Source: an uncultured Gemmiger sp. (lineage in GTDB: Bacteria; Bacillota; Clostridia; Oscillospirales; Ruminococcaceae). From it: a DNA stretch of 59,072 bases. Positions 1 through 59,072 of the stretch are shown piece by piece; the stretch's first letter is position 1, and every line of letters begins with the position of its first letter. The position numbers and the translations under genes are program-made. The stretch spans positions 1 through 59,072 of the forward strand of contig CALXIA010000009.1 of assembly GCA_944388245.1 (NCBI GenBank), in the 5' to 3' direction. Under the pieces are notes generated by a model. That model made no database searches. It was not told the DNA's origin and was given only the letters and a program-made list of their open reading frames with translations.

Positions 1-37
1 CGTCTGCGGGCTCATCGCCCCTCTTGCGAGGGCCGAT

Positions 38-88
38 TCACCTCTCAGCCGTTGCCCCGCTGCCTTTGGAAAAAATAATGTCTGCCAT
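38..88 (-). CDS. 16-codon ORF with strong ribosome site, probably the broken or frameshifted start of a phage gene
   Basis: An ATG at 88 follows a textbook AAAGGAGG site, and is the next start downstream of the head-decoration-like gene, so a phage structural gene is expected here. The frame (MADIIFSKGSGATAER) stops at TGA after 16 codons. The +1 frame stays open from the AGG-TGA point to the window edge (14 codons). This could be a frameshift mutation, a programmed +1 shift like that of prfB, a sequencing error, or a genuine tiny ORF. The window ends too soon to decide. Confidence 0.3.
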   Translation of the reverse strand: MADIIFSKGSGATAER

Positions 89-133
89 ACAGTTTTATCC
101 TCCTTTTTCTGCTTCTCTCTGCGCCCGCTGCCG

Positions 134-152
134 TATATACAAATAGTATATA
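134..152. repeat. AT-rich inverted repeat, 7-bp arms
   Basis: TATATAC and GTATATA arms are separated by AAATA. It lies in a short AT-rich gap (about 89-169) between two phage structural genes in otherwise very GC-rich DNA, just upstream of the start at 88. It could be an operator or an internal promoter element (TATACT lies inside it on the minus strand). No function is shown. Confidence 0.4.
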
Positions 153-169
153 TGCTCACATTTATCCAA

Positions 170-547
170 TCAGATAAAGCAGCCGCGCACCGTACCGCCG
201 CCGCTCTGGCCGTCGGTGGCCAGGATTCGGAACACGCCGCTGGCGGTGGTGGCGGTGACCCCGTCGCCCGCCTCGTTCAGGGTGACGGCGCTGCCCACCG
301 CGGTCTGGGCCACGGTGGCGTTGGCGGTGGTCTCAAAGACGGTGGTGGGCAACACCGGCAGGGCCGGATACAGCCCATCGGTGCGGGCCGGTCCCACCAA
401 AATATGAGTGGGGCGGGTCGAGCCGGTCGCGGCGGCCAGCTTGCCGCCGGTCAGGGCCACGGCCGCGCCGGGCACAAGGCCCTCGCCGCCGGGCAGATAG
501 CAGAACGGTTCCACCGCGCCGATGGCGCGGTTTGCGATCGTAAACAT
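170..547 (-). CDS. phage head decoration/structural-like protein, 125 aa
   Basis: A small protein with no Lys-rich or membrane segments, rich in Gly, Ala, Thr and Val, with a beta-rich look. It starts MFTIANRAIGAVEPFCYLPG, and its start follows an AAAGGAGG site. It sits downstream of portal and scaffold-like genes, where tailed phages place a head decoration or head-fibre protein just before the major capsid gene. The role rests on position and general character; I do not recognise a specific family. Its C-terminal half contains repeats of Ala-Thr-Thr type typical of surface-exposed capsid proteins. Confidence 0.55.
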   Translation of the reverse strand: MFTIANRAIGAVEPFCYLPGGEGLVPGAAVALTGGKLAAATGSTRPTHILVGPARTDGLYPALPVLPTTVFETTANATVAQTAVGSAVTLNEAGDGVTATTASGVFRILATDGQSGGGTVRGCFI

Positions 548-586
548 AGTGCGTACCTCCTTTGATTTTTGTGGGTGTTGGGGCGG

Positions 587-1093
587 TCAGCGCCCCGCGA
601 AACGCCGGTGATACCGGCGGGCCTCCTCCCGGCTCAGCCCGAACTTGGCCCAGGTGTCCAGCTCCTCGTCGGTCAGCCCCTCCTCGGCACGGGCGCGGCC
701 GCCGGCGGGGGCCAGGTGCCCGGTGCTGCGGGCGGCGTTGAGGGCCGCCTGCCGGGCCGCCTGGACCTGCCGGTCCATGAGCCGGTCGTACTGGGTCAGC
801 TTGAAGGCGCTGACCAGATCCAGCCCACCCCGCACCAGTCGGTCGAACCGGTCAAAATCCGGCATCCGGGCCAGGTCCTCAAACCGGGCCACCTCCGGGT
901 CCAGACGGCCGATCTGCCGCAGCTGGTCGTCCAGCTGGCGGTCGGCCCGCTCCAGCGCCATGCGGTGGGCCCAGTCCGGGGGCGGCACCGGCTCATAGGC
1001 CGGCGAGGATTCCGGGGCCGGATCCGCCGCGACGGTCTCGGTCTCCGGCGCGGGGCTTTCCTCTGTCTGCGGCAGGTTCACCATCTCGTCCAT
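587..1093 (-). CDS. phage scaffold-like protein, 168 aa
   Basis: The first 45 residues are acidic and proline-rich (Glu, Pro, Ala runs), followed by a charged helical region rich in Arg, Asp, Leu and Gln, and a basic C-terminal end (EEARRYHRRFAGR). That composition, the length, and the place between portal and head proteins fit a capsid scaffold. The start at 1093 follows AAGGAGGG. No protease domain is visible. The scaffold role is inferred from position and composition. Confidence 0.55.
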   Translation of the reverse strand: MDEMVNLPQTEESPAPETETVAADPAPESSPAYEPVPPPDWAHRMALERADRQLDDQLRQIGRLDPEVARFEDLARMPDFDRFDRLVRGGLDLVSAFKLTQYDRLMDRQVQAARQAALNAARSTGHLAPAGGRARAEEGLTDEELDTWAKFGLSREEARRYHRRFAGR

Positions 1094-1127
1094 GAATTTC
1101 CCTCCTTTCCTTCGGGCGTCGGCCCGG

Positions 1128-1238
1128 TCATTTGCTGCGGGGGTCGGGGCGGCGCACCTCCGGCTTTTTGCCGCCGGGCGCCGGCTTCGGGGCGGGCACC
1201 TGCATGCTGCCGCCGTTTCCGATCTTCAGCTTGGCCAT
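1128..1238 (-). CDS. 36-aa basic phage protein
   Basis: A small ORF (MAKLKIGNGGSMQVPAPKPA, then a Pro/Lys/Arg-rich tail ending RRPDPRSK). It has a perfect AAAGGAGGTG ribosome site 8 bases before the ATG and fits exactly between the zinc-ribbon gene (ends 1259) and the scaffold-like gene (starts 1093). Site strength and tight spacing make it a real gene. The protein is probably disordered. Function unknown; possibly a minor head or scaffold accessory protein. Confidence 0.6.
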   Translation of the reverse strand: MAKLKIGNGGSMQVPAPKPAPGGKKPEVRRPDPRSK

Positions 1239-1258
1239 TCGCGTTCACCTCCTTTCGG

Positions 1259-1447
1259 TTACAGGCGGGTCAGGGGTACCGGGTGGGTCACCTGCTCCAC
1301 ACACTCGCCGTATCGTTCGCACTTCGGGTTGCGGCAGAAAAACTCCTGCACCAGCATCACCCGGGTCTCGGTGTCGGGGCTGTCGTCCCCGGTCACCGCG
1401 GTGCGGCTTTCCACCCGCATCTCCACCTTACACGAGGGGCAGAGCAT
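1259..1447 (-). CDS. 62-aa zinc-ribbon protein of the phage head module
   Basis: It begins MLCPSCKVEM and has a second knuckle, FFCRNPKCERYG, giving CxxC...CxxxxC spacing for one zinc. The start at 1447 lies inside the last codons of the portal gene (20-base overlap), so translation is probably coupled to portal. Small zinc-ribbon ORFs directly after portal genes are common in Clostridia phages; what they do is not known to me. The longer open frame upstream is an out-of-frame overlap with portal. Confidence 0.65.
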   Translation of the reverse strand: MLCPSCKVEMRVESRTAVTGDDSPDTETRVMLVQEFFCRNPKCERYGECVEQVTHPVPLTRL

Positions 1448-3254
1448 CTTCCTCACCTCCCTCCTGTTCCAGCAGGGTCTTGACCTCCTGGGCGTGGGGA
1501 AAATCGGTGCGGGCCAGCATCGTCCAGTACAGCCGGCGGCTGGCCGCATCCGAGGCGGGGCCGAAGGCGCCCGCCCGGTACTTGTCGTCCAGCTGCTGCC
1601 ACAGCACGCTGCGGTTGCTGGCCTGGGTGGCGCTGGGGTCCACCGAGAACAGGAACTCATCGTTCCAGTACCACTCGCCGGCGGCGTCCTGTTTGAGGAA
1701 AGCCCACCGGTCGAAATGGGCGAACCGCTGGCTGCCATCCGCCAAACGCTCGGCGTAGGGCACCGGCTGATCGGCGTAGGCCAGCAGATAGCGGAACATC
1801 AACTCATACAACCGGGCGTAGGCCTGGTTTTTCTGGTCCCGCTTGGATTGCAGCCGCCCCGCGGCCTGGTTAGCGCTGAACTGCTTGGCGGTGCCGCTGA
1901 TGGCGCTGGAATCGTACTTGCCCTGGTAGGCGTCGGTGATGCCCAGGGTGCTCTTGGCCCACTGGTAGTTCTGCTCCAGGGCGGTCATCTCCTTGCTCAC
2001 GTCCGGCTGCACGTTCACCACCCCGATCAGCGCCTTTTCGGCGGGGGTGCGCACCCGGATGATCTTGAGTTCCCGGTCGGTGGTCTCGATCCGCACCCCC
2101 TCGGGCAGGGTCACATAGCTGCCGCCCTTGAGGATCTTCTCGTCGATCTTGGCCCCCATCTTTTTGATGGCGTCCTGCTGATCCCGGATCACCTCCACGT
2201 CGCTGCCGCCCAGCAGGCTGCCGGAACGGCTCACGTTCCGGCGCAGCACCACCGGGAACACCCCCGGCGCGGTGCAGGGCGCCCGGGGCGCGGCGGCCCC
2301 CCACTGGGTCAGCGGCAGGCCGTCCTCCCCGTGGGCCGGGGTACCGTCCGCCAGCAAGACGGCCCGTTCCCGCTCCGGCCCGGGCGGGACGATATCCGCC
2401 GGCGCGGTCTGCCAGTCCACCGGGCCGGTCTCCATCCGCCCGCCGCAGACCGGGCACCACTCGGTGCCGGGCTCGGCCTCGGCGCCACAGTCGGCACAGA
2501 CCGCCCGCCGCCGGGCCTGGTAGTCCTCCAGATCCTCCAGGGTCACATCCTCCACCCAGCTGAACATGCCCACCCCGCCCCGTCGGTTGCGGTAAAAGGC
2601 AATATTCTGGGTGACCAGTTCCTCCCGGGGGGTCTCGCCCTCCCCCCGCAGATCGGGGGTCTGTTCGCCGCAGGCGGTCACATCCACCCCGTAGCGCTTG
2701 AAGATGGATTGCTTGGTCTGGGCCATCTGCACAAACAGATAGTCCATCTTTTCGATCTCACAGACCCCCGGCTGGGGGATCACCTGGCGGGGATGCAGCG
2801 GGGTGATGGCCAGCTGGCCCAGGGTGCAGTGCCCGCCGCCCCGGGGGTCCCACTCCACCAGCCAGAAGCTGCCGCCCTGGATGGGCACGGTGCGCTCCTG
2901 CAGATCGTTCAGGTCGGCCAGGCCCCGCAGCTGGATCTGATGGCGCAGCACCGCCTCGATGCTGCGGGCCAGTTCGGTGTCCTCGGCGTGGATGGCCTCC
3001 ACCCGGGGCAGGGGCAGGGTGCTGTCCACCTGGCTCTCCACCAGTTCATAGGCAATGTTGCGCACATTGCTGCTGTCCCGGGCGGGGCGGCCGTCCGCGT
3101 CGGTCAGCCGGCGGCTGCCGTTGTACAGCGCCTCCCACCGGTCCATGTTGGCAAGGGTGTCGGCGTAGGCGGCGCGGGCGGCCGCCAGCCGCTGCTGCCA
3201 AAGCTGACGGCGGCGGGCCCCGGCGGCGCTTTTCTCCCGTTTTCTGTGTAGCAT
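1428..3254 (-). CDS. phage portal protein, 608 aa
   Basis: The portal forms the dodecameric DNA entry ring of the capsid. Evidence is size, position directly after the large terminase, a basic N-terminus, and portal-like stretches such as SNVRNIAYELVESQVDSTLP and the C-terminal YARLYELMFRYLLAYADQP region. An unusual zinc ribbon is inserted (Cys253, Cys256, Cys267, Cys270). The start at 3254 follows AAGGAGG. The C-terminal 20 bases overlap the zinc-ribbon gene. Assignment to portal is firm in context; the exact portal family is not resolved. Confidence 0.8.
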   Translation of the reverse strand: MLHRKREKSAAGARRRQLWQQRLAAARAAYADTLANMDRWEALYNGSRRLTDADGRPARDSSNVRNIAYELVESQVDSTLPLPRVEAIHAEDTELARSIEAVLRHQIQLRGLADLNDLQERTVPIQGGSFWLVEWDPRGGGHCTLGQLAITPLHPRQVIPQPGVCEIEKMDYLFVQMAQTKQSIFKRYGVDVTACGEQTPDLRGEGETPREELVTQNIAFYRNRRGGVGMFSWVEDVTLEDLEDYQARRRAVCADCGAEAEPGTEWCPVCGGRMETGPVDWQTAPADIVPPGPERERAVLLADGTPAHGEDGLPLTQWGAAAPRAPCTAPGVFPVVLRRNVSRSGSLLGGSDVEVIRDQQDAIKKMGAKIDEKILKGGSYVTLPEGVRIETTDRELKIIRVRTPAEKALIGVVNVQPDVSKEMTALEQNYQWAKSTLGITDAYQGKYDSSAISGTAKQFSANQAAGRLQSKRDQKNQAYARLYELMFRYLLAYADQPVPYAERLADGSQRFAHFDRWAFLKQDAAGEWYWNDEFLFSVDPSATQASNRSVLWQQLDDKYRAGAFGPASDAASRRLYWTMLARTDFPHAQEVKTLLEQEGGEEDALPLV

Positions 3255-3276
3255 ACTTCCTCCTTTTCCGCGGCCC

Positions 3277-4665
3277 TCAGAACGGGTCGCCGTATTTTTC
3301 GATCAGATAGGCCCGGCCCGCCGCGTCGGCCCGCTCATAGTCCTCCCACTGGTCCGGGCTCCACACCGCCCGCCGTTTGGCCGGGGCGCGGGCGGGGCCG
3401 GTCCAGTAGACGCAGAACCCCCGCAGCGCGTCCGGGGCGTGGGTCAGTTCGTGGGGCTGGCGGGCGGTGTCCTCCGGGCGGCGGGGATCAAACTGCAGCG
3501 CCGGCAGGGTGCGGATCAGGTTGCGGCAACCCGCGAAGATCCGCAGCCAGGGCTGCCCGTCCTCCCCGGGGGCCAGCCACTCCCGCACCGCCCGCCAGCC
3601 GTTTACCCGGTCGTTGGAGGTGCGAGTCAGCGGCAGGCCGGCCTGGGCAAAATAGTCTGCGGCGCTGCGCCCGGTCTCCTGGCGACGGTTCCACAGATCC
3701 GGCGGGGCCAGCGCCGCCCGCAGGCTCTCCCCCTGCCCGGCCTGCCGCAGCAGCCGGGCCGCCGCCCCGATGGTGTGGCCCCGGCCCTCCTCACCCTTGC
3801 CGTTGTCCCGGCCCTCGTACACCTCCCGGTACACCCAGGCCCGGCCCTGCTCATCCATGGCCACCCAATAGGCCGCCAGCATGTCGGTGCCGTAGTCCAG
3901 GGTCAGATACCGGGGCCAGTGGGCCGGGATGGCAAAGGGCTGGCAGACGTGGATCTGCTGGCGGAATTCGGCAAAATACTGTCCCTCAAACAGATCCCAC
4001 TCCCCGTTCAGCAGGGCCCGGCGCTGGGCGTCGGGCAGATTTTCCAGCCGGCGCAGATAGCCCGGGTCCCGCTGCATCAAAAACGGGTTGTCCTGTACCC
4101 GGCTGGGCAGGAACAGGCGGGTGCCGCTGGCGGCGGCCCAGGGCCGGCCGGCGGGGGCCGGGTCGATGAACCGGGCCTTCACCCAGGCGTGCCCCACCCC
4201 GCCGGGGTTGGTGGAACTTTTGATGGATTTGGGGAAATGGTTCGCCCCCCGCAGCCGGCTCATCAGATACAGGTACATCTCCTCGGAAAAGTGGGTCAGC
4301 TCATCGAAGCGGATCACATCGTATTCCGCGCCCTGGTAGCGATACACGTCCTTTTCGTGGTCGCAGTAGCCAAACTCCAGCAGGCTGCCGTTCACAAACC
4401 GGCCCAGATGGGCGGTGGAGGCGTAGCTGTACACCTGTCGGGGGTAGAAGGCCAGATGCTGGGCGATCAGGCTGCGTTCCAGATCCGGGTAGGTGCGGCG
4501 CAGGATCAGCTGCCGGCTGCCCGGATACCGCAGGGCGTAGAGCAGCGCGTCAGCCAGCTGGGCGTAGCTTTTGCCGCCGCCCGCCGCCCCGCCGAACAGC
4601 ACCTCGTCCGCCTCCGCCTCCACAAACGCCTGCTGGCGGGGGGTCAGGGTCAGTTCCAGTTCCAT
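3277..4665 (-). CDS. terL: phage terminase large subunit, 462 aa
   Basis: The packaging motor ATPase and nuclease. The Walker A motif GGAAGGGKS is at residues 25-33, and Walker B VIRFDE ends at Asp121-Glu122. The C-terminal nuclease half holds LTLDYGTD and the ending region with THAPDALRGF. I chose ATG 4665, 7 bases after the small-subunit stop, which implies translational coupling; an in-frame TTG at 4695 would add 10 residues and overlap the small subunit. It is followed by portal 22 bases on, the usual order terS-terL-portal. Confidence 0.9.
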   Translation of the reverse strand: MELELTLTPRQQAFVEAEADEVLFGGAAGGGKSYAQLADALLYALRYPGSRQLILRRTYPDLERSLIAQHLAFYPRQVYSYASTAHLGRFVNGSLLEFGYCDHEKDVYRYQGAEYDVIRFDELTHFSEEMYLYLMSRLRGANHFPKSIKSSTNPGGVGHAWVKARFIDPAPAGRPWAAASGTRLFLPSRVQDNPFLMQRDPGYLRRLENLPDAQRRALLNGEWDLFEGQYFAEFRQQIHVCQPFAIPAHWPRYLTLDYGTDMLAAYWVAMDEQGRAWVYREVYEGRDNGKGEEGRGHTIGAAARLLRQAGQGESLRAALAPPDLWNRRQETGRSAADYFAQAGLPLTRTSNDRVNGWRAVREWLAPGEDGQPWLRIFAGCRNLIRTLPALQFDPRRPEDTARQPHELTHAPDALRGFCVYWTGPARAPAKRRAVWSPDQWEDYERADAAGRAYLIEKYGDPF

Positions 4666-4672
4666 CGCCTGT

Positions 4673-4942
4673 TCAGCCGGGCGGCTCCTCCGCAATCCGG
4701 TCCACCACCCGCACCGTCACCCGCAGTTCCCCCGCGCCGGGGGCAGCGGGGGCGTCGGCAAACAGCCGGTACCGTTTGCCCAGCAGTTCCAGCGCCTTGA
4801 GCCGGGCGCTCATGGGCGGGGGCTGTTCCAGTACGTTGCCCGACCGGTCCACCTCCGGGTAGCTGCGGCGCCCCAGGGCGATGTCGCTCAACTCCGCCAG
4901 CAGTTCCTCCGGTGTGGCCGGGCGGGCTTTTCGTGCCGCCAT
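4673..4942 (-). CDS. phage small terminase-like protein, 89 aa, lacking the N-terminal HTH
   Basis: The core LKALELLGKRYRLFAD matches the C-terminal region of Terminase_2/XtmA-type small subunits (typically written as xKAAELLGKRYxLF). Those proteins are usually 140-250 aa and begin with a helix-turn-helix for pac/cos recognition. Here the only start with a ribosome site (AAAGGAGGAG before ATG 4942) gives 89 residues without it. The frame stays open upstream to about 5191, but that extension is Arg/Pro/Gly-rich and shows no HTH. Either the N-terminus has been lost or this family recognises DNA differently. Confidence 0.65.
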   Translation of the reverse strand: MAARKARPATPEELLAELSDIALGRRSYPEVDRSGNVLEQPPPMSARLKALELLGKRYRLFADAPAAPGAGELRVTVRVVDRIAEEPPG

Positions 4943-5197
4943 CGCGTTCTCCTCCTTTCCGGTATATCTCCCAAAATTCCGGGCCCGCTGCCGGGCCCGG
5001 GGCGCGCCCTGTCCTTCCCGCATCCCACCCCCGACCGTCTCCTGTGGCCGGGACCTGAGCAAAGGCGGCGCGCCGGTTTCCTTTGCCACCGTCAGCATAG
5101 CACGAGGGGCGGCGGGCTTTCTCGGGCGAGTGGCCGGGCCAAGCCGGGCGAGTGGGCGGGCGTTTGCGGGCGGCAAATGTGAAATGCGCACGAACGA

Positions 5198-5211
5198 TTA
5201 CAAAAATGTAA
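5198..5211. promoter_or_regulatory. inverted repeat upstream of the 5229-5257 promoter
   Basis: TTACA-AAAA-TGTAA is a perfect dyad 17 bases upstream of the -35 box. Its location fits an activator site or upstream repressor site for the flavin reductase gene. Which regulator binds is unknown. Confidence 0.45.
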
Positions 5212-5228
5212 CGTTTGGTAAAAATGTT

Positions 5229-5257
5229 TGACAGAAAAATCACGTGGCGCTATACTC
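5229..5257 (+). promoter_or_regulatory. consensus sigma-A promoter of the flavin reductase gene
   Basis: A perfect TTGACA (5229-5234) and TATACT (5252-5257) are separated by 17 bases. This is the strongest-looking sigma-A promoter in the window and implies high expression of the downstream lipoprotein. Confidence 0.85.
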
Positions 5258-5321
5258 TCATGCGGAACAGCCGCATGGCTGCACCCTCTAATTCCGAGAA
5301 ACAAGATCCAAGGAGGAACGT

Positions 5322-7220
5322 ATGAAGAGCAATTCGATCGGCCGCAAGGCCGTATGCGTGGTTCTGGCGCTTCTGATGGCGCTGAGCCTGGTCGCCTGCG
5401 CGGGCAACGCCCAGAACGCGGCCGCCGGCGCCCAGACCGCCACCGGCACCGCCAAGGGCTTCGGCGGTGATGTGTCGGTGACCATCACCGTGGAGGACGG
5501 CAAGATCACCGCCGCCTCTGCCGTGGGCGACAGCGAGACCGACGGTGTGGGCAGCGTGGCCATTGAGCAGCTGCCGCAGCAGATGGTGGACAGCCAGACC
5601 CTGGATGTGGACGCCATCTCCGGCGCCACCATCAGCAGCACCGCCGTGGTGGAGGCCGCCAAGGCGGCTGTCTCCAGCCTGGGGCTGGACCCGGCTTCCT
5701 TCACCGGTAACGGCGGTTCCGCCGCCGGCGAGGACGCCACCTACGACGCCGACGTGGTGGTCGTGGGCGCGGGCGGCGCGGGCATGACCGCCGCCATCAC
5801 CGCGGCCAAGGCCGGCAAGAGCGTGGTCGTTGTGGAGAGCATGGCCATGATGGGCGGCAACTCGGTGCGGGCCACCGGCGGCATGAACGCCGCCAAGACC
5901 CCCGCCCAGGACGAGAACGAGTTCACCGAGTCGGCCGGCGTGGAGAAGACCCTGGCCTCCCTGCCCGACTGGGCCGACAACGAGGCCATCACCGCCCTGG
6001 GCGAGACGGTCAAGACCCAGTGGGCGGACTACCAGGCCAACCCCACCGGCTATTTTGACAGCCCGGAACTGTTCCAGCTGGACACCCTGATCGGCGGCAA
6101 GGGCATCAACGACCCGGAACTGGTCGCCACCCTGGTGAACAACAGCGCGGACAGCATTGAATGGCTGGCCTCCATCGGCATCGATCTGCCCAGCGTGGGC
6201 AGCTTCGGCGGCGCTTCGGTCAAGCGCATCCACCGCCCGGTGGACGCCGAGGGCAAGACCCTGTCGGTGGGCAGCTACATGATCCCCATTCTGGAGAAGA
6301 ACTGCCAGGACCTGGGCATTGAGATCCTTTTGAACACCAAGGCCACCGCCATCCTGACCGATGAGAACGGCGCGGCCGTGGGCATCACCGCCGAGGGCAA
6401 GGGCGGCAGCACCGTGACCGTCAACGCGGGGAGCGTTGTGCTGGCCACCGGCGGCTTCGGCGCCAACCTGGAGATGGTGGTGCAGTACAAGCCGGAACTG
6501 GCCGGTTTCGCCTCCACCAACGCGCCGGGCGCGCAGGGTGAGGGCATCGCCATGGCCACCGCCATCGGCGCGGCCACCGTGGACATGGACCAGATCCAGA
6601 TCCATCCCACCGTGGAGGCCAACACCGCCGCCCTGATCACCGAAGGTCTGCGCGGCGACGGCGCGATCCTGGTGAACGCCGAGGGCAAGCGGTTCTGTGA
6701 CGAGGTGGGCACCCGCGACGCGGTGAGCGCCGCCGAGATCGCCCAGACCGGCGGTTACGCCTGGCTGGTGATCGACCAGAAGATGGTGGACGCCTCCAGC
6801 GTGATCGCGGGCTACATCAAGCAGGGCTACACCGTGCAGGGCGACACCTGCGAGGCCCTGGCCGAGGCCATGGGCGTGCCCGCCGCGGACTTTGCCGCCA
6901 CCATGGACGCCTGGAACAGCTGCGTGGCCGCCGGTGAAGACGCCGAGTTCGGCCGCACCAGCTTTGCCGAGGCGCTGGACACCGCCCCCTACTACGCCAT
7001 CAAGGTCAGCCCGGGCGTGCACCACACCATGGGCGGCCTGAAGATCAACACCGACACCCAGGTGCTCACCGAGGCCGGCGCCCCGATCGCGGGGCTGTAC
7101 GCCGCGGGTGAGGTCACCGGCGGTGTGCACGGCGCCAACCGTCTGGGCGGCAACGCCGTGGCCGACTTTGTGGTGTTCGGCCGCATCGCCGGCCAGAACG
7201 CCGCCGACTACGCCGCGTAA
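5322..7220 (+). CDS. secreted FMN-binding / FAD-dependent reductase lipoprotein, 632 aa
   Basis: A flavocytochrome c-like reductase on the outer face of the membrane. The signal peptide has its lipobox LVAC ending at Cys26. An FMN-binding domain carries the flavinylation motif DAISGAT, with Thr103 the expected FMN attachment site. An FAD domain follows, with GAGGAG at 149-154, ATGGFGAN, and the C-terminal GVHHTMGG and AAGEVTGGVHGANRLGGNA motifs of fumarate/urocanate-type reductases. In this family electrons pass from membrane flavoproteins through the bound FMN to the FAD site, reducing an alkene such as fumarate, urocanate or an aryl acrylate; the substrate cannot be read here. Single-gene transcript with strong promoter and terminator. 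Confidence 0.88.
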   Translation: MKSNSIGRKAVCVVLALLMALSLVACAGNAQNAAAGAQTATGTAKGFGGDVSVTITVEDGKITAASAVGDSETDGVGSVAIEQLPQQMVDSQTLDVDAISGATISSTAVVEAAKAAVSSLGLDPASFTGNGGSAAGEDATYDADVVVVGAGGAGMTAAITAAKAGKSVVVVESMAMMGGNSVRATGGMNAAKTPAQDENEFTESAGVEKTLASLPDWADNEAITALGETVKTQWADYQANPTGYFDSPELFQLDTLIGGKGINDPELVATLVNNSADSIEWLASIGIDLPSVGSFGGASVKRIHRPVDAEGKTLSVGSYMIPILEKNCQDLGIEILLNTKATAILTDENGAAVGITAEGKGGSTVTVNAGSVVLATGGFGANLEMVVQYKPELAGFASTNAPGAQGEGIAMATAIGAATVDMDQIQIHPTVEANTAALITEGLRGDGAILVNAEGKRFCDEVGTRDAVSAAEIAQTGGYAWLVIDQKMVDASSVIAGYIKQGYTVQGDTCEALAEAMGVPAADFAATMDAWNSCVAAGEDAEFGRTSFAEALDTAPYYAIKVSPGVHHTMGGLKINTDTQVLTEAGAPIAGLYAAGEVTGGVHGANRLGGNAVADFVVFGRIAGQNAADYAA

Positions 7221-7233
7221 CACAGCACAAAAA

Positions 7234-7265
7234 AGGACGCGCCCCGCGGGGCGCGCCCTTTTTCT
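7234..7265 (+). terminator. terminator of the flavin reductase gene
   Basis: A GC hairpin (GGACGCGCCCC / GGGGCGCGCCC) is followed by TTTTT, 14 bases after the stop codon. Confidence 0.85.
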
Positions 7266-7276
7266 ATCTATAGACA

Positions 7277-7311
7277 GCAAAACGCCCCGGGGGCATGGCC
7301 CCCGGGGCGTT
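7277..7311 (-). terminator. terminator of the 7318-7746 gene
   Basis: A long hairpin (AACGCCCCGGGGGC / GCCCCCGGGGCGTT), read on the minus strand, is followed by TTTTG, directly after the gene's stop. Confidence 0.8.
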
Positions 7312-7317
7312 CGGGCT

Positions 7318-7746
7318 TTACAGATTCAGTTCCACCGGATCGGCGTCCAGCTTCTGCTTCACGAATTCGTTCAGCATGGCGGCGGGAAACACCGGTTCCT
7401 TATAGCCGAACGCCTCCCGCAGAAAGATCAGGGTCACGGTGGTGCGTCGGCCCGGGTCCAGCCGCAGCTGGTACAGGGTGTCCAGCGGCTGGGCGGTGGG
7501 GTTGTGGCGGGTAAAGTGCAGCAGAAAGCTGCCGTCCGGGTCCCGCCGCAGGGTGTAGGAGAACAGGTCCGTCTCCTCGTGGCGGGCCAGCGCGTCCATG
7601 CAGTCGTCCAGCGGCCAGTCGGTCCGGAACACGCTGGTGCCGCACGCGCCGGGCGCCTCCCGCCGCTGCCGGTCCCGCCGGGCAATGAACCAGATACAGA
7701 GCGCCAGACCCAGCAGGGCCAGCACCAGGGAAATCATGGGGGGCAT
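7318..7746 (-). CDS. membrane-anchored protein of unknown function, 142 aa
   Basis: One N-terminal membrane helix (residues about 4-22, ISLVLALLGLALCIWFIA), then a basic stop-transfer (RRDRQRR) and a soluble domain of about 110 residues. The soluble part should face the cytoplasm or outside depending on orientation; the positive residues after the helix favour cytoplasmic. The start at 7746 follows AAAGGAGG. I do not recognise the soluble domain. Its promoter (7810-7837) faces that of the next gene. Confidence 0.7.
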   Translation of the reverse strand: MPPMISLVLALLGLALCIWFIARRDRQRREAPGACGTSVFRTDWPLDDCMDALARHEETDLFSYTLRRDPDGSFLLHFTRHNPTAQPLDTLYQLRLDPGRRTTVTLIFLREAFGYKEPVFPAAMLNEFVKQKLDADPVELNL

Positions 7747-7756
7747 GGTTACCTCC

Positions 7757-7785
7757 TTTCCAGATCGGTCGAACTATGGTATAAT
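7757..7785 (+). promoter_or_regulatory. promoter of the 7849 gene
   Basis: TTTCCA at 7757-7762 and TATAAT at 7780-7785 are spaced 17, with the extended element TGG before the -10. The start point would be near 7792, transcribing towards the opposing promoter. Confidence 0.65.
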
Positions 7786-7809
7786 AGAGCAGATTTGCCT
7801 GTATGGTTT

Positions 7810-7837
7810 ATTATACCGCAACCCTGCGCATTTGCAA
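7810..7837 (-). promoter_or_regulatory. promoter of the 7318-7746 gene, facing the plus-strand promoter
   Basis: On the minus strand TTGCAA (7832-7837) and TATAAT (7810-7815) are spaced 16. The start point would be near 7803, about 11 bp from the plus-strand start and pointing at it. Confidence 0.65.
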
Positions 7838-7848
7838 GGAGGTATCCC

Positions 7849-8376
7849 ATGTCCCTGACCCTGACCCGCAAGACCTACTACCTGCTGGGCATCCTGGCGG
7901 TGGCCTGCAACATGTTCAACGCGATTTTGCTGCTCACCGGCTCGTCGCCGGTTTCCCCGGGGGAGAGCCTGGCGTTTGTGCTCACCGGCCTGATGCTGCT
8001 CTTCCTGGCGGCGCTGCGCGGCATCCCCGGCTCGGAAAAGGGCCGGTATTTTCTCAGCTTCGTGCTGCTGCTGGCCGGCCCCGCCAGCCTGACCACCTAC
8101 GCCCCCCTCAACCGGGCGCTGCTGGCCGGCTGCTGGATCAACCTGGTCTTTATGGAATACAGCCGCCTTCGCCGGGAAGACCCGGGCCGCGGCTCCTCCT
8201 TTGCCGGGCCGGTGGCGGCGGTCTGCCTGTGCGAACTGGTCCAGACCCTGCTGCTTGTCGCCCCCGAGATGACCGACCTGCTCAAGATGGCCTACAACCT
8301 GGCGTTTTTCGCCTGCACCCTGGCCCGGGGCTGGGCCATGGTCGCGCTCTACCGGCAGGCCGCCGCCCGCTCGTGA
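7849..8376 (+). CDS. polytopic membrane protein of unknown function, 175 aa
   Basis: Five to six hydrophobic segments (about residues 10-30, 42-60, 68-88, 92-106, 120-140, 148-165) with short loops; no charged catalytic residues stand out. The start at 7849 follows CAAGGAGG. I do not recognise a family; it has the look of a small YhhN-like or DUF integral membrane protein. The next gene starts about 50 bases on without a clear terminator, so co-transcription is possible. Confidence 0.7.
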   Translation: MSLTLTRKTYYLLGILAVACNMFNAILLLTGSSPVSPGESLAFVLTGLMLLFLAALRGIPGSEKGRYFLSFVLLLAGPASLTTYAPLNRALLAGCWINLVFMEYSRLRREDPGRGSSFAGPVAAVCLCELVQTLLLVAPEMTDLLKMAYNLAFFACTLARGWAMVALYRQAAARS

Positions 8377-8427
8377 GGGCATCAACCGCCCGGCGGGCGC
8401 ATACACATTCCCTTGCGAGGTGACATC

Positions 8428-9657
8428 ATGAGATCTGTTTTCCGCCTGGCCGCCGCCGCGCTGGCCCTGGCATTGACGGCGGGCTGCGCCGCCGCGCCCT
8501 CCTCCTCCCTGCCCGCTTCCTCCCCGCCCGCGGCCACCCCGGCCCCGCAGCCCGATCCGGCCGACGAGATCCGGGCCATGTGGATCAGCTACAAGGAATG
8601 GGAGACCATGGACTTTTCCAGCGAGGCCGCCTTCACCGAACAGGCGGCCCGGATGATGGAAAACTGCGCGGCCCTGGGGATGAACCGGGTGCTGGTGCAG
8701 GTGCGGCCCTTCGCGGACGCGATCTATCCCAGCGAGCTGTTTCCCTGGAGCGATCTGTGCGCCGGCGTCCAGGGGCAGGACCCCGGCTACGACCCGCTGG
8801 CCATTCTGGTGCAGCAGGCCCACGGCAACGGGCTGGCCATCGAGGCCTGGGTGAACCCCTACCGGGTGCGGCTGAACGCCAGCTACCCGGCCGGCGAACT
8901 GGCGGCCACCAACCCGGCGGTGCAGCATCCGGACTGGGCCAAGGAGGCCGGGGGCGGGATCTACCTGGACCCGGCCAACCCGGAGGTCCAGGCGTATATC
9001 GCGGCCGGCGTACAGGAGATTCTGGACAACTACCCGGTGGACGGCATCCACTTTGACGACTACTTCTACCCCACCACCGAGGAGAGCTTTGACGAGGACG
9101 CCTACGCCGCGTCGGGCACCGATCTGCCGCTGGCGGACTGGCGGCGGGAGAATGTGAACAGCCTGGTCAGCCTGGTCTACCGCACCGTCAAGGAGGCCAG
9201 CCCCACGGCGGTGTTCGGCATCAGCCCCCAGGGCAACCCGGACAACAACTACAACGGCCAGTACAGCGACGTGTCCCTGTGGATGCGCACCCCCGGCTAT
9301 CTGGACTACGTGATGCCCCAGATCTACTGGGGGTTCGGCTATACCCTCCAGAGCGGCAGCGACCGGTTTGCCTTTGAGAACATCATCGCGGAGTGGGCCG
9401 CTATGCCCCGGGCCCAGAAAGTGGCCCTCTGCGCCGGGCTGGGAGCCCACCGGATCGGGGACGGGGACGGCGGCAGCAACGCCACCAGCACCAGCCAGTG
9501 GCAGACCGGCTGCAATCTGGCCAGCCAGGTGCAGGGGCTGCGGGCGGCCGGGCTGAACGGCTACGCCCTCTACCGGTACGCTTCCCTGTTTGACAACGCC
9601 GCCTGGGCCGATCTGGCCGCCGCCGAGTGCGAGGCCCTGCGAACGGCCAACGACTGA
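8428..9657 (+). CDS. GHL10-type (DUF187) glycoside hydrolase-like lipoprotein, 409 aa
   Basis: Signal peptide with lipobox (LTAGC), then a Ser/Pro/Ala-rich linker, then a TIM-barrel domain: EIRAMWISYKEW start, VQVRPFADAIYPSELFPWS, EAWVNPYRV, GIYLDPANPEVQAYI, VDGIHFDDYFYP and YVMPQIYWGF. These are hallmarks of the GHL10/DUF187 family (YngK-like), extracellular enzymes thought to act on polysaccharide or peptidoglycan glycan. The Asp pair in HFDDY is the likely active site. ATG 8428 has a GAGGTG site; the TTG at 8413 is less likely. The linker anchors the barrel outside the membrane. Confidence 0.85.
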   Translation: MRSVFRLAAAALALALTAGCAAAPSSSLPASSPPAATPAPQPDPADEIRAMWISYKEWETMDFSSEAAFTEQAARMMENCAALGMNRVLVQVRPFADAIYPSELFPWSDLCAGVQGQDPGYDPLAILVQQAHGNGLAIEAWVNPYRVRLNASYPAGELAATNPAVQHPDWAKEAGGGIYLDPANPEVQAYIAAGVQEILDNYPVDGIHFDDYFYPTTEESFDEDAYAASGTDLPLADWRRENVNSLVSLVYRTVKEASPTAVFGISPQGNPDNNYNGQYSDVSLWMRTPGYLDYVMPQIYWGFGYTLQSGSDRFAFENIIAEWAAMPRAQKVALCAGLGAHRIGDGDGGSNATSTSQWQTGCNLASQVQGLRAAGLNGYALYRYASLFDNAAWADLAAAECEALRTAND

Positions 9658-9720
9658 CCGCCCTGCCGGTGAAAATCCGGCAAAATCCGCGCCGGGCGGC
9701 TTGCGCGTCGAAGATTTGTG

Positions 9721-9726
9721 GTATAC
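9721..9726 (+). promoter_or_regulatory. extended -10 promoter of the 9814 lipoprotein gene
   Basis: TGTGGTATACT gives an extended -10 (TATACT with TGG). A TTGCGC about 15 bases upstream is a poorly spaced -35. A leader of roughly 80 bases follows. Confidence 0.55.
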
Positions 9727-9813
9727 TATGAGTACGGCGTCCTCTGGCGGGGCGCCGTGCTGCGGGACGTTTGAACACCCCGGGGTCTGTGGCCCCGCAT
9801 CAGGAGGTTTTCC

Positions 9814-10368
9814 ATGAAACATACGCGACTGTTTGCCCTGCTGCTGATCCTGGCGCTCTGCGCCGGGCTGCTGGCGGGCTGTTCCGGTGAGACCGAAGAC
9901 GCAGACGTGGCCGACGAGATCCACGCCACCGCCGGCGGCAGCATCACCCTGCCGGAGGGCTTTTCCGCCTCCGGCACCTTCACATCCCAGGTCTCCGGGG
10001 ACGCGCTCTACGCCACCTTCAGCTTCAGCGGCGCCCAGAAAAAGGAGACCGGCTACTTCTCCCCGGCGGGCACCAGCATCACCGTGACCGCCTTTGCCAC
10101 CACCGAAAACCAGTACAACAAGCAGTTCAAGTTCGCCCTCTGGCAGAAGGTGGACGGCGGCATGGCCTATCTGCCCGGCACCACCGTCTACTACACCGCC
10201 GACGGCAGCTGCTACACCTATACCTATGAAGGGCTGGACCCGGCCTCCCAGTACCGGCTGGCCATCTCCCACGACAGCCCCAGCTACGTGGTCTCGGGGC
10301 AGTTCTCGGTCAGCGGTCTTGCCACCGCCACCCAGAGCGACGAGGAACTGGACGAAGAGAACGCCTGA
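9814..10368 (+). CDS. lipoprotein of unknown function, 184 aa
   Basis: Signal peptide with lipobox LLAGC (residues 18-22), then a beta-rich domain with many Thr, Ser and Tyr residues and no cysteine beyond the lipidated one. The acidic C-terminus ends DEELDEENA. The start follows TCAGGAGG. It looks like a small surface beta-sandwich protein; I recognise no family. Transcribed alone between its own promoter and a very strong terminator. Confidence 0.75.
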   Translation: MKHTRLFALLLILALCAGLLAGCSGETEDADVADEIHATAGGSITLPEGFSASGTFTSQVSGDALYATFSFSGAQKKETGYFSPAGTSITVTAFATTENQYNKQFKFALWQKVDGGMAYLPGTTVYYTADGSCYTYTYEGLDPASQYRLAISHDSPSYVVSGQFSVSGLATATQSDEELDEENA

Positions 10369-10381
10369 TCGCATTTTGCGC

Positions 10382-10441
10382 GGCGGGGTTTTCCACAAAA
10401 CGCCTTTTGGCGGTGGAAAACCCCGCCGCGTTTCCTTTTTT
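10382..10441 (+). terminator. strong terminator after the 9814 lipoprotein gene
   Basis: Arms GCGGCGGGGTTTTCCAC and GTGGAAAACCCCGCCGC surround a smaller internal hairpin and are followed by a run ending in TTTTTT. Confidence 0.88.
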
Positions 10442-10454
10442 GCCCTGCAAATTA

Positions 10455-10497
10455 CAACCTAAAGTTGGGCTTTTTCGGGTGAAACAACTTTTAGTTG
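10455..10497. promoter_or_regulatory. paired operators CAAC-N5-GTTG, 30 bp apart
   Basis: CAACCTAAAGTTG at 10455-10467 and CAACTTTTAGTTG at 10485-10497 share CAAC...GTTG arms and are spaced 30 bp start to start, three helical turns, so bound dimers would lie on one face. The second site touches the -35 box of the 10498 promoter. This layout is typical of phage-type repressor control. Confidence 0.6.
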
Positions 10498-10526
10498 TTG
10501 ACTTGTCCTCCCTCCTGTGCTATCGT
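10498..10526 (+). promoter_or_regulatory. promoter of the DUF1492-like regulator
   Basis: TTGACT (10498-10503), 17-base spacer, TATCGT (10521-10526) with an extended TG. The -35 abuts the downstream operator half-site. Confidence 0.6.
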
Positions 10527-10655
10527 GGTACTAAACCAAGCAAAGGTTCGGCCGCCGCCGAAGGGAACGCGGACCCCGTTTTGTGGATGCGGGGAAGAGA
10601 GCCGGTTCCGGCGGCCGGTGCCAAGGTGCGGGCCAGCAAGGAAGAGGAGGACTGG

Positions 10656-11165
10656 ATGGAACGAATCAACGATCAGCAGAAACGGGCGCTGCACGGGGCC
10701 GAGCTGGCGGCTCTGGGGCGGGCGCAGGAAAAGGCGTGTGCGCCGGGCAAGGCGCTGGAGGTCTCGGCCGGGGCGCGGCGGGAACAGATCCAGCAGTTTT
10801 TGCGCCGGTACCGGCAGGCGGTGGCGCAGGCGGAGGACCTGGCGGGGGAGGTGCAGACCCTTCGCGCGCTGGAGGAGCGGATGGGCAACACCTTGCCGCC
10901 CCAGAGCCCGGCCATCCTCCGGCTGGAGGAACTGACCGCCCGGCTGGAGGCCCAGATGGTGCGCTGCCTGGACATCCGCGCGCAGGTGGAGCGGGCGATC
11001 CAGGCGGTGGGCGACGAACAGCAGCAGCGGATCTTGTGGCTGCGATACATACGGGGCCTGACCTGGGAGAAGATCGGCCATGCCCTGACGTTGGACGAGC
11101 GCTGGGTGCGCCGTCTGCACACCAAAACTCTGGACCGGCTGGCCCGCAGCCTGCCGCCCTTGTGA
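10656..11165 (+). CDS. phage-type sigma-region-4 transcription regulator (DUF1492/ArpU-like), 169 aa
   Basis: Residues 1-110 form a charged, probably coiled-coil region. The C-terminal 45 residues (RILWLRYIRGLTWEKIGHAL, then RWVRRLHTKTLDRL) are a sigma-70 region-4-like helix-turn-helix, matching the RYxxGxTWExIA...RWVxRLHxxAL pattern of DUF1492/ArpU/RinA-type phage late regulators. The start at 10656 follows GAAGAGGAGG. Such genes normally sit just upstream of terS in the same direction; here it stands alone, 5.7 kb from terS and reading the other way, between two strong terminators. Confidence 0.7.
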   Translation: MERINDQQKRALHGAELAALGRAQEKACAPGKALEVSAGARREQIQQFLRRYRQAVAQAEDLAGEVQTLRALEERMGNTLPPQSPAILRLEELTARLEAQMVRCLDIRAQVERAIQAVGDEQQQRILWLRYIRGLTWEKIGHALTLDERWVRRLHTKTLDRLARSLPPL

Positions 11166-11200
11166 AGCGCGGTTTTCCCGTTTTTGCGGGCACATATCCA

Positions 11201-11233
11201 AACGGGAGAGGACCGGTCCTCTCCCGTTTTTTT
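11201..11233. terminator. bidirectional terminator, perfect 28-bp palindrome
   Basis: AACGGGAGAGGACC and its exact reverse complement meet at 11214/11215 and are followed by a T run on the plus strand. It separates the phage-type regulator from the glycerate unit. Confidence 0.88.
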
Positions 11234-11297
11234 GCCAGCACTTGAGCGGGCGGGCGGGGTGTGCTATGATGGGGAAAAACGCAAAGGAGGCGCGGCC

Positions 11298-12446
11298 ATG
11301 CAGCTATCCCGGGAGAGCGCGCAGAAGATCGTGGAGGAGATCGGGGCCCTGGTCCGGCAGAACATCAACCTGATGGACGAGACCGGCCACATCATCGCCA
11401 GCACCGACCCCAAGCGGATCGGGATGTTCCACCAGGGCGCGCACCAGATCATCACCGCCCATCTGCCGGAACTGTACATCACCCCGCAGGCCGAGACCAC
11501 CACCGTGCGCCAGGGCATCAACCTGCCCATCGAGGTGAACGGCGAGGCGGTGGGGGTGATCGGCATCACCGGCGCCTACGACGAGGTGTTCGAATACGGC
11601 CAGATCGTAAAAAAGATGACCGAGATCTTGATCCGGGAGCGCAGCGAACTGGACCAGCGCCGTCTGGACGACCGGGTCCGCAGCCGGTTTCTGGAGGACT
11701 GGGTGCTGGGCAGCGGCCTGTCCAACCCGCAGGCTTTGGCGGACCGGGGATTCGCTTTGGGCATCGACATCCGGGCGCCCCGCCGGGTGCTGGTGGTCAG
11801 CGCCCGGCACCTGACCGAGTTCACCGGCACCCCCCACGGCCAGCAGCAGATCGAGGAGGCAGAGGCCACCGTGCGCGGCTGCCTGGCGGACTGCGCGGGG
11901 GCACTGGCGCTGCGCAACGCGGCCCGGCAGGTGCTGCTGATCCCCCGGCGGGATTCCCTGGGCCCGGAGGAGCTGGCCCGCCGCCTGCTGGACACCGTCT
12001 ACGCCCGCCACGGCATCCGAATGCTGGCCGGCATCGACGGCGGCGCGTCGGATCCGCACGTCGGCTATCTGCAGGCCAACCGGGCCTGGCGCATTGCGGC
12101 CCACCGGCAGAATCCCGTGGTCTGCTACGCCCGCCTGGGGGCGGAGATGATCCTGGACGACGTGCCGCTGGTGCGCAAGGCGGAGTATCTGCACCGGATC
12201 TTCCCCCGGCGCACCGCCGCCGCCCTGCGGGAGGACATGGCGCTGCTGGAGGCCTATTTCCACACCGACGGCTCACTCAGCGCCGCGTCGGAAATCCTGT
12301 ATGTGCACAAGAATACCCTGCAGTACCGGCTGCGCCGGCTGGCCGAGGAGACCGGCCTGGACGTGCGCAAACCCAGCGACGCCCCCACCCTGTACCTGGC
12401 GGTGCTCTTTTACCGGGATATGGAGAACGAACCCGACTTTTTGTGA
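11298..12446 (+). CDS. cdaR: CdaR-family sugar-diacid/glycerate-responsive regulator, 382 aa
   Basis: Domains in order: putative sugar-diacid recognition domain (residues 1-135; FHQGAHQII, the motif NLPIEVNGEAVGVIGITG), a central GGDEF-like region, and a PucR-type HTH_30 at the C-terminus (GSLSAASEILYVHKNTLQYR). The start at 11298 follows AAAGGAGG. In E. coli CdaR activates glucarate/galactarate/glycerate genes. Directly followed by a GntP permease and a glycerate kinase, so it most likely activates them in response to glycerate or a related acid. Confidence 0.88.
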   Translation: MQLSRESAQKIVEEIGALVRQNINLMDETGHIIASTDPKRIGMFHQGAHQIITAHLPELYITPQAETTTVRQGINLPIEVNGEAVGVIGITGAYDEVFEYGQIVKKMTEILIRERSELDQRRLDDRVRSRFLEDWVLGSGLSNPQALADRGFALGIDIRAPRRVLVVSARHLTEFTGTPHGQQQIEEAEATVRGCLADCAGALALRNAARQVLLIPRRDSLGPEELARRLLDTVYARHGIRMLAGIDGGASDPHVGYLQANRAWRIAAHRQNPVVCYARLGAEMILDDVPLVRKAEYLHRIFPRRTAAALREDMALLEAYFHTDGSLSAASEILYVHKNTLQYRLRRLAEETGLDVRKPSDAPTLYLAVLFYRDMENEPDFL

Positions 12447-12551
12447 CATTTGCACAATCCGATCGACAATTCCTCGTCCGCCTTGTTCCCGGTAACAAAG
12501 TTCATTCCAAAATTGCGTTTTCCAGACCATAGCATTTTTCCGGTCAAATCT

Positions 12552-12557
12552 TATACA
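12552..12557 (+). promoter_or_regulatory. activator-dependent promoter of the permease-kinase genes
   Basis: TATACA (12552-12557) has no recognisable -35 at the right distance (ATAGCA). That is expected for a promoter that needs an activator, here probably CdaR. GACC and GGTC arms about 13 bases apart lie just upstream. Confidence 0.45.
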
Positions 12558-12629
12558 ATAGTTCTAGAAGAGCAGAGCCTTCCGCGGATTTTTTGGCTAT
12601 TCTGCTGGATTTTGACAGGAGGGATCGTT

Positions 12630-14018
12630 ATGTCAGGTATTCCGCTTATCGTTGCCTTTGTGCTTGCGATCGTGGTCATGATCGTGGCCATCTCCAAGTT
12701 CAAGCTGCATCCGTTCCTGGCGATCATGGGGGTCTCGGTGATCCTGGCTCTGATCGCCGGCATCCCCCTCACCGACACCACCGGCGCGGACGGCGCCACC
12801 GTGTCCGGCATCCCCACCGTGATCGGCGCGGGCTTCTCGGGCACCTTCAACAGCATCGGCATCGTCATCATTTTGGGCGCGCTGATCGGCTCCATCCTGG
12901 AAAAGACCGGCGCGGCGCTGAAGCTGGCGGATATGGTCATCCGGCTGGTGGGCAAAAAGCGGCCGGAACTGGCCATCGAGCTCATGGGCTGGGTGGTCTC
13001 CATCCCGGTGTTCTGTGACAGCGGCTTTGTGATCCTGAACCCCATCCGCAGCGCGCTGGTCAAGCGCACCGGCACCTCCAGCGTAGCCATGACCGTGGCG
13101 CTGAGCGCCGGCCTGTACATCTCCCATGTGTTCATCCCGCCCACGCCGGGCCCCATCGCCGCCGCCAATACCCTGGGCGTGGGCGACAACCTGCTGCTGG
13201 TCATGGGCATCGGCGCGCTGGCCTCGGTGTTTCCGCTGGTCGCGGGCTACTTCTTCGCCAAGTACATCGGCGGCAAGGTCCACAGCGCCGACGAGGCGGA
13301 CTCCTCCCGCGTGACCAAGACCTATGAGCAGCTGGTGGCCGAATACGGCAAGCTGCCCGGCGGCCTGAACGCCCTGGCGCCCATCCTGGTGCCCATCCTG
13401 CTGATGGCCCTGGGCTCCATCGCCTCCATGGCCGGCTGGACCGGCGCCCTCTTCGCGATCTGCGATTTCCTGGGCAAACCCATCATCGCGCTGGCCGTGG
13501 GCACCATCTTCGGCATCATCCAGCTGGCCACCGCCGACAAGATGGGCGACTTCTACAACCTTACCAATGAGACCCTCAAGACCACCGGCCCCATCCTGTT
13601 TGTCACCGCCGCGGGCGGCGTGCTGGGCAAGGTGATCTCCTCCACCAGCCTGGTGAGCTTCATCACCGAGAACGCCACCGCGCTGGAAGCCGTGGGCATC
13701 TTCTTCCCGTTCCTGCTGGCCGCCATCCTCAAGAGCGCGCAGGGTTCCTCCACCGTGGCCATCACCACCACGGCGGGCATCCTGGCCCCGCTGATGAGCG
13801 TGCTGGGCCTGGCCACCCCGGTGCGGGCCGCCCTGACCGTCATGGCCATCGGCGCCGGCGCCATGACCGTATCCCACGCCAACGACTCCTATTTCTGGGT
13901 GGTCACCAACTTTGGCGAGATGACCCCGGAGCAGGGCTACAAGACCCAGACCATGCTCACGCTGGTGCTCGGCATCGCCTCCATGGTGGAGATCTTCCTG
14001 CTGTCGCTGGTATTCTGA
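12630..14018 (+). CDS. GntP-family organic acid/proton symporter, 462 aa
   Basis: About 12 to 14 membrane segments with the GntP hallmarks: FLAIMGVSVILALIAGIP, the conserved VFCDSGFVILNP, SHVFIPPTPGPIAAA, and the C-terminal SHANDSYFWVV. Family members import gluconate, glycerate or related hydroxy acids with protons. With a glycerate kinase downstream and a CdaR regulator upstream, glycerate is the most likely substrate. The start at 12630 follows AGGAGGG. A longer frame extends upstream to 12450 but lacks membrane character and a ribosome site. Confidence 0.88.
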   Translation: MSGIPLIVAFVLAIVVMIVAISKFKLHPFLAIMGVSVILALIAGIPLTDTTGADGATVSGIPTVIGAGFSGTFNSIGIVIILGALIGSILEKTGAALKLADMVIRLVGKKRPELAIELMGWVVSIPVFCDSGFVILNPIRSALVKRTGTSSVAMTVALSAGLYISHVFIPPTPGPIAAANTLGVGDNLLLVMGIGALASVFPLVAGYFFAKYIGGKVHSADEADSSRVTKTYEQLVAEYGKLPGGLNALAPILVPILLMALGSIASMAGWTGALFAICDFLGKPIIALAVGTIFGIIQLATADKMGDFYNLTNETLKTTGPILFVTAAGGVLGKVISSTSLVSFITENATALEAVGIFFPFLLAAILKSAQGSSTVAITTTAGILAPLMSVLGLATPVRAALTVMAIGAGAMTVSHANDSYFWVVTNFGEMTPEQGYKTQTMLTLVLGIASMVEIFLLSLVF

Positions 14019-14095
14019 CCGAACCAAATCGCGGGCGGGAGGAGAGATCCTCCCGCCCCCTGTATTGTATTGGCACAACAAAGGAGGAATGATCC

Positions 14096-15331
14096 ATGGA
14101 CAGCAAACTGCGCCGGGACGCGGACGCCATCATCGCCGCGTCGCTGCGGGCCGTGCAGCCGGATGAGGCGGTAAAGCGGGCGCTGACCGGCCGGGAATTT
14201 CCGGGCCGGGTGGTGCTGGTGGCGGCGGGCAAGGCCGCCTGGCAGATGGCCAAGGCCGCGCGGGACTGCCTGGGCAGCCGGATCGACGGCGGCGTGGTGG
14301 TGACCAAGTACGGCCATGTGAAAGGCCCCCTGCCCGGGCTGGACTGCCGGGAGGCCGGGCACCCGGTGCCGGACGAGAACTCCTTTTCCGCCACCCAGGC
14401 GGCGCTGGAGGCGGTGAGCGGCCTCACCGACCGGGACACCGTGCTGTTTCTGCTCTCGGGGGGCGGCAGCGCCCTGTTTGAAAAGCCGCTGATCCCCGGC
14501 GCCGAACTGCAGGACATCACCAGCCAGCTGCTGGCCTGCGGGGCGGATATCGTGGAGATCAACACCATCCGCAAGCGGCTCAGCGCGGTCAAGGGCGGGC
14601 GGTTTGCCCTGGCCTGCGAACCGGCGCGGGTGTTTTCGATCGTGTTGTCGGACATTCTGGGCGACCCGCTGGACATGATCGCCTCCGGCCCGGCCTGCCC
14701 GGACTCCTCCACCTGCGCCCAGGCCCGGGCCATCGCGGAGAAATACAACCTGCAGATGAGCCCGGACGCCCGCGCCTGCCTGGATCGGGAGACCCCCAAG
14801 ACCCTGGACAACGTGGAGACCCGGATCACCGGCAGTGTGCGGCAGCTGTGCGCGGCGGCGGCCGGCGCCTGCCGGGACCTGGGCTACGAACCGGTGCTGC
14901 TCACCGACCGGCTCTGCTGCCAGGCCAGGGAGGCGGGCAGTTTTCTGGCCTCGGTGCTGGCCACCCACGCGGAGGACGGGCGGCGGCTGGCCTTTCTGGC
15001 GGGGGGCGAAACGGTGGTGCATCTGACCGGTACCGGCAAGGGCGGCCGCAATCAGGAACTGGCGCTGGCGGCAGCCCCCGGCCTGGCAGGGCTGCGGGGG
15101 GCGGCGGTGTTCAGCGTGGGCTCGGACGGCACCGACGGCCCCACCGACGCGGCCGGCGGCTATGTGGACAGCGAGACCCACGCCGCCCTGCGGGCCAAAG
15201 GGCTGGACGAGTACGCCGTGCTGCAAAACAACGACGCCTACCACGCGCTCCAGGCGGTGGACGGCCTGATCGTGACCGGCCCCACCGGCACCAATGTGAA
15301 CGACGTGGCGGTGGCCCTGCTGGAGGGCTGA
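14096..15331 (+). CDS. glycerate kinase, type 2 (MOFRL), 411 aa
   Basis: Phosphorylates glycerate (usually to 2-phosphoglycerate in this family) with ATP, feeding lower glycolysis. It contains the DUF4147 glycerate kinase domain (AAGKAAWQMAKAA, then LLSGGGSAL, NTIRKRLSAVKGGR, SDILGDPLDMIASGP) and the MOFRL domain (LAGGETVV, GGRNQELAL, GSDGTDGPTDAAGG). The start follows AAAGGAGG. It shares a transcript with the GntP permease 77 bases upstream. Length is normal for the family. Confidence 0.9.
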   Translation: MDSKLRRDADAIIAASLRAVQPDEAVKRALTGREFPGRVVLVAAGKAAWQMAKAARDCLGSRIDGGVVVTKYGHVKGPLPGLDCREAGHPVPDENSFSATQAALEAVSGLTDRDTVLFLLSGGGSALFEKPLIPGAELQDITSQLLACGADIVEINTIRKRLSAVKGGRFALACEPARVFSIVLSDILGDPLDMIASGPACPDSSTCAQARAIAEKYNLQMSPDARACLDRETPKTLDNVETRITGSVRQLCAAAAGACRDLGYEPVLLTDRLCCQAREAGSFLASVLATHAEDGRRLAFLAGGETVVHLTGTGKGGRNQELALAAAPGLAGLRGAAVFSVGSDGTDGPTDAAGGYVDSETHAALRAKGLDEYAVLQNNDAYHALQAVDGLIVTGPTGTNVNDVAVALLEG

Positions 15332-15345
15332 CCCCGTACAAACAG

Positions 15346-15389
15346 GCGGGCGGCGAAGGATGCCTGGCATCCTTCGCCGCCCGCTTTTC
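15346..15389 (+). terminator. terminator of the glycerate unit
   Basis: A long hairpin (GCGGGCGGCGAAGGATGCC and its complement) is followed by TTTT. Confidence 0.85.
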
Positions 15390-15396
15390 GCCGCAA

Positions 15397-15427
15397 AAAA
15401 AACAGCGGGACGGAAAATCCGTCCCGC
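15397..15427 (-). terminator. terminator of the histidine operon
   Basis: On the minus strand a hairpin (GCGGGACGGA / TCCGTCCCGC) is followed by TG and eight T residues. Confidence 0.88.
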
Positions 15428-15471
15428 AGGATGGGGTCTGGGGCCGCTGGCCCCAGATTGGCCCAGTTCCG

Positions 15472-16296
15472 TTATACCACAGGCAGCGGCCCTTCCACAA
15501 AGCCCCGGCCTGTCCGGTACCAGCAGCGGGAAAACCCGCAGGCCCGGGCCAGTTCGATGGCCTCCCGATATCCGTACAGCACCGTGGCGGCGCTGTGGCT
15601 GTCGCTGGAGAAGGTGATCCGTCCACCCACGGCGGCCAGTTCCCGCAGCAGGAACGCCGCCGGGTAGGGCGCGGTGCGGTAGCCCCGGCTCACAGCGCCG
15701 GTGTTGATCTCAAAGATACGCCCCCGCGCCGCCAGCGCGTGCAGCGCCGCCAGCGCCGCCTCCCGGTACACCGGGTCGCCCTCGTCAAACTGGGCCCCGC
15801 CCTCGTTGAACTTGGTGATGAGATCGAAATGCCCCACGATCTCCCCTCCGGTCACGGTGTCCACCCGGGCCATGCGGGCATAGTAGGCCCGCGCCAGGGC
15901 CATCCAGTCCCCGGCGAACCAGCGCGCCACCCCCGCGGCCAGGGTCGCCGCGCTCTCGTCCAGCCCCAGCAGGGTGCCGTCCGGCAGCGGCAGACAGTGC
16001 ACCGACCCGATCTTGTAGTCCCAGTCCGGGCCGGTGTCCGGGGAGTCATAGTCCTGCTCCAGCCCCAGAAACACCTCCATCCGGCCGGCGTACTCAGCCT
16101 TCAGCGCCGTCACCGCCCGGCGGTACTCCGCCAGCTTGTCCGGGGCCATGCACCAGCTCTCCTGCCCGGGCAGCGGCGAGTGCCCCGAAAACCCGATGGC
16201 CCCGCACCCGGCCGCGAAGGCCGCCGCCGCCATGGCGGCGGGGCTGTCCGCCCCGTCGCAGAAGGTGGTGTGGCAGTGCAGGGTCTGGGGCTTCAT
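15472..16296 (-). CDS. hisJ: histidinol-phosphatase, PHP family, 274 aa
   Basis: Removes phosphate from L-histidinol phosphate, the step before HisD. PHP-fold motifs: [12 protein letters not shown] at the start (metal-binding H-x-H), [25 protein letters not shown], and the late FSSDSHSA. The ATG at 16296 overlaps the hisIE stop by 4 bases (ATGA-type coupling). It is the last gene of the operon, and with it all ten steps are encoded. Confidence 0.9.
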
Positions 16297-16940
16297 ACCA
16301 TCTTCTCCTGTTTCACCTTGTGGTCGATCACATGGCGGCTGGCCAGTTCGGTGCGGATATCCTCCACCGAGATGCCCATCTCCACCATCAGCACCAGCAC
16401 ATGGTAGGCCAGGTCCGCGATCTCGTACACCGTCTCCCGCTTGTCCTGGGCCTTGCCCGCGATGATCACCTCGGTGCACTCCTCGCCCACCTTTTTCAAA
16501 ATCTTGTCCAGCCCTTTCTGGAACAGGTAGGTGGTGTAGCTGCCCTCGGGCAGATTCTCCTTGCGGCCCTGCAGCAGCTCGTACAGCCCTTCCACGCTGA
16601 ACGGCTCCCCCGCCTCGCTGATGAACAGCGGGTCATTGAAGCAGCTGTCGGTGCCCAGATGGCAGGCCGGGCCCTCCTTGTCCACCGTCACCACCAGCGC
16701 GTCCCGGTCGCAGTCCGCCACGATGGTGCGGATGTGCTGCACGTTGCCGCTGGTCTCTCCCTTGCGCCACAGCTCCTGCCGGGACCGGCTCCAGAAGCAG
16801 GTGCGCTTCTCTTTCAGGCTGATGCCCAGGCTCTCCCGGTTCATGTAGGCCAGGGTCAGCACCTTTTTGCTGGTCGCGTCCACCACAATGGCCGGAATGA
16901 GCCCGTGGGAATCAAATTTCAACTCGTCGATCGTAAGCAT
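16293..16940 (-). CDS. hisIE: bifunctional phosphoribosyl-AMP cyclohydrolase / phosphoribosyl-ATP pyrophosphohydrolase, 215 aa
   Basis: The N-terminal HisI half (residues 1-110) has [27 protein letters not shown] and the zinc site CHLGTDSCF. The C-terminal HisE half (about 115-205) has the all-alpha MazG-like helices with [11 protein letters not shown] and [13 protein letters not shown]. It catalyses steps 2 and 3 of histidine synthesis. The fused form is common. Sixteen bases separate it from hisF. Confidence 0.95.
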
Positions 16941-16956
16941 ATCCTCTCTCCTTTGT

Positions 16957-17715
16957 TCACAGCCGCACGTTGATGCCCGCCTCGGCCAGCTGCCGTTTCA
17001 GGTCCGGGATGGCCACCTGTCCAAAATGGAAGATGCTGGCGGCCAGCCCCGCGTCCACGGCGGGCAGGGTCTTGAACAGGGTGATGAAATCCTGGATGCA
17101 GCCCGCGCCGCCGGAGGCGATCACCGGCACCGGGGCCACCTGGCAGACCGCGTCCAGCATCTCCAGGTCAAAGCCCTGGCGCACCCCGTCGGTGTCGATG
17201 CTGTTCAACACGATCTCCCCCGCGCCCGCGTCCACGCCCCGGCGCACCCAGTCCAGCAGTTCCCGGCCGGTGTCCTCCCGGCCGCCCCGGGCAAACACAT
17301 GGTACTGCCCGTCCACCCGGCGGGCGTCCACGCTCAGCACCACGCACTGGTCGCCGTACTTCTTGGCCGCCTTCCCGATGAGGGAGGGGTCCCGCAGGGC
17401 CCCGCTGTTGACGCTGACCTTGTCCGCGCCGCATTTCAGCACCCGGTCGAAATCCTCCAGGGTGTTGATGCCACCGCCCACCGTCAGCGGAATAAAGATG
17501 GTGGAGGCCACCCGGGTGAGCACGTCGGTGAAGAGCCGCCGCCCCTCGGCGGAGGCGGTGATGTCGTAAAACACCAGTTCGTCGGCCCCGTTGTCGCTGT
17601 AGAACTTGCCCAGGGCCACCGGGTCGTTCACGTCCGCCAGCCCGGCGAAGTTGACCCCCTTGACCACCCGCCCGTCCTTCACGTCCAGGCAGGGGATGAT
17701 GCGTTTGGTGATCAT
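16957..17715 (-). CDS. hisF: imidazole glycerol phosphate synthase cyclase subunit, 252 aa
   Basis: A TIM-barrel cyclase that joins ammonia from HisH to PRFAR. It starts [20 protein letters not shown]; the first catalytic Asp lies in [12 protein letters not shown] and the second in NSIDTDG. Also present: [22 protein letters not shown], and ASGGAG. Its ATG overlaps the hisA stop by 4 bases. Length is typical. Confidence 0.96.
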
Positions 17716-18440
17716 GTCTGCGGCCCTCCTTCCCGCACGGCCAGCGCCAGGTCCACCGCGCCGGTGTAGTAGGCCTTGCCCACGATGGCCCCGTACACCC
17801 CGGTTTCCCGCAGCCGGCGCAGGTCCTCGTTGCTGCCCACCCCGCCGGAGGCGGTGATGCGGCAGTCCGGGCCCACCGCCTCGGCCAGCGCCGCCAGCTT
17901 TTCATAGGCCGGCCCGGCCAGGGTGCCGTCGGTGTCAATGTCGGTAAAGATGAAATGCCGGGCCCCCAGCGCCTTCATCCGGCGGGCGAATTCCCGGTAC
18001 TCGATGCCGGAATCCTCCACCCAGCCGGCGGTGCAGACCCGGCCGTTGCGGGCGTCCACCCCCACGGCGATCCGCGCGGGGCCGAAGGCCTCCACCGCCC
18101 GGCGCACAAGGTCCGGGTCGGTCACGGCGGCGGAGCCGATCACCGCCCGCTCCACCCCCAGGGCAAAGACCGCTTCGATGTCCGCAAGGCGCCGGATGCC
18201 GCCGCCCAGCTCCACCCGCAGGCCGGTATCGCAGACCGCCCGCACCGCGTCGGCGTTGCGGCGCACCCCGTCCCTGGCGCCGTCCAGGTCCACCATGTGC
18301 ACCCAGGCGGCCCCCGCATCGGCAAAGGCCCGGGCCACCGTCACCGGGTCGTCCGCCACCTGGTGTACGGTGGCAAAATCCCCCTTCAACAGCCGGACCA
18401 CCCGGCCGTCCTTCAGGTCAATGGCAGGCAGCAGGATCAT
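17712..18440 (-). CDS. hisA: ProFAR isomerase, 242 aa
   Basis: A TIM-barrel isomerase homologous to HisF. Motifs: LPAIDLKDGRVVRLLKGDF with the catalytic Asp, VELGGGIRRLADIEA, VIGSAAV, FIFTDIDTDGTLAGP with the second Asp, and ASGGVGS. It catalyses the fourth step. It overlaps both neighbours by 4 bases, so hisH-hisA-hisF are tightly coupled, fitting the HisH-HisF complex. Confidence 0.96.
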   Translation of the reverse strand: MILLPAIDLKDGRVVRLLKGDFATVHQVADDPVTVARAFADAGAAWVHMVDLDGARDGVRRNADAVRAVCDTGLRVELGGGIRRLADIEAVFALGVERAVIGSAAVTDPDLVRRAVEAFGPARIAVGVDARNGRVCTAGWVEDSGIEYREFARRMKALGARHFIFTDIDTDGTLAGPAYEKLAALAEAVGPDCRITASGGVGSNEDLRRLRETGVYGAIVGKAYYTGAVDLALAVREGGPQT

Positions 18441-19069
18441 ACCGCGCCCCCCTTTCCCTCGCAGAAGTTGCGCAGGATGGCAAGGCCCACCGCGCCGCTC
18501 TTCTCCGGGTGGAACTGGGTGCCCATCACATTGCCCCGGGCCACCGCGGCGGTCACCTCGATCCCGTATTCGGCGGTGGCGATGACGCTGGGGGAGCAGT
18601 CCACCGCGTAAAAGGAGTGCACGAAGTACACGCAGTCCCCCTCCTTGACCCCGTCCAGCAGCGGGTGCGCCGGCTGGCGGCGACGCAGGCCGTTCCAGCC
18701 GATGTGGGGCACCTTGAGATGTTGTTCCGGGGGCAGATCGGGGGCCAGCGGGGCCACATGGCCGGGGATGAGCCCCAGCCCCTCGTGGCGGCCGTACTCC
18801 TCGCTGTAGTCAAACAGCAGCTGCATCCCGAGGCAGATGCCCAGCAGCGGCTTGCCCTCGCCGGCCAGACGGCGCAGCGGTTCGGTCAGGCCCTTTTGCC
18901 GCAGCGCGTCGGCCGCGTCGCCAAACGCCCCCACCCCCGGCAGGATCAGCCGGTCGGCGGCGGCCAGGGCCGCCGGGTCCCCGGTGACCTGGGCCTCGGC
19001 CCCCAGCACCGCCAGCGAACTGCGCAGGCTGAACAGGTTGCCCACCCCGTAATCCACAATGGCTACCAT
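18437..19069 (-). CDS. hisH: imidazole glycerol phosphate synthase glutaminase subunit, 210 aa
   Basis: A class I glutamine amidotransferase supplying ammonia to HisF. The catalytic Cys is in LLGICLGMQLLF, and the His-x-Glu pair is in GTQFHPEKS. It starts MVAIVDYGVGNLFSL. Length is normal. One base separates it from the hisB stop. Confidence 0.96.
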   Translation of the reverse strand: MVAIVDYGVGNLFSLRSSLAVLGAEAQVTGDPAALAAADRLILPGVGAFGDAADALRQKGLTEPLRRLAGEGKPLLGICLGMQLLFDYSEEYGRHEGLGLIPGHVAPLAPDLPPEQHLKVPHIGWNGLRRRQPAHPLLDGVKEGDCVYFVHSFYAVDCSPSVIATAEYGIEVTAAVARGNVMGTQFHPEKSGAVGLAILRNFCEGKGGAV

Positions 19070-19070
19070 G

Positions 19071-19658
19071 TTACAAAACTCCTTTGGTGGAGGGGATCTC
19101 GTCCGCGAAAGCGGCCTCGATAGCCACCGCCTGCCGCAGGCTGCGGGCCAGGCTCTTGAACGCCCCCTCCAGAATGTGATGGCTGTTTTTTCCCGCCAGC
19201 TGGCGGATGTGCAGGGTCATGCCGGCCCGCCGGGCCAGCGCCTGGAAGAACTCCTCCCCCAGTTCGGTGTCGAACTCGCCCACCCGGGGGGAGGGGATCT
19301 CCAGCTCGCAGCAGAGCAGCCCCCGGCCGGAGATGTCCACCGCCGTCATGAGCAGGGTCTCATCCATGGGCAGGATGCAGCTGCCGTAGCGGGTGATGCC
19401 CCGCATATCCCCCAGCGCCTGGGCGAACGCGTCCCCCAGGCAGATGCCGATGTCCTCCACCGTGTGGTGGAAGTCCACCTGGCTGTCCCCCTCGCACTCC
19501 ACCGTCAGATCGAACCGGCCGTGCCGGGCAAAGAGGGTGAGCATGTGGTCCAGAAAGCCGCAGCCGGTGTCGATCTGGCTTTTGCCGGTGCCGTCCAGTT
19601 CCAGGCCCAGCAGCACGCTGGTCTCCTTGGTGGCCCGCTGAATGTTGGCGCTGCGCAT
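19071..19658 (-). CDS. hisB: imidazoleglycerol-phosphate dehydratase, 195 aa
   Basis: Monofunctional dehydratase with manganese-binding His-rich motifs: DTGCGFLDHML, FARHG, DFHHTVEDIGI, and the C-terminal GKNSHHILEGAFKSLARSLR. There is no phosphatase domain; that role falls to HisJ. The ATG at 19658 was chosen because the family starts R-x-A-x-I-x-R-x-T-x-E-T here and a GGAG lies upstream; the longer open frame is non-homologous. Confidence 0.95.
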   Translation of the reverse strand: MRSANIQRATKETSVLLGLELDGTGKSQIDTGCGFLDHMLTLFARHGRFDLTVECEGDSQVDFHHTVEDIGICLGDAFAQALGDMRGITRYGSCILPMDETLLMTAVDISGRGLLCCELEIPSPRVGEFDTELGEEFFQALARRAGMTLHIRQLAGKNSHHILEGAFKSLARSLRQAVAIEAAFADEIPSTKGVL

Positions 19659-19662
19659 AGCA

Positions 19663-20739
19663 TCATTCTCCTTTTTCGTCGAGTATCCGGTCCAGGGCGG
19701 CCAGCAGCGCGTCCATCTCCTCTTTCGAGCCGATGGTGATGCGCAGGTAGTCCCGGATGCCGGGCTTGTCAAAATGCCGCACCAGCACCCCCTGCCCGCG
19801 CAGCGCCTCGTAGAGCCAGGCCCCGTCGGCGCCGGGGCGCCGGGCAAACACAAAGTTCGCCAGGCTGGGCACCACCACAAAGCCCCGCCGGGTCAGTTCC
19901 TCGGTGGTGTAGGCCCGGTTTTCCTGAATGGTGCGGCAGTTGGCCGCGTGGTAAGCCTCGGACTCGTCGGTGAGGGCGGCCGTGCCGGCGGCCAGGGTCA
20001 CCCGGTCCAGGCTGTAGGGGTTGGTGGAGTACTTCACCGCCTCCAGGTCCGCGATCAGCGCGGCGCTGCCGATGGCGAAGCCCAGCCGGGCCCCGGCCAT
20101 CGACCGGGATTTGGAGAAGGTCTGCACCACCAGCAGGTTTTCGTACCGCTTGGTCAGCGGCACGCAGCTCTCGGCGCCGAAATCCACATAGGCCTCGTCC
20201 ACCAGCACCAGGTTGTCCGGGTTGGAGGCGGCGATCCGCTCGATCTGGTCCACCCCCAGCGCCAGCCCGGTGGGGGCGTTGGGGTTGGCCAGCACCACGT
20301 TCTCTCCCCGGCCGATGTAGTCCGCCGCGTCAATGGACAAATCCTCCCGCAGGGGCACGGCGGTGTGGGGCAGGCCGTACAGCCCGGCCAGCACCGGGTA
20401 AAACCCGTAACTCACCGCCGGGAAGACCACCGGCTTGTCCGGCCCGCAGAAGGCCTGGAAGGCAAAGTTCAGGATATCGTCCGACCCGTTGGAGACCAGC
20501 ACGTTCTCCTCCCCCACCCCGAACCGGGCGGCCAGGGCCCGGCGCAGTTCCCGGCAGGTGGGGTCCGGGTAGAGGTTGAGCCGCTGGGCCTCGGCCCCCC
20601 GCACGGCGGCGATCACGCCGGGCGCGGGCGGAAAGGGCGACTCGTTGGTGTTCAGCTTCACATACTGCCGGTCCCGGGGCTGTTCGCCGGGCACATAGGG
20701 CTCCAGCGCGGCCATCCGGGCGCTCAGAAAGCGGCTCAT
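19663..20739 (-). CDS. hisC: histidinol-phosphate aminotransferase, 358 aa
   Basis: A PLP enzyme of fold type I. Motifs: KLNTNESPFPPAP, VSNGSDDIL, PNAPTG, LVDEAYVDF, and the PLP-lysine site TFSKSRSMAGARLGF (Lys of SKS). ATG 20739 lies 7 bases after AAAGGAG; the in-frame GTG at 20748 overlaps that site and the hisD stop and is less likely. It makes L-histidinol phosphate. Confidence 0.95.
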   Translation of the reverse strand: MSRFLSARMAALEPYVPGEQPRDRQYVKLNTNESPFPPAPGVIAAVRGAEAQRLNLYPDPTCRELRRALAARFGVGEENVLVSNGSDDILNFAFQAFCGPDKPVVFPAVSYGFYPVLAGLYGLPHTAVPLREDLSIDAADYIGRGENVVLANPNAPTGLALGVDQIERIAASNPDNLVLVDEAYVDFGAESCVPLTKRYENLLVVQTFSKSRSMAGARLGFAIGSAALIADLEAVKYSTNPYSLDRVTLAAGTAALTDESEAYHAANCRTIQENRAYTTEELTRRGFVVVPSLANFVFARRPGADGAWLYEALRGQGVLVRHFDKPGIRDYLRITIGSKEEMDALLAALDRILDEKGE

Positions 20740-20744
20740 GGGTC

Positions 20745-22028
<1,284 letters not shown>

Positions 22029-22032
22029 AACG

Positions 22033-22662
22033 TTACCCCTTTCCCTGTTCTTCCAGCGCCCGGCACAGCTGCCGCAAGCGCTCGTTCTTGAATTTGTACC
22101 CCACCTTGTTGGCGATGAGCCGGGCGCTGATGGGCACGATCTCCTCTTTTACTTCCAGCCCGTTCTCGGCCAGGGTGCGGCCGGTCTCCACGATATCCAC
22201 GATCACGTCGCTCAAGCCCAGGATCGGGGCCAGTTCGATGGATCCGTTCAGATGGATGATGTCGATCTCCCGGCTCTGGGCGGCGTAGTAGTCCCGGGCG
22301 ATGCGGGCGAACTTGGTGGCCACCCGCAGGGTGCGCACCCGGTCGTCGTAGAACTCCTTTTTGGCGGCCACGCACATCCGGCAGCGGCCCACCCCCAGGT
22401 CGGCCAGTTCGTACACGTCGGGGCGGTACTCCAGCAGGATGTCCTTGCCGGCCACCCCGATGTCCGCCGCGCCCTGTTCCACATAGATGGCCACATCGCT
22501 GGGCTTGACCCAGAAATACCGCATCCCGTTCTCCGCGTTTTCAAAGATCAGGCGGCGGTTGTCCTCCAAAAGGCCCGGGCAGGCATAGCCCGCGGCCTCA
22601 AAGCTGCGGTAGACCTTTTCTCCCAGCCGGCCCTTGGGCAGGGCCACATTGATCCACTCCAT
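22033..22662 (-). CDS. hisG: ATP phosphoribosyltransferase, short form, 209 aa
   Basis: Catalyses the committed first step. The short form lacks the C-terminal regulatory domain and needs HisZ, encoded just upstream with 3 bases between. Motifs: ALPKGRLGEK, DIGVAGKDILLE, and the PRPP-binding stretch SDVIVDIVETGRTLAENGL. Feedback inhibition by histidine is expected to act through HisZ. Confidence 0.95.
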   Translation of the reverse strand: MEWINVALPKGRLGEKVYRSFEAAGYACPGLLEDNRRLIFENAENGMRYFWVKPSDVAIYVEQGAADIGVAGKDILLEYRPDVYELADLGVGRCRMCVAAKKEFYDDRVRTLRVATKFARIARDYYAAQSREIDIIHLNGSIELAPILGLSDVIVDIVETGRTLAENGLEVKEEIVPISARLIANKVGYKFKNERLRQLCRALEEQGKG

Positions 22663-22665
22663 GGC

Positions 22666-23748
22666 TCAACCTCCCATCCGGCGCTGTTCGCCAAAACTCA
22701 AGCCCTCGGGGGCCTCCCGCTCCACCCGGACGGTCTTGCCTTCCGCCCGCAGCCGCCGGGCCTCGGCGGCCAGGTCGGCGGCGGGGGTGTCCGGCCCGTA
22801 GAGCAGCAGCACGTCCACGGACGGCCGCTGGCGGGGGGCCAGCCGGTCCAGCTGGTCCAGGTAGACCGCGAAGCCCACGGCCCCGCCCTGGCGGCCCATC
22901 CGGGCCAGCAGGTGGTCGTACCGCCCGCCGCTCAACACCGCCACCGGCAGCCCGGGCACAAAGCCCCGGAACACCACCCCGCTGTAGTACTGCCGATCGC
23001 TCACCAGCGAGAAGTCCAGCCGCAGCCGGTCCGCCCAGGGGGTCAGCAGCCCGCACAGCGCCCGCAGCTCCTCCACCGCCCGCACGGCGGTGTCGCTGCC
23101 GGCGGCCAGGCTCTCCAGCTGGGGCAGGGCGGCGGCGGGCCCGTCGTAGAGCAGCGCCAGACGGCACAGCCGGTCCCGGGCGGCCTCGCCGGTACCCAGG
23201 GCGGCGCACAGTTCACTGATTCGGGGGGTGTTCTTCTCCCCCAGCGCCTCCAGCAGCTGCCGCTCCTCCTCGGCAGGCAGCCCCAGGCTGGCCAGCACCC
23301 CGTTCACCACCCCCAGGTGGCTGATGTCCAGCAGGTAGTCCGGGGTCAGCAGTTCCAGGCTGCGCACCGCCAGTTCCAGCACCTCCGCCTCGGCGTAGCC
23401 GTCCAGCGGGCCGATACACTCCAGCCCCATCTGCAGAATCTCCCGGAAATTGCGGGTATCCCGCCCGGTGCGGTAGACGTTTTCCTGATAAAACACCTTC
23501 TGCAGCGCCGGGGCCGGGCGGCTGTTCTTCAGGATGGAGAGGGTCACGTCCGGCTTCAGCGCCATGAGTTTGCCGTCCCGGTCGGTAAAGGTCAGGATGT
23601 CCGGGCTGTTCAGAAAACTCTTGTTGCGCACATACAGATCGTATTCCTCAAATTTGCTCATCTTGTAGGGCAGATAGCCGTACTGCCGGTATAACCCCTG
23701 CAGCCGGCCGGCCGCCTGTTCAGCGCTGGGCGCGGGACGCTGTTCCAT
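22666..23748 (-). CDS. hisZ: ATP phosphoribosyltransferase regulatory subunit, 360 aa
   Basis: A histidyl-tRNA synthetase paralog without the anticodon domain. Class II-synthetase-like motifs are visible (LKPDVTLSILKN as motif-2-like start, VFYQENVYRT, GLECIG, YYSGVVFRGF, GGRYDHLL). It binds short HisG and confers histidine feedback. First gene of the operon, start after AAGGAAGG. The last 80 residues are less conserved. Confidence 0.93.
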   Translation of the reverse strand: MEQRPAPSAEQAAGRLQGLYRQYGYLPYKMSKFEEYDLYVRNKSFLNSPDILTFTDRDGKLMALKPDVTLSILKNSRPAPALQKVFYQENVYRTGRDTRNFREILQMGLECIGPLDGYAEAEVLELAVRSLELLTPDYLLDISHLGVVNGVLASLGLPAEEERQLLEALGEKNTPRISELCAALGTGEAARDRLCRLALLYDGPAAALPQLESLAAGSDTAVRAVEELRALCGLLTPWADRLRLDFSLVSDRQYYSGVVFRGFVPGLPVAVLSGGRYDHLLARMGRQGGAVGFAVYLDQLDRLAPRQRPSVDVLLLYGPDTPAADLAAEARRLRAEGKTVRVEREAPEGLSFGEQRRMGG

Positions 23749-23838
23749 GCCGTACCTTCCTTTCCCGGGGGCGCTTGCCCCGTGTGGGCTGTTGGCGCCG
23801 GGCGCGATGCCGGGCCATTTGCTTTATCGCTTTACTAT

Positions 23839-23875
23839 ACTATCATAGTGTAAAACGGTTTTGTCGAAAAGTCAA
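23839..23875 (-). promoter_or_regulatory. histidine operon promoter with overlapping operator
   Basis: Minus strand: TTGACT (23870-23875), 17-base spacer, TACACT (23847-23852). The dyad ACTAT-C-ATAGT (23839-23849) overlaps the -10 and the start point, ideal for a repressor. The leader is only about 90 bases and shows no T-box or histidine leader peptide, so control is probably by a repressor rather than attenuation. Confidence 0.7.
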
Positions 23876-23954
23876 TCCGCACAACCGCCAAATCCCACGG
23901 CCCAGGCGGCGGAATGTATGTATATTTTACCACGCCCCGCCCGCCCGGGCAACC

Positions 23955-23982
23955 AAAAAGCCGCCGGGCAACGCCCGGCGGC
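23955..23982 (-). terminator. terminator after the purine phosphoribosyltransferase, also the outer hairpin of repeat copy 1
   Basis: Minus strand: GCCGCCGGGC / GCCCGGCGGC hairpin with loop GTT-side bases, followed directly by TTTTT. An exact second copy of the hairpin, without the T run, lies at 24128-24150. Confidence 0.75.
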
Positions 23983-24150
23983 CAGCGTATAGAAAACGAT
24001 GTTCTCTTTCCCACCGAAAGGGGAGAGGGTGTGGGAGAGGACCATCAGGGCCCTCTCCCACTTGCGATCTTCCGGTTTTCTGCGCGCAGAAAACCGGCGC
24101 TTCAGGCGGTCTTTTCGACCGCCTGAAGCCGCCGGGCAACGCCCGGCGGC
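23960..24150 (-). repeat. structured interspersed repeat, copy 1 (191 bp)
   Basis: Read on the minus strand, 13 bases after the stop codon of the phosphoribosyltransferase gene: hairpin A (24150-24128), hairpin C (24127-24101, TTCAGGCGGTC arms), hairpin B (24097-24072, perfect palindrome around TGCGCGCA), a core (24068-24013) with a 12-pair hairpin, a 30-base tail, and hairpin A again (23982-23960) followed by TTTTT. Copy 2 at 43043-43250 has the same order and spacing and an identical 56-bp core. No protein coding is likely. Confidence 0.85.
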
Positions 24151-24163
24151 CAGGGATACGGTT

Positions 24164-24706
24164 TTACCGCGGGAACAGCGGCAGCGGCTGCAAAAACAGG
24201 ATGTCGTCCCGTTTGGCGGCGTCGCCCTCGGCCAGGATGGCGGCCCGGGCCACCACCTGGGCGCCGGCCTTTTCCACCAGGCGCTCAATGGCCTGCAAAC
24301 TCTCGCCGGTGCTGATCACGTCGTCCACCAGGGCCACCCGCTTGCCGCGGATGGCCAGGGCGTCCTTGCCGTCCAGGCAGAGGGTCTGGGTCTTTTGGGT
24401 GGTGATGGAGTTCACCTGGTCCACCAGGGGCTGCTCCATGTAGGGCTTGACGCTCTTGCGGGCCACGATGTAGTAGGGCAGGCCCAGCAGCCGGCTCAGC
24501 TCCTGCACCAGGGGGATCCCCTTGGCCTCGGCGGTGACCAGGTAGTCCACCTCGGGCAGCTTTTCGGCCAGCAGCGGGGCGGCGGCGGTCACCAGTTCGC
24601 AGTCGCCCAGGATCACAAAGCTGGCGATGGCCAGGTCCGGGGCGATGGGAATGATGGGCAGCTGGCGGGTCACACCCGCCACGGTCAGTTCATAGCACTC
24701 GTTCAT
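24164..24706 (-). CDS. purine (adenine-type) phosphoribosyltransferase, 180 aa
   Basis: Salvages a purine base with PRPP. The PRPP-binding motif VALVDDVISTGES is clear, with VTAEAKGIPL and PYYIVARKSVK typical of adenine/xanthine phosphoribosyltransferases. Start after AAGGAGG. Encoded 15 bases downstream of a purine permease, so uptake and trapping are linked. Base specificity (adenine against xanthine or guanine) cannot be decided here. The structured repeat follows directly. Confidence 0.85.
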   Translation of the reverse strand: MNECYELTVAGVTRQLPIIPIAPDLAIASFVILGDCELVTAAAPLLAEKLPEVDYLVTAEAKGIPLVQELSRLLGLPYYIVARKSVKPYMEQPLVDQVNSITTQKTQTLCLDGKDALAIRGKRVALVDDVISTGESLQAIERLVEKAGAQVVARAAILAEGDAAKRDDILFLQPLPLFPR

Positions 24707-24721
24707 TGCGTCCTCCTTGGA

Positions 24722-25798
24722 TCACAGGCCCAGCCCGAAGCCGAACAGGGTCTTGAGCAGAATACCGGCCAGCATCCCCACAAAGGGGTCCACAAAGGCG
24801 GTGACCCCCATGGTCACACCGGCCACGATGGTGCCGCCCGGCTCGGTGCCGGAGAAGGCGATGGCCGCGTCGCCGGGCACGGTGGACACCGCGCCCAGGA
24901 TCAAGAGAAAACCGGCGATGGACTGGCTGGGCACAAACTTGCCGATCTTGGGCAGCAGCCCGAAGAAGAGGATCGCCGCCATCAGGAGCATCATGAGCAC
25001 GCCCGCCCCCACCGGATGGGGCGCGGAAGCGGTGGCCGAGATGATGGCCTCCACCGGGCCGCCGCCGAACAGGCTGCTCACCGCGTCGGCCAGGCCGGAG
25101 TAGACGGTCAGGTGGTCCACGTTCTGGGTGGCGCCGGCCATACCGCCGGTGATGTTGCCGAAGGCGATGTTGGCGCCCACGGTCAGGCAGGCCAGAGCCA
25201 GCGCGCCCCGCAGCACCCGCAGGTTAAAGGTGGGCTTTTCCAGTTTGAGCCGGGCGAACCGCTCACTCACCGCGTCCTCCCCGATCTTCTGGCCGGCCAG
25301 CTTGGCGGCCACGCTGCCCGCCACCAGGGACAGGATGATGGTGTACACCAGGTCGTGCCCCATGAAGAAGTAGACCAGTGCCGCCACCACGATGGAGACA
25401 AGGGAGACCAGCGCGTTCTCCTTGATCATGCCCAGAGCCAGCTTGGTGAGCACCAGGCCCACGCCGGCCATCATGGCGTGGAGCACCGTGTCCCCCGCGA
25501 AGCCGGTGATGGCGCTCATCAGGCCGAAGCCGCCCAGCACCGCCATGGCCACGCCGGCGAAAAACACCATGCTCAGCCGCTCGCGCATATTCTTGCCCAT
25601 GGAGCCGGCCATCACGATGGTCTCAGCCTGGAACGAGATGGGGGCCACGCTGCCCAGCGCCAGGCAGCCCACCGCGCCGATCACAAATCCCAGCGCGGTG
25701 GGCACCGAGGCAAATCCGAAGCTCATGGCCAGCAGGCCCTGGGGGATGCCGTTGAGCACGACCCCTACCGCCGCCAGCAGATCCTGTAAGTATTCCAT
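24722..25798 (-). CDS. NCS2-like purine permease, 358 aa
   Basis: An integral membrane protein with about 10 to 12 hydrophobic segments. The stretch FGGGPVEAIISATASAPHPV is like the substrate-site region of NCS2/AzgA purine carriers. It is shorter than typical (430-450 aa), so a divergent branch. ATG 25798 lies 7 bases from AAGGAG; the GTG at 25804 is too close to it. Partner phosphoribosyltransferase downstream supports purine uptake. Confidence 0.75.
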   Translation of the reverse strand: MEYLQDLLAAVGVVLNGIPQGLLAMSFGFASVPTALGFVIGAVGCLALGSVAPISFQAETIVMAGSMGKNMRERLSMVFFAGVAMAVLGGFGLMSAITGFAGDTVLHAMMAGVGLVLTKLALGMIKENALVSLVSIVVAALVYFFMGHDLVYTIILSLVAGSVAAKLAGQKIGEDAVSERFARLKLEKPTFNLRVLRGALALACLTVGANIAFGNITGGMAGATQNVDHLTVYSGLADAVSSLFGGGPVEAIISATASAPHPVGAGVLMMLLMAAILFFGLLPKIGKFVPSQSIAGFLLILGAVSTVPGDAAIAFSGTEPGGTIVAGVTMGVTAFVDPFVGMLAGILLKTLFGFGLGL

Positions 25799-25826
25799 GT
25801 ACACACTCCTTGCACCAAAAACAACA

Positions 25827-25846
25827 GGCCGGGAACGCCCGGCCTT
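25827..25846 (-). promoter_or_regulatory. leader hairpin with T run, possible attenuator of the purine permease
   Basis: Minus strand: GGCCGGGC-GTT-like loop-GCCCGGCC hairpin followed by TGTTGTTTTT, lying between the promoter start point and the permease ribosome site. It looks like an intrinsic terminator inside a leader of about 60 bases, too short for a purine riboswitch. Confidence 0.5.
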
Positions 25847-25861
25847 TCACGAACAGCTTTC

Positions 25862-25890
25862 ATTATACCCGCTTTGTCAGGGCAAAGCAA
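25862..25890 (-). promoter_or_regulatory. promoter of the purine permease unit
   Basis: Minus strand: TTGCTT, 17-base spacer, perfect TATAAT (near 25863-25868), with the -35 near 25886-25891. Confidence 0.7.
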
Positions 25891-25920
25891 GGAAAGCGGC
25901 AGAAGTGTGACTTTTCTTTT

Positions 25921-25961
25921 TTGACAAAAACCGCCGCGCCCGGATGCAGCGGGCGCGGCGG
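25921..25961 (-). terminator. terminator of the DUF1622 gene
   Basis: Hairpin CCGCCGCGCCCG / CGGGCGCGGCGG (25931-25961), then TTTTTG on the minus strand. Confidence 0.85.
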
Positions 25962-25970
25962 CGCGATGGA

Positions 25971-26381
25971 TCACTCTTTGGCCTTTTTGTGTTCCGCCGC
26001 AGCGGTCTCCGCATGGGTCTTGATCTCCCGGAATTCCTCGTTCAGGGTGGCCTCGGCCTCGGCCTCCTCGTTCTTGATCTCCCAGTGCAGCAGGAAGGTC
26101 AGCGCGGCCCGCAGCACGATGATCGCGCCCACAATGGCGATCTCGCTCAGATCCCGCACCACCACGGTGCGCAGGATCTCGCTGCCCAGCTTGAACTCCA
26201 GGCAGAGGGCCATGCCCTTGGCCAGCTTGAGCCGCACCATCGGGTCGTGCCGCAGATAGTTGATCACGCCCTGCACGCCGGCCACGATCAGCACGATCAC
26301 ACCCACCAGTTCAAACAGGTGGATGGCGTTGGCTACCAGCACGTCCAGCACTTCCGCCATAAAAACCTCAAACTGTCCCAT
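25971..26381 (-). CDS. DUF1622-family membrane protein, 136 aa
   Basis: Two membrane segments (about residues 18-42 and 82-100) frame a loop with VINYLRHDPMVRLKLAKGMALCLEFKLGSEILRT, the recognisable DUF1622 core, followed by an acidic/basic helical tail (EAEAEATLNEEFREIKTH). Function of the family is unknown. The start at 26381 follows GAGGAGG. It has its own promoter (TTGCAA 26476-26481, 17, TATAAT 26453-26458 with TGG) and terminator. Confidence 0.8.
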   Translation of the reverse strand: MGQFEVFMAEVLDVLVANAIHLFELVGVIVLIVAGVQGVINYLRHDPMVRLKLAKGMALCLEFKLGSEILRTVVVRDLSEIAIVGAIIVLRAALTFLLHWEIKNEEAEAEATLNEEFREIKTHAETAAAEHKKAKE

Positions 26382-26452
26382 TGTCGGCCGTCCTCCTCAT
26401 TTTCCTCTTCCCGCGGTGAGCGGCCGTTTTTTAGCGGCCGCGCGTCCAGTTG

Positions 26453-26481
26453 ATTATACCAGATTGGCCCCCTCATTGCAA
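26453..26481 (-). promoter_or_regulatory. promoter of the DUF1622 gene
   Basis: Minus strand: TTGCAA (26476-26481), 17-base spacer, TATAAT (26453-26458) with an extended TGG. Confidence 0.75.
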
Positions 26482-26493
26482 GGCGGGCGGCCT

Positions 26494-28998
26494 TTACCGC
26501 CCGGTTTTGCGCAGATACCGGCCAGTCACGCTCTCCCGGCAGGCGGCCACCGCCGCCGGGGTGCCCGCCGCCACGATCCGGCCGCCCTGCCGGCCGCCGC
26601 CCGGGCCCATGTCCAGCAGCCAGTCGGCATTGCGGATCACATCCTGGTCGTGCTCGATCACCACCACCGTGGCCCCGCTGGCCAGCAGCGCGTCGAACAC
26701 CTCCAGCAGGGTCTGCACGTCCAGCGGATGCAGCCCGATGGTGGGCTCGTCGAACACAAACACCGTGTCCTCCTGGCCGCGGCCCATCTCGCTGGCCAGC
26801 TTGAGCCGCTGGGCCTCCCCGCCGGACAGGCTGGGGGTTGCCTCGCCCAGGGTCAGGTATCCCAGGCCCAGATCCCGCAGCACCTCCAGCCGGGTCCGCA
26901 CCGTCTTCCAGTCGCCGCACAGGGGCAGGGCGGTGCGCACGTCCATGGCCATCAGTTCCGGCAAAGACCGGCCGCCCGCCGCCGGATGCCGCACCTCCTC
27001 CGCCGCCCGGGCGTACCGGGCGCCCCGGCACTCCGGGCAGGGGATCTCCACGTCGGGCAGAAACTGCACATCCAGGCTGATGGAGCCGGTGCCGTCGCAG
27101 ACCGGGCAGCGCAGCCGCCCGGTGTTGTAGGAAAAGTCCCCCGCCTTGTACCCCAGGCGCTTGGCGTCGGGGGTGCGGGCGTAGAGTTTGCGCAGTTCGT
27201 CGTGCACCCCGGCGTAGGTGGCCACGGTGGACCGCACGTTCACCCCGATGGGGGTGGCGTCGATGAGTTTGACCCGCCGGATACCGGGGGCCTCCAGCTG
27301 GCGCACATGGGCGGGCAGCTTCTCCCCGGCGGCCGCGGCGGCCAGGGCGGGCACCAGGCTCTCCAAAATCAGGGTGGTCTTGCCGGAGCCGGACACCCCG
27401 GTCACCACCGTAAGCCGCCCTTTTGGGATGCGCGTCTCCAGCGGCTGCACCGTGTGGATGGCCCCGGTGGCCAGCCGGATGCAGCCCCTGGCGAACATCT
27501 CCGCCTCGGGCGCGGGGCGGTGCACCCGCACCTGCTGTTTCCCGCTCAAAAACGGTCCGATCCGGGAGGCGGGATTTTCCGCCAGGTCGGCCACCCGGCC
27601 CTGGGCCACCAGCCGCCCGCCCCGGGCCCCGGCTTCGGGGCCCATCTCGACGAGCCAGTCCGCCTGGGCCAGCACCTGGGTGTCGTGATCCACCAGCAGC
27701 ACGGTATTGCCGTCCGCCGTCAGGTCCCGCATCACATCCACCAGGCCGGTGATGTTGGCGGGATGCAGCCCGATGGAGGGCTCGTCCAGCACATACAGCA
27801 CCCCCGTGGTGCGGTTGCGCACCGCCCGGGCCAGCTGCATCCGCTGCCGCTCCCCGGTGGAGAGGGTGGCAGCGGCCCGGTCCAGCGCCAGATATCCCAG
27901 CCCCAGGTCCAGCAGCCGCCGGGCGGTGGCCGCGAAGGCGTCGCAGATGCTGCGGGCCATGGGGCGCATCTCCTCCGCCAGGCTGTCCGGCACGCCGGCC
28001 ACCCAATCGCGCAGTTCCGACAAGGGCATCCGGCAGACCTCGTCCAGCCCCAGCCCCCGCACCCGGGGCGCGCGGGCCGCCTCGGAGAGCCGGCTGCCGC
28101 CGCAGTCCGGGCAGGGGGATTCGGCCAGGAACCGTTCCACCCGCTTCATGCCGCTCTCGTCCTTGACCTTGGCCAGGGCGTTCTCCACCGTGTGCACGGC
28201 GCTGTAATAGGTAAAATCCAGTTCGGTGGCCTGGCCGGATTTTTTGTTGTGGTACAGAATATGTTTTTTCTCGGCGGGCCCGTCGTAGACGATGGCCTTT
28301 TCCCGGTCGGTCAGTTCCCGGAAGGGCAGATCGGTGCGCACCCCCATCTCCCGGCACACGTCCACCATCAGCGACCACATCAGGCTGTTCCAGGGGGCCA
28401 CCGCCCCCTGTTCGATGGTCAGGCTTTCGTCCGGCACCAGGGTGGACCGGTCCACCGTGCGCACGATGCCGGTGCCGCCGCAGCGGCGGCAGGCCCCCTG
28501 GCTGTTGAAGGCCAGTTCCTCCGCGCCGGGGGCGAAAAAGGTCGCGCCGCAGTCCGGGCAGGTCAGGCTCTGGCCGGCGGCCACCGCCAGGCTGGGTGGC
28601 AGGTAATGCCCGTTGGGGCACCGGTGGCTGCCCACCCGGGAAAAGAGCAGCCGCAGGCTGTTGAGCAGTTCGGTGCCGGTGCCGAAGGTGCTGCGGATGC
28701 CGGGCACCCCGGGTCGCTGGTGCAGCGCCAGCGCCGCCGGCACATAGAGCACCTGGTCCACGTCCGCCCGGGCGGCCTGGGTCATCCGGCGGCGGGTATA
28801 GGTGGAGAGCGCCTCCAGATACCGGCGGGAGCCCTCGGCGTAGAGCACCCCCAGCGCCAGCGACGACTTGCCCGATCCGGACACCCCCGCCACCCCCACA
28901 ATGCCGCCCAGCGGCAGGTCCACATCAATATTTTTCAGGTTGTGCACCCGGGCGCCCCGCACCTGGATGGCCCGCGGCCCCTGCGTCTTCGGCTTCAT
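26494..28998 (-). CDS. UvrA-like ABC excinuclease ATPase (UvrA2 type), 834 aa
   Basis: Two ABC modules: Walker A GVSGSGKSSLA near residue 40 and GVSGSGKTTLI near 540; signature motifs LSTGERQRMQLA and LSGGEAQRLKLA; Walker B LDEPSIGL and FDEPTIGL. Zinc CxxC knuckles (CPNG, CPDCGATFFAPG, CRRCGG; CPVCDGTGSI, CPECRG) are present. At 834 aa it is shorter than housekeeping UvrA (about 940) and reads like the UvrA2 branch, which lacks the UvrB-binding region and is tied to drug resistance or damage tolerance. No uvrB or uvrC is nearby. Confidence 0.85.
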   Translation of the reverse strand: MKPKTQGPRAIQVRGARVHNLKNIDVDLPLGGIVGVAGVSGSGKSSLALGVLYAEGSRRYLEALSTYTRRRMTQAARADVDQVLYVPAALALHQRPGVPGIRSTFGTGTELLNSLRLLFSRVGSHRCPNGHYLPPSLAVAAGQSLTCPDCGATFFAPGAEELAFNSQGACRRCGGTGIVRTVDRSTLVPDESLTIEQGAVAPWNSLMWSLMVDVCREMGVRTDLPFRELTDREKAIVYDGPAEKKHILYHNKKSGQATELDFTYYSAVHTVENALAKVKDESGMKRVERFLAESPCPDCGGSRLSEAARAPRVRGLGLDEVCRMPLSELRDWVAGVPDSLAEEMRPMARSICDAFAATARRLLDLGLGYLALDRAAATLSTGERQRMQLARAVRNRTTGVLYVLDEPSIGLHPANITGLVDVMRDLTADGNTVLLVDHDTQVLAQADWLVEMGPEAGARGGRLVAQGRVADLAENPASRIGPFLSGKQQVRVHRPAPEAEMFARGCIRLATGAIHTVQPLETRIPKGRLTVVTGVSGSGKTTLILESLVPALAAAAAGEKLPAHVRQLEAPGIRRVKLIDATPIGVNVRSTVATYAGVHDELRKLYARTPDAKRLGYKAGDFSYNTGRLRCPVCDGTGSISLDVQFLPDVEIPCPECRGARYARAAEEVRHPAAGGRSLPELMAMDVRTALPLCGDWKTVRTRLEVLRDLGLGYLTLGEATPSLSGGEAQRLKLASEMGRGQEDTVFVFDEPTIGLHPLDVQTLLEVFDALLASGATVVVIEHDQDVIRNADWLLDMGPGGGRQGGRIVAAGTPAAVAACRESVTGRYLRKTGR

Positions 28999-29051
28999 GG
29001 TCTCCCCCGTCCTTTCCTGCCGGCCGGGTCCTGCCCGCCGGGTCTGTTTTC

Positions 29052-29057
29052 AGTATA
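29052..29057 (-). promoter_or_regulatory. extended -10 promoter of the uvrA-like gene
   Basis: Minus strand TGGTATACT; no good -35. It lies just downstream of the tRNA-Thr terminator. Confidence 0.5.
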
Positions 29058-29080
29058 CCATCTTCGGCGGCAAAAAGAAA

Positions 29081-29114
29081 AGCCGGCAGACCCCTTTGCA
29101 GGAGCCTGCCGGCT
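29081..29114 (-). terminator. terminator of tRNA-Thr
   Basis: AAAAGCCGGCAG and CTGCCGGCTTTT arms, followed by CTTTTTG on the minus strand. Confidence 0.8.
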
Positions 29115-29116
29115 TT

Positions 29117-29192
29117 TGGAGCTGGTGGACGGATTCGAACCCCCGACCTGCTGATTACAAATCAGCTGCACTACCAGCTGTGCTACACCAGC
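29117..29192 (-). tRNA. tRNA-Thr (anticodon UGU)
   Basis: Acceptor GCTGGTG pairs with CACCAGC; anticodon stem CTGAT / ATCAG holds the loop TTTGTAA, anticodon TGT; T-arm GGTTCGAATCC; CCA is encoded (29117-29119). Complete cloverleaf, single gene between a small membrane protein gene and its terminator. Confidence 0.95.
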
Positions 29193-29242
29193 ATGATTGC
29201 CTAACCAGTATAGCAAATCGGCGGCCATTTTGCAAGAACAAT

Positions 29243-29716
29243 TCACGACTGTCCCGCGGGCAGGCGGCACAGCGCCGGTTCGGCGGCGGGGGCCCCGGCG
29301 GCCAGCAGCGCCAGCAGCACCCCGGCCGCCACCCGGCCCGCGGCCAGCGCGGGCGCGCCGCCGGTGAGCAGGACCGCCGCCCCCTCGGCACAGACCGCCA
29401 GGCTCAGCCAGTCCCGCCCGCCCCGCTGCCAGCGAAGCCCGGCCCATCCCAGGCCGCCGCCCCCGGCCAGCGCCAGGACCAGCAGCGCCGGCGCGAGCCC
29501 CAGCGCGGCCCCGACCCCCAGCCCGGCCGCGGCCCCGGCCAGCGCGCTTCCCCGCCGGGTGCGGGCCAGCGCCCCCGCCAGCCAGGCCGGCGCGGCGGAC
29601 AGCACCAGCGAACTGCCCCAGCCCCAGCCGCGCCCCGCCGCCAGCAGGCAGCCGGCCGCGAAGGCGGCCGGCGCCGTTCCGGCCAGCCAGAGCGCCGTTT
29701 TTCTCCCTTTTCCCAT
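29243..29716 (-). CDS. small polytopic membrane protein, 157 aa, unknown
   Basis: Almost entirely Ala, Gly, Leu and Trp, with about four membrane segments. The composition is extreme (GC-rich third positions, Ala-rich), so homology is hard to judge. The start lies after a GGAGG-type site, and a TGGTATACT extended -10 lies about 35 bases upstream, which supports expression. I do not recognise it. Confidence 0.55.
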   Translation of the reverse strand: MGKGRKTALWLAGTAPAAFAAGCLLAAGRGWGWGSSLVLSAAPAWLAGALARTRRGSALAGAAAGLGVGAALGLAPALLVLALAGGGGLGWAGLRWQRGGRDWLSLAVCAEGAAVLLTGGAPALAAGRVAAGVLLALLAAGAPAAEPALCRLPAGQS

Positions 29717-29824
29717 GGCACACCGCCTCCGTTTCGTTTCTGTGAGGCCAGTATACCACCGCTTTCTTAATTTCCCCGGCGGCCTTGTCTTAAGATTTCT
29801 TTAACTTCCCCGTCTATCCCACAG

Positions 29825-29852
29825 AAAAACCCCGGACGCGGCGCGTCCGAGG
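29825..29852 (-). terminator. terminator after rsmA
   Basis: CCCCGGACGC-GGC-GCGTCCGAGG hairpin followed on the minus strand by TTTTT, 8 bases beyond the rsmA stop. Confidence 0.85.
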
Positions 29853-29859
29853 TTGCCTG

Positions 29860-30729
29860 TTATCTGTTCTCTGCCATCGCCCGCTCCAGGGCGGCAAACT
29901 GTTCCAGGGTCAGCTGTTCCGGGCGGACAGCGGCAGGCAGACCGGCCCGTTCCAGGGCGGCGGCCACCCGGGCTTTGGGCACACCCAGCCCGGCGCTGAT
30001 GGAATTGGCGGCGGTCTTGCGCCGCTGGCTGAAGGCCGCCCGCACCAGCCGGAAATATCCGGTCTCGTCCGCCACCGGCACCGGCGGGGTGGGATACACC
30101 TCCAGCCGGATCACCGCGCTGGTGACCTTGGGCGGCGGATAAAAGCTGCCCGGCTGCACCGAAAACAACACCTGCGGACGGGCGTAATAGGCCACCGCGT
30201 AGCTGATCGCCCCCGCCTGCCGGGTCCCCGGCGCGGCGCAGATCCGCTCGGCGGCCTCCTTCTGCACCATCACGGTGATCTGCCGGATGGGCAGCTTTTC
30301 CTCCAGCAGCCGCATCAGGATGGGGCTGGTGATGTAGTAGGGCAGATTGGCGCAGACCGCCACCGGCATCCCGGCGAACCGGTCCCGAAGCAGGGCGGCG
30401 ATATCAACTTTCAGTATATCCTGCATGACAATTTCCACATTGTCATATCCCGCCAGGGTTTCCGCCAGCAGCGGGGGCAGGCGGTTGTCCACCTCCACCG
30501 CCACCACCCGGGCGGCCCGGCGGGCCAGTTCCCGGGTGAGCACCCCGATCCCGGGGCCGATCTCCAGCACCCCCCAGTCGGGGCCGATGCCGGCAGCCTC
30601 CACGATCTTGGGGCAGACGCCGGGATTCACAATAAAGTTCTGCCCGAACCCCTTGGACAGGGTGAACCCGTGCCGGGCGCACAGTTCCCGCACATAGGCG
30701 ATATCGGTCAGGGGGCGTTCGGCGGTCAT
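29860..30729 (-). CDS. rsmA: 16S rRNA adenine-N6,N6-dimethyltransferase, 289 aa
   Basis: Dimethylates the two adjacent adenines near the 3' end of 16S rRNA. Motifs: LSKGFGQNFIVNP, VLEIGPGIGVLTRELA (SAM-binding), VAVEVDNRLPPLL, and the catalytic NLPYYITSPI (NLPY). The ATG at 30729 overlaps the ctpA stop by 4 bases, so it is translated with the protease; last gene of the ftsEX unit. Confidence 0.95.
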   Translation of the reverse strand: MTAERPLTDIAYVRELCARHGFTLSKGFGQNFIVNPGVCPKIVEAAGIGPDWGVLEIGPGIGVLTRELARRAARVVAVEVDNRLPPLLAETLAGYDNVEIVMQDILKVDIAALLRDRFAGMPVAVCANLPYYITSPILMRLLEEKLPIRQITVMVQKEAAERICAAPGTRQAGAISYAVAYYARPQVLFSVQPGSFYPPPKVTSAVIRLEVYPTPPVPVADETGYFRLVRAAFSQRRKTAANSISAGLGVPKARVAAALERAGLPAAVRPEQLTLEQFAALERAMAENR

Positions 30730-32129
30730 TCGGCCTCCTCGTCCACAGAAGCGTCCTCACCGGCGGCGCTGTCCGCGCTGCCGGCGTCCTCTTCGCCGGC
30801 ATCGCCCTCGGCGGCGGCGCTGTCACCTCCGTCGGTGCTGCTGGCGTCCTCCGGGGCGCTGCTGGCGTCCTCCGGGGCGCTGCTGTCGGTCTGGGTGCCG
30901 GCGTTGGTGCTGCCCTCCATGGTGGTCACGCCGGTCAGGGTGTCGGCCACGCTCACCGCGCGCAGCACCTGGCCGTCCTCGGTCAGGGCATAGTCGTACA
31001 TCACGGTATTCTCGGCCAGCTGCACCTCCTGGTCCACCGTCAGGCCGGTGCCGTCAAAGCACTCCTCCTTGCCGGTGAGCAGCCGGGCCACCGTGACCGA
31101 CACGGCGCTGCCGTCGCTCAGGCGCTGGGGCGCGGCCTGGATGGTGCCCTTGCCGTAGGTCTTGGTGCCCACCAGACGGGCGCCGGCCATATCCCGCAGG
31201 CTGGCCGCGAACAGTTCGGCGCTGCTGGCGGTGTTGCCGTTGACCAGGCAGACCATGGGCAGGTTCACCTGGTTCACGTCGGATTCCGCCAGCACCTCCC
31301 GGGTGCCATCGCTGTACTCGGCGTAGGCAATGACACCCTCGCCCACCAGCAGGTCGATGCACTCGGTGGCGCTGTCCAGCAGGCCGCCCTCGTTGTCCCG
31401 CAGATCAAAGAGCAGAGCGGTCACACCGGAACTGGTCAGCTGGTTCACCGCGTAGTCCAGTTCGCTGGCCGTGGTGGAGCCGAACTGGGTGATGTGGATG
31501 TAGCCGTAGGTATCGTTCAGGATCTGGTAGTCCACCGTCGGGGTGGTGTAGCCCACATGGGTGACCTCCAGAGTCTTTTCCTCGTTGGTGCCCCGGGTCA
31601 GGTAGGTAATGGAAACGGTGGTGCCGTCCTCCCCCCGCAGCCGGGTGAGCATCCCGTCCTTGGTCAGGTTTTTGGTGTCGGTCTCTCCGATGCGGGTGAT
31701 GTAGCTGCCCGCCTCGATGCCCAGTTCCGCCGCGGGCGAACCGCTGTACACCCGGATCACCCGGCCGTACCCGGTGGTGGCGTCCTTGATCAGGTCCACC
31801 CCGATGCCCAGCAGCTTGCCGTTCTGCACGGCCAGCAGGTCGGAGTATTCCTTCTCGGTGTAATACTTGGCGTTTTTGTCGTTGATGCCCAGTACATACC
31901 CGTAGGCGATGTAGTCGTTCAGGGTGACGTCGTCGATGGGGTTGTACGCGTTGGCGCGCACATACTTGTCGATCTCGGCCAGTTTGTTGTACATGCTCTG
32001 CTTCTCGTTCACCGATGTGACCGTATTGTCAAAGATCTGCATGGCTACGATCATGGTGATCGAAAAGGTCACCGTCATGGCGATGAGCGCCACCGTAATG
32101 GCCACGCTCACAGAGATTTTTTTGTTCAT
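30726..32129 (-). CDS. S41-family C-terminal processing protease, 467 aa
   Basis: N-terminal membrane anchor (residues 8-32), then a PDZ domain (GIGVDLIKDATTGYGRVIRV...GIEAGSYITRIG) and the S41 catalytic domain: FDLRDNEGG, NGNTASSAELFAASLRD with the nucleophile Ser in TASSAE, and GTKTYGKGTIQ with the base Lys. A C-terminal disordered acidic tail of about 55 residues contains a tandem SSAPEDA repeat. An extracytoplasmic protease; in this operon it may mature or trim the M23 hydrolase. Start after GGGAGGA. Confidence 0.92.
   Translation of the reverse strand: MNKKISVSVAITVALIAMTVTFSITMIVAMQIFDNTVTSVNEKQSMYNKLAEIDKYVRANAYNPIDDVTLNDYIAYGYVLGINDKNAKYYTEKEYSDLLAVQNGKLLGIGVDLIKDATTGYGRVIRVYSGSPAAELGIEAGSYITRIGETDTKNLTKDGMLTRLRGEDGTTVSITYLTRGTNEEKTLEVTHVGYTTPTVDYQILNDTYGYIHITQFGSTTASELDYAVNQLTSSGVTALLFDLRDNEGGLLDSATECIDLLVGEGVIAYAEYSDGTREVLAESDVNQVNLPMVCLVNGNTASSAELFAASLRDMAGARLVGTKTYGKGTIQAAPQRLSDGSAVSVTVARLLTGKEECFDGTGLTVDQEVQLAENTVMYDYALTEDGQVLRAVSVADTLTGVTTMEGSTNAGTQTDSSAPEDASSAPEDASSTDGGDSAAAEGDAGEEDAGSADSAAGEDASVDEEAE
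30841..30882. repeat. 21-bp tandem repeat, two units, in the protease tail
   Basis: CTGGCGTCCTCCGGGGCGCTG occurs twice head to tail and encodes the duplicated SSAPEDA peptide in the disordered C-terminus. Such a unit can expand or contract without loss of frame. Confidence 0.8.
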
Positions 32130-32157
32130 GCGCAGGGGTCCTCCCTTCGGGCGTTAA

Positions 32158-32262
32158 TCAGATAAGGTAGAGCAGCTGCATCCCGATGCTGCCCACCAGG
32201 GTGGCCAGCATCAAGCCCGCCAGCACCAGACAGGTGATGCGTACCCAACGTTTGCTGTTCAT
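32158..32262 (-). CDS. 34-aa single-span membrane protein
   Basis: MNSKRWVRITCLVLAGLMLA, then TLVGSIGMQLLYLI: a short basic N-terminus followed by one membrane helix to the end. GGGAGGA lies 7 bases before the ATG, and the gene fits exactly between the M23 hydrolase (ends 32276) and the protease (starts 32129). Size and pattern resemble the Prli42/DUF4044 class of tiny Firmicute membrane proteins; that link is tentative. It was too short for routine gene calls. Confidence 0.65.
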   Translation of the reverse strand: MNSKRWVRITCLVLAGLMLATLVGSIGMQLLYLI

Positions 32263-32275
32263 GCGTGTCCTCCCG

Positions 32276-33436
32276 TCAGCTGTAACTCACATAGTTCAGC
32301 GGATTCTGTTTCACATTGTTGATCCGCACTTCAAAGTGCAGGTGGTAGCCGCTGGAGCGGCCGGTGTTGCCCACATACCCGATGGTCTGGCCCTGCACCA
32401 CCGCCTGGCCGTTGCTCACCGCCTGGGAATCCATGTGGGCGTAGATGGTCACCACGCCGTCGCCGCTGTCGATCAGCACCATGTTGCCGTAGGTCCAGTG
32501 CATGCTCTGGGTGGAGGCCACGCCGGAGAGGGCGGCCACGATGGGGGTGCCTTTGGGAGCCGCCACGTCGATGGCGCCGTGGCCGGACTGGAAGCCGTTG
32601 TTGCCGCCGTAATAGGTGGTGATACGGCCCTGGCCGGGCAGCGGCCACATCCAGCCGGAATCAGAGATATGCCCGCTGCCGGTGGAGGAGTTCTGCCGGA
32701 TCCATTCCTCATATTCCTTTTCGGCCTGGTCGTAGGCGGCCTGGGTGGCGTCCACCACGTCCTGCTGGGCCTGCTTGTCGGCCTCGGCCTTGCTGATGGT
32801 GGAATCCAGCTGCTGGATGTTGCCGGACAGCTGATCCTGTTTGGCCTGCAATTCCGCCTGGGCGGACTCCAGATTCGCCCTCTGTTCCTCCAGTTCCGCC
32901 TTGCGGGCCTCCAGTTCGGCCTTCTGGGCCTGCATATCCGCCAGCACCTGGTTCTGCTTTTCGCTGATCTGCTGCAGGGTATCCGAGAAGGTCAGCAGTT
33001 CATACAGGCTCTGGGCGCTGGACAGCATGGCCACCGCGCCCCCGTCGTGCATGACCTGCATGGCCTGCATCTGCATCTGGAACTCGTCCCACCGCTCGTC
33101 GATCTGGGCCTGCTGCTGGTCCACCTCGGCCTGCTTTTCCTGGATGGCCAGGTTGGCCTCGTTGATGGCGGCCACCAGGGTGTTGATCTGTTCTTTCAGG
33201 ATATTCTGCTGCTGCTGCAGGGCGCTGCGGGTGTTCTTGGCGCTCTTCAGATCCTTTTCAATGGAGGCAAGCTGCTGGTTCTGGGCCTCCAGTTCCTCCC
33301 GCAGCCGCTCGTACTTTTCCGCGGCGGTCTCCGCGCGGGCGGGCGTCGCCATGCATGCCAGCAGCGAAACCAGCGCCAGCAGCGCCGCCACCGCCTGCCA
33401 CAGGCGGCGGGCAACAGGATGCTCGTTCATCGTCAT
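32276..33436 (-). CDS. EnvC-like M23 peptidoglycan hydrolase with coiled coil, 386 aa
   Basis: Signal sequence (to about residue 36), a long coiled coil (about 38-240, heptads rich in Gln, Glu, Ala, Leu), and a C-terminal LytM/M23 domain with both zinc motifs intact: HGAIDVAA (H-x3-D) and YHLHFEV (H-x-H). Intact motifs mean an active endopeptidase, unlike E. coli EnvC. In Gram-positives the coiled coil is engaged by FtsX (as PcsB or CwlO), whose gene lies immediately upstream, so FtsEX most likely switches this hydrolase on at division. Confidence 0.92.
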   Translation of the reverse strand: MTMNEHPVARRLWQAVAALLALVSLLACMATPARAETAAEKYERLREELEAQNQQLASIEKDLKSAKNTRSALQQQQNILKEQINTLVAAINEANLAIQEKQAEVDQQQAQIDERWDEFQMQMQAMQVMHDGGAVAMLSSAQSLYELLTFSDTLQQISEKQNQVLADMQAQKAELEARKAELEEQRANLESAQAELQAKQDQLSGNIQQLDSTISKAEADKQAQQDVVDATQAAYDQAEKEYEEWIRQNSSTGSGHISDSGWMWPLPGQGRITTYYGGNNGFQSGHGAIDVAAPKGTPIVAALSGVASTQSMHWTYGNMVLIDSGDGVVTIYAHMDSQAVSNGQAVVQGQTIGYVGNTGRSSGYHLHFEVRINNVKQNPLNYVSYS

Positions 33437-33475
33437 GATTGGGCCCCTCCCCCGGGCCGGTAAACCGCAACGTGA

Positions 33476-34387
33476 TCAGACCTTGAGATGTTTGCGCACC
33501 GAGATGGCGGTGCCCAGGCTGCCGATCAGCACCCCGAACAGGATGAAGCCGCCCACCACCCAGTACCATACCTGCCCCATGGGCAGCAGACTGGCGCCTA
33601 TGACCGTGGCCCACAGGCCGCTCAGCTTCCGGGCCGAGAAGTAGAGCACCAGCGCGTAGCCCCCCAGCACCGCCGCCGAGGCGATGCAGCCGGAGATAAA
33701 GCCGCTGGTCATGCCCTCCACAAAGAAGGGCATCCGGATGAAGCCGTTGGTGGCGCCCACGTACTTCATGATGTTGATCTCCTTGCGGCGGCTGAAGACG
33801 GTCAGGCGGATGGTGTTGCTGATGACCACCACGCTCACCACCACCAGCACCACCACCAGGCTCCAGGCGGCGATGTTCACCGCTTTCTGGATGCCCAGGA
33901 AGACGCCGGCCAGTTCGGTGGGCGGGTTGACCTGGGCCACGCCCGGAATGGCCTCCAGTTCGGCCACCTTCGCATCCAGGTCGGACAGATCCTCCAGCAC
34001 CACCCGGTAGTTGGCCATGAAGGGGTTTTCGCTGCCCTCAAAGCCGTCCCACAGGCTGGCGCTGTCCCCCATGTAGCCCTTGTAGGTCTCCAGCACCGCG
34101 TCCTTGCTCATATAGGTCACCGAGGCGATGCCGGTCATGCTGCGGATGGCGGTGTCCACCTGGGCGATCTGTTCCTCGGTCAGGTCGGTCTCCAGATAGA
34201 CCACCGTTTCGTTCTGGTCGCCCAGATAGGCCACCAGACTGTTGATGTTGGCGCCGAACAGCCCGGCGATCCCGGTCAGGATCAGGCAGGCGGTCAGCAC
34301 GCCGATGCTGGCCACCGTCATCAGACGGTTCGCCCGCAAACTGTGCAGGCCCTGATGGGCCAGATACTTAAAACTAGACCAGTTCAC
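33476..34387 (-). CDS. ftsX: cell-division ABC transporter permease FtsX, 303 aa
   Basis: Four membrane segments (about 20-42, 172-196, 224-246, 270-292) with a large outside loop between the first two (QNETVVYLETDLTEEQIAQV), as in FtsX. GTG start at 34387 overlaps the ftsE stop (GTGA). It transmits FtsE ATP hydrolysis to the external coiled-coil hydrolase encoded next. Confidence 0.94.
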   Translation of the reverse strand: MNWSSFKYLAHQGLHSLRANRLMTVASIGVLTACLILTGIAGLFGANINSLVAYLGDQNETVVYLETDLTEEQIAQVDTAIRSMTGIASVTYMSKDAVLETYKGYMGDSASLWDGFEGSENPFMANYRVVLEDLSDLDAKVAELEAIPGVAQVNPPTELAGVFLGIQKAVNIAAWSLVVVLVVVSVVVISNTIRLTVFSRRKEINIMKYVGATNGFIRMPFFVEGMTSGFISGCIASAAVLGGYALVLYFSARKLSGLWATVIGASLLPMGQVWYWVVGGFILFGVLIGSLGTAISVRKHLKV

Positions 34388-35124
34388 AGGCGCACCTCCC
34401 CCAGAGGCGCATCGGCCTCGTCGCCAGCCTCATCGCTATGTACTCCCCAGCCGTTCTTGCCGGGTTCGCTGTCCCGCACCAGATGGCCGTGGTCGATGGT
34501 AATGACCCGCTTATGGAACCGGCGGGCCAGTTCGTGTTCATGGGTGACCACCACCACCGTGATGCCCACGCTGTTGATGGCGCTGAGCAGTTCCATCATC
34601 TCCAGGCTCAGTTCCGGGTCGATGTTGCCGGTGGGCTCGTCCGCAATGATCAATTGCGGGCTGTGCACCAGCGCCCGGGCCAGAGCCACCCGCTGCTGTT
34701 CGCCGCCGCTCATGTGCTCGGGCAGGCAGTCCATCTTTTCGCCCAGGCCCACCAGCTTGAGCACATAGGGCACCCGGGTGCGGATCTTGCGTTCCGGGAT
34801 GTTGGTCACCCGCATGGCGAAGGCCACGTTCTCGTAGGCGGTCATGGTGGGGATCAGGCGGAAATCCTGAAACACCACCCCCATGTTGCGGCGCAGATAG
34901 GGCACCTCCCGCTCCTTGAGGCGGGTCAGGTCCTTGCCGCCCACCAGCACCCGGCCGCTGGTGGCCTTTTCCTCCCGCAGGATCAACTTGAGAAAGGTGG
35001 ATTTGCCCGCGCCGGAATGGCCCAGGACAAACACAAACTCCCCTTTGCGGATATGCAGGCTCAGGTCCTTCAGGGCCGTGTTGCCGCCCGGATAGACCTT
35101 GGTCACATTTTCAAATACGATCAT
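34384..35124 (-). CDS. ftsE: cell-division ATP-binding protein FtsE, 246 aa
   Basis: ABC ATPase with Walker A GHSGAGKST, Q-loop VFQDFRLIP, signature MSGGEQQRVALARAL, Walker B LIIADEPTGNIDP and the H-loop VVVTHEHELA. VFQDFRL is characteristic of FtsE. The C-terminus has an acidic tail of about 25 residues not usual in the family. First gene of the ftsEX-M23-protease-rsmA unit; start after AAGGAG. Confidence 0.95.
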   Translation of the reverse strand: MIVFENVTKVYPGGNTALKDLSLHIRKGEFVFVLGHSGAGKSTFLKLILREEKATSGRVLVGGKDLTRLKEREVPYLRRNMGVVFQDFRLIPTMTAYENVAFAMRVTNIPERKIRTRVPYVLKLVGLGEKMDCLPEHMSGGEQQRVALARALVHSPQLIIADEPTGNIDPELSLEMMELLSAINSVGITVVVVTHEHELARRFHKRVITIDHGHLVRDSEPGKNGWGVHSDEAGDEADAPLGEVRL

Positions 35125-35208
35125 TGCAGGCTCCTTATTGCAGCGGGATGGCGTGGTTTACGGCGACCGTTTGCGCGCGCAAGCGGCAGATTTCGCGCCC
35201 AGCGCCGG

Positions 35209-35236
35209 AAAAAGGCCGGCCGTGGCACGGCCGGCC
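35209..35236 (-). terminator. terminator of the 35245-36330 regulator gene
   Basis: GGCCGGCCGTG / CACGGCCGGCC hairpin, then TTTTTCC on the minus strand. Confidence 0.85.
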
Positions 35237-35244
35237 GTGGTCCG

Positions 35245-36330
35245 TCAATATTTGGCGGGATTGGCGCTGAGATACTTTTTGACCATCAGGGCCACCTTGA
35301 AGACGATGGCGTCGTCAAATTCCCGCAGATCCAGGCCGGTGAGCTTCTTGATCTTCTCCAGCCGGTAGACCAGGGTGTTGCGGTGCACAAACAGCCCGCG
35401 GCTGGTCTCGGATACGTTCAGGTTGTTTTCAAAGAAGCGCTGAATGGTAAACAGGGTCTCCTGATCCAGACTCTCGATGCTGCCCTGTTTGAAGACCTCC
35501 TTGAGGAACATCTCGCACAGGGTGGTGGGCAGCTGGTAGATCAGCCGGGCGATGCCCAGGTTGTCGTAGCTGATGATGGACTGCTCGGTGTCGAACACCT
35601 TGCCCACTTCCATGGCGATCTGGGCTTCCTTGAAGCTGGTGGCCAGATCCTTCACGTTGGAGATGGGGGTGCCGATGCCCACCACCGCCTTGATGTAATG
35701 CTCGCCGGACAAGGTGTCCACGATGCTGGCGGCCAGCTTCTCGATATCCCGCTGGTCGATGCCGCGGCGGATCTCCTTGACCAGCACGGTGTCGTTCTCG
35801 CTGATGTTGAAGACGAAATCCTTCTGCTTATCCGGGAACAGCCCGCTGACCACGTCGTAGGCGGAGATGTCGTTGCCGCTGGTCACCCGGATCAGCAGCA
35901 CCACCCGGGACACATCGGCCACAAAATGGAGTTCCCGCGCCTTGGCGTAGATGTCGCCGGGCAGGATGTTGTCCAGCACCACGTTCTTGATGAAGTTGGC
36001 CTTGTCGAACTTCTCGTCGTGGTACTGCTTGATGCTTTGCAGGCTGATGGCCAGCAGGCTGGCGAACTGGCCCGCCGCCTCGTCGGTGCCCTCCACGCAG
36101 ACCGCGTAATCGTTGTGTTTGGAGGAGCTGAACTGATGGTAGGTGTAACCGTCCTTGACGAAACTCTCGCCGGCGCTCAGGTGTTCGGCCACATAGCCCT
36201 CGCGCACCTCGCCGATCATGCTGAGTTCCGAGCAGGAGATGACCGTGCCCGTCTCATCCACCACGGCCACGATCCGGTCGATGGCGTCCTTCATCTGGTA
36301 CACGACACTCTGAAATACCCGGTTTGCCAT
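35245..36330 (-). CDS. CdaR/PucR-family transcription regulator, 361 aa
   Basis: Same architecture as the 11298 gene: an N-terminal recognition domain (residues 1-130, DRIVAVVDETGTVISCSE), a central GGDEF-like region, and a C-terminal PucR HTH (LNVSETSRGLFVHRNTLVYR). The ligand domain differs from the glycerate one, and no metabolic target lies next to it. ATG 36330 follows AAGGAG. Its own promoter carries a dyad over the start point, so autoregulation is likely. Monocistronic. Confidence 0.82.
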   Translation of the reverse strand: MANRVFQSVVYQMKDAIDRIVAVVDETGTVISCSELSMIGEVREGYVAEHLSAGESFVKDGYTYHQFSSSKHNDYAVCVEGTDEAAGQFASLLAISLQSIKQYHDEKFDKANFIKNVVLDNILPGDIYAKARELHFVADVSRVVLLIRVTSGNDISAYDVVSGLFPDKQKDFVFNISENDTVLVKEIRRGIDQRDIEKLAASIVDTLSGEHYIKAVVGIGTPISNVKDLATSFKEAQIAMEVGKVFDTEQSIISYDNLGIARLIYQLPTTLCEMFLKEVFKQGSIESLDQETLFTIQRFFENNLNVSETSRGLFVHRNTLVYRLEKIKKLTGLDLREFDDAIVFKVALMVKKYLSANPAKY

Positions 36331-36400
36331 AATCCTGTATCTCCTTTTCGCTATCGCATTCGTTTTCCACAGCGTGCCTTGTGATTTTAGACAATTTATC

Positions 36401-36444
36401 ACAGTTTCACTGTATATCTTACACAACGGAATCTACTTTTGCAA
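36401..36444 (-). promoter_or_regulatory. promoter and candidate autoregulatory operator
   Basis: Minus strand: TTGCAA (36439-36444), 17-base spacer, TAAGAT (36416-36421). The perfect dyad ACAGT-TTC-ACTGT (36401-36413) covers the expected start point near 36409. Confidence 0.65.
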
Positions 36445-36574
36445 CAACTTTCGGTAAAAAAAAGTGCTTTTCTCTGTATAAGTTGAAGAATCTGGCAAAA
36501 TCCGGGATATTTCCGTCTTTACCCTACCAGAAAAATGTGTTTATTTTTTGAAAACGGCGGCATTTTCCCACAAT

Positions 36575-37285
36575 TTACCGCGCCGGCGCAAAAATGGCGT
36601 CCTTTTCCGCCGCGGTCAGCGGCCGCCACCGTCCCGGCGCCAGGGCCGGGTCCAGCTCCACCCCGCCGATGGCGGTGCGGTGCAGGCTGTCCACCCCCAG
36701 GCCGTACACCCCGAACATCCGCTTGATCTGGTGGTACACCCCCTGGGTCAGCACCACCGTGGCGGCGCAGGGATCCGCCGGGTCGGGCACAAGCCGGGCG
36801 GGGTGCAGGGTCTGGCCGTCAGCCAGGGTCACCCCGGCGGCAAAGCCCTCCACCATCGCGCCGGTCACCGGCCCGTCCAGCCCCACCCGGTAGGTCTTGG
36901 GCACATGGCGGCGGGGGGCCAGCAGCCGGTGGGCGAACGGCCCGTCGTCGGTGAGCAGCACAAAGCCGGTGCTGGTCTTGTCCAGCCGGCCGGCCGGGAA
37001 CAGCTCCCGCCGGGGATAGTCCCCGCGCACCAGATCCACCACGGTGGTGTCGCGGCCGTCCTCGCTGGCGCTCACCACCCCGGCGGGCTTGTTGAGCATC
37101 AGATAGACGTGCTCTTCCCGGGTCAGCGGCGCGCCGTCCAGCGCCACCAGGGCCCCATCCGGCACGGCGGCGTCCGCCCGGCGGCAGAGCTGCCCGTCCA
37201 CCGTCACCCGTCCGCTGCCCGCCAGCGCGCGGGCGGCGCTGCGGGGAATCTGCAGCGCCCCGCTCAAAAACTTGTCCAGCCGCAC
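36575..37285 (-). CDS. rsuA: RsuA-family 16S rRNA pseudouridine synthase, 236 aa
   Basis: S4 RNA-binding domain at the N-terminus (RLDKFLSGALQIPRSAARAL), then the catalytic domain with LMLNKPAGVVSA, the active-site Asp in FPAGRLDKTSTGFVLLTDDG, PKTYRVGLDGP and VYHQIKRMFGVYG. GTG start at 37285 follows AAAGGAG and begins exactly at the S4 domain; the longer frame does not. Isomerises U516 of 16S rRNA in E. coli. Confidence 0.9.
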   Translation of the reverse strand: MRLDKFLSGALQIPRSAARALAGSGRVTVDGQLCRRADAAVPDGALVALDGAPLTREEHVYLMLNKPAGVVSASEDGRDTTVVDLVRGDYPRRELFPAGRLDKTSTGFVLLTDDGPFAHRLLAPRRHVPKTYRVGLDGPVTGAMVEGFAAGVTLADGQTLHPARLVPDPADPCAATVVLTQGVYHQIKRMFGVYGLGVDSLHRTAIGGVELDPALAPGRWRPLTAAEKDAIFAPAR

Positions 37286-37370
37286 CGGCCTCTCTCCTTT
37301 CTTATGCGTATCGCAGTCCCAGTATACCACATTCTCCCCCGCGGGAAAAGGCGAGGCGGCGCGGCGGCCC

Positions 37371-37399
37371 TTGCGCGCCCTTTGTCCCTTTAGTATAAT
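37371..37399 (+). promoter_or_regulatory. promoter of the GT2/GT-C pair
   Basis: TTGCGC (37371-37376), 17-base spacer, perfect TATAAT (37394-37399). Confidence 0.75.
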
Positions 37400-37453
37400 A
37401 GAGACACATCGGCCGGGTTGCCGGCCATCTTTTGCGCGAAAGGCGGTGCCGCC

Positions 37454-38419
37454 ATGCTGATCAGCCTGGTCGTTCCCTGTTACAACGAGGAGGAATCTCT
37501 GCCTCTATTCTATAAGGAAGCCGCCCGGGTGGCCGGCGAGATGCGCGCCAGCCACGGGGCCGAGTTTGAGTTCATCTTTGTGGACGACGGCTCTAAGGAC
37601 GGCACTCTGGCCGTTGCCCGCCGCCTGCACGAGGCGGACAGCCGGGTGCGGTATGTGAGTTTCAGCCGCAATTTCGGCAAGGAGGCGGGGATCTACGCCG
37701 GGCTCCAGGCCGCGAAGGGCGACTATGTGGCCATGCTGGACGCCGACCTGCAGGACCCGCCCGCTCTGCTGCCCGCCATGCTGGACGCGCTGCGCACCGG
37801 TGAATACGACTGCGCCGCCACCCGGCGCACCACCCGCAAGGGGGAGCCCCCCATCCGCAGCTTTTTCGCCCGGATGTTCTACCGGATCATCAACAGGATG
37901 AGCAAGACCGAGATCGTGGACGGGGCGCGGGATTTCCGGCTGATGACCCGCCCGATGGTGGACGCGGTGCTGCGGGTGACCGAGTACAACCGGTTCTCCA
38001 AGGGGATCTTCGGCTGGGTGGGGTTCCGCACCAAATGGTTTGAATATGAGAATGTGGAGCGGGTGGCCGGCCAGACCAAGTGGAATTTCTGGAAACTGTT
38101 CCTCTACTCGCTGGAGGGGATCGTGGGCTTTTCCACCGCGCCGCTGGCGATCGCGGCGCTGGCGGGGGTGCTGTTCTGCCTGGCGGCCTTTGTGGGGATC
38201 CTGTTCATCCTGATCCGGTACGCCCTGGGCTGGCAGGACCCGGTGGCCGGCTGGCAGAGCCTGGCCTGCATCATCCTGCTGTGCAGCGGGGTGCAGCTGT
38301 TCTGCACCGGCATCCTGGGCGAATACCTGGCCAAGACCTATCTGGAGGTCAAGCGCCGCCCGCTGTATATCGTCAAGGAGACCGAGGCCGGCCCCGGCGC
38401 CGGCCCGGATCACCGGTGA
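37454..38419 (+). CDS. GT2 polyprenyl-phosphate glycosyltransferase, 321 aa
   Basis: A GtrB/DPM1-like enzyme: LVVPCYNEEESLP start, FIFVDDGSKDGTLAVAR, MLDADLQDPPALLP (DxD-type DADLQDPP signature), then two C-terminal membrane helices (about 232-260 and 270-298). It loads a sugar from a nucleotide donor onto polyprenyl phosphate on the inner face. ATG 37454 follows AAAGGCGG. The next gene, a GT-C enzyme, overlaps its stop by GTGA, so they act together. Confidence 0.9.
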   Translation: MLISLVVPCYNEEESLPLFYKEAARVAGEMRASHGAEFEFIFVDDGSKDGTLAVARRLHEADSRVRYVSFSRNFGKEAGIYAGLQAAKGDYVAMLDADLQDPPALLPAMLDALRTGEYDCAATRRTTRKGEPPIRSFFARMFYRIINRMSKTEIVDGARDFRLMTRPMVDAVLRVTEYNRFSKGIFGWVGFRTKWFEYENVERVAGQTKWNFWKLFLYSLEGIVGFSTAPLAIAALAGVLFCLAAFVGILFILIRYALGWQDPVAGWQSLACIILLCSGVQLFCTGILGEYLAKTYLEVKRRPLYIVKETEAGPGAGPDHR

Positions 38420-39846
38420 GCGGGCGGCTGCTGCGCGCGGCCCTCTGGCTGGACGCCGGCTTTCTTTCGCTGGTGGCCCTTATCGCCCTGTTCGCGGTGG
38501 GGCCGGTCTCTGCGGCGCTGACCGCCGCGGGCGGGGCGGGGCTGCTGGCTGCCGGGCGGGCGGCCCGCCGGATACCCGCGGCCCGGGCAGACCGGATCTT
38601 CGGGGTCGTATTTTGCCTGTTCGTGGTGCTGGCCGGCTGGTTCGCCTTTGCCGTGCGGGTGGAACCCGCCTGGGATTTCGGCCGGGTCTATCACGGCGCG
38701 CTGGAGATCACCACCGCCGGCCGCATCCAGATCGACGCGGTGTATTTCCTGGAATCCAACAACAACTTCTTTCTGGCGCTGGCGCTGGCCCCCGTCTTTC
38801 TCGCGGGCAGCCTGGCGGGGCTGTCGCCCTTGACCAGCGGGATCCTGCTGAACCTGGCGGCCATCGACCTGTCGGTGCTGCTGCTGTGGGCGCTGACCCG
38901 CCGTCACTTCGGCCCTCGCAGCGCGCTGGCGGCAGGGCTGGCAGCCTGCGGCTGCGCGGGCCTGTGGCTGTACGGGCCCATCTTTTACACCGACACCCTC
39001 TCGATGCCCTTTGTGTGTCTGGGGCTGTTTCTCTGTTCCGAGTGGGCCCGTTCGCCCCGCGGGCGGCTGTGGTTGCTGCTGGCGGTGGGGGTGTGCGGCT
39101 TTTTCGCCTATCGGATCAAGCCCACCGCCCTGATCCCTTTTGTGGCCCTGCTGCTCTGGTGGCTGCTCAGCGGCGCGCCTCGCCCGCGTCAGGTGCTGGC
39201 AGGCGGGGCTCTCTTTGCGGCGTGCATGCTGGCCTGGCAGGTCTGGCTGCCGGTCAACCCCATCCTGGATATGACCGATTTGGACCGCTACCGCCTGCCG
39301 CCGCTGCATTATGTTATGATGGGGCTGAAAAACCCCGGCGGGTATGACGAGACGGACCACATGGCCAGCCGCGCTTTGCCCGACGCCGCCGCCCGCACCG
39401 CCTGGGCCGAGGAACAGATCGCGGCCCGTTTGCAGGCCTATGGCCCCGCCGGCCTGCTGGATCACGTCCGGCGCAAACTGGCTTATACCTGGGCGGACGG
39501 CACCTATTTCGGCTCCTACAAGCTGGCGATCGATCCGATCCAGCCGGGCGCGCTGCAAAGCTGGGTCAGCTTCGACGGGACCCACTGGCCGATTTTCCGT
39601 TGTCTTGCCAACGCCCAGCAGCTTTTCCTCTGCGTCTGTGCCGCTGCGGCGGCGATCCTGTGCGCCCGGCGCCGGACTTTGGATGGGCTCAGCTGGGTCT
39701 GCCTGACCTCTCTGCTGGGAGTGGGGCTGTTTTTACTTGTGTGGGAGACCCGCTCCCGTTACCTGATCAACCTGCTTCCGCTTCTGCTGCTCATGGCGAC
39801 CCGGGGCTTCTGCGCGATGGCCGCCGCCTTGGACCGCCAGCTATGA
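38416..39846 (+). CDS. GT-C polytopic glycosyltransferase, 476 aa
   Basis: About 11 membrane helices and a first outside loop with FAVRVEPAWDFGRVYHGALE; the acidic pair after the second helix (VEPAWD) matches the Asp/Glu of GT-C enzymes (PMT/ArnT/YfhO-like). GTG start at 38416 overlaps the GT2 stop. It would use the lipid-linked sugar from the GT2 partner to glycosylate an envelope polymer or protein outside the cell. The longer open frame upstream is a shadow of the GT2 gene. Confidence 0.82.
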   Translation: MSGRLLRAALWLDAGFLSLVALIALFAVGPVSAALTAAGGAGLLAAGRAARRIPAARADRIFGVVFCLFVVLAGWFAFAVRVEPAWDFGRVYHGALEITTAGRIQIDAVYFLESNNNFFLALALAPVFLAGSLAGLSPLTSGILLNLAAIDLSVLLLWALTRRHFGPRSALAAGLAACGCAGLWLYGPIFYTDTLSMPFVCLGLFLCSEWARSPRGRLWLLLAVGVCGFFAYRIKPTALIPFVALLLWWLLSGAPRPRQVLAGGALFAACMLAWQVWLPVNPILDMTDLDRYRLPPLHYVMMGLKNPGGYDETDHMASRALPDAAARTAWAEEQIAARLQAYGPAGLLDHVRRKLAYTWADGTYFGSYKLAIDPIQPGALQSWVSFDGTHWPIFRCLANAQQLFLCVCAAAAAILCARRRTLDGLSWVCLTSLLGVGLFLLVWETRSRYLINLLPLLLLMATRGFCAMAAALDRQL

Positions 39847-39886
39847 TCCCCTCGCAAATTTTCACAAATATTTAACAATTTAGTCA

Positions 39887-39915
39887 TAGACGGATTTTGC
39901 TACTTTGGCTATAAT
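39887..39915 (+). promoter_or_regulatory. promoter of the abundant lipoprotein gene
   Basis: TAGACG (39887-39892), 17-base spacer, perfect TATAAT (39910-39915). The start point falls near 39922, 7 bases before a terminator-like hairpin. Confidence 0.7.
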
Positions 39916-39928
39916 ATGCCAATGGGGA

Positions 39929-39959
39929 GGCCTCACAGGACGATTGTGAGGCCGTTTTT
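39929..39959 (+). terminator. promoter-proximal terminator hairpin in the leader
   Basis: GGCCTCACA / TGTGAGGCC hairpin (39929-39953) with TTTTT following. It lies between the promoter and the ribosome site of the lipoprotein gene, so it could attenuate it or end a tiny RNA. Confidence 0.65.
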
Positions 39960-39982
39960 ACCGGAAAGGGTCCCTTTCCGGT
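39960..39982 (+). promoter_or_regulatory. second leader hairpin before the lipoprotein ribosome site
   Basis: ACCGGAAAGG-GTC-CCTTTCCGGT, a perfect 10-pair stem beginning directly after the T run of the first hairpin and ending 8 bases before AAAGGAG. It may stabilise the mRNA or compete with the terminator hairpin. Confidence 0.5.
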
Positions 39983-40008
39983 GCACTTTGAAAGGAGTAC
40001 GACATCCC

Positions 40009-41091
40009 ATGAAAAAGTTTGTTTCTCTTTTTGCGGCCAGCGCTCTGCTGGTCACTCTGCTGGCTGGCTGCGGCGCCAGCAGTTCTTCTTCCGCCGCTAC
40101 CGGCAGCTCCGCTCCGGAGAGCAGCTCTGCTTCCGAGCCCGCTTCCGAGCCTTCCAGCGAGGTTACCAGCGGTTCCGGCCTGAAGTTTGGCCTGGGCCTG
40201 TCCACCAGCCTGAGCGGTTCTGACGCCACCGCCGACAAGGACGGCAGCGCCGAGGCCGACGTGACCGCCGCCAGCGTGCTGGTAGACGGCGAGGGCAAGG
40301 TCGTTTCCTGCTACATCGACGTGATGCAGGCCGCCATGCCCTTCACCGCGCAGGGCACCATGAACGTGGCCGAGGATGCGGACTTCCGCTCCAAGCAGGT
40401 CAAGATGCTGGACTACGGCATGAAGGGTGTTTCCCCCATTGGCAAGGAGTGGTACGAGCAGGCCGCCGCGTTCAGCGAGTGGGCTGTGGGCAAGACCGCT
40501 GACGAGATCGCCGCTGGCATGGGCGAGGACGGCAAGGCTTCCGACGCCGACCTGTCCGCCGGCTGCACCATTATCATCAGCGCTTTTGTAGAGGCGATGG
40601 ACAAGGCGATGGCCAACGCCACCGCCTGTGACGCCGCCGCTACCGACACCGTGCAGATGGCCATGGTCGCCAACACCGGTTCCAGCAAGGACGCCACCGC
40701 CGACAAGGACGGCACCGCCCAGGCTGACGTGACCGTGAGCGCCGTGACCGTCAACGCCGAGGGCGTTGTGACCGCCTCCGCTCTGGATGTTGTGCAGGCT
40801 AAGATCACCTTCAGCGCTGCCGGCGCTGTGACCGCTGACCTGGCCACCGCTCCCGCTACCAAGCAGGAGCTGGGCAACGACTACAACATGAAGGGCGCTT
40901 CCCCCATCGGCAAGGAGTGGTTCGAGCAGGCTGACGCTTTCACCGCCTGGACCATCGGCAAGACCGCTGATCAGATCGCTGCTGGCCTGGGCGATGACGG
41001 CAAGGCTTCCGACGCCGATCTGGCTGCCGGCTGCACCATCACCGTGTCCGATCTGATCTCCGCTGCCGTGGCTGCCGCCACCGTGGCCTGA
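40009..41091 (+). CDS. abundant lipoprotein with two tandem domains, 360 aa
   Basis: Lipobox LLAGC (Cys21), a Ser/Glu/Pro-rich linker (22-57), then two homologous domains starting DATADKDG at residues 72 and 228. Each ends with KGxSPIGKEWxEQAxAFxxW, IGKTADxIAAG and DGKASDADLxAGCTI. Similar domains occur in Firmicute lipoproteins distantly related to FMN-binding (FMN_bind) folds, but no flavinylation Thr motif is seen. Codons favour GCT, GTT, TCC and CTG far more than neighbouring genes, a sign of very high expression. Double terminators follow. Confidence 0.75.
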   Translation: MKKFVSLFAASALLVTLLAGCGASSSSSAATGSSAPESSSASEPASEPSSEVTSGSGLKFGLGLSTSLSGSDATADKDGSAEADVTAASVLVDGEGKVVSCYIDVMQAAMPFTAQGTMNVAEDADFRSKQVKMLDYGMKGVSPIGKEWYEQAAAFSEWAVGKTADEIAAGMGEDGKASDADLSAGCTIIISAFVEAMDKAMANATACDAAATDTVQMAMVANTGSSKDATADKDGTAQADVTVSAVTVNAEGVVTASALDVVQAKITFSAAGAVTADLATAPATKQELGNDYNMKGASPIGKEWFEQADAFTAWTIGKTADQIAAGLGDDGKASDADLAAGCTITVSDLISAAVAAATVA

Positions 41092-41124
41092 TCGTTCGTC
41101 TTAACCCCAAAAGACAGATTTTTA

Positions 41125-41159
41125 CCCGGCGGCCCGTTTTACGGGCCGCCGGGCTTTTT
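41125..41159 (+). terminator. terminator of the abundant lipoprotein gene
   Basis: CCCGGCGGCCCGT / ACGGGCCGCCGGG hairpin followed by CTTTTTA. Confidence 0.88.
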
Positions 41160-41160
41160 A

Positions 41161-41204
41161 TACGCAAAGATGCCCCGTGCAACAGCACGGGGCATCTTTG
41201 CGTA
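41161..41204. terminator. second long hairpin, 20-bp perfect stem
   Basis: TACGCAAAGATGCCCCGTGC, loop AACA, exact complement. No T run on the plus strand; it may back up the first terminator or block antisense reading from the tRNA-Val side. Confidence 0.6.
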
Positions 41205-41225
41205 CAGACGCGTAGAATTCGCAAC

Positions 41226-41255
41226 AAAAAAATCCCGGCCGCAATGCGGCCGGGA
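41226..41255 (-). terminator. terminator of tRNA-Val
   Basis: Minus strand TCCCGGCCGC-ATT-GCGGCCGGGA, then seven T residues. Confidence 0.85.
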
Positions 41256-41256
41256 C

Positions 41257-41333
41257 TGGTGGAGAATTAGGGACTCGAACCCCAGACTTCCTGCGTGTGA
41301 TGCAGGCACTCTAACCAGCTGAGCTAATCCTCC
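41257..41333 (-). tRNA. tRNA-Val (anticodon CAC)
   Basis: Acceptor GGAGGAT with the matching 3' strand; anticodon stem CCTGC / GCAGG with loop ATCACAC, anticodon CAC; T-arm GGTTCGAGTCC; CCA encoded. Promoter on the minus strand: TTGCAT (41370-41375), 17, TATAAT (41347-41352). Confidence 0.95.
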
Positions 41334-41346
41334 GGGAACAGGCATA

Positions 41347-41375
41347 ATTATATCATGCTCCCGCAAAAAATGCAA
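41347..41375 (-). promoter_or_regulatory. promoter of tRNA-Val
   Basis: TTGCAT and a perfect TATAAT with a 17-base spacer, ending 13 bases before the mature 5' end. Confidence 0.8.
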
Positions 41376-41463
41376 GCCCTTTTTTTCGCAAATTTTCAAA
41401 TCCGCGCAAAGCCCGCTATATTGCGGTTTTTCAGGGATCCGCTCGCTTTTTTCGCCGGACCGC

Positions 41464-41492
41464 TTGCCCTGCCGCCCGGAATATGGTACGCT
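41464..41492 (+). promoter_or_regulatory. promoter of the DUF1846 gene
   Basis: TTGCCC (41464-41469), 17-base spacer, TACGCT (41487-41492) with an extended TGG. Confidence 0.55.
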
Positions 41493-41554
41493 TATACACA
41501 GTTGTGCGCGGCTGTAGTATGGCCGCGCGGTTCAATAAAGTTGGGGGAACATTT

Positions 41555-43033
41555 ATGGAGATCGGGTTCGACAACAATCTGTACGTGCAAAAGCAGACCG
41601 AAAAGATCCAGGAGCGGATCGCGCAGTTTTCCGGCAAGCTGTATCTGGAGTTTGGCGGCAAGCTGTTTGACGACTACCACGCGGCCCGGGTGCTGCCCGG
41701 CTTCCACGCCGACGGCAAGATCCGGCTGCTGCAGGCCATGAAGGACCAGGCGGAGATCATCTTTGCCATCTCGGCCGGGGACATTGAAAAGACCAAGATC
41801 CGGGCGGACCTGGGCATCAGCTACGACATGGAGGTGCTGCGCCTGATCGATGACATCACCGAGACCGGCATCTCGGTGAACAGCGTGGTCATCACCCAGT
41901 ACACCGGCCAGCCCGCCGCCGACGCCTTTGCCAAAAAGCTCACCAGCCGCGGGGTGCGCAACTACATCCACCGGCCGATCGCCGGCTATCCGGCGGCGGT
42001 GGAGCACATCTGCAGCGACGAGGGCTACGGCTCCAATCCCTATATCGAGACCACCAAGCCGCTGGTGGTGGTCACCGCGCCCGGCCCGGGCAGCGGCAAG
42101 CTGGCCACCTGTCTGAGCCAGGTCTACCATGAGCACCGCCGGGGGGTGATGGCGGGCTACGCCAAGTTTGAGACCTTCCCGATCTGGAACCTGCCCCTGA
42201 AACACCCGGTCAACCTGGCGTACGAGGCCGCCACCGCCGACCTGAACGATGTGAACATGATCGACCCGTTCCACCTGGAGGCCTACGGCAAGACCACCGT
42301 GAACTACAACCGGGACGTGGAGGCCTTCCCCATCGTGCAGACCATCCTGGCCCGGATCACCGGCAACAAAGAATACTACCGCAGCCCCACCGACATGGGG
42401 GTGAACATGGCGGGCTACGCGATCTTTGACGACGCGGTGGTGCGCGCCGCCGCCTGTGAGGAGATCCTGCGCCGGTACTACAAGGCCGCCTGCGACTGCA
42501 AGCAGGGCAAGGGCTCGGAAGAGGCGCTGCACAAGATCGAGAGCATCCTGCAGCAGCTGAACCTGCAGCCCACCGACCGGGCGGTGGTGGCGCCGGCTCT
42601 GCGGCGCCGGGACGAGACCCACCAGCCGGCGGCGGCCATCCGCCTGCCGGACGGCCGGATCGTCACCGGCCGGGCCAGCAACCTGATGAGCGCCTGCAGC
42701 GCCACCGTGCTGAACAGCATCAAGGCCATCGCCGGCATCCAGGACATCACCCTGATCCGGCCCGAGGTGCTGGAACCCATCCTGCGGATGAAGATCGACA
42801 TTCTGGGCAGCCGGTCCAGCGTATTGAAGGTGGACGACACCCTGGCCGGCCTGGCGGTGACCGCCGCCAGCGACCCTGTGGCCGCCAAGGCCATGGCGGC
42901 GCTGCCCCTGCTGCGGGATTGCGATATGCACTCCAGCCAGATGCTCCACTCCGGCGACGAGGGCACCCTGCGCAAGCTGGGCCTGCGGCTGACCATGGAG
43001 CCGGTGTACCCCAGCAAGGACCTGTACTTCTAA
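41555..43033 (+). CDS. DUF1846-family protein, 492 aa
   Basis: It starts at ATG 41555, MEIGFDNNLYVQKQTEKIQE, after TTGGGGGA. Recognisable family stretches: GKLYLEFGGKLFDDYHAARVLPGF, the VVVTAPGPGSGKLATCLSQVYHE P-loop-like motif, FPIWNLPLKHPVNLAYEAATADLND, and MHSSQMLHSGDE. A cytoplasmic ATP-binding-like protein widespread in anaerobic Firmicutes; its reaction is unknown to me. The repeat element begins 9 bases after its stop. Confidence 0.85.
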   Translation: MEIGFDNNLYVQKQTEKIQERIAQFSGKLYLEFGGKLFDDYHAARVLPGFHADGKIRLLQAMKDQAEIIFAISAGDIEKTKIRADLGISYDMEVLRLIDDITETGISVNSVVITQYTGQPAADAFAKKLTSRGVRNYIHRPIAGYPAAVEHICSDEGYGSNPYIETTKPLVVVTAPGPGSGKLATCLSQVYHEHRRGVMAGYAKFETFPIWNLPLKHPVNLAYEAATADLNDVNMIDPFHLEAYGKTTVNYNRDVEAFPIVQTILARITGNKEYYRSPTDMGVNMAGYAIFDDAVVRAAACEEILRRYYKAACDCKQGKGSEEALHKIESILQQLNLQPTDRAVVAPALRRRDETHQPAAAIRLPDGRIVTGRASNLMSACSATVLNSIKAIAGIQDITLIRPEVLEPILRMKIDILGSRSSVLKVDDTLAGLAVTAASDPVAAKAMAALPLLRDCDMHSSQMLHSGDEGTLRKLGLRLTMEPVYPSKDLYF

Positions 43034-43042
43034 GGATAACGC

Positions 43043-43250
43043 GGCGGGACGAATTCTTCGTCCCACCTCAAACTGACGAAAAAGTCTTTTCGTCAGTTTG
43101 AAACGCCGTTTTTCCTGCGCGCAGAAAAAACGGGACAATCGCAAGTGGGAGAGGGCCCTGATGGTCCTCTCCCACACCCTCTCCCCTTTCGGTAAGAAAA
43201 GAGAGCACCTTTTTCTGCAAGCTGCGGCGGGACGAATTCTTCGTCCCGCC
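43043..43250 (+). repeat. structured interspersed repeat, copy 2 (208 bp)
   Basis: Read on the plus strand, 9 bases after the DUF1846 stop: hairpin A (43043-43067, GGCGGGACGAA arms), hairpin C (43068-43101, 15-pair stem, TCAAACTGACGAAAA arms), hairpin B (43106-43133, around CTGCGCGCAG), core (43138-43193, identical over 56 bp to copy 1), tail (43194-43225), hairpin A again (43226-43250; 24 of 25 bases the same). The order, gaps and gene-relative orientation match copy 1 while the A and C stems have entirely different sequences. Confidence 0.85.
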
Positions 43251-43314
43251 CTTTCCTTTGCCCTGGGCCGGGCGCATCCGACCCCTTTCGCTGGCGCGGC
43301 GCAGCAGTTTGTGG

Positions 43315-43320
43315 TATAAT
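43315..43320 (+). promoter_or_regulatory. extended -10 promoter of the 43369 gene
   Basis: TGTGGTATAAT, a perfect -10 with extended TGG; the -35 position (TGGCGC) is weak. The stretch 43251-43314 between the repeat and this promoter holds nothing else that I can see. Confidence 0.6.
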
Positions 43321-43368
43321 AGCACCATGTTTTATCCCCGGCCTTGCCGGGCAAAGGAGGGTCGTCCC

Positions 43369-44244
43369 ATGCGCCATACCATGCGCCATGTGAGCCTGTT
43401 TGTCTGCATCCTGCTGCTGGCGGGCGCCGCCGCCCTGATCGGTTCCCGCGGGCAGAGCCTTACCAACGAGGAACTGGCCCCGCTGCAGGTCACCTGCTTT
43501 GCGCTGGAACAGGGCCAGGCCACCCTGATCCAGTGCGGCGGCCACGCGGTGCTGCTGGACGCGGGCAGCGCCGAGGCAGCGCCCGCCCTGCTGCAAAAGC
43601 TGGCCGAGCGCCAGGTCACCCAACTGGACGCGCTGGTACTCAGCTATTTTTCGCCGCTGCGGATGGGGGGCGCGGTCCAGGTGCTGCGCAGCCTTCCCAC
43701 CCAGGTGGTCTACGCGCCGGACTACGACCCGCCCGCCGACCATCAGGAGGACTGCCGCCAGCTGCGGCAAGTCATAGAAGAGGCGGGCATCCCGGTGCAG
43801 CTGCCCGATGAGGAGGGGGATACCCTGGCGCTGGGGGACGCCCAGCTGACCCTGGAACGGCCCTTGCAGGGCCATTATGAGGCCACCGAAGGGGACTACG
43901 CCCTGGCCGCCAGCCTGGAACACGGGGTCTTTTCCTTCCTCTTCCCCAGCGACGCGGGGGAACAGCGGATCGGGGAGCTGATGGCCCAGCTTCCCTTGAG
44001 CCACACGGTGCTGGTTCTGCCGGAACAGGGCGCCGTGCGGGAGAACACCGAGGCGTTTCTGCGGGCGGTGAATCCGGAGATCGCGGTGCTCACCGGCGAT
44101 GAGCCGCCTAGCCAGGATCTGCTGGACCTGCTACAGGGCATGGAGGATCTGGCCTTGCGGGAGCTGTTTTGCACCGCCGACGGGGACCTGACCTTTACCA
44201 GCAACGGTCTGGACGAACTTACCGCCGTCCAGGCGGAAAACTGA
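43369..44244 (+). CDS. secreted metallo-beta-lactamase-fold protein without the metal motif, 291 aa
   Basis: N-terminal signal/anchor (residues 8-25), then a domain resembling the C-terminal MBL part of ComEC: VTCFALEQGQATLIQCGGHAVLLDAG, the stretch DALVLSYFSPLRMGGAVQVLRSLPTQVVYAPD, and SFLFPSDAGEQRIGEL. In active relatives the segment after ALVL reads T-H-x-H-x-D-H-x-G-G; here it is SYFSPLRMGG, so both metal histidines and the Asp are gone. Probably catalytically dead or repurposed. Start after AAAGGAGGG. Confidence 0.72.
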   Translation: MRHTMRHVSLFVCILLLAGAAALIGSRGQSLTNEELAPLQVTCFALEQGQATLIQCGGHAVLLDAGSAEAAPALLQKLAERQVTQLDALVLSYFSPLRMGGAVQVLRSLPTQVVYAPDYDPPADHQEDCRQLRQVIEEAGIPVQLPDEEGDTLALGDAQLTLERPLQGHYEATEGDYALAASLEHGVFSFLFPSDAGEQRIGELMAQLPLSHTVLVLPEQGAVRENTEAFLRAVNPEIAVLTGDEPPSQDLLDLLQGMEDLALRELFCTADGDLTFTSNGLDELTAVQAEN

Positions 44245-44255
44245 ATCCATAAAAA

Positions 44256-44301
44256 ACGCGCCGGGCGGCGGTCATCCCATGGGGACCGCCGCCCGGCGCG
44301 T
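44256..44301. terminator. bidirectional terminator between the MBL-fold and flippase genes
   Basis: ACGCGCCGGGCGGCGGTC and its exact complement, with AAAAAA on one side (T run for the minus strand) and TTCTGTCTT on the other. Confidence 0.85.
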
Positions 44302-44311
44302 TCTGTCTTGC

Positions 44312-45739
44312 TTATCGGGCCGGCTTCTTTCTGCCGGGCAGCCGCAGACCCACCAGCCGGGTCAGGCTCCACACCCCTTTGAAGTTGAACAGGATCACCA
44401 GCAGGGTGAGCAGGGTGGTCCAGACCGGCCATCCGGCGGGCTGTGCCAGCATGACGGCCGCCTCCACCAGCAGCAGCAGGGTATTGGCGTACAGGCGGGT
44501 CAGGCTGAAATCCACCCGCAGCAGGCCCCGGGTGTTCACCGCCCGCAGCGCGAACACCAGCACATAACTCAGGAAACTGGCCACCGTGGCGCCGTTGGGC
44601 CCCATCACCGGGATCATGAGCCCGTTCATCACACAGTTGGCCAAAGCGCCGGCCAGCATGGTGTACAGGCTCAGAGTGCTGCGCTTTTCCACCACATAGA
44701 TGGTGTTGAGGAACTGGTTGAAGCAGCTGAACACGGTGGCGATGGCCAGCATCGGCACAAACTGCCAGGCCTCGTAGAAGTTGGAGCGGAAGAGCAGCAT
44801 CAGCGGGCGGCACAGCCAGATGATGCCCGCCCCGCAGCAGAACATGACCGCCTGGTACACCCCGAACACCCGGCTGAAAAAGGCCTCCCGGCGGCTGCGC
44901 TCGGTCACCGCCGACAGCTGCCAGGCCTCGTAGAAGATGGTGCCCAGGGTGGTGAGGATGGTGGGCAGAAAATAGCCGGTGCCCAAAAGGCCGGACCAGT
45001 AGGTGCCCTCGTCCCCCATCATGCCGGCCACAAAGAACAGGTCGCTGGCGTTGATGATCCAGAAGCTGATCTGGGCGGGGATCATGGGCAGCGCGTACCG
45101 CAGCATCCCCCGCCACAGCCGCCGGTTCAGGTGCTGGAAATCCAGATACCGCCACAGCCCCGCGGCGCAGAACACAAACAGGGTGCTGCACCCGTCGCCG
45201 CAGATGATGGCCAGCAGATAGCCGGTGGCCCCCAGGGGCTTCACCACCAGAAACAGGATATAGAACAGCAGGGTGGCGCCGGTGCACAGGATGCCGTCGA
45301 TGGCCACCAGCCGGTTCAGCTGCCGGCTGCGCACGAACTGGGTGCAGAGGGTGCGCAGGCAGCTGACCAGCACATACACATACAGCAGCGCCGCGTAGTC
45401 CGAAAAGACCGGCAGCAGCCGGATGATCGGGTAGGCCAGCAGCATGATCACAAACCCCAGCAGGATGGTCACCAGACCGTTGGTGAACACCTGCCGCTTG
45501 TTGTTGGCCCGGTCCAGCCCGAACCGGATCACCGCGAAGCTGGTGCCCAGGCTGACCAGCGGGATCAGCAGATTGGCGCACTGGCTGGTGAGTTTGGTGA
45601 TGCCCACCTCCTGCACCTCTTTCATGGCGTAGGTCAAAAAGGGCTGGATGAACAAACTCAGCAGCTTGGAAGAAAAATTGCTGATGGCGAAGATGACCGT
45701 GTTCCCCGCCAGTTTTTTGTATCGGTTTTGCTCGGCCAA
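44312..45739 (-). CDS. polysaccharide flippase (Wzx/MATE-like), 475 aa
   Basis: About 12 to 14 membrane segments. The start KKLAGNTVIFAISNFSSKLLSLFIQPFLT is typical of Wzx/RfbX oligosaccharide exporters, with the mid-protein LWRGMLRYALPMIPAQISFWIINASDLFFV. TTG start at 45739, 9 bases after AAGGAGG. It would move lipid-linked glycan outwards; no glycosyltransferase cluster surrounds it, although the GT2/GT-C pair lies 6 kb away. Confidence 0.85.
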   Translation of the reverse strand: MAEQNRYKKLAGNTVIFAISNFSSKLLSLFIQPFLTYAMKEVQEVGITKLTSQCANLLIPLVSLGTSFAVIRFGLDRANNKRQVFTNGLVTILLGFVIMLLAYPIIRLLPVFSDYAALLYVYVLVSCLRTLCTQFVRSRQLNRLVAIDGILCTGATLLFYILFLVVKPLGATGYLLAIICGDGCSTLFVFCAAGLWRYLDFQHLNRRLWRGMLRYALPMIPAQISFWIINASDLFFVAGMMGDEGTYWSGLLGTGYFLPTILTTLGTIFYEAWQLSAVTERSRREAFFSRVFGVYQAVMFCCGAGIIWLCRPLMLLFRSNFYEAWQFVPMLAIATVFSCFNQFLNTIYVVEKRSTLSLYTMLAGALANCVMNGLMIPVMGPNGATVASFLSYVLVFALRAVNTRGLLRVDFSLTRLYANTLLLLVEAAVMLAQPAGWPVWTTLLTLLVILFNFKGVWSLTRLVGLRLPGRKKPAR

Positions 45740-45783
45740 AGCGCCGCCTCCTTCTTATTTATAAGGGAACCACGGCAAACCGC

Positions 45784-46335
45784 CTATCCGCGCAGACGGG
45801 CCCGGCGCGCCTTCCAGTCCGGCATATAGCGGGCCACCAGCGCCCAGAAATGGGGCTGATGGTCCGGCCAGACAAAGTGGCAATACTCGTGCAGCAGTAC
45901 ATAGTCGATCAGTTCCGGCTCCCGGGCGGCCAGCCGCAGCGCCAGGGTGATCCGGTTTTTTCCGGGATCGCACACCCCCCAGCGGCTGCGCATATCCCGC
46001 ACCCGCAGCTCCGGCGGGGCGGGGCGGATCGCCGCGAACAGCGGCCAGATCCGGGCGCTGGAGGCGGCGAACAGGGCCAGGGCGGTCTCCTTGTCCGGCA
46101 CCGGCCGGGCTGCCTCGTCGGCGGCCCGGCGGGCCTGTTTGCGGCGGGCGTCCTCGATCCACTCCGCCCGGCTGGCCACAAACTCGTCCACCCGGGAAAC
46201 CGAAGCGCGGGCCGGGGCGCTCACCGCCACCGTGCCGTCCGCCCGCACCCGCAGGTTGATGTTGCGCACCCGCTTGCGGGTCAGTTCATACCGTACCCCG
46301 CCGGCGCTGCGGCATTGTGTTACCTGCTCCTTCAT
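45784..46335 (-). CDS. YgjP-like (M48/DUF45) zinc metallopeptidase, 183 aa
   Basis: The zinc motif HEYCHFVWPDHQPHFW contains HExxH and the downstream His typical of DUF45 (SprT/YgjP-like). The preceding RSRWGVCD matches the family's SRWGSC. The N-terminal half carries the beta-rich VRNINLRVRADGTVAVSAPA. ATG 46335 is near a GGGGG-type site; an extended -10 (TACAAT at 46359-46364 on the minus strand) leaves only a short leader. Substrate unknown. Confidence 0.82.
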   Translation of the reverse strand: MKEQVTQCRSAGGVRYELTRKRVRNINLRVRADGTVAVSAPARASVSRVDEFVASRAEWIEDARRKQARRAADEAARPVPDKETALALFAASSARIWPLFAAIRPAPPELRVRDMRSRWGVCDPGKNRITLALRLAAREPELIDYVLLHEYCHFVWPDHQPHFWALVARYMPDWKARRARLRG

Positions 46336-46475
46336 CCGCCGCGCCCCCTTTTTCGTGTATTGTACCACAATTCCCCCGCGCAAACAAGGAACGCCGGGCC
46401 GGGCGTTTCTTGAAATCTTGGCACTGTGCTACAGTTTCGCCAAAATTCCACACAAAATGTTGGCAGGCGAGCTTC

Positions 46476-46505
46476 TTGACACTGCACTATATATGGTGGC
46501 ATAAT
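46476..46505 (+). promoter_or_regulatory. nrdD promoter with NrdR box in the spacer
   Basis: TTGACA (46476-46481), 18-base spacer, CATAAT (46500-46505). The spacer holds GCACTATATATGGTGG (46484-46499), 13 of 16 matches to the NrdR box ACACTATATATAGTGT. NrdR bound here would block polymerase. A weaker box-like sequence lies at 46524-46539. Confidence 0.75.
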
Positions 46506-46593
46506 AGAAATCGACAACGAAAAACACAAGATATGGATTCGTCACCGCTCCTTGGCCGGAGTCGGGCCGAAACCGTAGGCAAGGAGAGACGCC

Positions 46594-48885
46594 ATGATCA
46601 CAAGCATTATGAAACGCGACGGCCGGGTGGTGTTGTACGACGCGGGCAAGATCGCGTCGGCCATTCTGAAGGCCCTGGAGGCCGCCGGCGAGGGGGACGC
46701 GGCCGAGGCGGCCCGGGTCGCCAACCGGGTGGAGCGGGAACTGGCGCTGGAGTGCGGCTCCGGCACCCCCCGCATCGAGCAGATCCAGGACCTGGTGGAG
46801 CGGCAACTGATGGAATGCGGCCACGACGAAGCGGCCAAGCGGTACATCCTGTACCGGGCCAACCGCACCCGCATCCGGGAGGCCAACTCCCAGCTGATGA
46901 AGACCATCGACGAGATCACCAACGTGGACGCCCGGCTGTCCGACATGAAGCGGGACAACGCCAACATCGACGGCAACACCGCCATGGGCAGCATGCTGCA
47001 GATCGGCACCGCCGGGGCCAAGGCCTACAACGCGGCCTATCTGCTCACGCCGGAGCAGGCCAAGGCCCACCGGGAGGGCGATATCCACATCCACGATTTC
47101 GACTTCTACTCCCTGACCACCACCTGCACCCAGATCGACATTCTGCGGCTGTTCCACGGGGGCTTCTCCACCGGGCACGGATTTTTGCGGGAGCCCAACA
47201 GCATCGGCAGCTACGCGGCGCTGGCGGCCATCGCGATCCAGTCCAACCAGAACGACCAGCACGGCGGCCAGAGCATCCCGAACTTTGACTACGGCATGGC
47301 CGAGGGGGTGGCCAAGACCTTCGCCAAGGCCTATGTGACCAAGCTGACCGAGAGCGTTGAGGATATCCTGGACAGCGAAGACGAGAGCGACGCCGCCCGC
47401 GCCGCCGTGACCGAGGCCGCCCAGGCCACCGGCCACACCGCCCGCCTGGGCGAGGGGGCCAGCGAGGCGGAGTTCGACCGGCTCGCGGCCGAATCCCTGG
47501 CCCGGGCCACCCGTCTGGACGGCGGGACCGCGGCCCGTCTGGTGGCCACCGCCCGCCGCCGGGCCTGGAAGCAGACCGACCGGGAGACCTACCAGGCGAT
47601 GGAGGGCTTTGTGCACAACCTGAACACCATGCACAGCCGGGCGGGCGCCCAGACCCCCTTCAGCAGCATCAACTACGGCACCGACACCAGCCCCGAGGGC
47701 CGCATGGTCATCCGGAATATCCTGATGGCGGAGGACGCGGGCCTGGGCTTTGGCGAGACCCCCATCTTCCCCATCCACATCTTCAAGGTGAAGGAAGGGG
47801 TCAACTACAACGAGGGGGACCCGAACTACGACCTGTTCCAGCTGAGCATGAAGGTCAGCGCCAAGCGGCTGTTCCCGAACTACGTGTTCCTGGACGCGCC
47901 CTTCAACCTACAGTACTACAAGCCCGGCCATCCCGAGACCGAGGTGGCCACCATGGGCTGCCGCACCCGGGTGATGGGCAACGTCTACGACCCCTCCCGG
48001 CAGATCGCCTACAGCCGGGGCAACCTGAGTTTCACTTCCATCAACCTGCCCCGGCTGGCCATCGAGGCCCACGGGGACGAGGCGAAGTTCTACGCCTCCC
48101 TGGACGAGATGATGGAGCTGGTGGCCCGGCAGCTGCTGGACCGGTTTGAGATCCAGGCGGCCAAGCGGGTGTACAACTACCCGTTCCTGATGGGGCAGGG
48201 CATCTGGCTGGACAGCGACCAGCTGGGCCCCGCCGACGAGGTGCGGGAGGTGCTCAAGCACGGCACCCTGTCCATCGGGTTCATCGGCCTGGCCGAGACC
48301 CTGACCGCCCTGTACGGCCACCACCACGGCGAGAGCGACGAGATGCAGAAAAAGGGCCTGGAGATCGTGGGCCACATGCGCCAGTTCTGCGACGACAAGA
48401 GCCAGGCCATGAAGCTGAACTTCACCCTGCTGGCCACCCCGGCGGAGGGGCTGTCCGGCCGGTTCACCCGGATGGACCAGAAGCGCTACGGCTCGATCCC
48501 CGGCGTGACCGACCGGGAATACTACACCAACAGCTTCCACATCCCGGTGTGGTATCCCATCTCGGCCTATGACAAGATCCAGAAGGAGGCCCCCTACCAC
48601 GCCCTGACCAACGCGGGCCACATCAGCTATGTGGAGCTGGACGGGGACACTGCCCACAACCTGGAAGCCTTTGAGAGCGTGGTGCGCTGCATGCACGACG
48701 CGGGGGTGGGCTACGGCAGCATCAACCACCCGGTGGACCGGGACCCGGTGTGCGGCTATGTGGGGGTGATCGGGGACGTGTGCCCCCGGTGCGGCCGCCG
48801 CAGCGGCGAGGCCCTGTCGCCGGAAAAGCTGGCGGAACTGCGCAAGAAGTTCCCCGGCGTTCCCAGTTTCTGCGGCTGCGAATAA
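46594..48885 (+). CDS. nrdD: anaerobic (class III) ribonucleoside-triphosphate reductase, large part, 763 aa
   Basis: N-terminal ATP-cone (residues 1-90, SIMKRDGRVVLYDAGKIASA), then the ten-stranded barrel with the active-site Cys in MGCRTRVMGN (Cys456). The C-terminus has a zinc-ribbon-like DPVCGYVGVIGDVCPRCGRR (Cys720, 730, 733; the usual first Cys is Asp717) and ends SFCGCE. The expected glycyl-radical tail (RRxxGYLx...NxxKxxExxxRVKH) is missing and is encoded as the next gene. Makes dNTPs under anaerobic conditions. Start after AAGGAG. Confidence 0.93.
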   Translation: MITSIMKRDGRVVLYDAGKIASAILKALEAAGEGDAAEAARVANRVERELALECGSGTPRIEQIQDLVERQLMECGHDEAAKRYILYRANRTRIREANSQLMKTIDEITNVDARLSDMKRDNANIDGNTAMGSMLQIGTAGAKAYNAAYLLTPEQAKAHREGDIHIHDFDFYSLTTTCTQIDILRLFHGGFSTGHGFLREPNSIGSYAALAAIAIQSNQNDQHGGQSIPNFDYGMAEGVAKTFAKAYVTKLTESVEDILDSEDESDAARAAVTEAAQATGHTARLGEGASEAEFDRLAAESLARATRLDGGTAARLVATARRRAWKQTDRETYQAMEGFVHNLNTMHSRAGAQTPFSSINYGTDTSPEGRMVIRNILMAEDAGLGFGETPIFPIHIFKVKEGVNYNEGDPNYDLFQLSMKVSAKRLFPNYVFLDAPFNLQYYKPGHPETEVATMGCRTRVMGNVYDPSRQIAYSRGNLSFTSINLPRLAIEAHGDEAKFYASLDEMMELVARQLLDRFEIQAAKRVYNYPFLMGQGIWLDSDQLGPADEVREVLKHGTLSIGFIGLAETLTALYGHHHGESDEMQKKGLEIVGHMRQFCDDKSQAMKLNFTLLATPAEGLSGRFTRMDQKRYGSIPGVTDREYYTNSFHIPVWYPISAYDKIQKEAPYHALTNAGHISYVELDGDTAHNLEAFESVVRCMHDAGVGYGSINHPVDRDPVCGYVGVIGDVCPRCGRRSGEALSPEKLAELRKKFPGVPSFCGCE

Positions 48886-48972
48886 GGGTTGCCGCCGCAA
48901 CATCCCCTTTGCCATCTCCCCTGCTATACTAGGCGGGAAGAAAACGAATCATACCTACAGGAGGAAGAGAAA

Positions 48973-49119
48973 ATGTCTGCTATGCAAAAACAGTCGGTCG
49001 TGGGCAAGGACGTGCCCTTTGAGCGCATCCGTCGGATCACCGGGTATCTGGTGGGCACCATGGACAAGTGGAACGACGCCAAGAAGGCGGAAGAGCGCGA
49101 CCGCGTGAAGCATCTGTAA
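48973..49119 (+). CDS. separate 48-aa glycyl-radical domain of NrdD
   Basis: Residues 20-48 (RRITGYLVGTMDKWNDAKKA, then EERDRVKHL) align with the C-terminus of single-chain NrdD, e.g. E. coli RRVCGYLG...NAGKQEEVKRRVKHL. Gly24 is the expected radical site. It has its own ribosome site (AGGAGG) and a TATACT -10-like box upstream, is in the same frame as nrdD but 87 bases after its stop, and is followed 3 bases later by the activase. It must pair with NrdD like YfiD pairs with pyruvate formate-lyase, but as the only glycyl domain. Confidence 0.82.
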   Translation: MSAMQKQSVVGKDVPFERIRRITGYLVGTMDKWNDAKKAEERDRVKHL

Positions 49120-49122
49120 GCC

Positions 49123-49629
49123 ATGCGGATCGCAGGACTGGCCCGCGACAGCATCGTGGACGGCCCCGGGCTGCGGCTGACGGTGTTTTTCCAGGGCTGC
49201 CATCATCATTGCCCGGGCTGCCAGAACCCGGCCACCTGGCCCTTTGAGGGGGGCGAGGCGTACACGGTGGAGCAGTTGGTGGCCCAGGCAAAGCAGAGCC
49301 CGCTCTGCCGGGGTGTGACCCTCTCGGGCGGCGAGCCCTTCGACCAGGCCGCCGAGGCGGCGGCCCTGGCGGCGGCGCTGAAGGCCGCGGGCTATGAGGT
49401 GGCCGCCTATACCGGCTTTACCTTTGAGCAGCTGCTGACGGGCGACGAGGCCCGCCGGGCGCTGCTGGAGCAGCTGGACGTGCTGGTGGACGGGCCCTTT
49501 GTGCAGGAAGAGATGAGCCTGGAGCTGCGCTTTCGCGGCAGCCGCAACCAGCGCATCCTGGACGTGCCCGCCAGCCTGGCCGCCGGCAGCGCCGTCTGGG
49601 TCACCGCCCCCCGCTGGGTGGGCGAATGA
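49123..49629 (+). CDS. nrdG: anaerobic ribonucleotide reductase activating enzyme, 168 aa
   Basis: Radical SAM activase: the 4Fe-4S motif CHHHCPGC (CxxxCxxC), IVDGPGLRLTVFFQGC, TLSGGEPFDQ (GGE for SAM), and the late DVLVDGPF and FRGSRNQRILDV. It installs the glycyl radical on the 48-aa protein encoded immediately upstream. Start ATG 49123, 3 bases after that gene's stop. Confidence 0.94.
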   Translation: MRIAGLARDSIVDGPGLRLTVFFQGCHHHCPGCQNPATWPFEGGEAYTVEQLVAQAKQSPLCRGVTLSGGEPFDQAAEAAALAAALKAAGYEVAAYTGFTFEQLLTGDEARRALLEQLDVLVDGPFVQEEMSLELRFRGSRNQRILDVPASLAAGSAVWVTAPRWVGE

Positions 49630-49675
49630 CGGGCTTGGCGGATTCTGGGGGAACAGGACCCGTCCCCCCGGCGCT

Positions 49676-49860
49676 GCGGGCGCAACAAGGATGCGCCCGC
49701 CCGGCTACGCCGACCGCGCTGCCGGTCCAAAGCCCCACCGGGGCTTTGGCTGCTTTGCAGACCCGGCCCCCCGGAAATCGAGGGCCCAATACTTGGCCCT
49801 CAAGATAGCGTATAAAAACCAAGGCCGGTGCGTACACGGATCACGCACCGGCCTTGGTTT
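49676..49860 (+). other. multi-hairpin 3' region of the nrd unit, ending in a terminator
   Basis: Between the nrdG stop (49629) and the pseudogene (ends 49914) there is no gene. It holds hairpins GCGGGCGC/GCGCCCGC (49676-49700), AAAGCCCC/GGGGCTTT (49729-49747), GAGGGCC/GGCCCTC (49780-49801), then a bidirectional terminator AAACCAAGGCCGGTGCGT with its complement (49816-49860). Confidence 0.6.
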
Positions 49861-49913
49861 GTTCTCAATGTCAGGGGGCAGGGGGATTATCTCCCCTGTC
49901 GGCTCAACTCCGC

Positions 49914-51481
49914 TCAGCCCATCACGGCCGCGGCGGCGTTGGCACCGGCCAGCCGGCCGGAGGTGAAGGCAAAGCCCTGATCCACGCCGCCGTAGGTGAC
50001 GTAGGGCTTCTTCTCGCTGTACAGCACGCCGGAGCAGTCCAGGCCGGCGGCATAGACGTTGTCCATGACCGAGCCGTTCTCCAGCAGCACCTGAAGCTGT
50101 TCGTTCACGTCCAGGGCGGCGCAGGTGCTGTAGCAGTAGTTGCGCATGGTGATCATGTAGTAGGGGCCGTCGCCGGCGATGGGGGCCAGGTAGGCGGCGT
50201 CCTTGCCGAACGCCTCGTCCACACCGGCCTCACAGGCGGCGTTGTAGTCGGCCACGGTCTGTTCCAGCACCGCCGGGTCCATGCCCAGCTGCCGGGCCAG
50301 GTCAGCCAGGGTGTCGGCCTTATACACGTAACCGGCCTCCACCGCCGCGTCCATGACCTCGGTGGCATTCGTGATGGGGGTGCCTTCCGGCGCCCAGCCG
50401 CAGGCACCCAGGTTCACCGTCTGCATGTAGGCGGGCTGGGTGCGGATGCCTCGCTGCTCCACCTCTTTGATCTGGGCGTCGGAGTAGAGGGTGTAGAAGG
50501 TCGGGCCGGACATCCAGCCGTTGAAGCCCACGTTCTGCTCGTTGGTGAACCGCTCGCCCTTGGTGTTCACTGCCAGGCTGTCGGGGGCGTTGCCCAGATA
50601 GTTGGGCAGATCGCCCTCGGTCCAGACGGTGTTCTTGTTGGTCTGGGCGCAGTAGGTGTCCAGTTCATGATACTCGAACTGGGTCAGGAAGTCGGCCGCG
50701 CCGGTGATGTGCACCGCCGGGCACATGCCGATGCTGTAGGTGCCCGCGCCGTCGTCGATGGCCGCCTGGATCATGGCGCCGTCGTTCTGGCGCATGCCCA
50801 CCATGCTCCACTCCCCGGACAGCGGGTAGTACTCATCGCTCAGGTACTCCTCTTCCATCTGCGCGTTGGCGCCGAATCCGCCGGTGGCCAGGATGATGGC
50901 GTCGGCGTAGATCTCATACTCGGTACCGTCGTTGGTGTTGCGGGCCTTTACGCCCACCGTCTTGCCGTTCTCGTCCTGGATGAAGTCGTAGGCGGCGGTC
51001 TCCAGCTGGTATTTGCCGCCCATCTCGGTGTATTTCTCGATGCAGTTGTCAAAGAAGGCGATGTTGTGCTGCCGGCGCACGGTCATGCCCTCGGCCGCCG
51101 GCGCGTAGGAGAAGAGCACGACGTTGGAATCCCCCTCGGTCAGGCCGCCGGTGGGCTGCTCCAGCTCCATGCCGTAGTCGTAGCGCCGGCCACCGCGTCC
51201 ACCTCCACGCTGCCCGCCTCCTTCATGGCCGCCTGCAGGGTGGGGATCGCTTTGCCGCCCACATCCGGGGTCTCGCTGTCGCCGGTGACGGCTACATCGG
51301 TCAGATTGCCCTCGGCGTCCACGGTCAGGGTCACCGACACCTCGCCGCCAAATCCCGCCGCCGTGCCGGTGGCGGTGCGGGCCTCGCCGCTGCCGCCGCT
51401 CTGGGCCGCGCCGCAGCTGGCCAGCATGGCCGCGCAGAGTACCACGCTCAGCATCCGGGAGAAAATATTTGCATGTTTCAC
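49914..51481 (-). pseudogene. flavin reductase lipoprotein gene with internal deletion and frameshift
   Basis: Relative of the 5322 gene. The first part (GTG 51481, 113 codons to 51140) gives a signal peptide with lipobox (Cys23) and an FMN-binding domain to the motif DAVAGAT. There the sequence jumps into the middle of the FAD domain in another frame, which stays open to 49914 (RYDYGMELEQPTGG onward, ATGGFGAN, GAC-rich tail, GVDQGFAFTSGRLAGANAA). Roughly 190 residues, including the GxGxxG FAD site, are missing. The junction lies near 51170-51190. Confidence 0.85.
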
Positions 51482-51595
51482 GTTTCTTCCTCCTTGTTTT
51501 GATTCCGCTCTTTGCGATCGTCACAATTCTAACACTCTTTTCCCGCCGGCTGAATCAACTCTTTGTTACGCATTTGACAACATCTGGTTGGCCGA

Positions 51596-51624
51596 TTGAC
51601 AGCGGTTTTGCGCCATGTTAGACT
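51596..51624 (+). promoter_or_regulatory. promoter of the LysR gene
   Basis: Perfect TTGACA (51596-51601), 17-base spacer, TAGACT (51619-51624). The 171-bp divergent region (51482-51652) also contains a TAGAAT on the minus strand near 51527 for the reductase, without a well-placed -35, as expected for a LysR-activated gene. Confidence 0.75.
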
Positions 51625-51652
51625 GAAAACGATTTGGAAAGGAGGCCCGGCC

Positions 51653-52549
51653 ATGGACGCGGTTCAGCTGCAATATTTCAAGGCGGTCTGCGAAACGGGA
51701 AGCTATTCCCGCGCCGCGGAACAGCTCTATATCTCGCCCCAGGGCATCAGCAAGGCGATCCACAAGCTGGAGGATGAACCGGGCGCTCCTCTGTTCACCC
51801 TGACCCAGTCGGGCCTGGCGGTGACCGATTACGGCCAGCTGCTGCGCAGCCGGGCGGACGAATATTTGTGCCAGCATCACCGGATGCTGAACGAGATCCG
51901 CCAGCTGCGCGAAGCCTCGGACAATGTGCTCACCATCGGGATCCGGGCCGGCTTTTCGGAGGGGATGGGCAAGAATTTTCTTTTGAACTTCATTCTGGCG
52001 AACCCGGATCTGGTGGTGCGGGTCCGCTCGTTTGCCCACGACCGGATGGAGGAGGGCATGCGCCAGCCGGACATCCCGGTGTGGGTGGCCCCCGGCGGCT
52101 ACGACGAGAGCCGGTTCACCCCGCTGTATGAACACACCGAAAAGCTGTTTTTGCTGGTGAGCGAGGACCATCCCCTGGCCCGCAAGGAGGCGGTGCGGGT
52201 GGAGGATCTGGACGGCTACCCCCTGATCTCGCTGCCCCACAACATCGGCCAGCAGCCGGCGGTGGACTGGGCGGTGAACCGGCGGGTGCAGACGGTGCCG
52301 GATTTTCTGCTGGACGCGGCCGACCGGCCCTTCCTCATGCGGCTGGTGCAGACCGGCAAGGCCATCAGCTTCAACTCCGGCTGGCACTACAAGGAATACC
52401 CGGGCATCCGCCGGATCGACCCGGTGGATCTGGACCTGACCATCCACGCCTATGTGCTTTGCCGCCGGGACGCAGCCCGCACCCTTGCGCTGGAGCGCTT
52501 TTGCGCCTATGTGCGCACCGTTTCAGCGGATCAGACCGCTGCCGGATAA
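51653..52549 (+). CDS. LysR-family transcription regulator, 298 aa
   Basis: N-terminal winged HTH (MDAVQLQYFKAVCETGSYSRAAEQLYISPQGISKAIHKLE), then a substrate-binding domain (residues 90-295). Divergently transcribed from the flavin reductase, so almost certainly its regulator, sensing the reductase substrate or product. ATG 51653 follows GGAAAGGAGG. Intact while its target is broken. Length normal. Confidence 0.88.
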   Translation: MDAVQLQYFKAVCETGSYSRAAEQLYISPQGISKAIHKLEDEPGAPLFTLTQSGLAVTDYGQLLRSRADEYLCQHHRMLNEIRQLREASDNVLTIGIRAGFSEGMGKNFLLNFILANPDLVVRVRSFAHDRMEEGMRQPDIPVWVAPGGYDESRFTPLYEHTEKLFLLVSEDHPLARKEAVRVEDLDGYPLISLPHNIGQQPAVDWAVNRRVQTVPDFLLDAADRPFLMRLVQTGKAISFNSGWHYKEYPGIRRIDPVDLDLTIHAYVLCRRDAARTLALERFCAYVRTVSADQTAAG

Positions 52550-52552
52550 AGG

Positions 52553-52593
52553 ATCAGGGCCGGTGCGCAAACCGCTTGCGCACCGGCCCTGAT
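52553..52593. terminator. bidirectional terminator between lysR and dnaJ
   Basis: ATCAGGGCCGGTGCGCAA and its exact complement around ACCGC; ends both converging units. Confidence 0.8.
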
Positions 52594-52607
52594 TTGGATT
52601 TACCTGT

Positions 52608-53789
52608 TTATTTGTCGCCCTTTTCGAACTTCTCCCGCAGGTTCTTGAAAAAGCCCTTGCGCTGTTCGTAGTTGTCGTCCTTGAGGCTGTCCTCAAAGGC
52701 TTTGAGGGCGTCCCGCTGGGCGCGGGTGAGTTTTTTCGGGATCTCCACCGAGACCTTCACGTACTGATCGCCCCGGCCCCGGCCGCCCAGGTACTGGATG
52801 CCCTTGCCCCGCAGCCGGAAGGTGGTGCCGCTCTGGGTGCCCTCCGGCACAGTGTACTCCACCTTGCCGTCCACGGTGGGCACCACCACGTCGGCGCCCA
52901 GCACGGCCTGGCTGTAGGTGATGGGCACGGTGACCCACACGTCATAGCCGTCCCGTTCGAACATCGGGTCCGGCCGCACGGTCACGATCACGATCACGTC
53001 CCCGTTGGGGCCGCCGTTGGTGCCCGCGTCGCCCTGGCCGCGCAGCGCGATACTCTGGTCGTCGTTGATGCCGGCCGGGATCCGCACCTCCAGGCGCTTC
53101 TTCACCGGGGTGCGGCCGCTGCCGTGGCAGTGGTCACAGGGGGTCTTGACGATCTTGCCCTTGCCGCCGCAGCGGGTACAGGGCTGCTGGCTTTGCATCA
53201 CGCCGAAGGGGGTGCGGGTCTCCCGCACCACATAGCCCCGGCCGCGGCAGTCCGGGCAGGTCTCGGGGCTGGTGCCCTTGGCCGCGCCGGTGCCGCCGCA
53301 ATCCGGGCAGGTCTCCTGCCGGGTCAATGTAATGGTCTTGGTGCAGCCGTGCACCGCCTCCATAAAGCTCAGCACCACGCTGACCCGCTGGTCGGCGCCC
53401 TTGCGGGGGGCGTTGGCGTTGGAGGCGCGCTGCGCGCCGCCGAAGCCGAACCCGCCGCCGAAGATGTCCCCGAAGATATCCCCCAGGTCCACCCCGCCGA
53501 AGCCGCTGCCAAACCCGCCGAAGCCGCCGCCGGCGCCGCCGGCGCCCGCCCCATAGCTGGGATCCACGCCGGCAAAGCCGAACTGGTCATACTTGGCCTT
53601 CTTCTCGGGGTTGCTCAGCACTTCGTAGGCCTCGCCCACCTCCTTGAACTTCTCCTCGGCGGCCTTGTCGCCGGGGTTCAGGTCCGGGTGGTACTTTTTG
53701 GCCAGCTTGCGGTAGGCACTCTTGATCTCGGCCTCAGACGCGCCCTTGGCGATGCCCAAAACCTCATAATAATCACGTTTGTCTGCCAT
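52608..53789 (-). CDS. dnaJ: chaperone DnaJ, 393 aa
   Basis: J-domain with HPD (YHPDLNPG), Gly/Phe-rich linker (about 75-120), four CxxCxGxG zinc repeats ([40 protein letters not shown]) and the C-terminal substrate-binding domain. ATG 53789 follows GGAGAGG. Stimulates DnaK. Last gene of the heat-shock operon. Confidence 0.97.
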
Positions 53790-53852
53790 ATACCTCTCCA
53801 CCTGTCATGCGCCGGACGCATTGAGCCCCGCGCGCTGTATAAAAGGACGGGA

Positions 53853-53887
53853 ACAGCCGCCCGGCGTTTGCCGGGCGGCCTTTTTTA
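53853..53887. other. intercistronic hairpin between dnaK and dnaJ
   Basis: GCCGCCCGGCG / CGCCGGGCGGC with the T run on the plus strand, i.e. antisense to the operon. It will not stop the operon transcript; it may protect the mRNA end or stop antisense reading. Confidence 0.5.
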
Positions 53888-53906
53888 CCCGTTCAAAGGG
53901 CCGGGA

Positions 53907-55811
<1,905 letters not shown>

Positions 55812-55817
55812 TTATGA

Positions 55818-55839
55818 TAAAAGGCCGCGCGGCCTTTTA
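55818..55839. other. perfect 22-bp palindrome between grpE and dnaK
   Basis: TAAAAGGCCGC and its complement, just after the grpE stop; with TTTTA following on the minus strand it may act as a weak intercistronic terminator or RNA processing site that sets the grpE:dnaK ratio. Confidence 0.55.
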
Positions 55840-55845
55840 TGCCGT

Positions 55846-56451
55846 TTATTCGGCCACCACAACGGTGGCGTGGCGGATCACCCGGTCGCCCAGGCGATAG
55901 CCTTTCTGGTACACCTGCACCACGGTGCCGCTCTCGACCCCCTCCTCGGCGGGCACCTGCTGCACCGCCGCGTGCAGGTTGGGATCAAAGGGCTGACCCT
56001 GGGCGGGGATCTCCTCCACCTTGAGGGTATTCAGGGCGGCGGCGGCCTTATCCAGGGTCATCACCACGCCCTTTTTGTAGTTCTCATCGGTGGTGGGGGC
56101 ATTCGCCGCCATCTCCAGGGTATCCAGGATACCCAGGATCTGATTCACCGCGAAGCCCACGCCATTGTTGAAGGAAGCGTCCTGCTCCCGGGCGCTGCGC
56201 TTGCGGAAGTTGTCGTACTCGGCGGCGGTGCGCAGCAGCTGGTCCTTCAGTTCGGCGGCCTTCTTTTCGGCCGCGTCCAGTTTGGCCTGCAGCGCCGCGT
56301 CCTGGCCGGCGTTCTTTTTCTTGTGTTTGGTTTCCGGCGCCGGTTCCGCGTTGGCCGCTTCCCCGGCGGCTTGCGCCTCGGGGGCGGCTTGGGTCTCCGT
56401 TTCGGGGACCTGCGGCTGCGGGGCGTCGGTGCGGTTTTCCTGTTCGCTCAT
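55846..56451 (-). CDS. grpE: nucleotide exchange factor GrpE, 201 aa
   Basis: A long acidic, Ala/Glu/Pro-rich disordered N-terminus (to about 50), a coiled coil (about 50-95), then the conserved core LLRTAAEYDNFRKRSAREQ and the C-terminal HAAVQQVPAEEGVESGTVVQVYQKGYRLGDRVIRHATVVV. Its ATG overlaps the hrcA stop by 4 bases. Confidence 0.96.
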   Translation of the reverse strand: MSEQENRTDAPQPQVPETETQAAPEAQAAGEAANAEPAPETKHKKKNAGQDAALQAKLDAAEKKAAELKDQLLRTAAEYDNFRKRSAREQDASFNNGVGFAVNQILGILDTLEMAANAPTTDENYKKGVVMTLDKAAAALNTLKVEEIPAQGQPFDPNLHAAVQQVPAEEGVESGTVVQVYQKGYRLGDRVIRHATVVVAE

Positions 56452-57479
56452 GTTGCGTCCTCCTGTAGATTACCGGCCATGCTCTGGCCAAGTTTCAAGG
56501 CAAAATAGTCCAGACCGGGCATCAGCTTCTGGAAGGGCATCCGGGCCGGGCCCACAATGGCCAGCCCGCCCATCAACCCGCCGCCGGCCAGATACCGTTT
56601 GCGGATCACCGACAGCCCCGGGATCGGATCCTCCAGATCCTCGCCCAGCAGCACGTCGCCCCGCTGCCCGGTGCTGGTGCACAGGCGGCAGCCGGTCTCC
56701 TCGTTGCCGAAGAGTTCCAGCACCCGGGCCAGATCGCCGCTCAGTTCCGGCCATTCCAGCAGATGGGCGATGCCCTCCACATGGACCCGGGGCTTGGCGG
56801 CCTCCTCCAGCAGGTCGGCCGCCGCCCGCACGACCCCCCACAATTCCTTGCGGCGGGGGCCCAGGCTCGCGGCCAGATCGGCCAGCAGCGCCTCGGTCAG
56901 ATCGGGCGGCGACACAAAGGTCAGATGGTGGTTCAGCAGCCCGGCCAGCTGCACCGCGTCGGCGCGGCTCAGGCCGCCTTCCACCCGGGCCACCCGGGTG
57001 CGCACGCCGCCCGCGCCGGTAACTGCCAGCACAGCCGCCGAATACCGGCCCACCTGCACCACCTCAAAATGGGCGATGCACAGGTCCGGCGCGGCGGGGG
57101 TGGTGGCCACCACCGTGTACCCGGCCCAGTCGCTCAGCGCCCGGGCCGCGCTCTGGGTGAGTTTGTCGGGCTCGTAATCCATCCCGGCAAACAGTTGATC
57201 GATCTTGCGCCGCTCGGCAGCGGGCAGGGCGGCGGGAGCGTCCATGTGGTCCAGATAATACCGGTAGCCCTTGGCGCTGGGCACCCGCCCGGCGCTGGTG
57301 TGGGGCTGCTCCAGCAAGCCCAGCTTGGTGAGCGCCGCCATCTCGTTGCGCAAGGTGGCGCTGGATACGGCGGAATCAAAATACCGGCACAGCAGCCCGC
57401 TGCCCACCGGCTCGCCGTCGATCCCGTAGAGGGTAACGACTGCCTGCAGCACCCGGCGCTTTCGGTCGTCCATCGCCAT
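56448..57479 (-). CDS. hrcA: heat-inducible transcription repressor HrcA, 343 aa
   Basis: Winged HTH at the N-terminus (VGSGLLCRYFDSAVSSATLRNEMAALTKLGLLEQPHTSAGR) and the dimerisation domain ending with GLMGGLAIVGPARMPFQKLM. ATG 57479 follows GAGGTG at 6 bases; the GTG at 57488 would overlap that site. Binds the CIRCE just upstream and is kept active by GroEL in well-studied species. Confidence 0.96.
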   Translation of the reverse strand: MAMDDRKRRVLQAVVTLYGIDGEPVGSGLLCRYFDSAVSSATLRNEMAALTKLGLLEQPHTSAGRVPSAKGYRYYLDHMDAPAALPAAERRKIDQLFAGMDYEPDKLTQSAARALSDWAGYTVVATTPAAPDLCIAHFEVVQVGRYSAAVLAVTGAGGVRTRVARVEGGLSRADAVQLAGLLNHHLTFVSPPDLTEALLADLAASLGPRRKELWGVVRAAADLLEEAAKPRVHVEGIAHLLEWPELSGDLARVLELFGNEETGCRLCTSTGQRGDVLLGEDLEDPIPGLSVIRKRYLAGGGLMGGLAIVGPARMPFQKLMPGLDYFALKLGQSMAGNLQEDAT

Positions 57480-57504
57480 ATCCGCCACCTCGATTCGTTT
57501 TGGT

Positions 57505-57531
57505 TTAGCACTCTTTGTTCTCGAGTGCTAA
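57505..57531. promoter_or_regulatory. CIRCE operator
   Basis: TTAGCACTC-N9-GAGTGCTAA, a perfect consensus (arms 57505-57513 and 57523-57531), covering the start region of the hrcA promoter. Confidence 0.98.
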
Positions 57532-57535
57532 TCTT

Positions 57536-57563
57536 ATTCTACTCCAAAAGATGCGGCTGTCAA
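57536..57563 (-). promoter_or_regulatory. heat-shock operon promoter
   Basis: Minus strand: TTGACA (57558-57563), 16-base spacer, TAGAAT (57536-57541), directly before the CIRCE. Confidence 0.85.
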
Positions 57564-57740
57564 GACCTGTTCGCAAAATTTTTTCAACTTTAACAGTTTA
57601 GACACAAACCGGGGCGTCGGGCGGCTTTTTGGGGGGATGTCCGGCATCCGAAACGCCGGGCGCAGGCGCCCTCCGCTCCGGGCGGCGGGCACGGTCTGCC
57701 AAAAAGCCCCCGTGGCCGCAAAGAGGCACGGGGGCAAGGT

Positions 57741-58259
57741 TCAGGGCTGCAAAAAGGGCAGGATGGCCGCGTAGGCCGCCACCAGCCGGTCAAAGGGCAC
57801 GGCGCAGTTGGCGGCGCTGGGGCTGGGCAGCCGGCGGGCGGCCAGCCCGGTGCGGGGAAACTGGAATTTCTGATAGAACCGATGGGCGGCGGCGCCGGTG
57901 GCAAAGACCGCCCGGATGGGCGCGCCGGCCAGGATCGGGGCCAGATCGTTGGGTACCGGGTCCTGGATCGAGGCGTCGGACGCGCCGGTGATGGTGCAGG
58001 CGGCCAGGGTATCCCAGAGGGCAATGCGGTGGGCCAGGGCGAAGGCGCGGCGCGCCTCGGGGCCCTGGGGCACCGGCTGGCCGAACAAGGCGGCCAGCAC
58101 CGGCCAGAACCGGTTCTGGGGATGCATATAGTAGAATCCGGCCTTGCGGGAGGCGGGCGACGGCAGGGTGCCCAGAATGAGCACCCGGCTGTTCTCGTCC
58201 CAGACCGGGGCCAGCGGATGGGCGACCGGGCCGGCGGCCGCGGCGTGGCGGTGGGGCAT
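57741..58259 (-). CDS. DNA-deoxyinosine/uracil glycosylase, UDG family 6-like, 172 aa
   Basis: The N-terminal motif GTLPSPASRKAGFYYMHPQNRFW matches the hypoxanthine-DNA glycosylase (family 6) of the uracil-DNA glycosylase superfamily, which removes deaminated bases. LWDTLAACTITGASDASI and the C-terminal LPSPSAAN are also family features. ATG 58259 follows AAAGGAG; the longer open frame is not homologous. Single gene. Confidence 0.85.
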   Translation of the reverse strand: MPHRHAAAAGPVAHPLAPVWDENSRVLILGTLPSPASRKAGFYYMHPQNRFWPVLAALFGQPVPQGPEARRAFALAHRIALWDTLAACTITGASDASIQDPVPNDLAPILAGAPIRAVFATGAAAHRFYQKFQFPRTGLAARRLPSPSAANCAVPFDRLVAAYAAILPFLQP

Positions 58260-58332
58260 GGGGATGGCTCCTTTCCGCGCGGAAGGTCTCCGCGCACTGC
58301 CAGCATAGCACACCCCCGCCGCCAAGGCAAGG

Positions 58333-58875
58333 TTATTCCTCCAGCTGCCGGGCCAGAAAGGCCGCGGACACCGACACCACCCGATCGGTCTCGGCGGAGG
58401 GGCGGGCGGCCTTGTCGTCGCTGAGCACCGCCACCGCGCCGGCCACATCGCCGCCGCTCAGAATGGGGGCCATGGCCAGCAGATGCCGGTCCGCCCCCGG
58501 GCAGGGGAACAGGCAGTCCTCGGCCCGGCCGCTGTGCCGGTACAGGGTGCGCTGTTCCATCAGCCGTTCCAGCGGCTGGGACACCGGCTTGTCCTGGTAC
58601 TCCCGGCGGCCGGGTCCGGCGGCCGCCAGCACCCGTTCCCGGTCGCAGACCAGGGCGGTGGCCCCCAGATTTTTCGCCAGCACCTCGGCGTACAGCCCGG
58701 CGCTGTCGTTCAGCTCGCCCAGCGGCGAATACTTTTTGAAGATGACCTGCCCCTCGGTGCCCACATAGATCTCCAGCGGGTCGCCCTGGCGGATATGCTG
58801 GGTGCGGCGGATCTCTTTCGGGATCACCACCCGCCCCAGATCGTCGATACGGCGCACAATGCCGGTTGCTTTCAT
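58333..58875 (-). CDS. spoVT: stage V sporulation protein T, 180 aa
   Basis: AbrB-type DNA-binding N-terminus MKATGIVRRIDDLGRVVIPK, then a linker and a C-terminal GAF-like domain (residues 55-178). ATG 58875 starts exactly at the conserved domain, after GGAGG. In B. subtilis SpoVT is a forespore regulator under sigma-G; here a sigma-G-like promoter is also visible. Its presence suggests a sporulating ancestor or species. Confidence 0.92.
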   Translation of the reverse strand: MKATGIVRRIDDLGRVVIPKEIRRTQHIRQGDPLEIYVGTEGQVIFKKYSPLGELNDSAGLYAEVLAKNLGATALVCDRERVLAAAGPGRREYQDKPVSQPLERLMEQRTLYRHSGRAEDCLFPCPGADRHLLAMAPILSGGDVAGAVAVLSDDKAARPSAETDRVVSVSAAFLARQLEE

Positions 58876-58940
58876 AGCCAAACGCCTCCGTCTGCGTCCC
58901 TGCCCGCCTGGCGGGCCGGGTCCGCGGTGTGTTTTGGATT

Positions 58941-58970
58941 TAGTATCCACTCCCCCGCCCCGGTTTATGC
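58941..58970 (-). promoter_or_regulatory. sigma-G/F-like promoter of spoVT
   Basis: Minus strand: GCATA (58966-58970), 18-base spacer, GATACTA (58941-58947), one change from the CATnMTA -10 of forespore sigma factors. Confidence 0.5.
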
Positions 58971-59009
58971 ACCGGTTCGTTTCGCTTTAAGGCGCAAATA
59001 AATATCCCC

Positions 59010-59034
59010 CGGCCAAGCCGGGGGTTTTTCACAT
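59010..59034. terminator. hairpin with T run near the right edge
   Basis: CCCCCGGC / GCCGGGGG hairpin followed by TTTTTC on the plus strand; on the minus strand it is followed by ATATTTATTT. It probably ends a transcript of the gene beyond the window. The remaining bases to 59072 show nothing recognisable. Confidence 0.5.
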
Positions 59035-59072
59035 GCGGGCGTAGCCCTAGAATACTAGCGTGCGCGTCACGT

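What the first reader, a model, noticed from the sequence alone, without database searches (positions are those of the whole stretch)
23960..24150. Non-coding structured repeat with conserved core and covarying hairpin stems (copy 1; copy 2 at 43043-43250)
Two loci 19 kb apart share one design, read in the direction of the upstream gene: hairpin A, hairpin C, hairpin B, a 56-bp core that is identical base for base, a 30-32 base tail, then hairpin A again. The stems of A and C are unrelated between copies (GCCGCCGGGC against GGCGGGACGAA; TTCAGGCGGTC against TCAAACTGACGAAAA) yet fully paired within each copy. Stems of B differ in part around a shared TGCGCGCA apex. Keeping pairing while changing sequence means the folded form is selected, in RNA or in extruded DNA. 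Both copies start 9-13 bases after a stop codon, in the same orientation to that gene. This does not fit an IS, a simple REP or a CRISPR. It could be a mobile structured element, an RNA processing or stability module, or a substrate of a host hairpin-acting transposase (as for REP/TnpA-REP).
Basis: partly seen in the sequence, partly recalled or inferred. Interest (0 to 1): 0.82.

Follow-up and report, generated by a model that had tools for sequence, protein, structure and literature searches.

The report
Terminator-copying mini-transposon of IS1182 type
The structured repeat is a tiny transposon without genes that jumps into the hairpin ending a gene's transcript and copies that whole hairpin to its other side, so the gene probably keeps its terminator; it appears to be moved by a known kind of transposase.

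Summary
The two structured loci are real, but the parts list must be redrawn. Hairpin A is not part of the element: it is the local gene's terminator-type hairpin, present on both sides because the element duplicated it on insertion. The element is about 120-160 bp: end hairpin C, hairpin B, a nearly invariant core hairpin, and a right end. Fourteen strong matches lie in this genome; 4 of 149 genomes searched have it, all of one genus, Gemmiger. Its ends resemble the two ends of full IS1182-family insertion sequences from relatives, 8 of which are flanked by exact repeats of a whole hairpin. At both window sites G001 and G002 have no element and no doubled hairpin. So it is a MITE, most likely moved by an IS1182-family transposase, with a target duplication that follows hairpin length (22-41 bp) instead of a fixed stagger. 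Published IS1272 work reports hairpin replacement or partial deletion and draws whole-hairpin duplication only as a possible pathway. Hairpin C does covary; hairpin A's apparent covariation is a target effect. New variant of a known kind.

The parts
23986..24125 (-). MITE copy 1 (element proper, read on - from hairpin C to right end), downstream of an adenine phosphoribosyltransferase-like gene (24164-24706 -)
   Evidence: bounds are where the two hairpin copies stop, +/- 3 bases
24126..24153 (-). gene-proximal copy of the target hairpin, CTGGCCGCCGGGCGTTGCCCGGCGGCTT; no T-run after it
   Evidence: 28/28 identical to the distal copy
23958..23985 (-). gene-distal copy of the target hairpin, followed by a T-run: intrinsic-terminator-like
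   Evidence: the terminator scan found 2 sites, shuffle mean 1.2, so the scan alone is weak
24100..24128 (-). hairpin C of copy 1 (left end folded on its own inverted copy); overlaps the duplicated stretch by 3 bases
24072..24097 (-). hairpin B of copy 1
24031..24061 (-). core hairpin D of copy 1
43068..43224 (+). MITE copy 2 (element proper), downstream of a DUF1846 gene (41483-43033 +)
43041..43067 (+). gene-proximal copy of the target hairpin GCGGCGGGACGAATTCTTCGTCCCACC; no T-run after it
   Evidence: 1 mismatch in 27 to the distal copy
43224..43250 (+). gene-distal copy of the target hairpin GCGGCGGGACGAATTCTTCGTCCCGCC followed by CTTTCCTTT
   Evidence: 1 terminator-like site found, shuffle mean 0.4
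43068..43101 (+). hairpin C of copy 2 = left end; tip (T)CAAACTGACGAAAAAG
43106..43133 (+). hairpin B of copy 2 (the single-sequence fold of this copy alone prefers another pairing for it)
43145..43175 (+). core hairpin D of copy 2
43209..43224 (+). right end of copy 2, CTTTTTCTGCAAGCTG; its reverse complement CAGCTTGCAGAAAAAG resembles the 3'-type IS1182 end

Best explanation
A non-autonomous mini-transposon (MITE) of the IS1182 family. Shown by comparison: its two ends resemble the two end types of IS1182-family insertion sequences in relatives; the well-preserved copies sit in hairpins, often just past a stop codon; these copies are flanked by two copies of the local hairpin; relatives without the element do not have the doubled hairpin. 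Inferred: an IS1182-family DDE transposase acts in trans, recognises the extruded or single-stranded target hairpin, and joins the 3' ends of the element at the 5' feet of the hairpin on each strand. Gap filling then copies the hairpin, so duplication length follows hairpin length. In the window the distal copy keeps the T-rich tail, so the gene probably keeps a terminator about 170-185 bases further on. End hairpin C may be kept paired because the end also works as a folded structure, as the hairpins just inside the ends of the full IS suggest.
For: Copies: 14 of 18 matches at E<=4.5e-10 in the own genome; 4 of 149 genomes, 1 of 131 genera. Hairpin direct repeats of 22-41 bp in 12 of 28 loci tested, scores 22-37 against at most 9-13 in 30 shuffles each; 5 mismatches in 366 bases. 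Sites without the element: both window sites in G001 and G002; L047 and L050 in G002. Of 60 IS1182-type loci, 23 gave a pair of end motifs in the stretch held, and 8 of these have exact whole-hairpin repeats of 20-39 bp (L065, L079, L080, L082, L130, L135, L139, L140). A hairpin lies directly outside 22 of 37 end-motif hits against 17 of 1020 control places, and inside 20 of 37 against 56 of 1020. Hairpin C: 97.5% of cells paired, 6 of 10 pairs changed on both sides; 0 of 500 shuffles as high on four of five measures, 10 of 500 on the fifth.
Against: 16 of 28 loci show no clear hairpin repeat, and in 2 of the 12 that do (L054, L061) the repeat misses the outer part of one arm. No IS1182 transposase was found in the window's own genome, a 75%-complete assembly. 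Of the 23 IS loci with a pair of end motifs, 4 have different hairpins at the two ends (L081, L088, L138, L141), 2 a hairpin by the test at one end only (L132, L142), and 9 none, among them L076 with an 8-base repeat; most of the other 8 look like chance motif pairs. Two IS1182-family elements elsewhere are tabled with 4-base duplications (ISCaa15 in PMC3196728; ISPse1 in PMC3281130), so whole-hairpin duplication is not a trait of the whole family. The ends differ more between copies (C arms 17.9%; right part 21%, or 11% over the 7 copies with an intact right end) than the core (1.4%), the reverse of what is expected of a MITE. The shuffle test for C does not allow for relatedness of copies. 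No transposition was observed.
Confidence: 0.9

Rival explanations
1. A cis-acting RNA module (3'-end stability, processing or termination element) spread by selection, with hairpin A as its outer helix.
For: Strong predicted folds, position just after stop codons in the window, a nearly invariant core hairpin, covariation in C.
Against: Hairpin A is the local hairpin, not doubled in relatives. Copies lie in both orientations to the gene (by eye). Ends resemble an IS. The Rfam scan of the window gave only two tRNAs.
Confidence: 0.04
2. REP/BIME-type element moved by a Y1 (RAYT/TnpA-REP) transposase.
Against: Y1_Tnp family found in 1 of 4 genomes (G001) although all 4 carry the element. Y1 transposition makes no target duplication (recalled), whereas 22-41 bp are duplicated here.
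Confidence: 0.02
3. Same MITE, but the paired changes in hairpin C come from template-switch repair of an imperfect palindrome and not from selection for the fold.
For: Template switching is proposed to make compensatory changes in stems (PMC8794818, outline with abstract). In L046 the loop of C is inverted, and at the L039 site the target hairpin is the exact reverse complement of that in G002; both would fit template switching.
Against: Hairpins lie just inside 20 of 37 IS1182 end-motif hits, which suggests a function for a folded end.
Confidence: 0.4
4. The two hairpins are not a target duplication: the element inserted beside one hairpin and the second arose by later copying, for example repair from the terminator.
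For: Some copies have one full and one partial hairpin (L046, L050, L054, L061), and some full IS have different hairpins at the two ends.
Against: Eight full IS loci in different genomes have exact flanking hairpin repeats abutting the end motif.
Confidence: 0.05

Closest known systems
IS1182 family (NF033551; IS1272 and TnSha1 as studied members)
   Same: Transposase family of the possible partner; targets hairpins, some of them terminators, without a sequence consensus (PMC4923244, passages read; PMC5678879, abstract and passages).
   Different: IS1272/TnSha1 delete part of the hairpin or replace it and leave no target duplication (same papers); here the whole hairpin is duplicated. PMC5678879 draws whole-stem-loop duplication as pathway b of its model. 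Other family members are tabled with 4-base duplications.
Bacterial MITEs (RUP, MITEAba12 by name)
   Same: Short, gene-free, IS-like ends, target duplication, several copies, moved in trans (inferred).
   Different: The duplication is a whole hairpin of variable length. PMC10969869, a review of prokaryotic MITEs, has no occurrence of IS1182 or IS1272 in its main text (passages read).
REP/BIME elements and RAYT
   Same: Hairpin repeats between genes.
   Different: Different transposase class; no Y1_Tnp found in 3 of 4 carrier genomes.
Group IIC introns (recalled)
   Same: Insert at terminator hairpins (recalled).
   Different: The element is 161 bp at most as extracted and the Rfam scan of the window gave only tRNAs; they do not duplicate the hairpin (recalled).

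Membership tests
MITE | Multi-copy, short, no transposase gene | tested here: met
   107-161 bp as extracted, 14 strong matches in own genome
MITE | Terminal inverted repeats shared with an autonomous element | tested here: met
   Left CAGACTGTCGAAAAAG and right (rc) CAGCTTGYAGAAAAAG resemble the 5'- and 3'-type ends of L065 and L080, by eye; weaker in copy 1 and lost in truncated copies
MITE | Target site duplication, single target where the element is absent | tested here: met
   12 of 28 loci; window sites without element in G001 and G002. In G003 the copy 2 site has the A-like hairpin once plus another, different hairpin
MITE | Mobilised in trans by the transposase | not testable with these tools
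   needs a transposition assay
IS1182 family (the possible autonomous partner) | Transposase over the NCBIfam IS1182 cut-off | tested here: met
   4 of 4 proteins given, 389-423 bits, cut-off 270
IS1182 family, IS1272-type mode | Target hairpin deleted or replaced, no duplication | tested here: not met
   Whole hairpin duplicated in 8 of the 23 loci that gave a pair of end motifs
REP/RAYT | Y1 transposase in carrier genomes | tested here: not met
   1 of 4 genomes; own genome only 75% complete
Known structured RNA family | Rfam match at gathering score | tested here: not met
   only two tRNAs in the window
CRISPR | Regularly spaced direct repeats with unique spacers | tested here: not met
   dispersed copies on different contigs or far apart

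The most novel reading that the evidence does not exclude
One group of IS1182 transposases reads structure rather than sequence at both partners: it recognises a hairpin next to a short end motif on the element and any hairpin in the target, cuts at the 5' feet of the extruded target hairpin, and so copies the host's terminator instead of destroying it. Duplication length is set by the target fold, and end hairpins can drift in sequence while staying paired.
Probability: 0.4. Interest if true: 0.72.

Novelty: new variant of a known kind. Interest (0 to 1): 0.5.

Why it matters
Most DDE transposons make a short duplication of fixed length (recalled). Here the duplication equals the target hairpin (22-41 bp in the MITE, 20-39 bp in full IS), which points to a transposase that acts on a folded target. 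It gives the whole-stem-loop-duplication pathway that the IS1272 authors drew as a possibility a set of natural examples, with sites in relatives that lack the element. It also suggests a low-cost way of living in a dense genome: insert into terminators and leave a terminator behind. The target effect is a warning that paired changes between copies of a repeat need not mean selection for the fold.

Tried and rejected
RNA-family reading: the Rfam scan of the window gave only two tRNAs. REP/RAYT: Y1_Tnp in 1 of 4 genomes. Fixed orientation to the gene: broken by L042, L051 and L013 (by eye). Other MITE families with the same ends: an exact search for the C palindrome in 4 genomes gave 5 sites, all in known copies. 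The right-end pattern with one mismatch gave 16 hits: 5 in known copies, the L065 end, an IS1182 remnant in G003, and 9 others, 8 of which I read and judged unrelated by eye. An automatic search for IS ends by inverted repeats often chose wrong ends, and its printed output was cut; a cleaner test of all 60 loci replaced it, in which 37 of 60 gave no pair of end motifs, which I take to be because the stretch held stops at a contig end or the IS has other ends. The excess of differences in the ends over the core stays unexplained; copies were found partly by their core, which biases this, and the MAFFT alignment misplaces part of copy 1's C hairpin (the C figures come from hand-set arms). In one search, 4 of 18 matches (E 0.03-0.8) look like chance and were not used. 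One search tested 28 of the 30 loci; L060 and L063, which lie at contig ends and look like two halves of one copy, were left out (L063's arms are).

Full report
What is there. The window's two loci share a 56-base identical core, at 43138-43193 on + and on the - strand in copy 1. Read in the direction of the upstream gene, each locus is: hairpin A, hairpin C, hairpin B, core hairpin D, a right end, and hairpin A again. The upstream genes are an adenine phosphoribosyltransferase-like gene (copy 1) and a DUF1846 gene (copy 2).

Copies. The own genome (1.97 Mb, 75% complete) gives 18 matches, 14 of them at E<=4.5e-10. Of 149 genomes searched, the own one included, 4 have it, all in one genus; a capped number of places per genome was scored there. 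Named records are Gemmiger sp. An120 and an uncultured Gemmiger. With a longer query the four genomes of the genus give 33 places, 30 of them with loci.

Hairpin A is a target duplication. In 12 of 28 loci tested, the sequences outside the two ends are direct repeats of 22-41 bases that fold as hairpins, with 5 mismatches in 366 bases; with the right flank shuffled (30 times each) the best scores over all 28 loci are 9-15, against 22-37. In L054 and L061 the repeat misses the outer part of one arm. Each site has its own hairpin. The other 16 of 28 have no such repeat or only a partial one (L046, L050); many are truncated, and three pairs among them look like the same site in two genomes.

Sites without the element. 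At the copy 1 site G002 has a hairpin close to A once, and G001 another single hairpin; at the copy 2 site G001 and G002 have one clear hairpin of other sequence, and G003 has an A-like hairpin once plus a different one; none has the element in the stretch read. For sites occupied in G001, G002 has one hairpin and no element at L047 and L050, and at L039 as far as the right flank aligns. At L043, G000 and G003 match across both flanks with only 21-22 extra bases, room for one hairpin; the G000 hairpin was seen once.

The possible autonomous partner. In G001 a 1583-bp insertion sequence with an IS1182-family transposase (396.8 bits, cut-off 270) is flanked by two exact 29-base hairpins and carries the ends CAGCCTGTAGAAAAA and CAGCCTGTCGAAAAA. 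The MITE's C end resembles one and its right end the other. G002 holds pieces of the same transposase at 98-100% identity and G003 a remnant; none was found in the own genome. In those too the ends lie next to hairpins, and the remnant in G003 has different hairpins at its two ends. In 60 IS1182-type loci of this bacterial family and class, 23 gave a pair of end motifs: 8 with exact whole-hairpin repeats of 20-39 bases, 4 with different hairpins at the two ends, 2 with a hairpin at one end (L132 has a short one at its other end by eye), 9 with none. L076 among the 9 is a real IS with an 8-base repeat; most of the other 8 look like chance motif pairs. Over all end-motif hits with enough flank, 22 of 37 have a hairpin directly outside and 20 of 37 one inside, against 17 and 56 of 1020 control places; some of the 37 are chance motif hits.

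How it probably works. Shown: hairpin target, whole-hairpin duplication, IS1182-like ends, sites without the element. Inferred: the transposase acts in trans and joins the element's 3' ends at the 5' feet of the folded target hairpin, after which gap repair copies the hairpin. The authors of the IS1272 study draw this as pathway b of their model, while their own element replaces the hairpin and makes no duplication (PMC5678879, abstract and passages); TnSha1 and IS1272 delete part of it (PMC4923244, passages). Two other IS1182 elements are tabled with 4-base duplications (PMC3196728, PMC3281130, passages), so the family is mixed. In the window the distal hairpin has the T-rich tail in both copies, so a terminator probably remains.

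Covariation. For hairpin C, 12 copies give 97.5% paired cells and 6 of 10 pairs with changes on both sides; 0 of 500 shuffles reach the observed value on four of five measures and 10 of 500 on the fifth, and slid versions score far lower. The arms were set by hand, and the shuffles ignore relatedness. I cannot decide between them. Over 11 copies the core varies 1.4%, C arms 17.9%, B 14.3%, the right part 21.3%, the last falling to 11.0% over the 7 copies with an intact right end; I have no good explanation.

Literature. Ten searches of the held open-access library listed no paper that I recognised as describing whole-hairpin duplication by IS1182 elements or a MITE of this family. The library lacks most subscription journals. 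I read passages only of PMC3196728, PMC3281130, PMC10383233 and PMC10969869. That some IS1182 members target palindromes is cited in the IS1272 papers to Siguier et al., which I did not read.

Noticed in passing
L039 site in G001 against G002 (L108): The target hairpin in G001 is the exact reverse complement of the hairpin at the G002 site, as if inverted between two related species (by eye).
   Followed up: no
L046 (G000 contig C3), hairpin C loop: The loop of C is inverted (GAAAAGACTTTTTC for GAAAAAGTCTTTTC) relative to most other copies.
   Followed up: no
L081, L088, L138, L141; G003 remnant L178: IS1182 elements with a different hairpin at each end; could be recombinants, draft-assembly joins or another insertion mode.
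   Followed up: partly
L129, L131, L136, L137: Other IS1182-type elements in the class have a different end type (A-rich then GGGGCTGT); in L136 the ends are themselves foldback hairpins.
   Followed up: no
window 43258-44244 +: ORF after copy 2 has weak matches to metallo-beta-lactamase-like and ComEC models, far below the curated cut-offs; probably an ordinary hydrolase fold.
   Followed up: no
L050 site in G003 (L106): Beside the single hairpin lies TTTCTGCGTTGCACGCAGTAAA, like hairpin B: possibly a remnant of the element.
   Followed up: no
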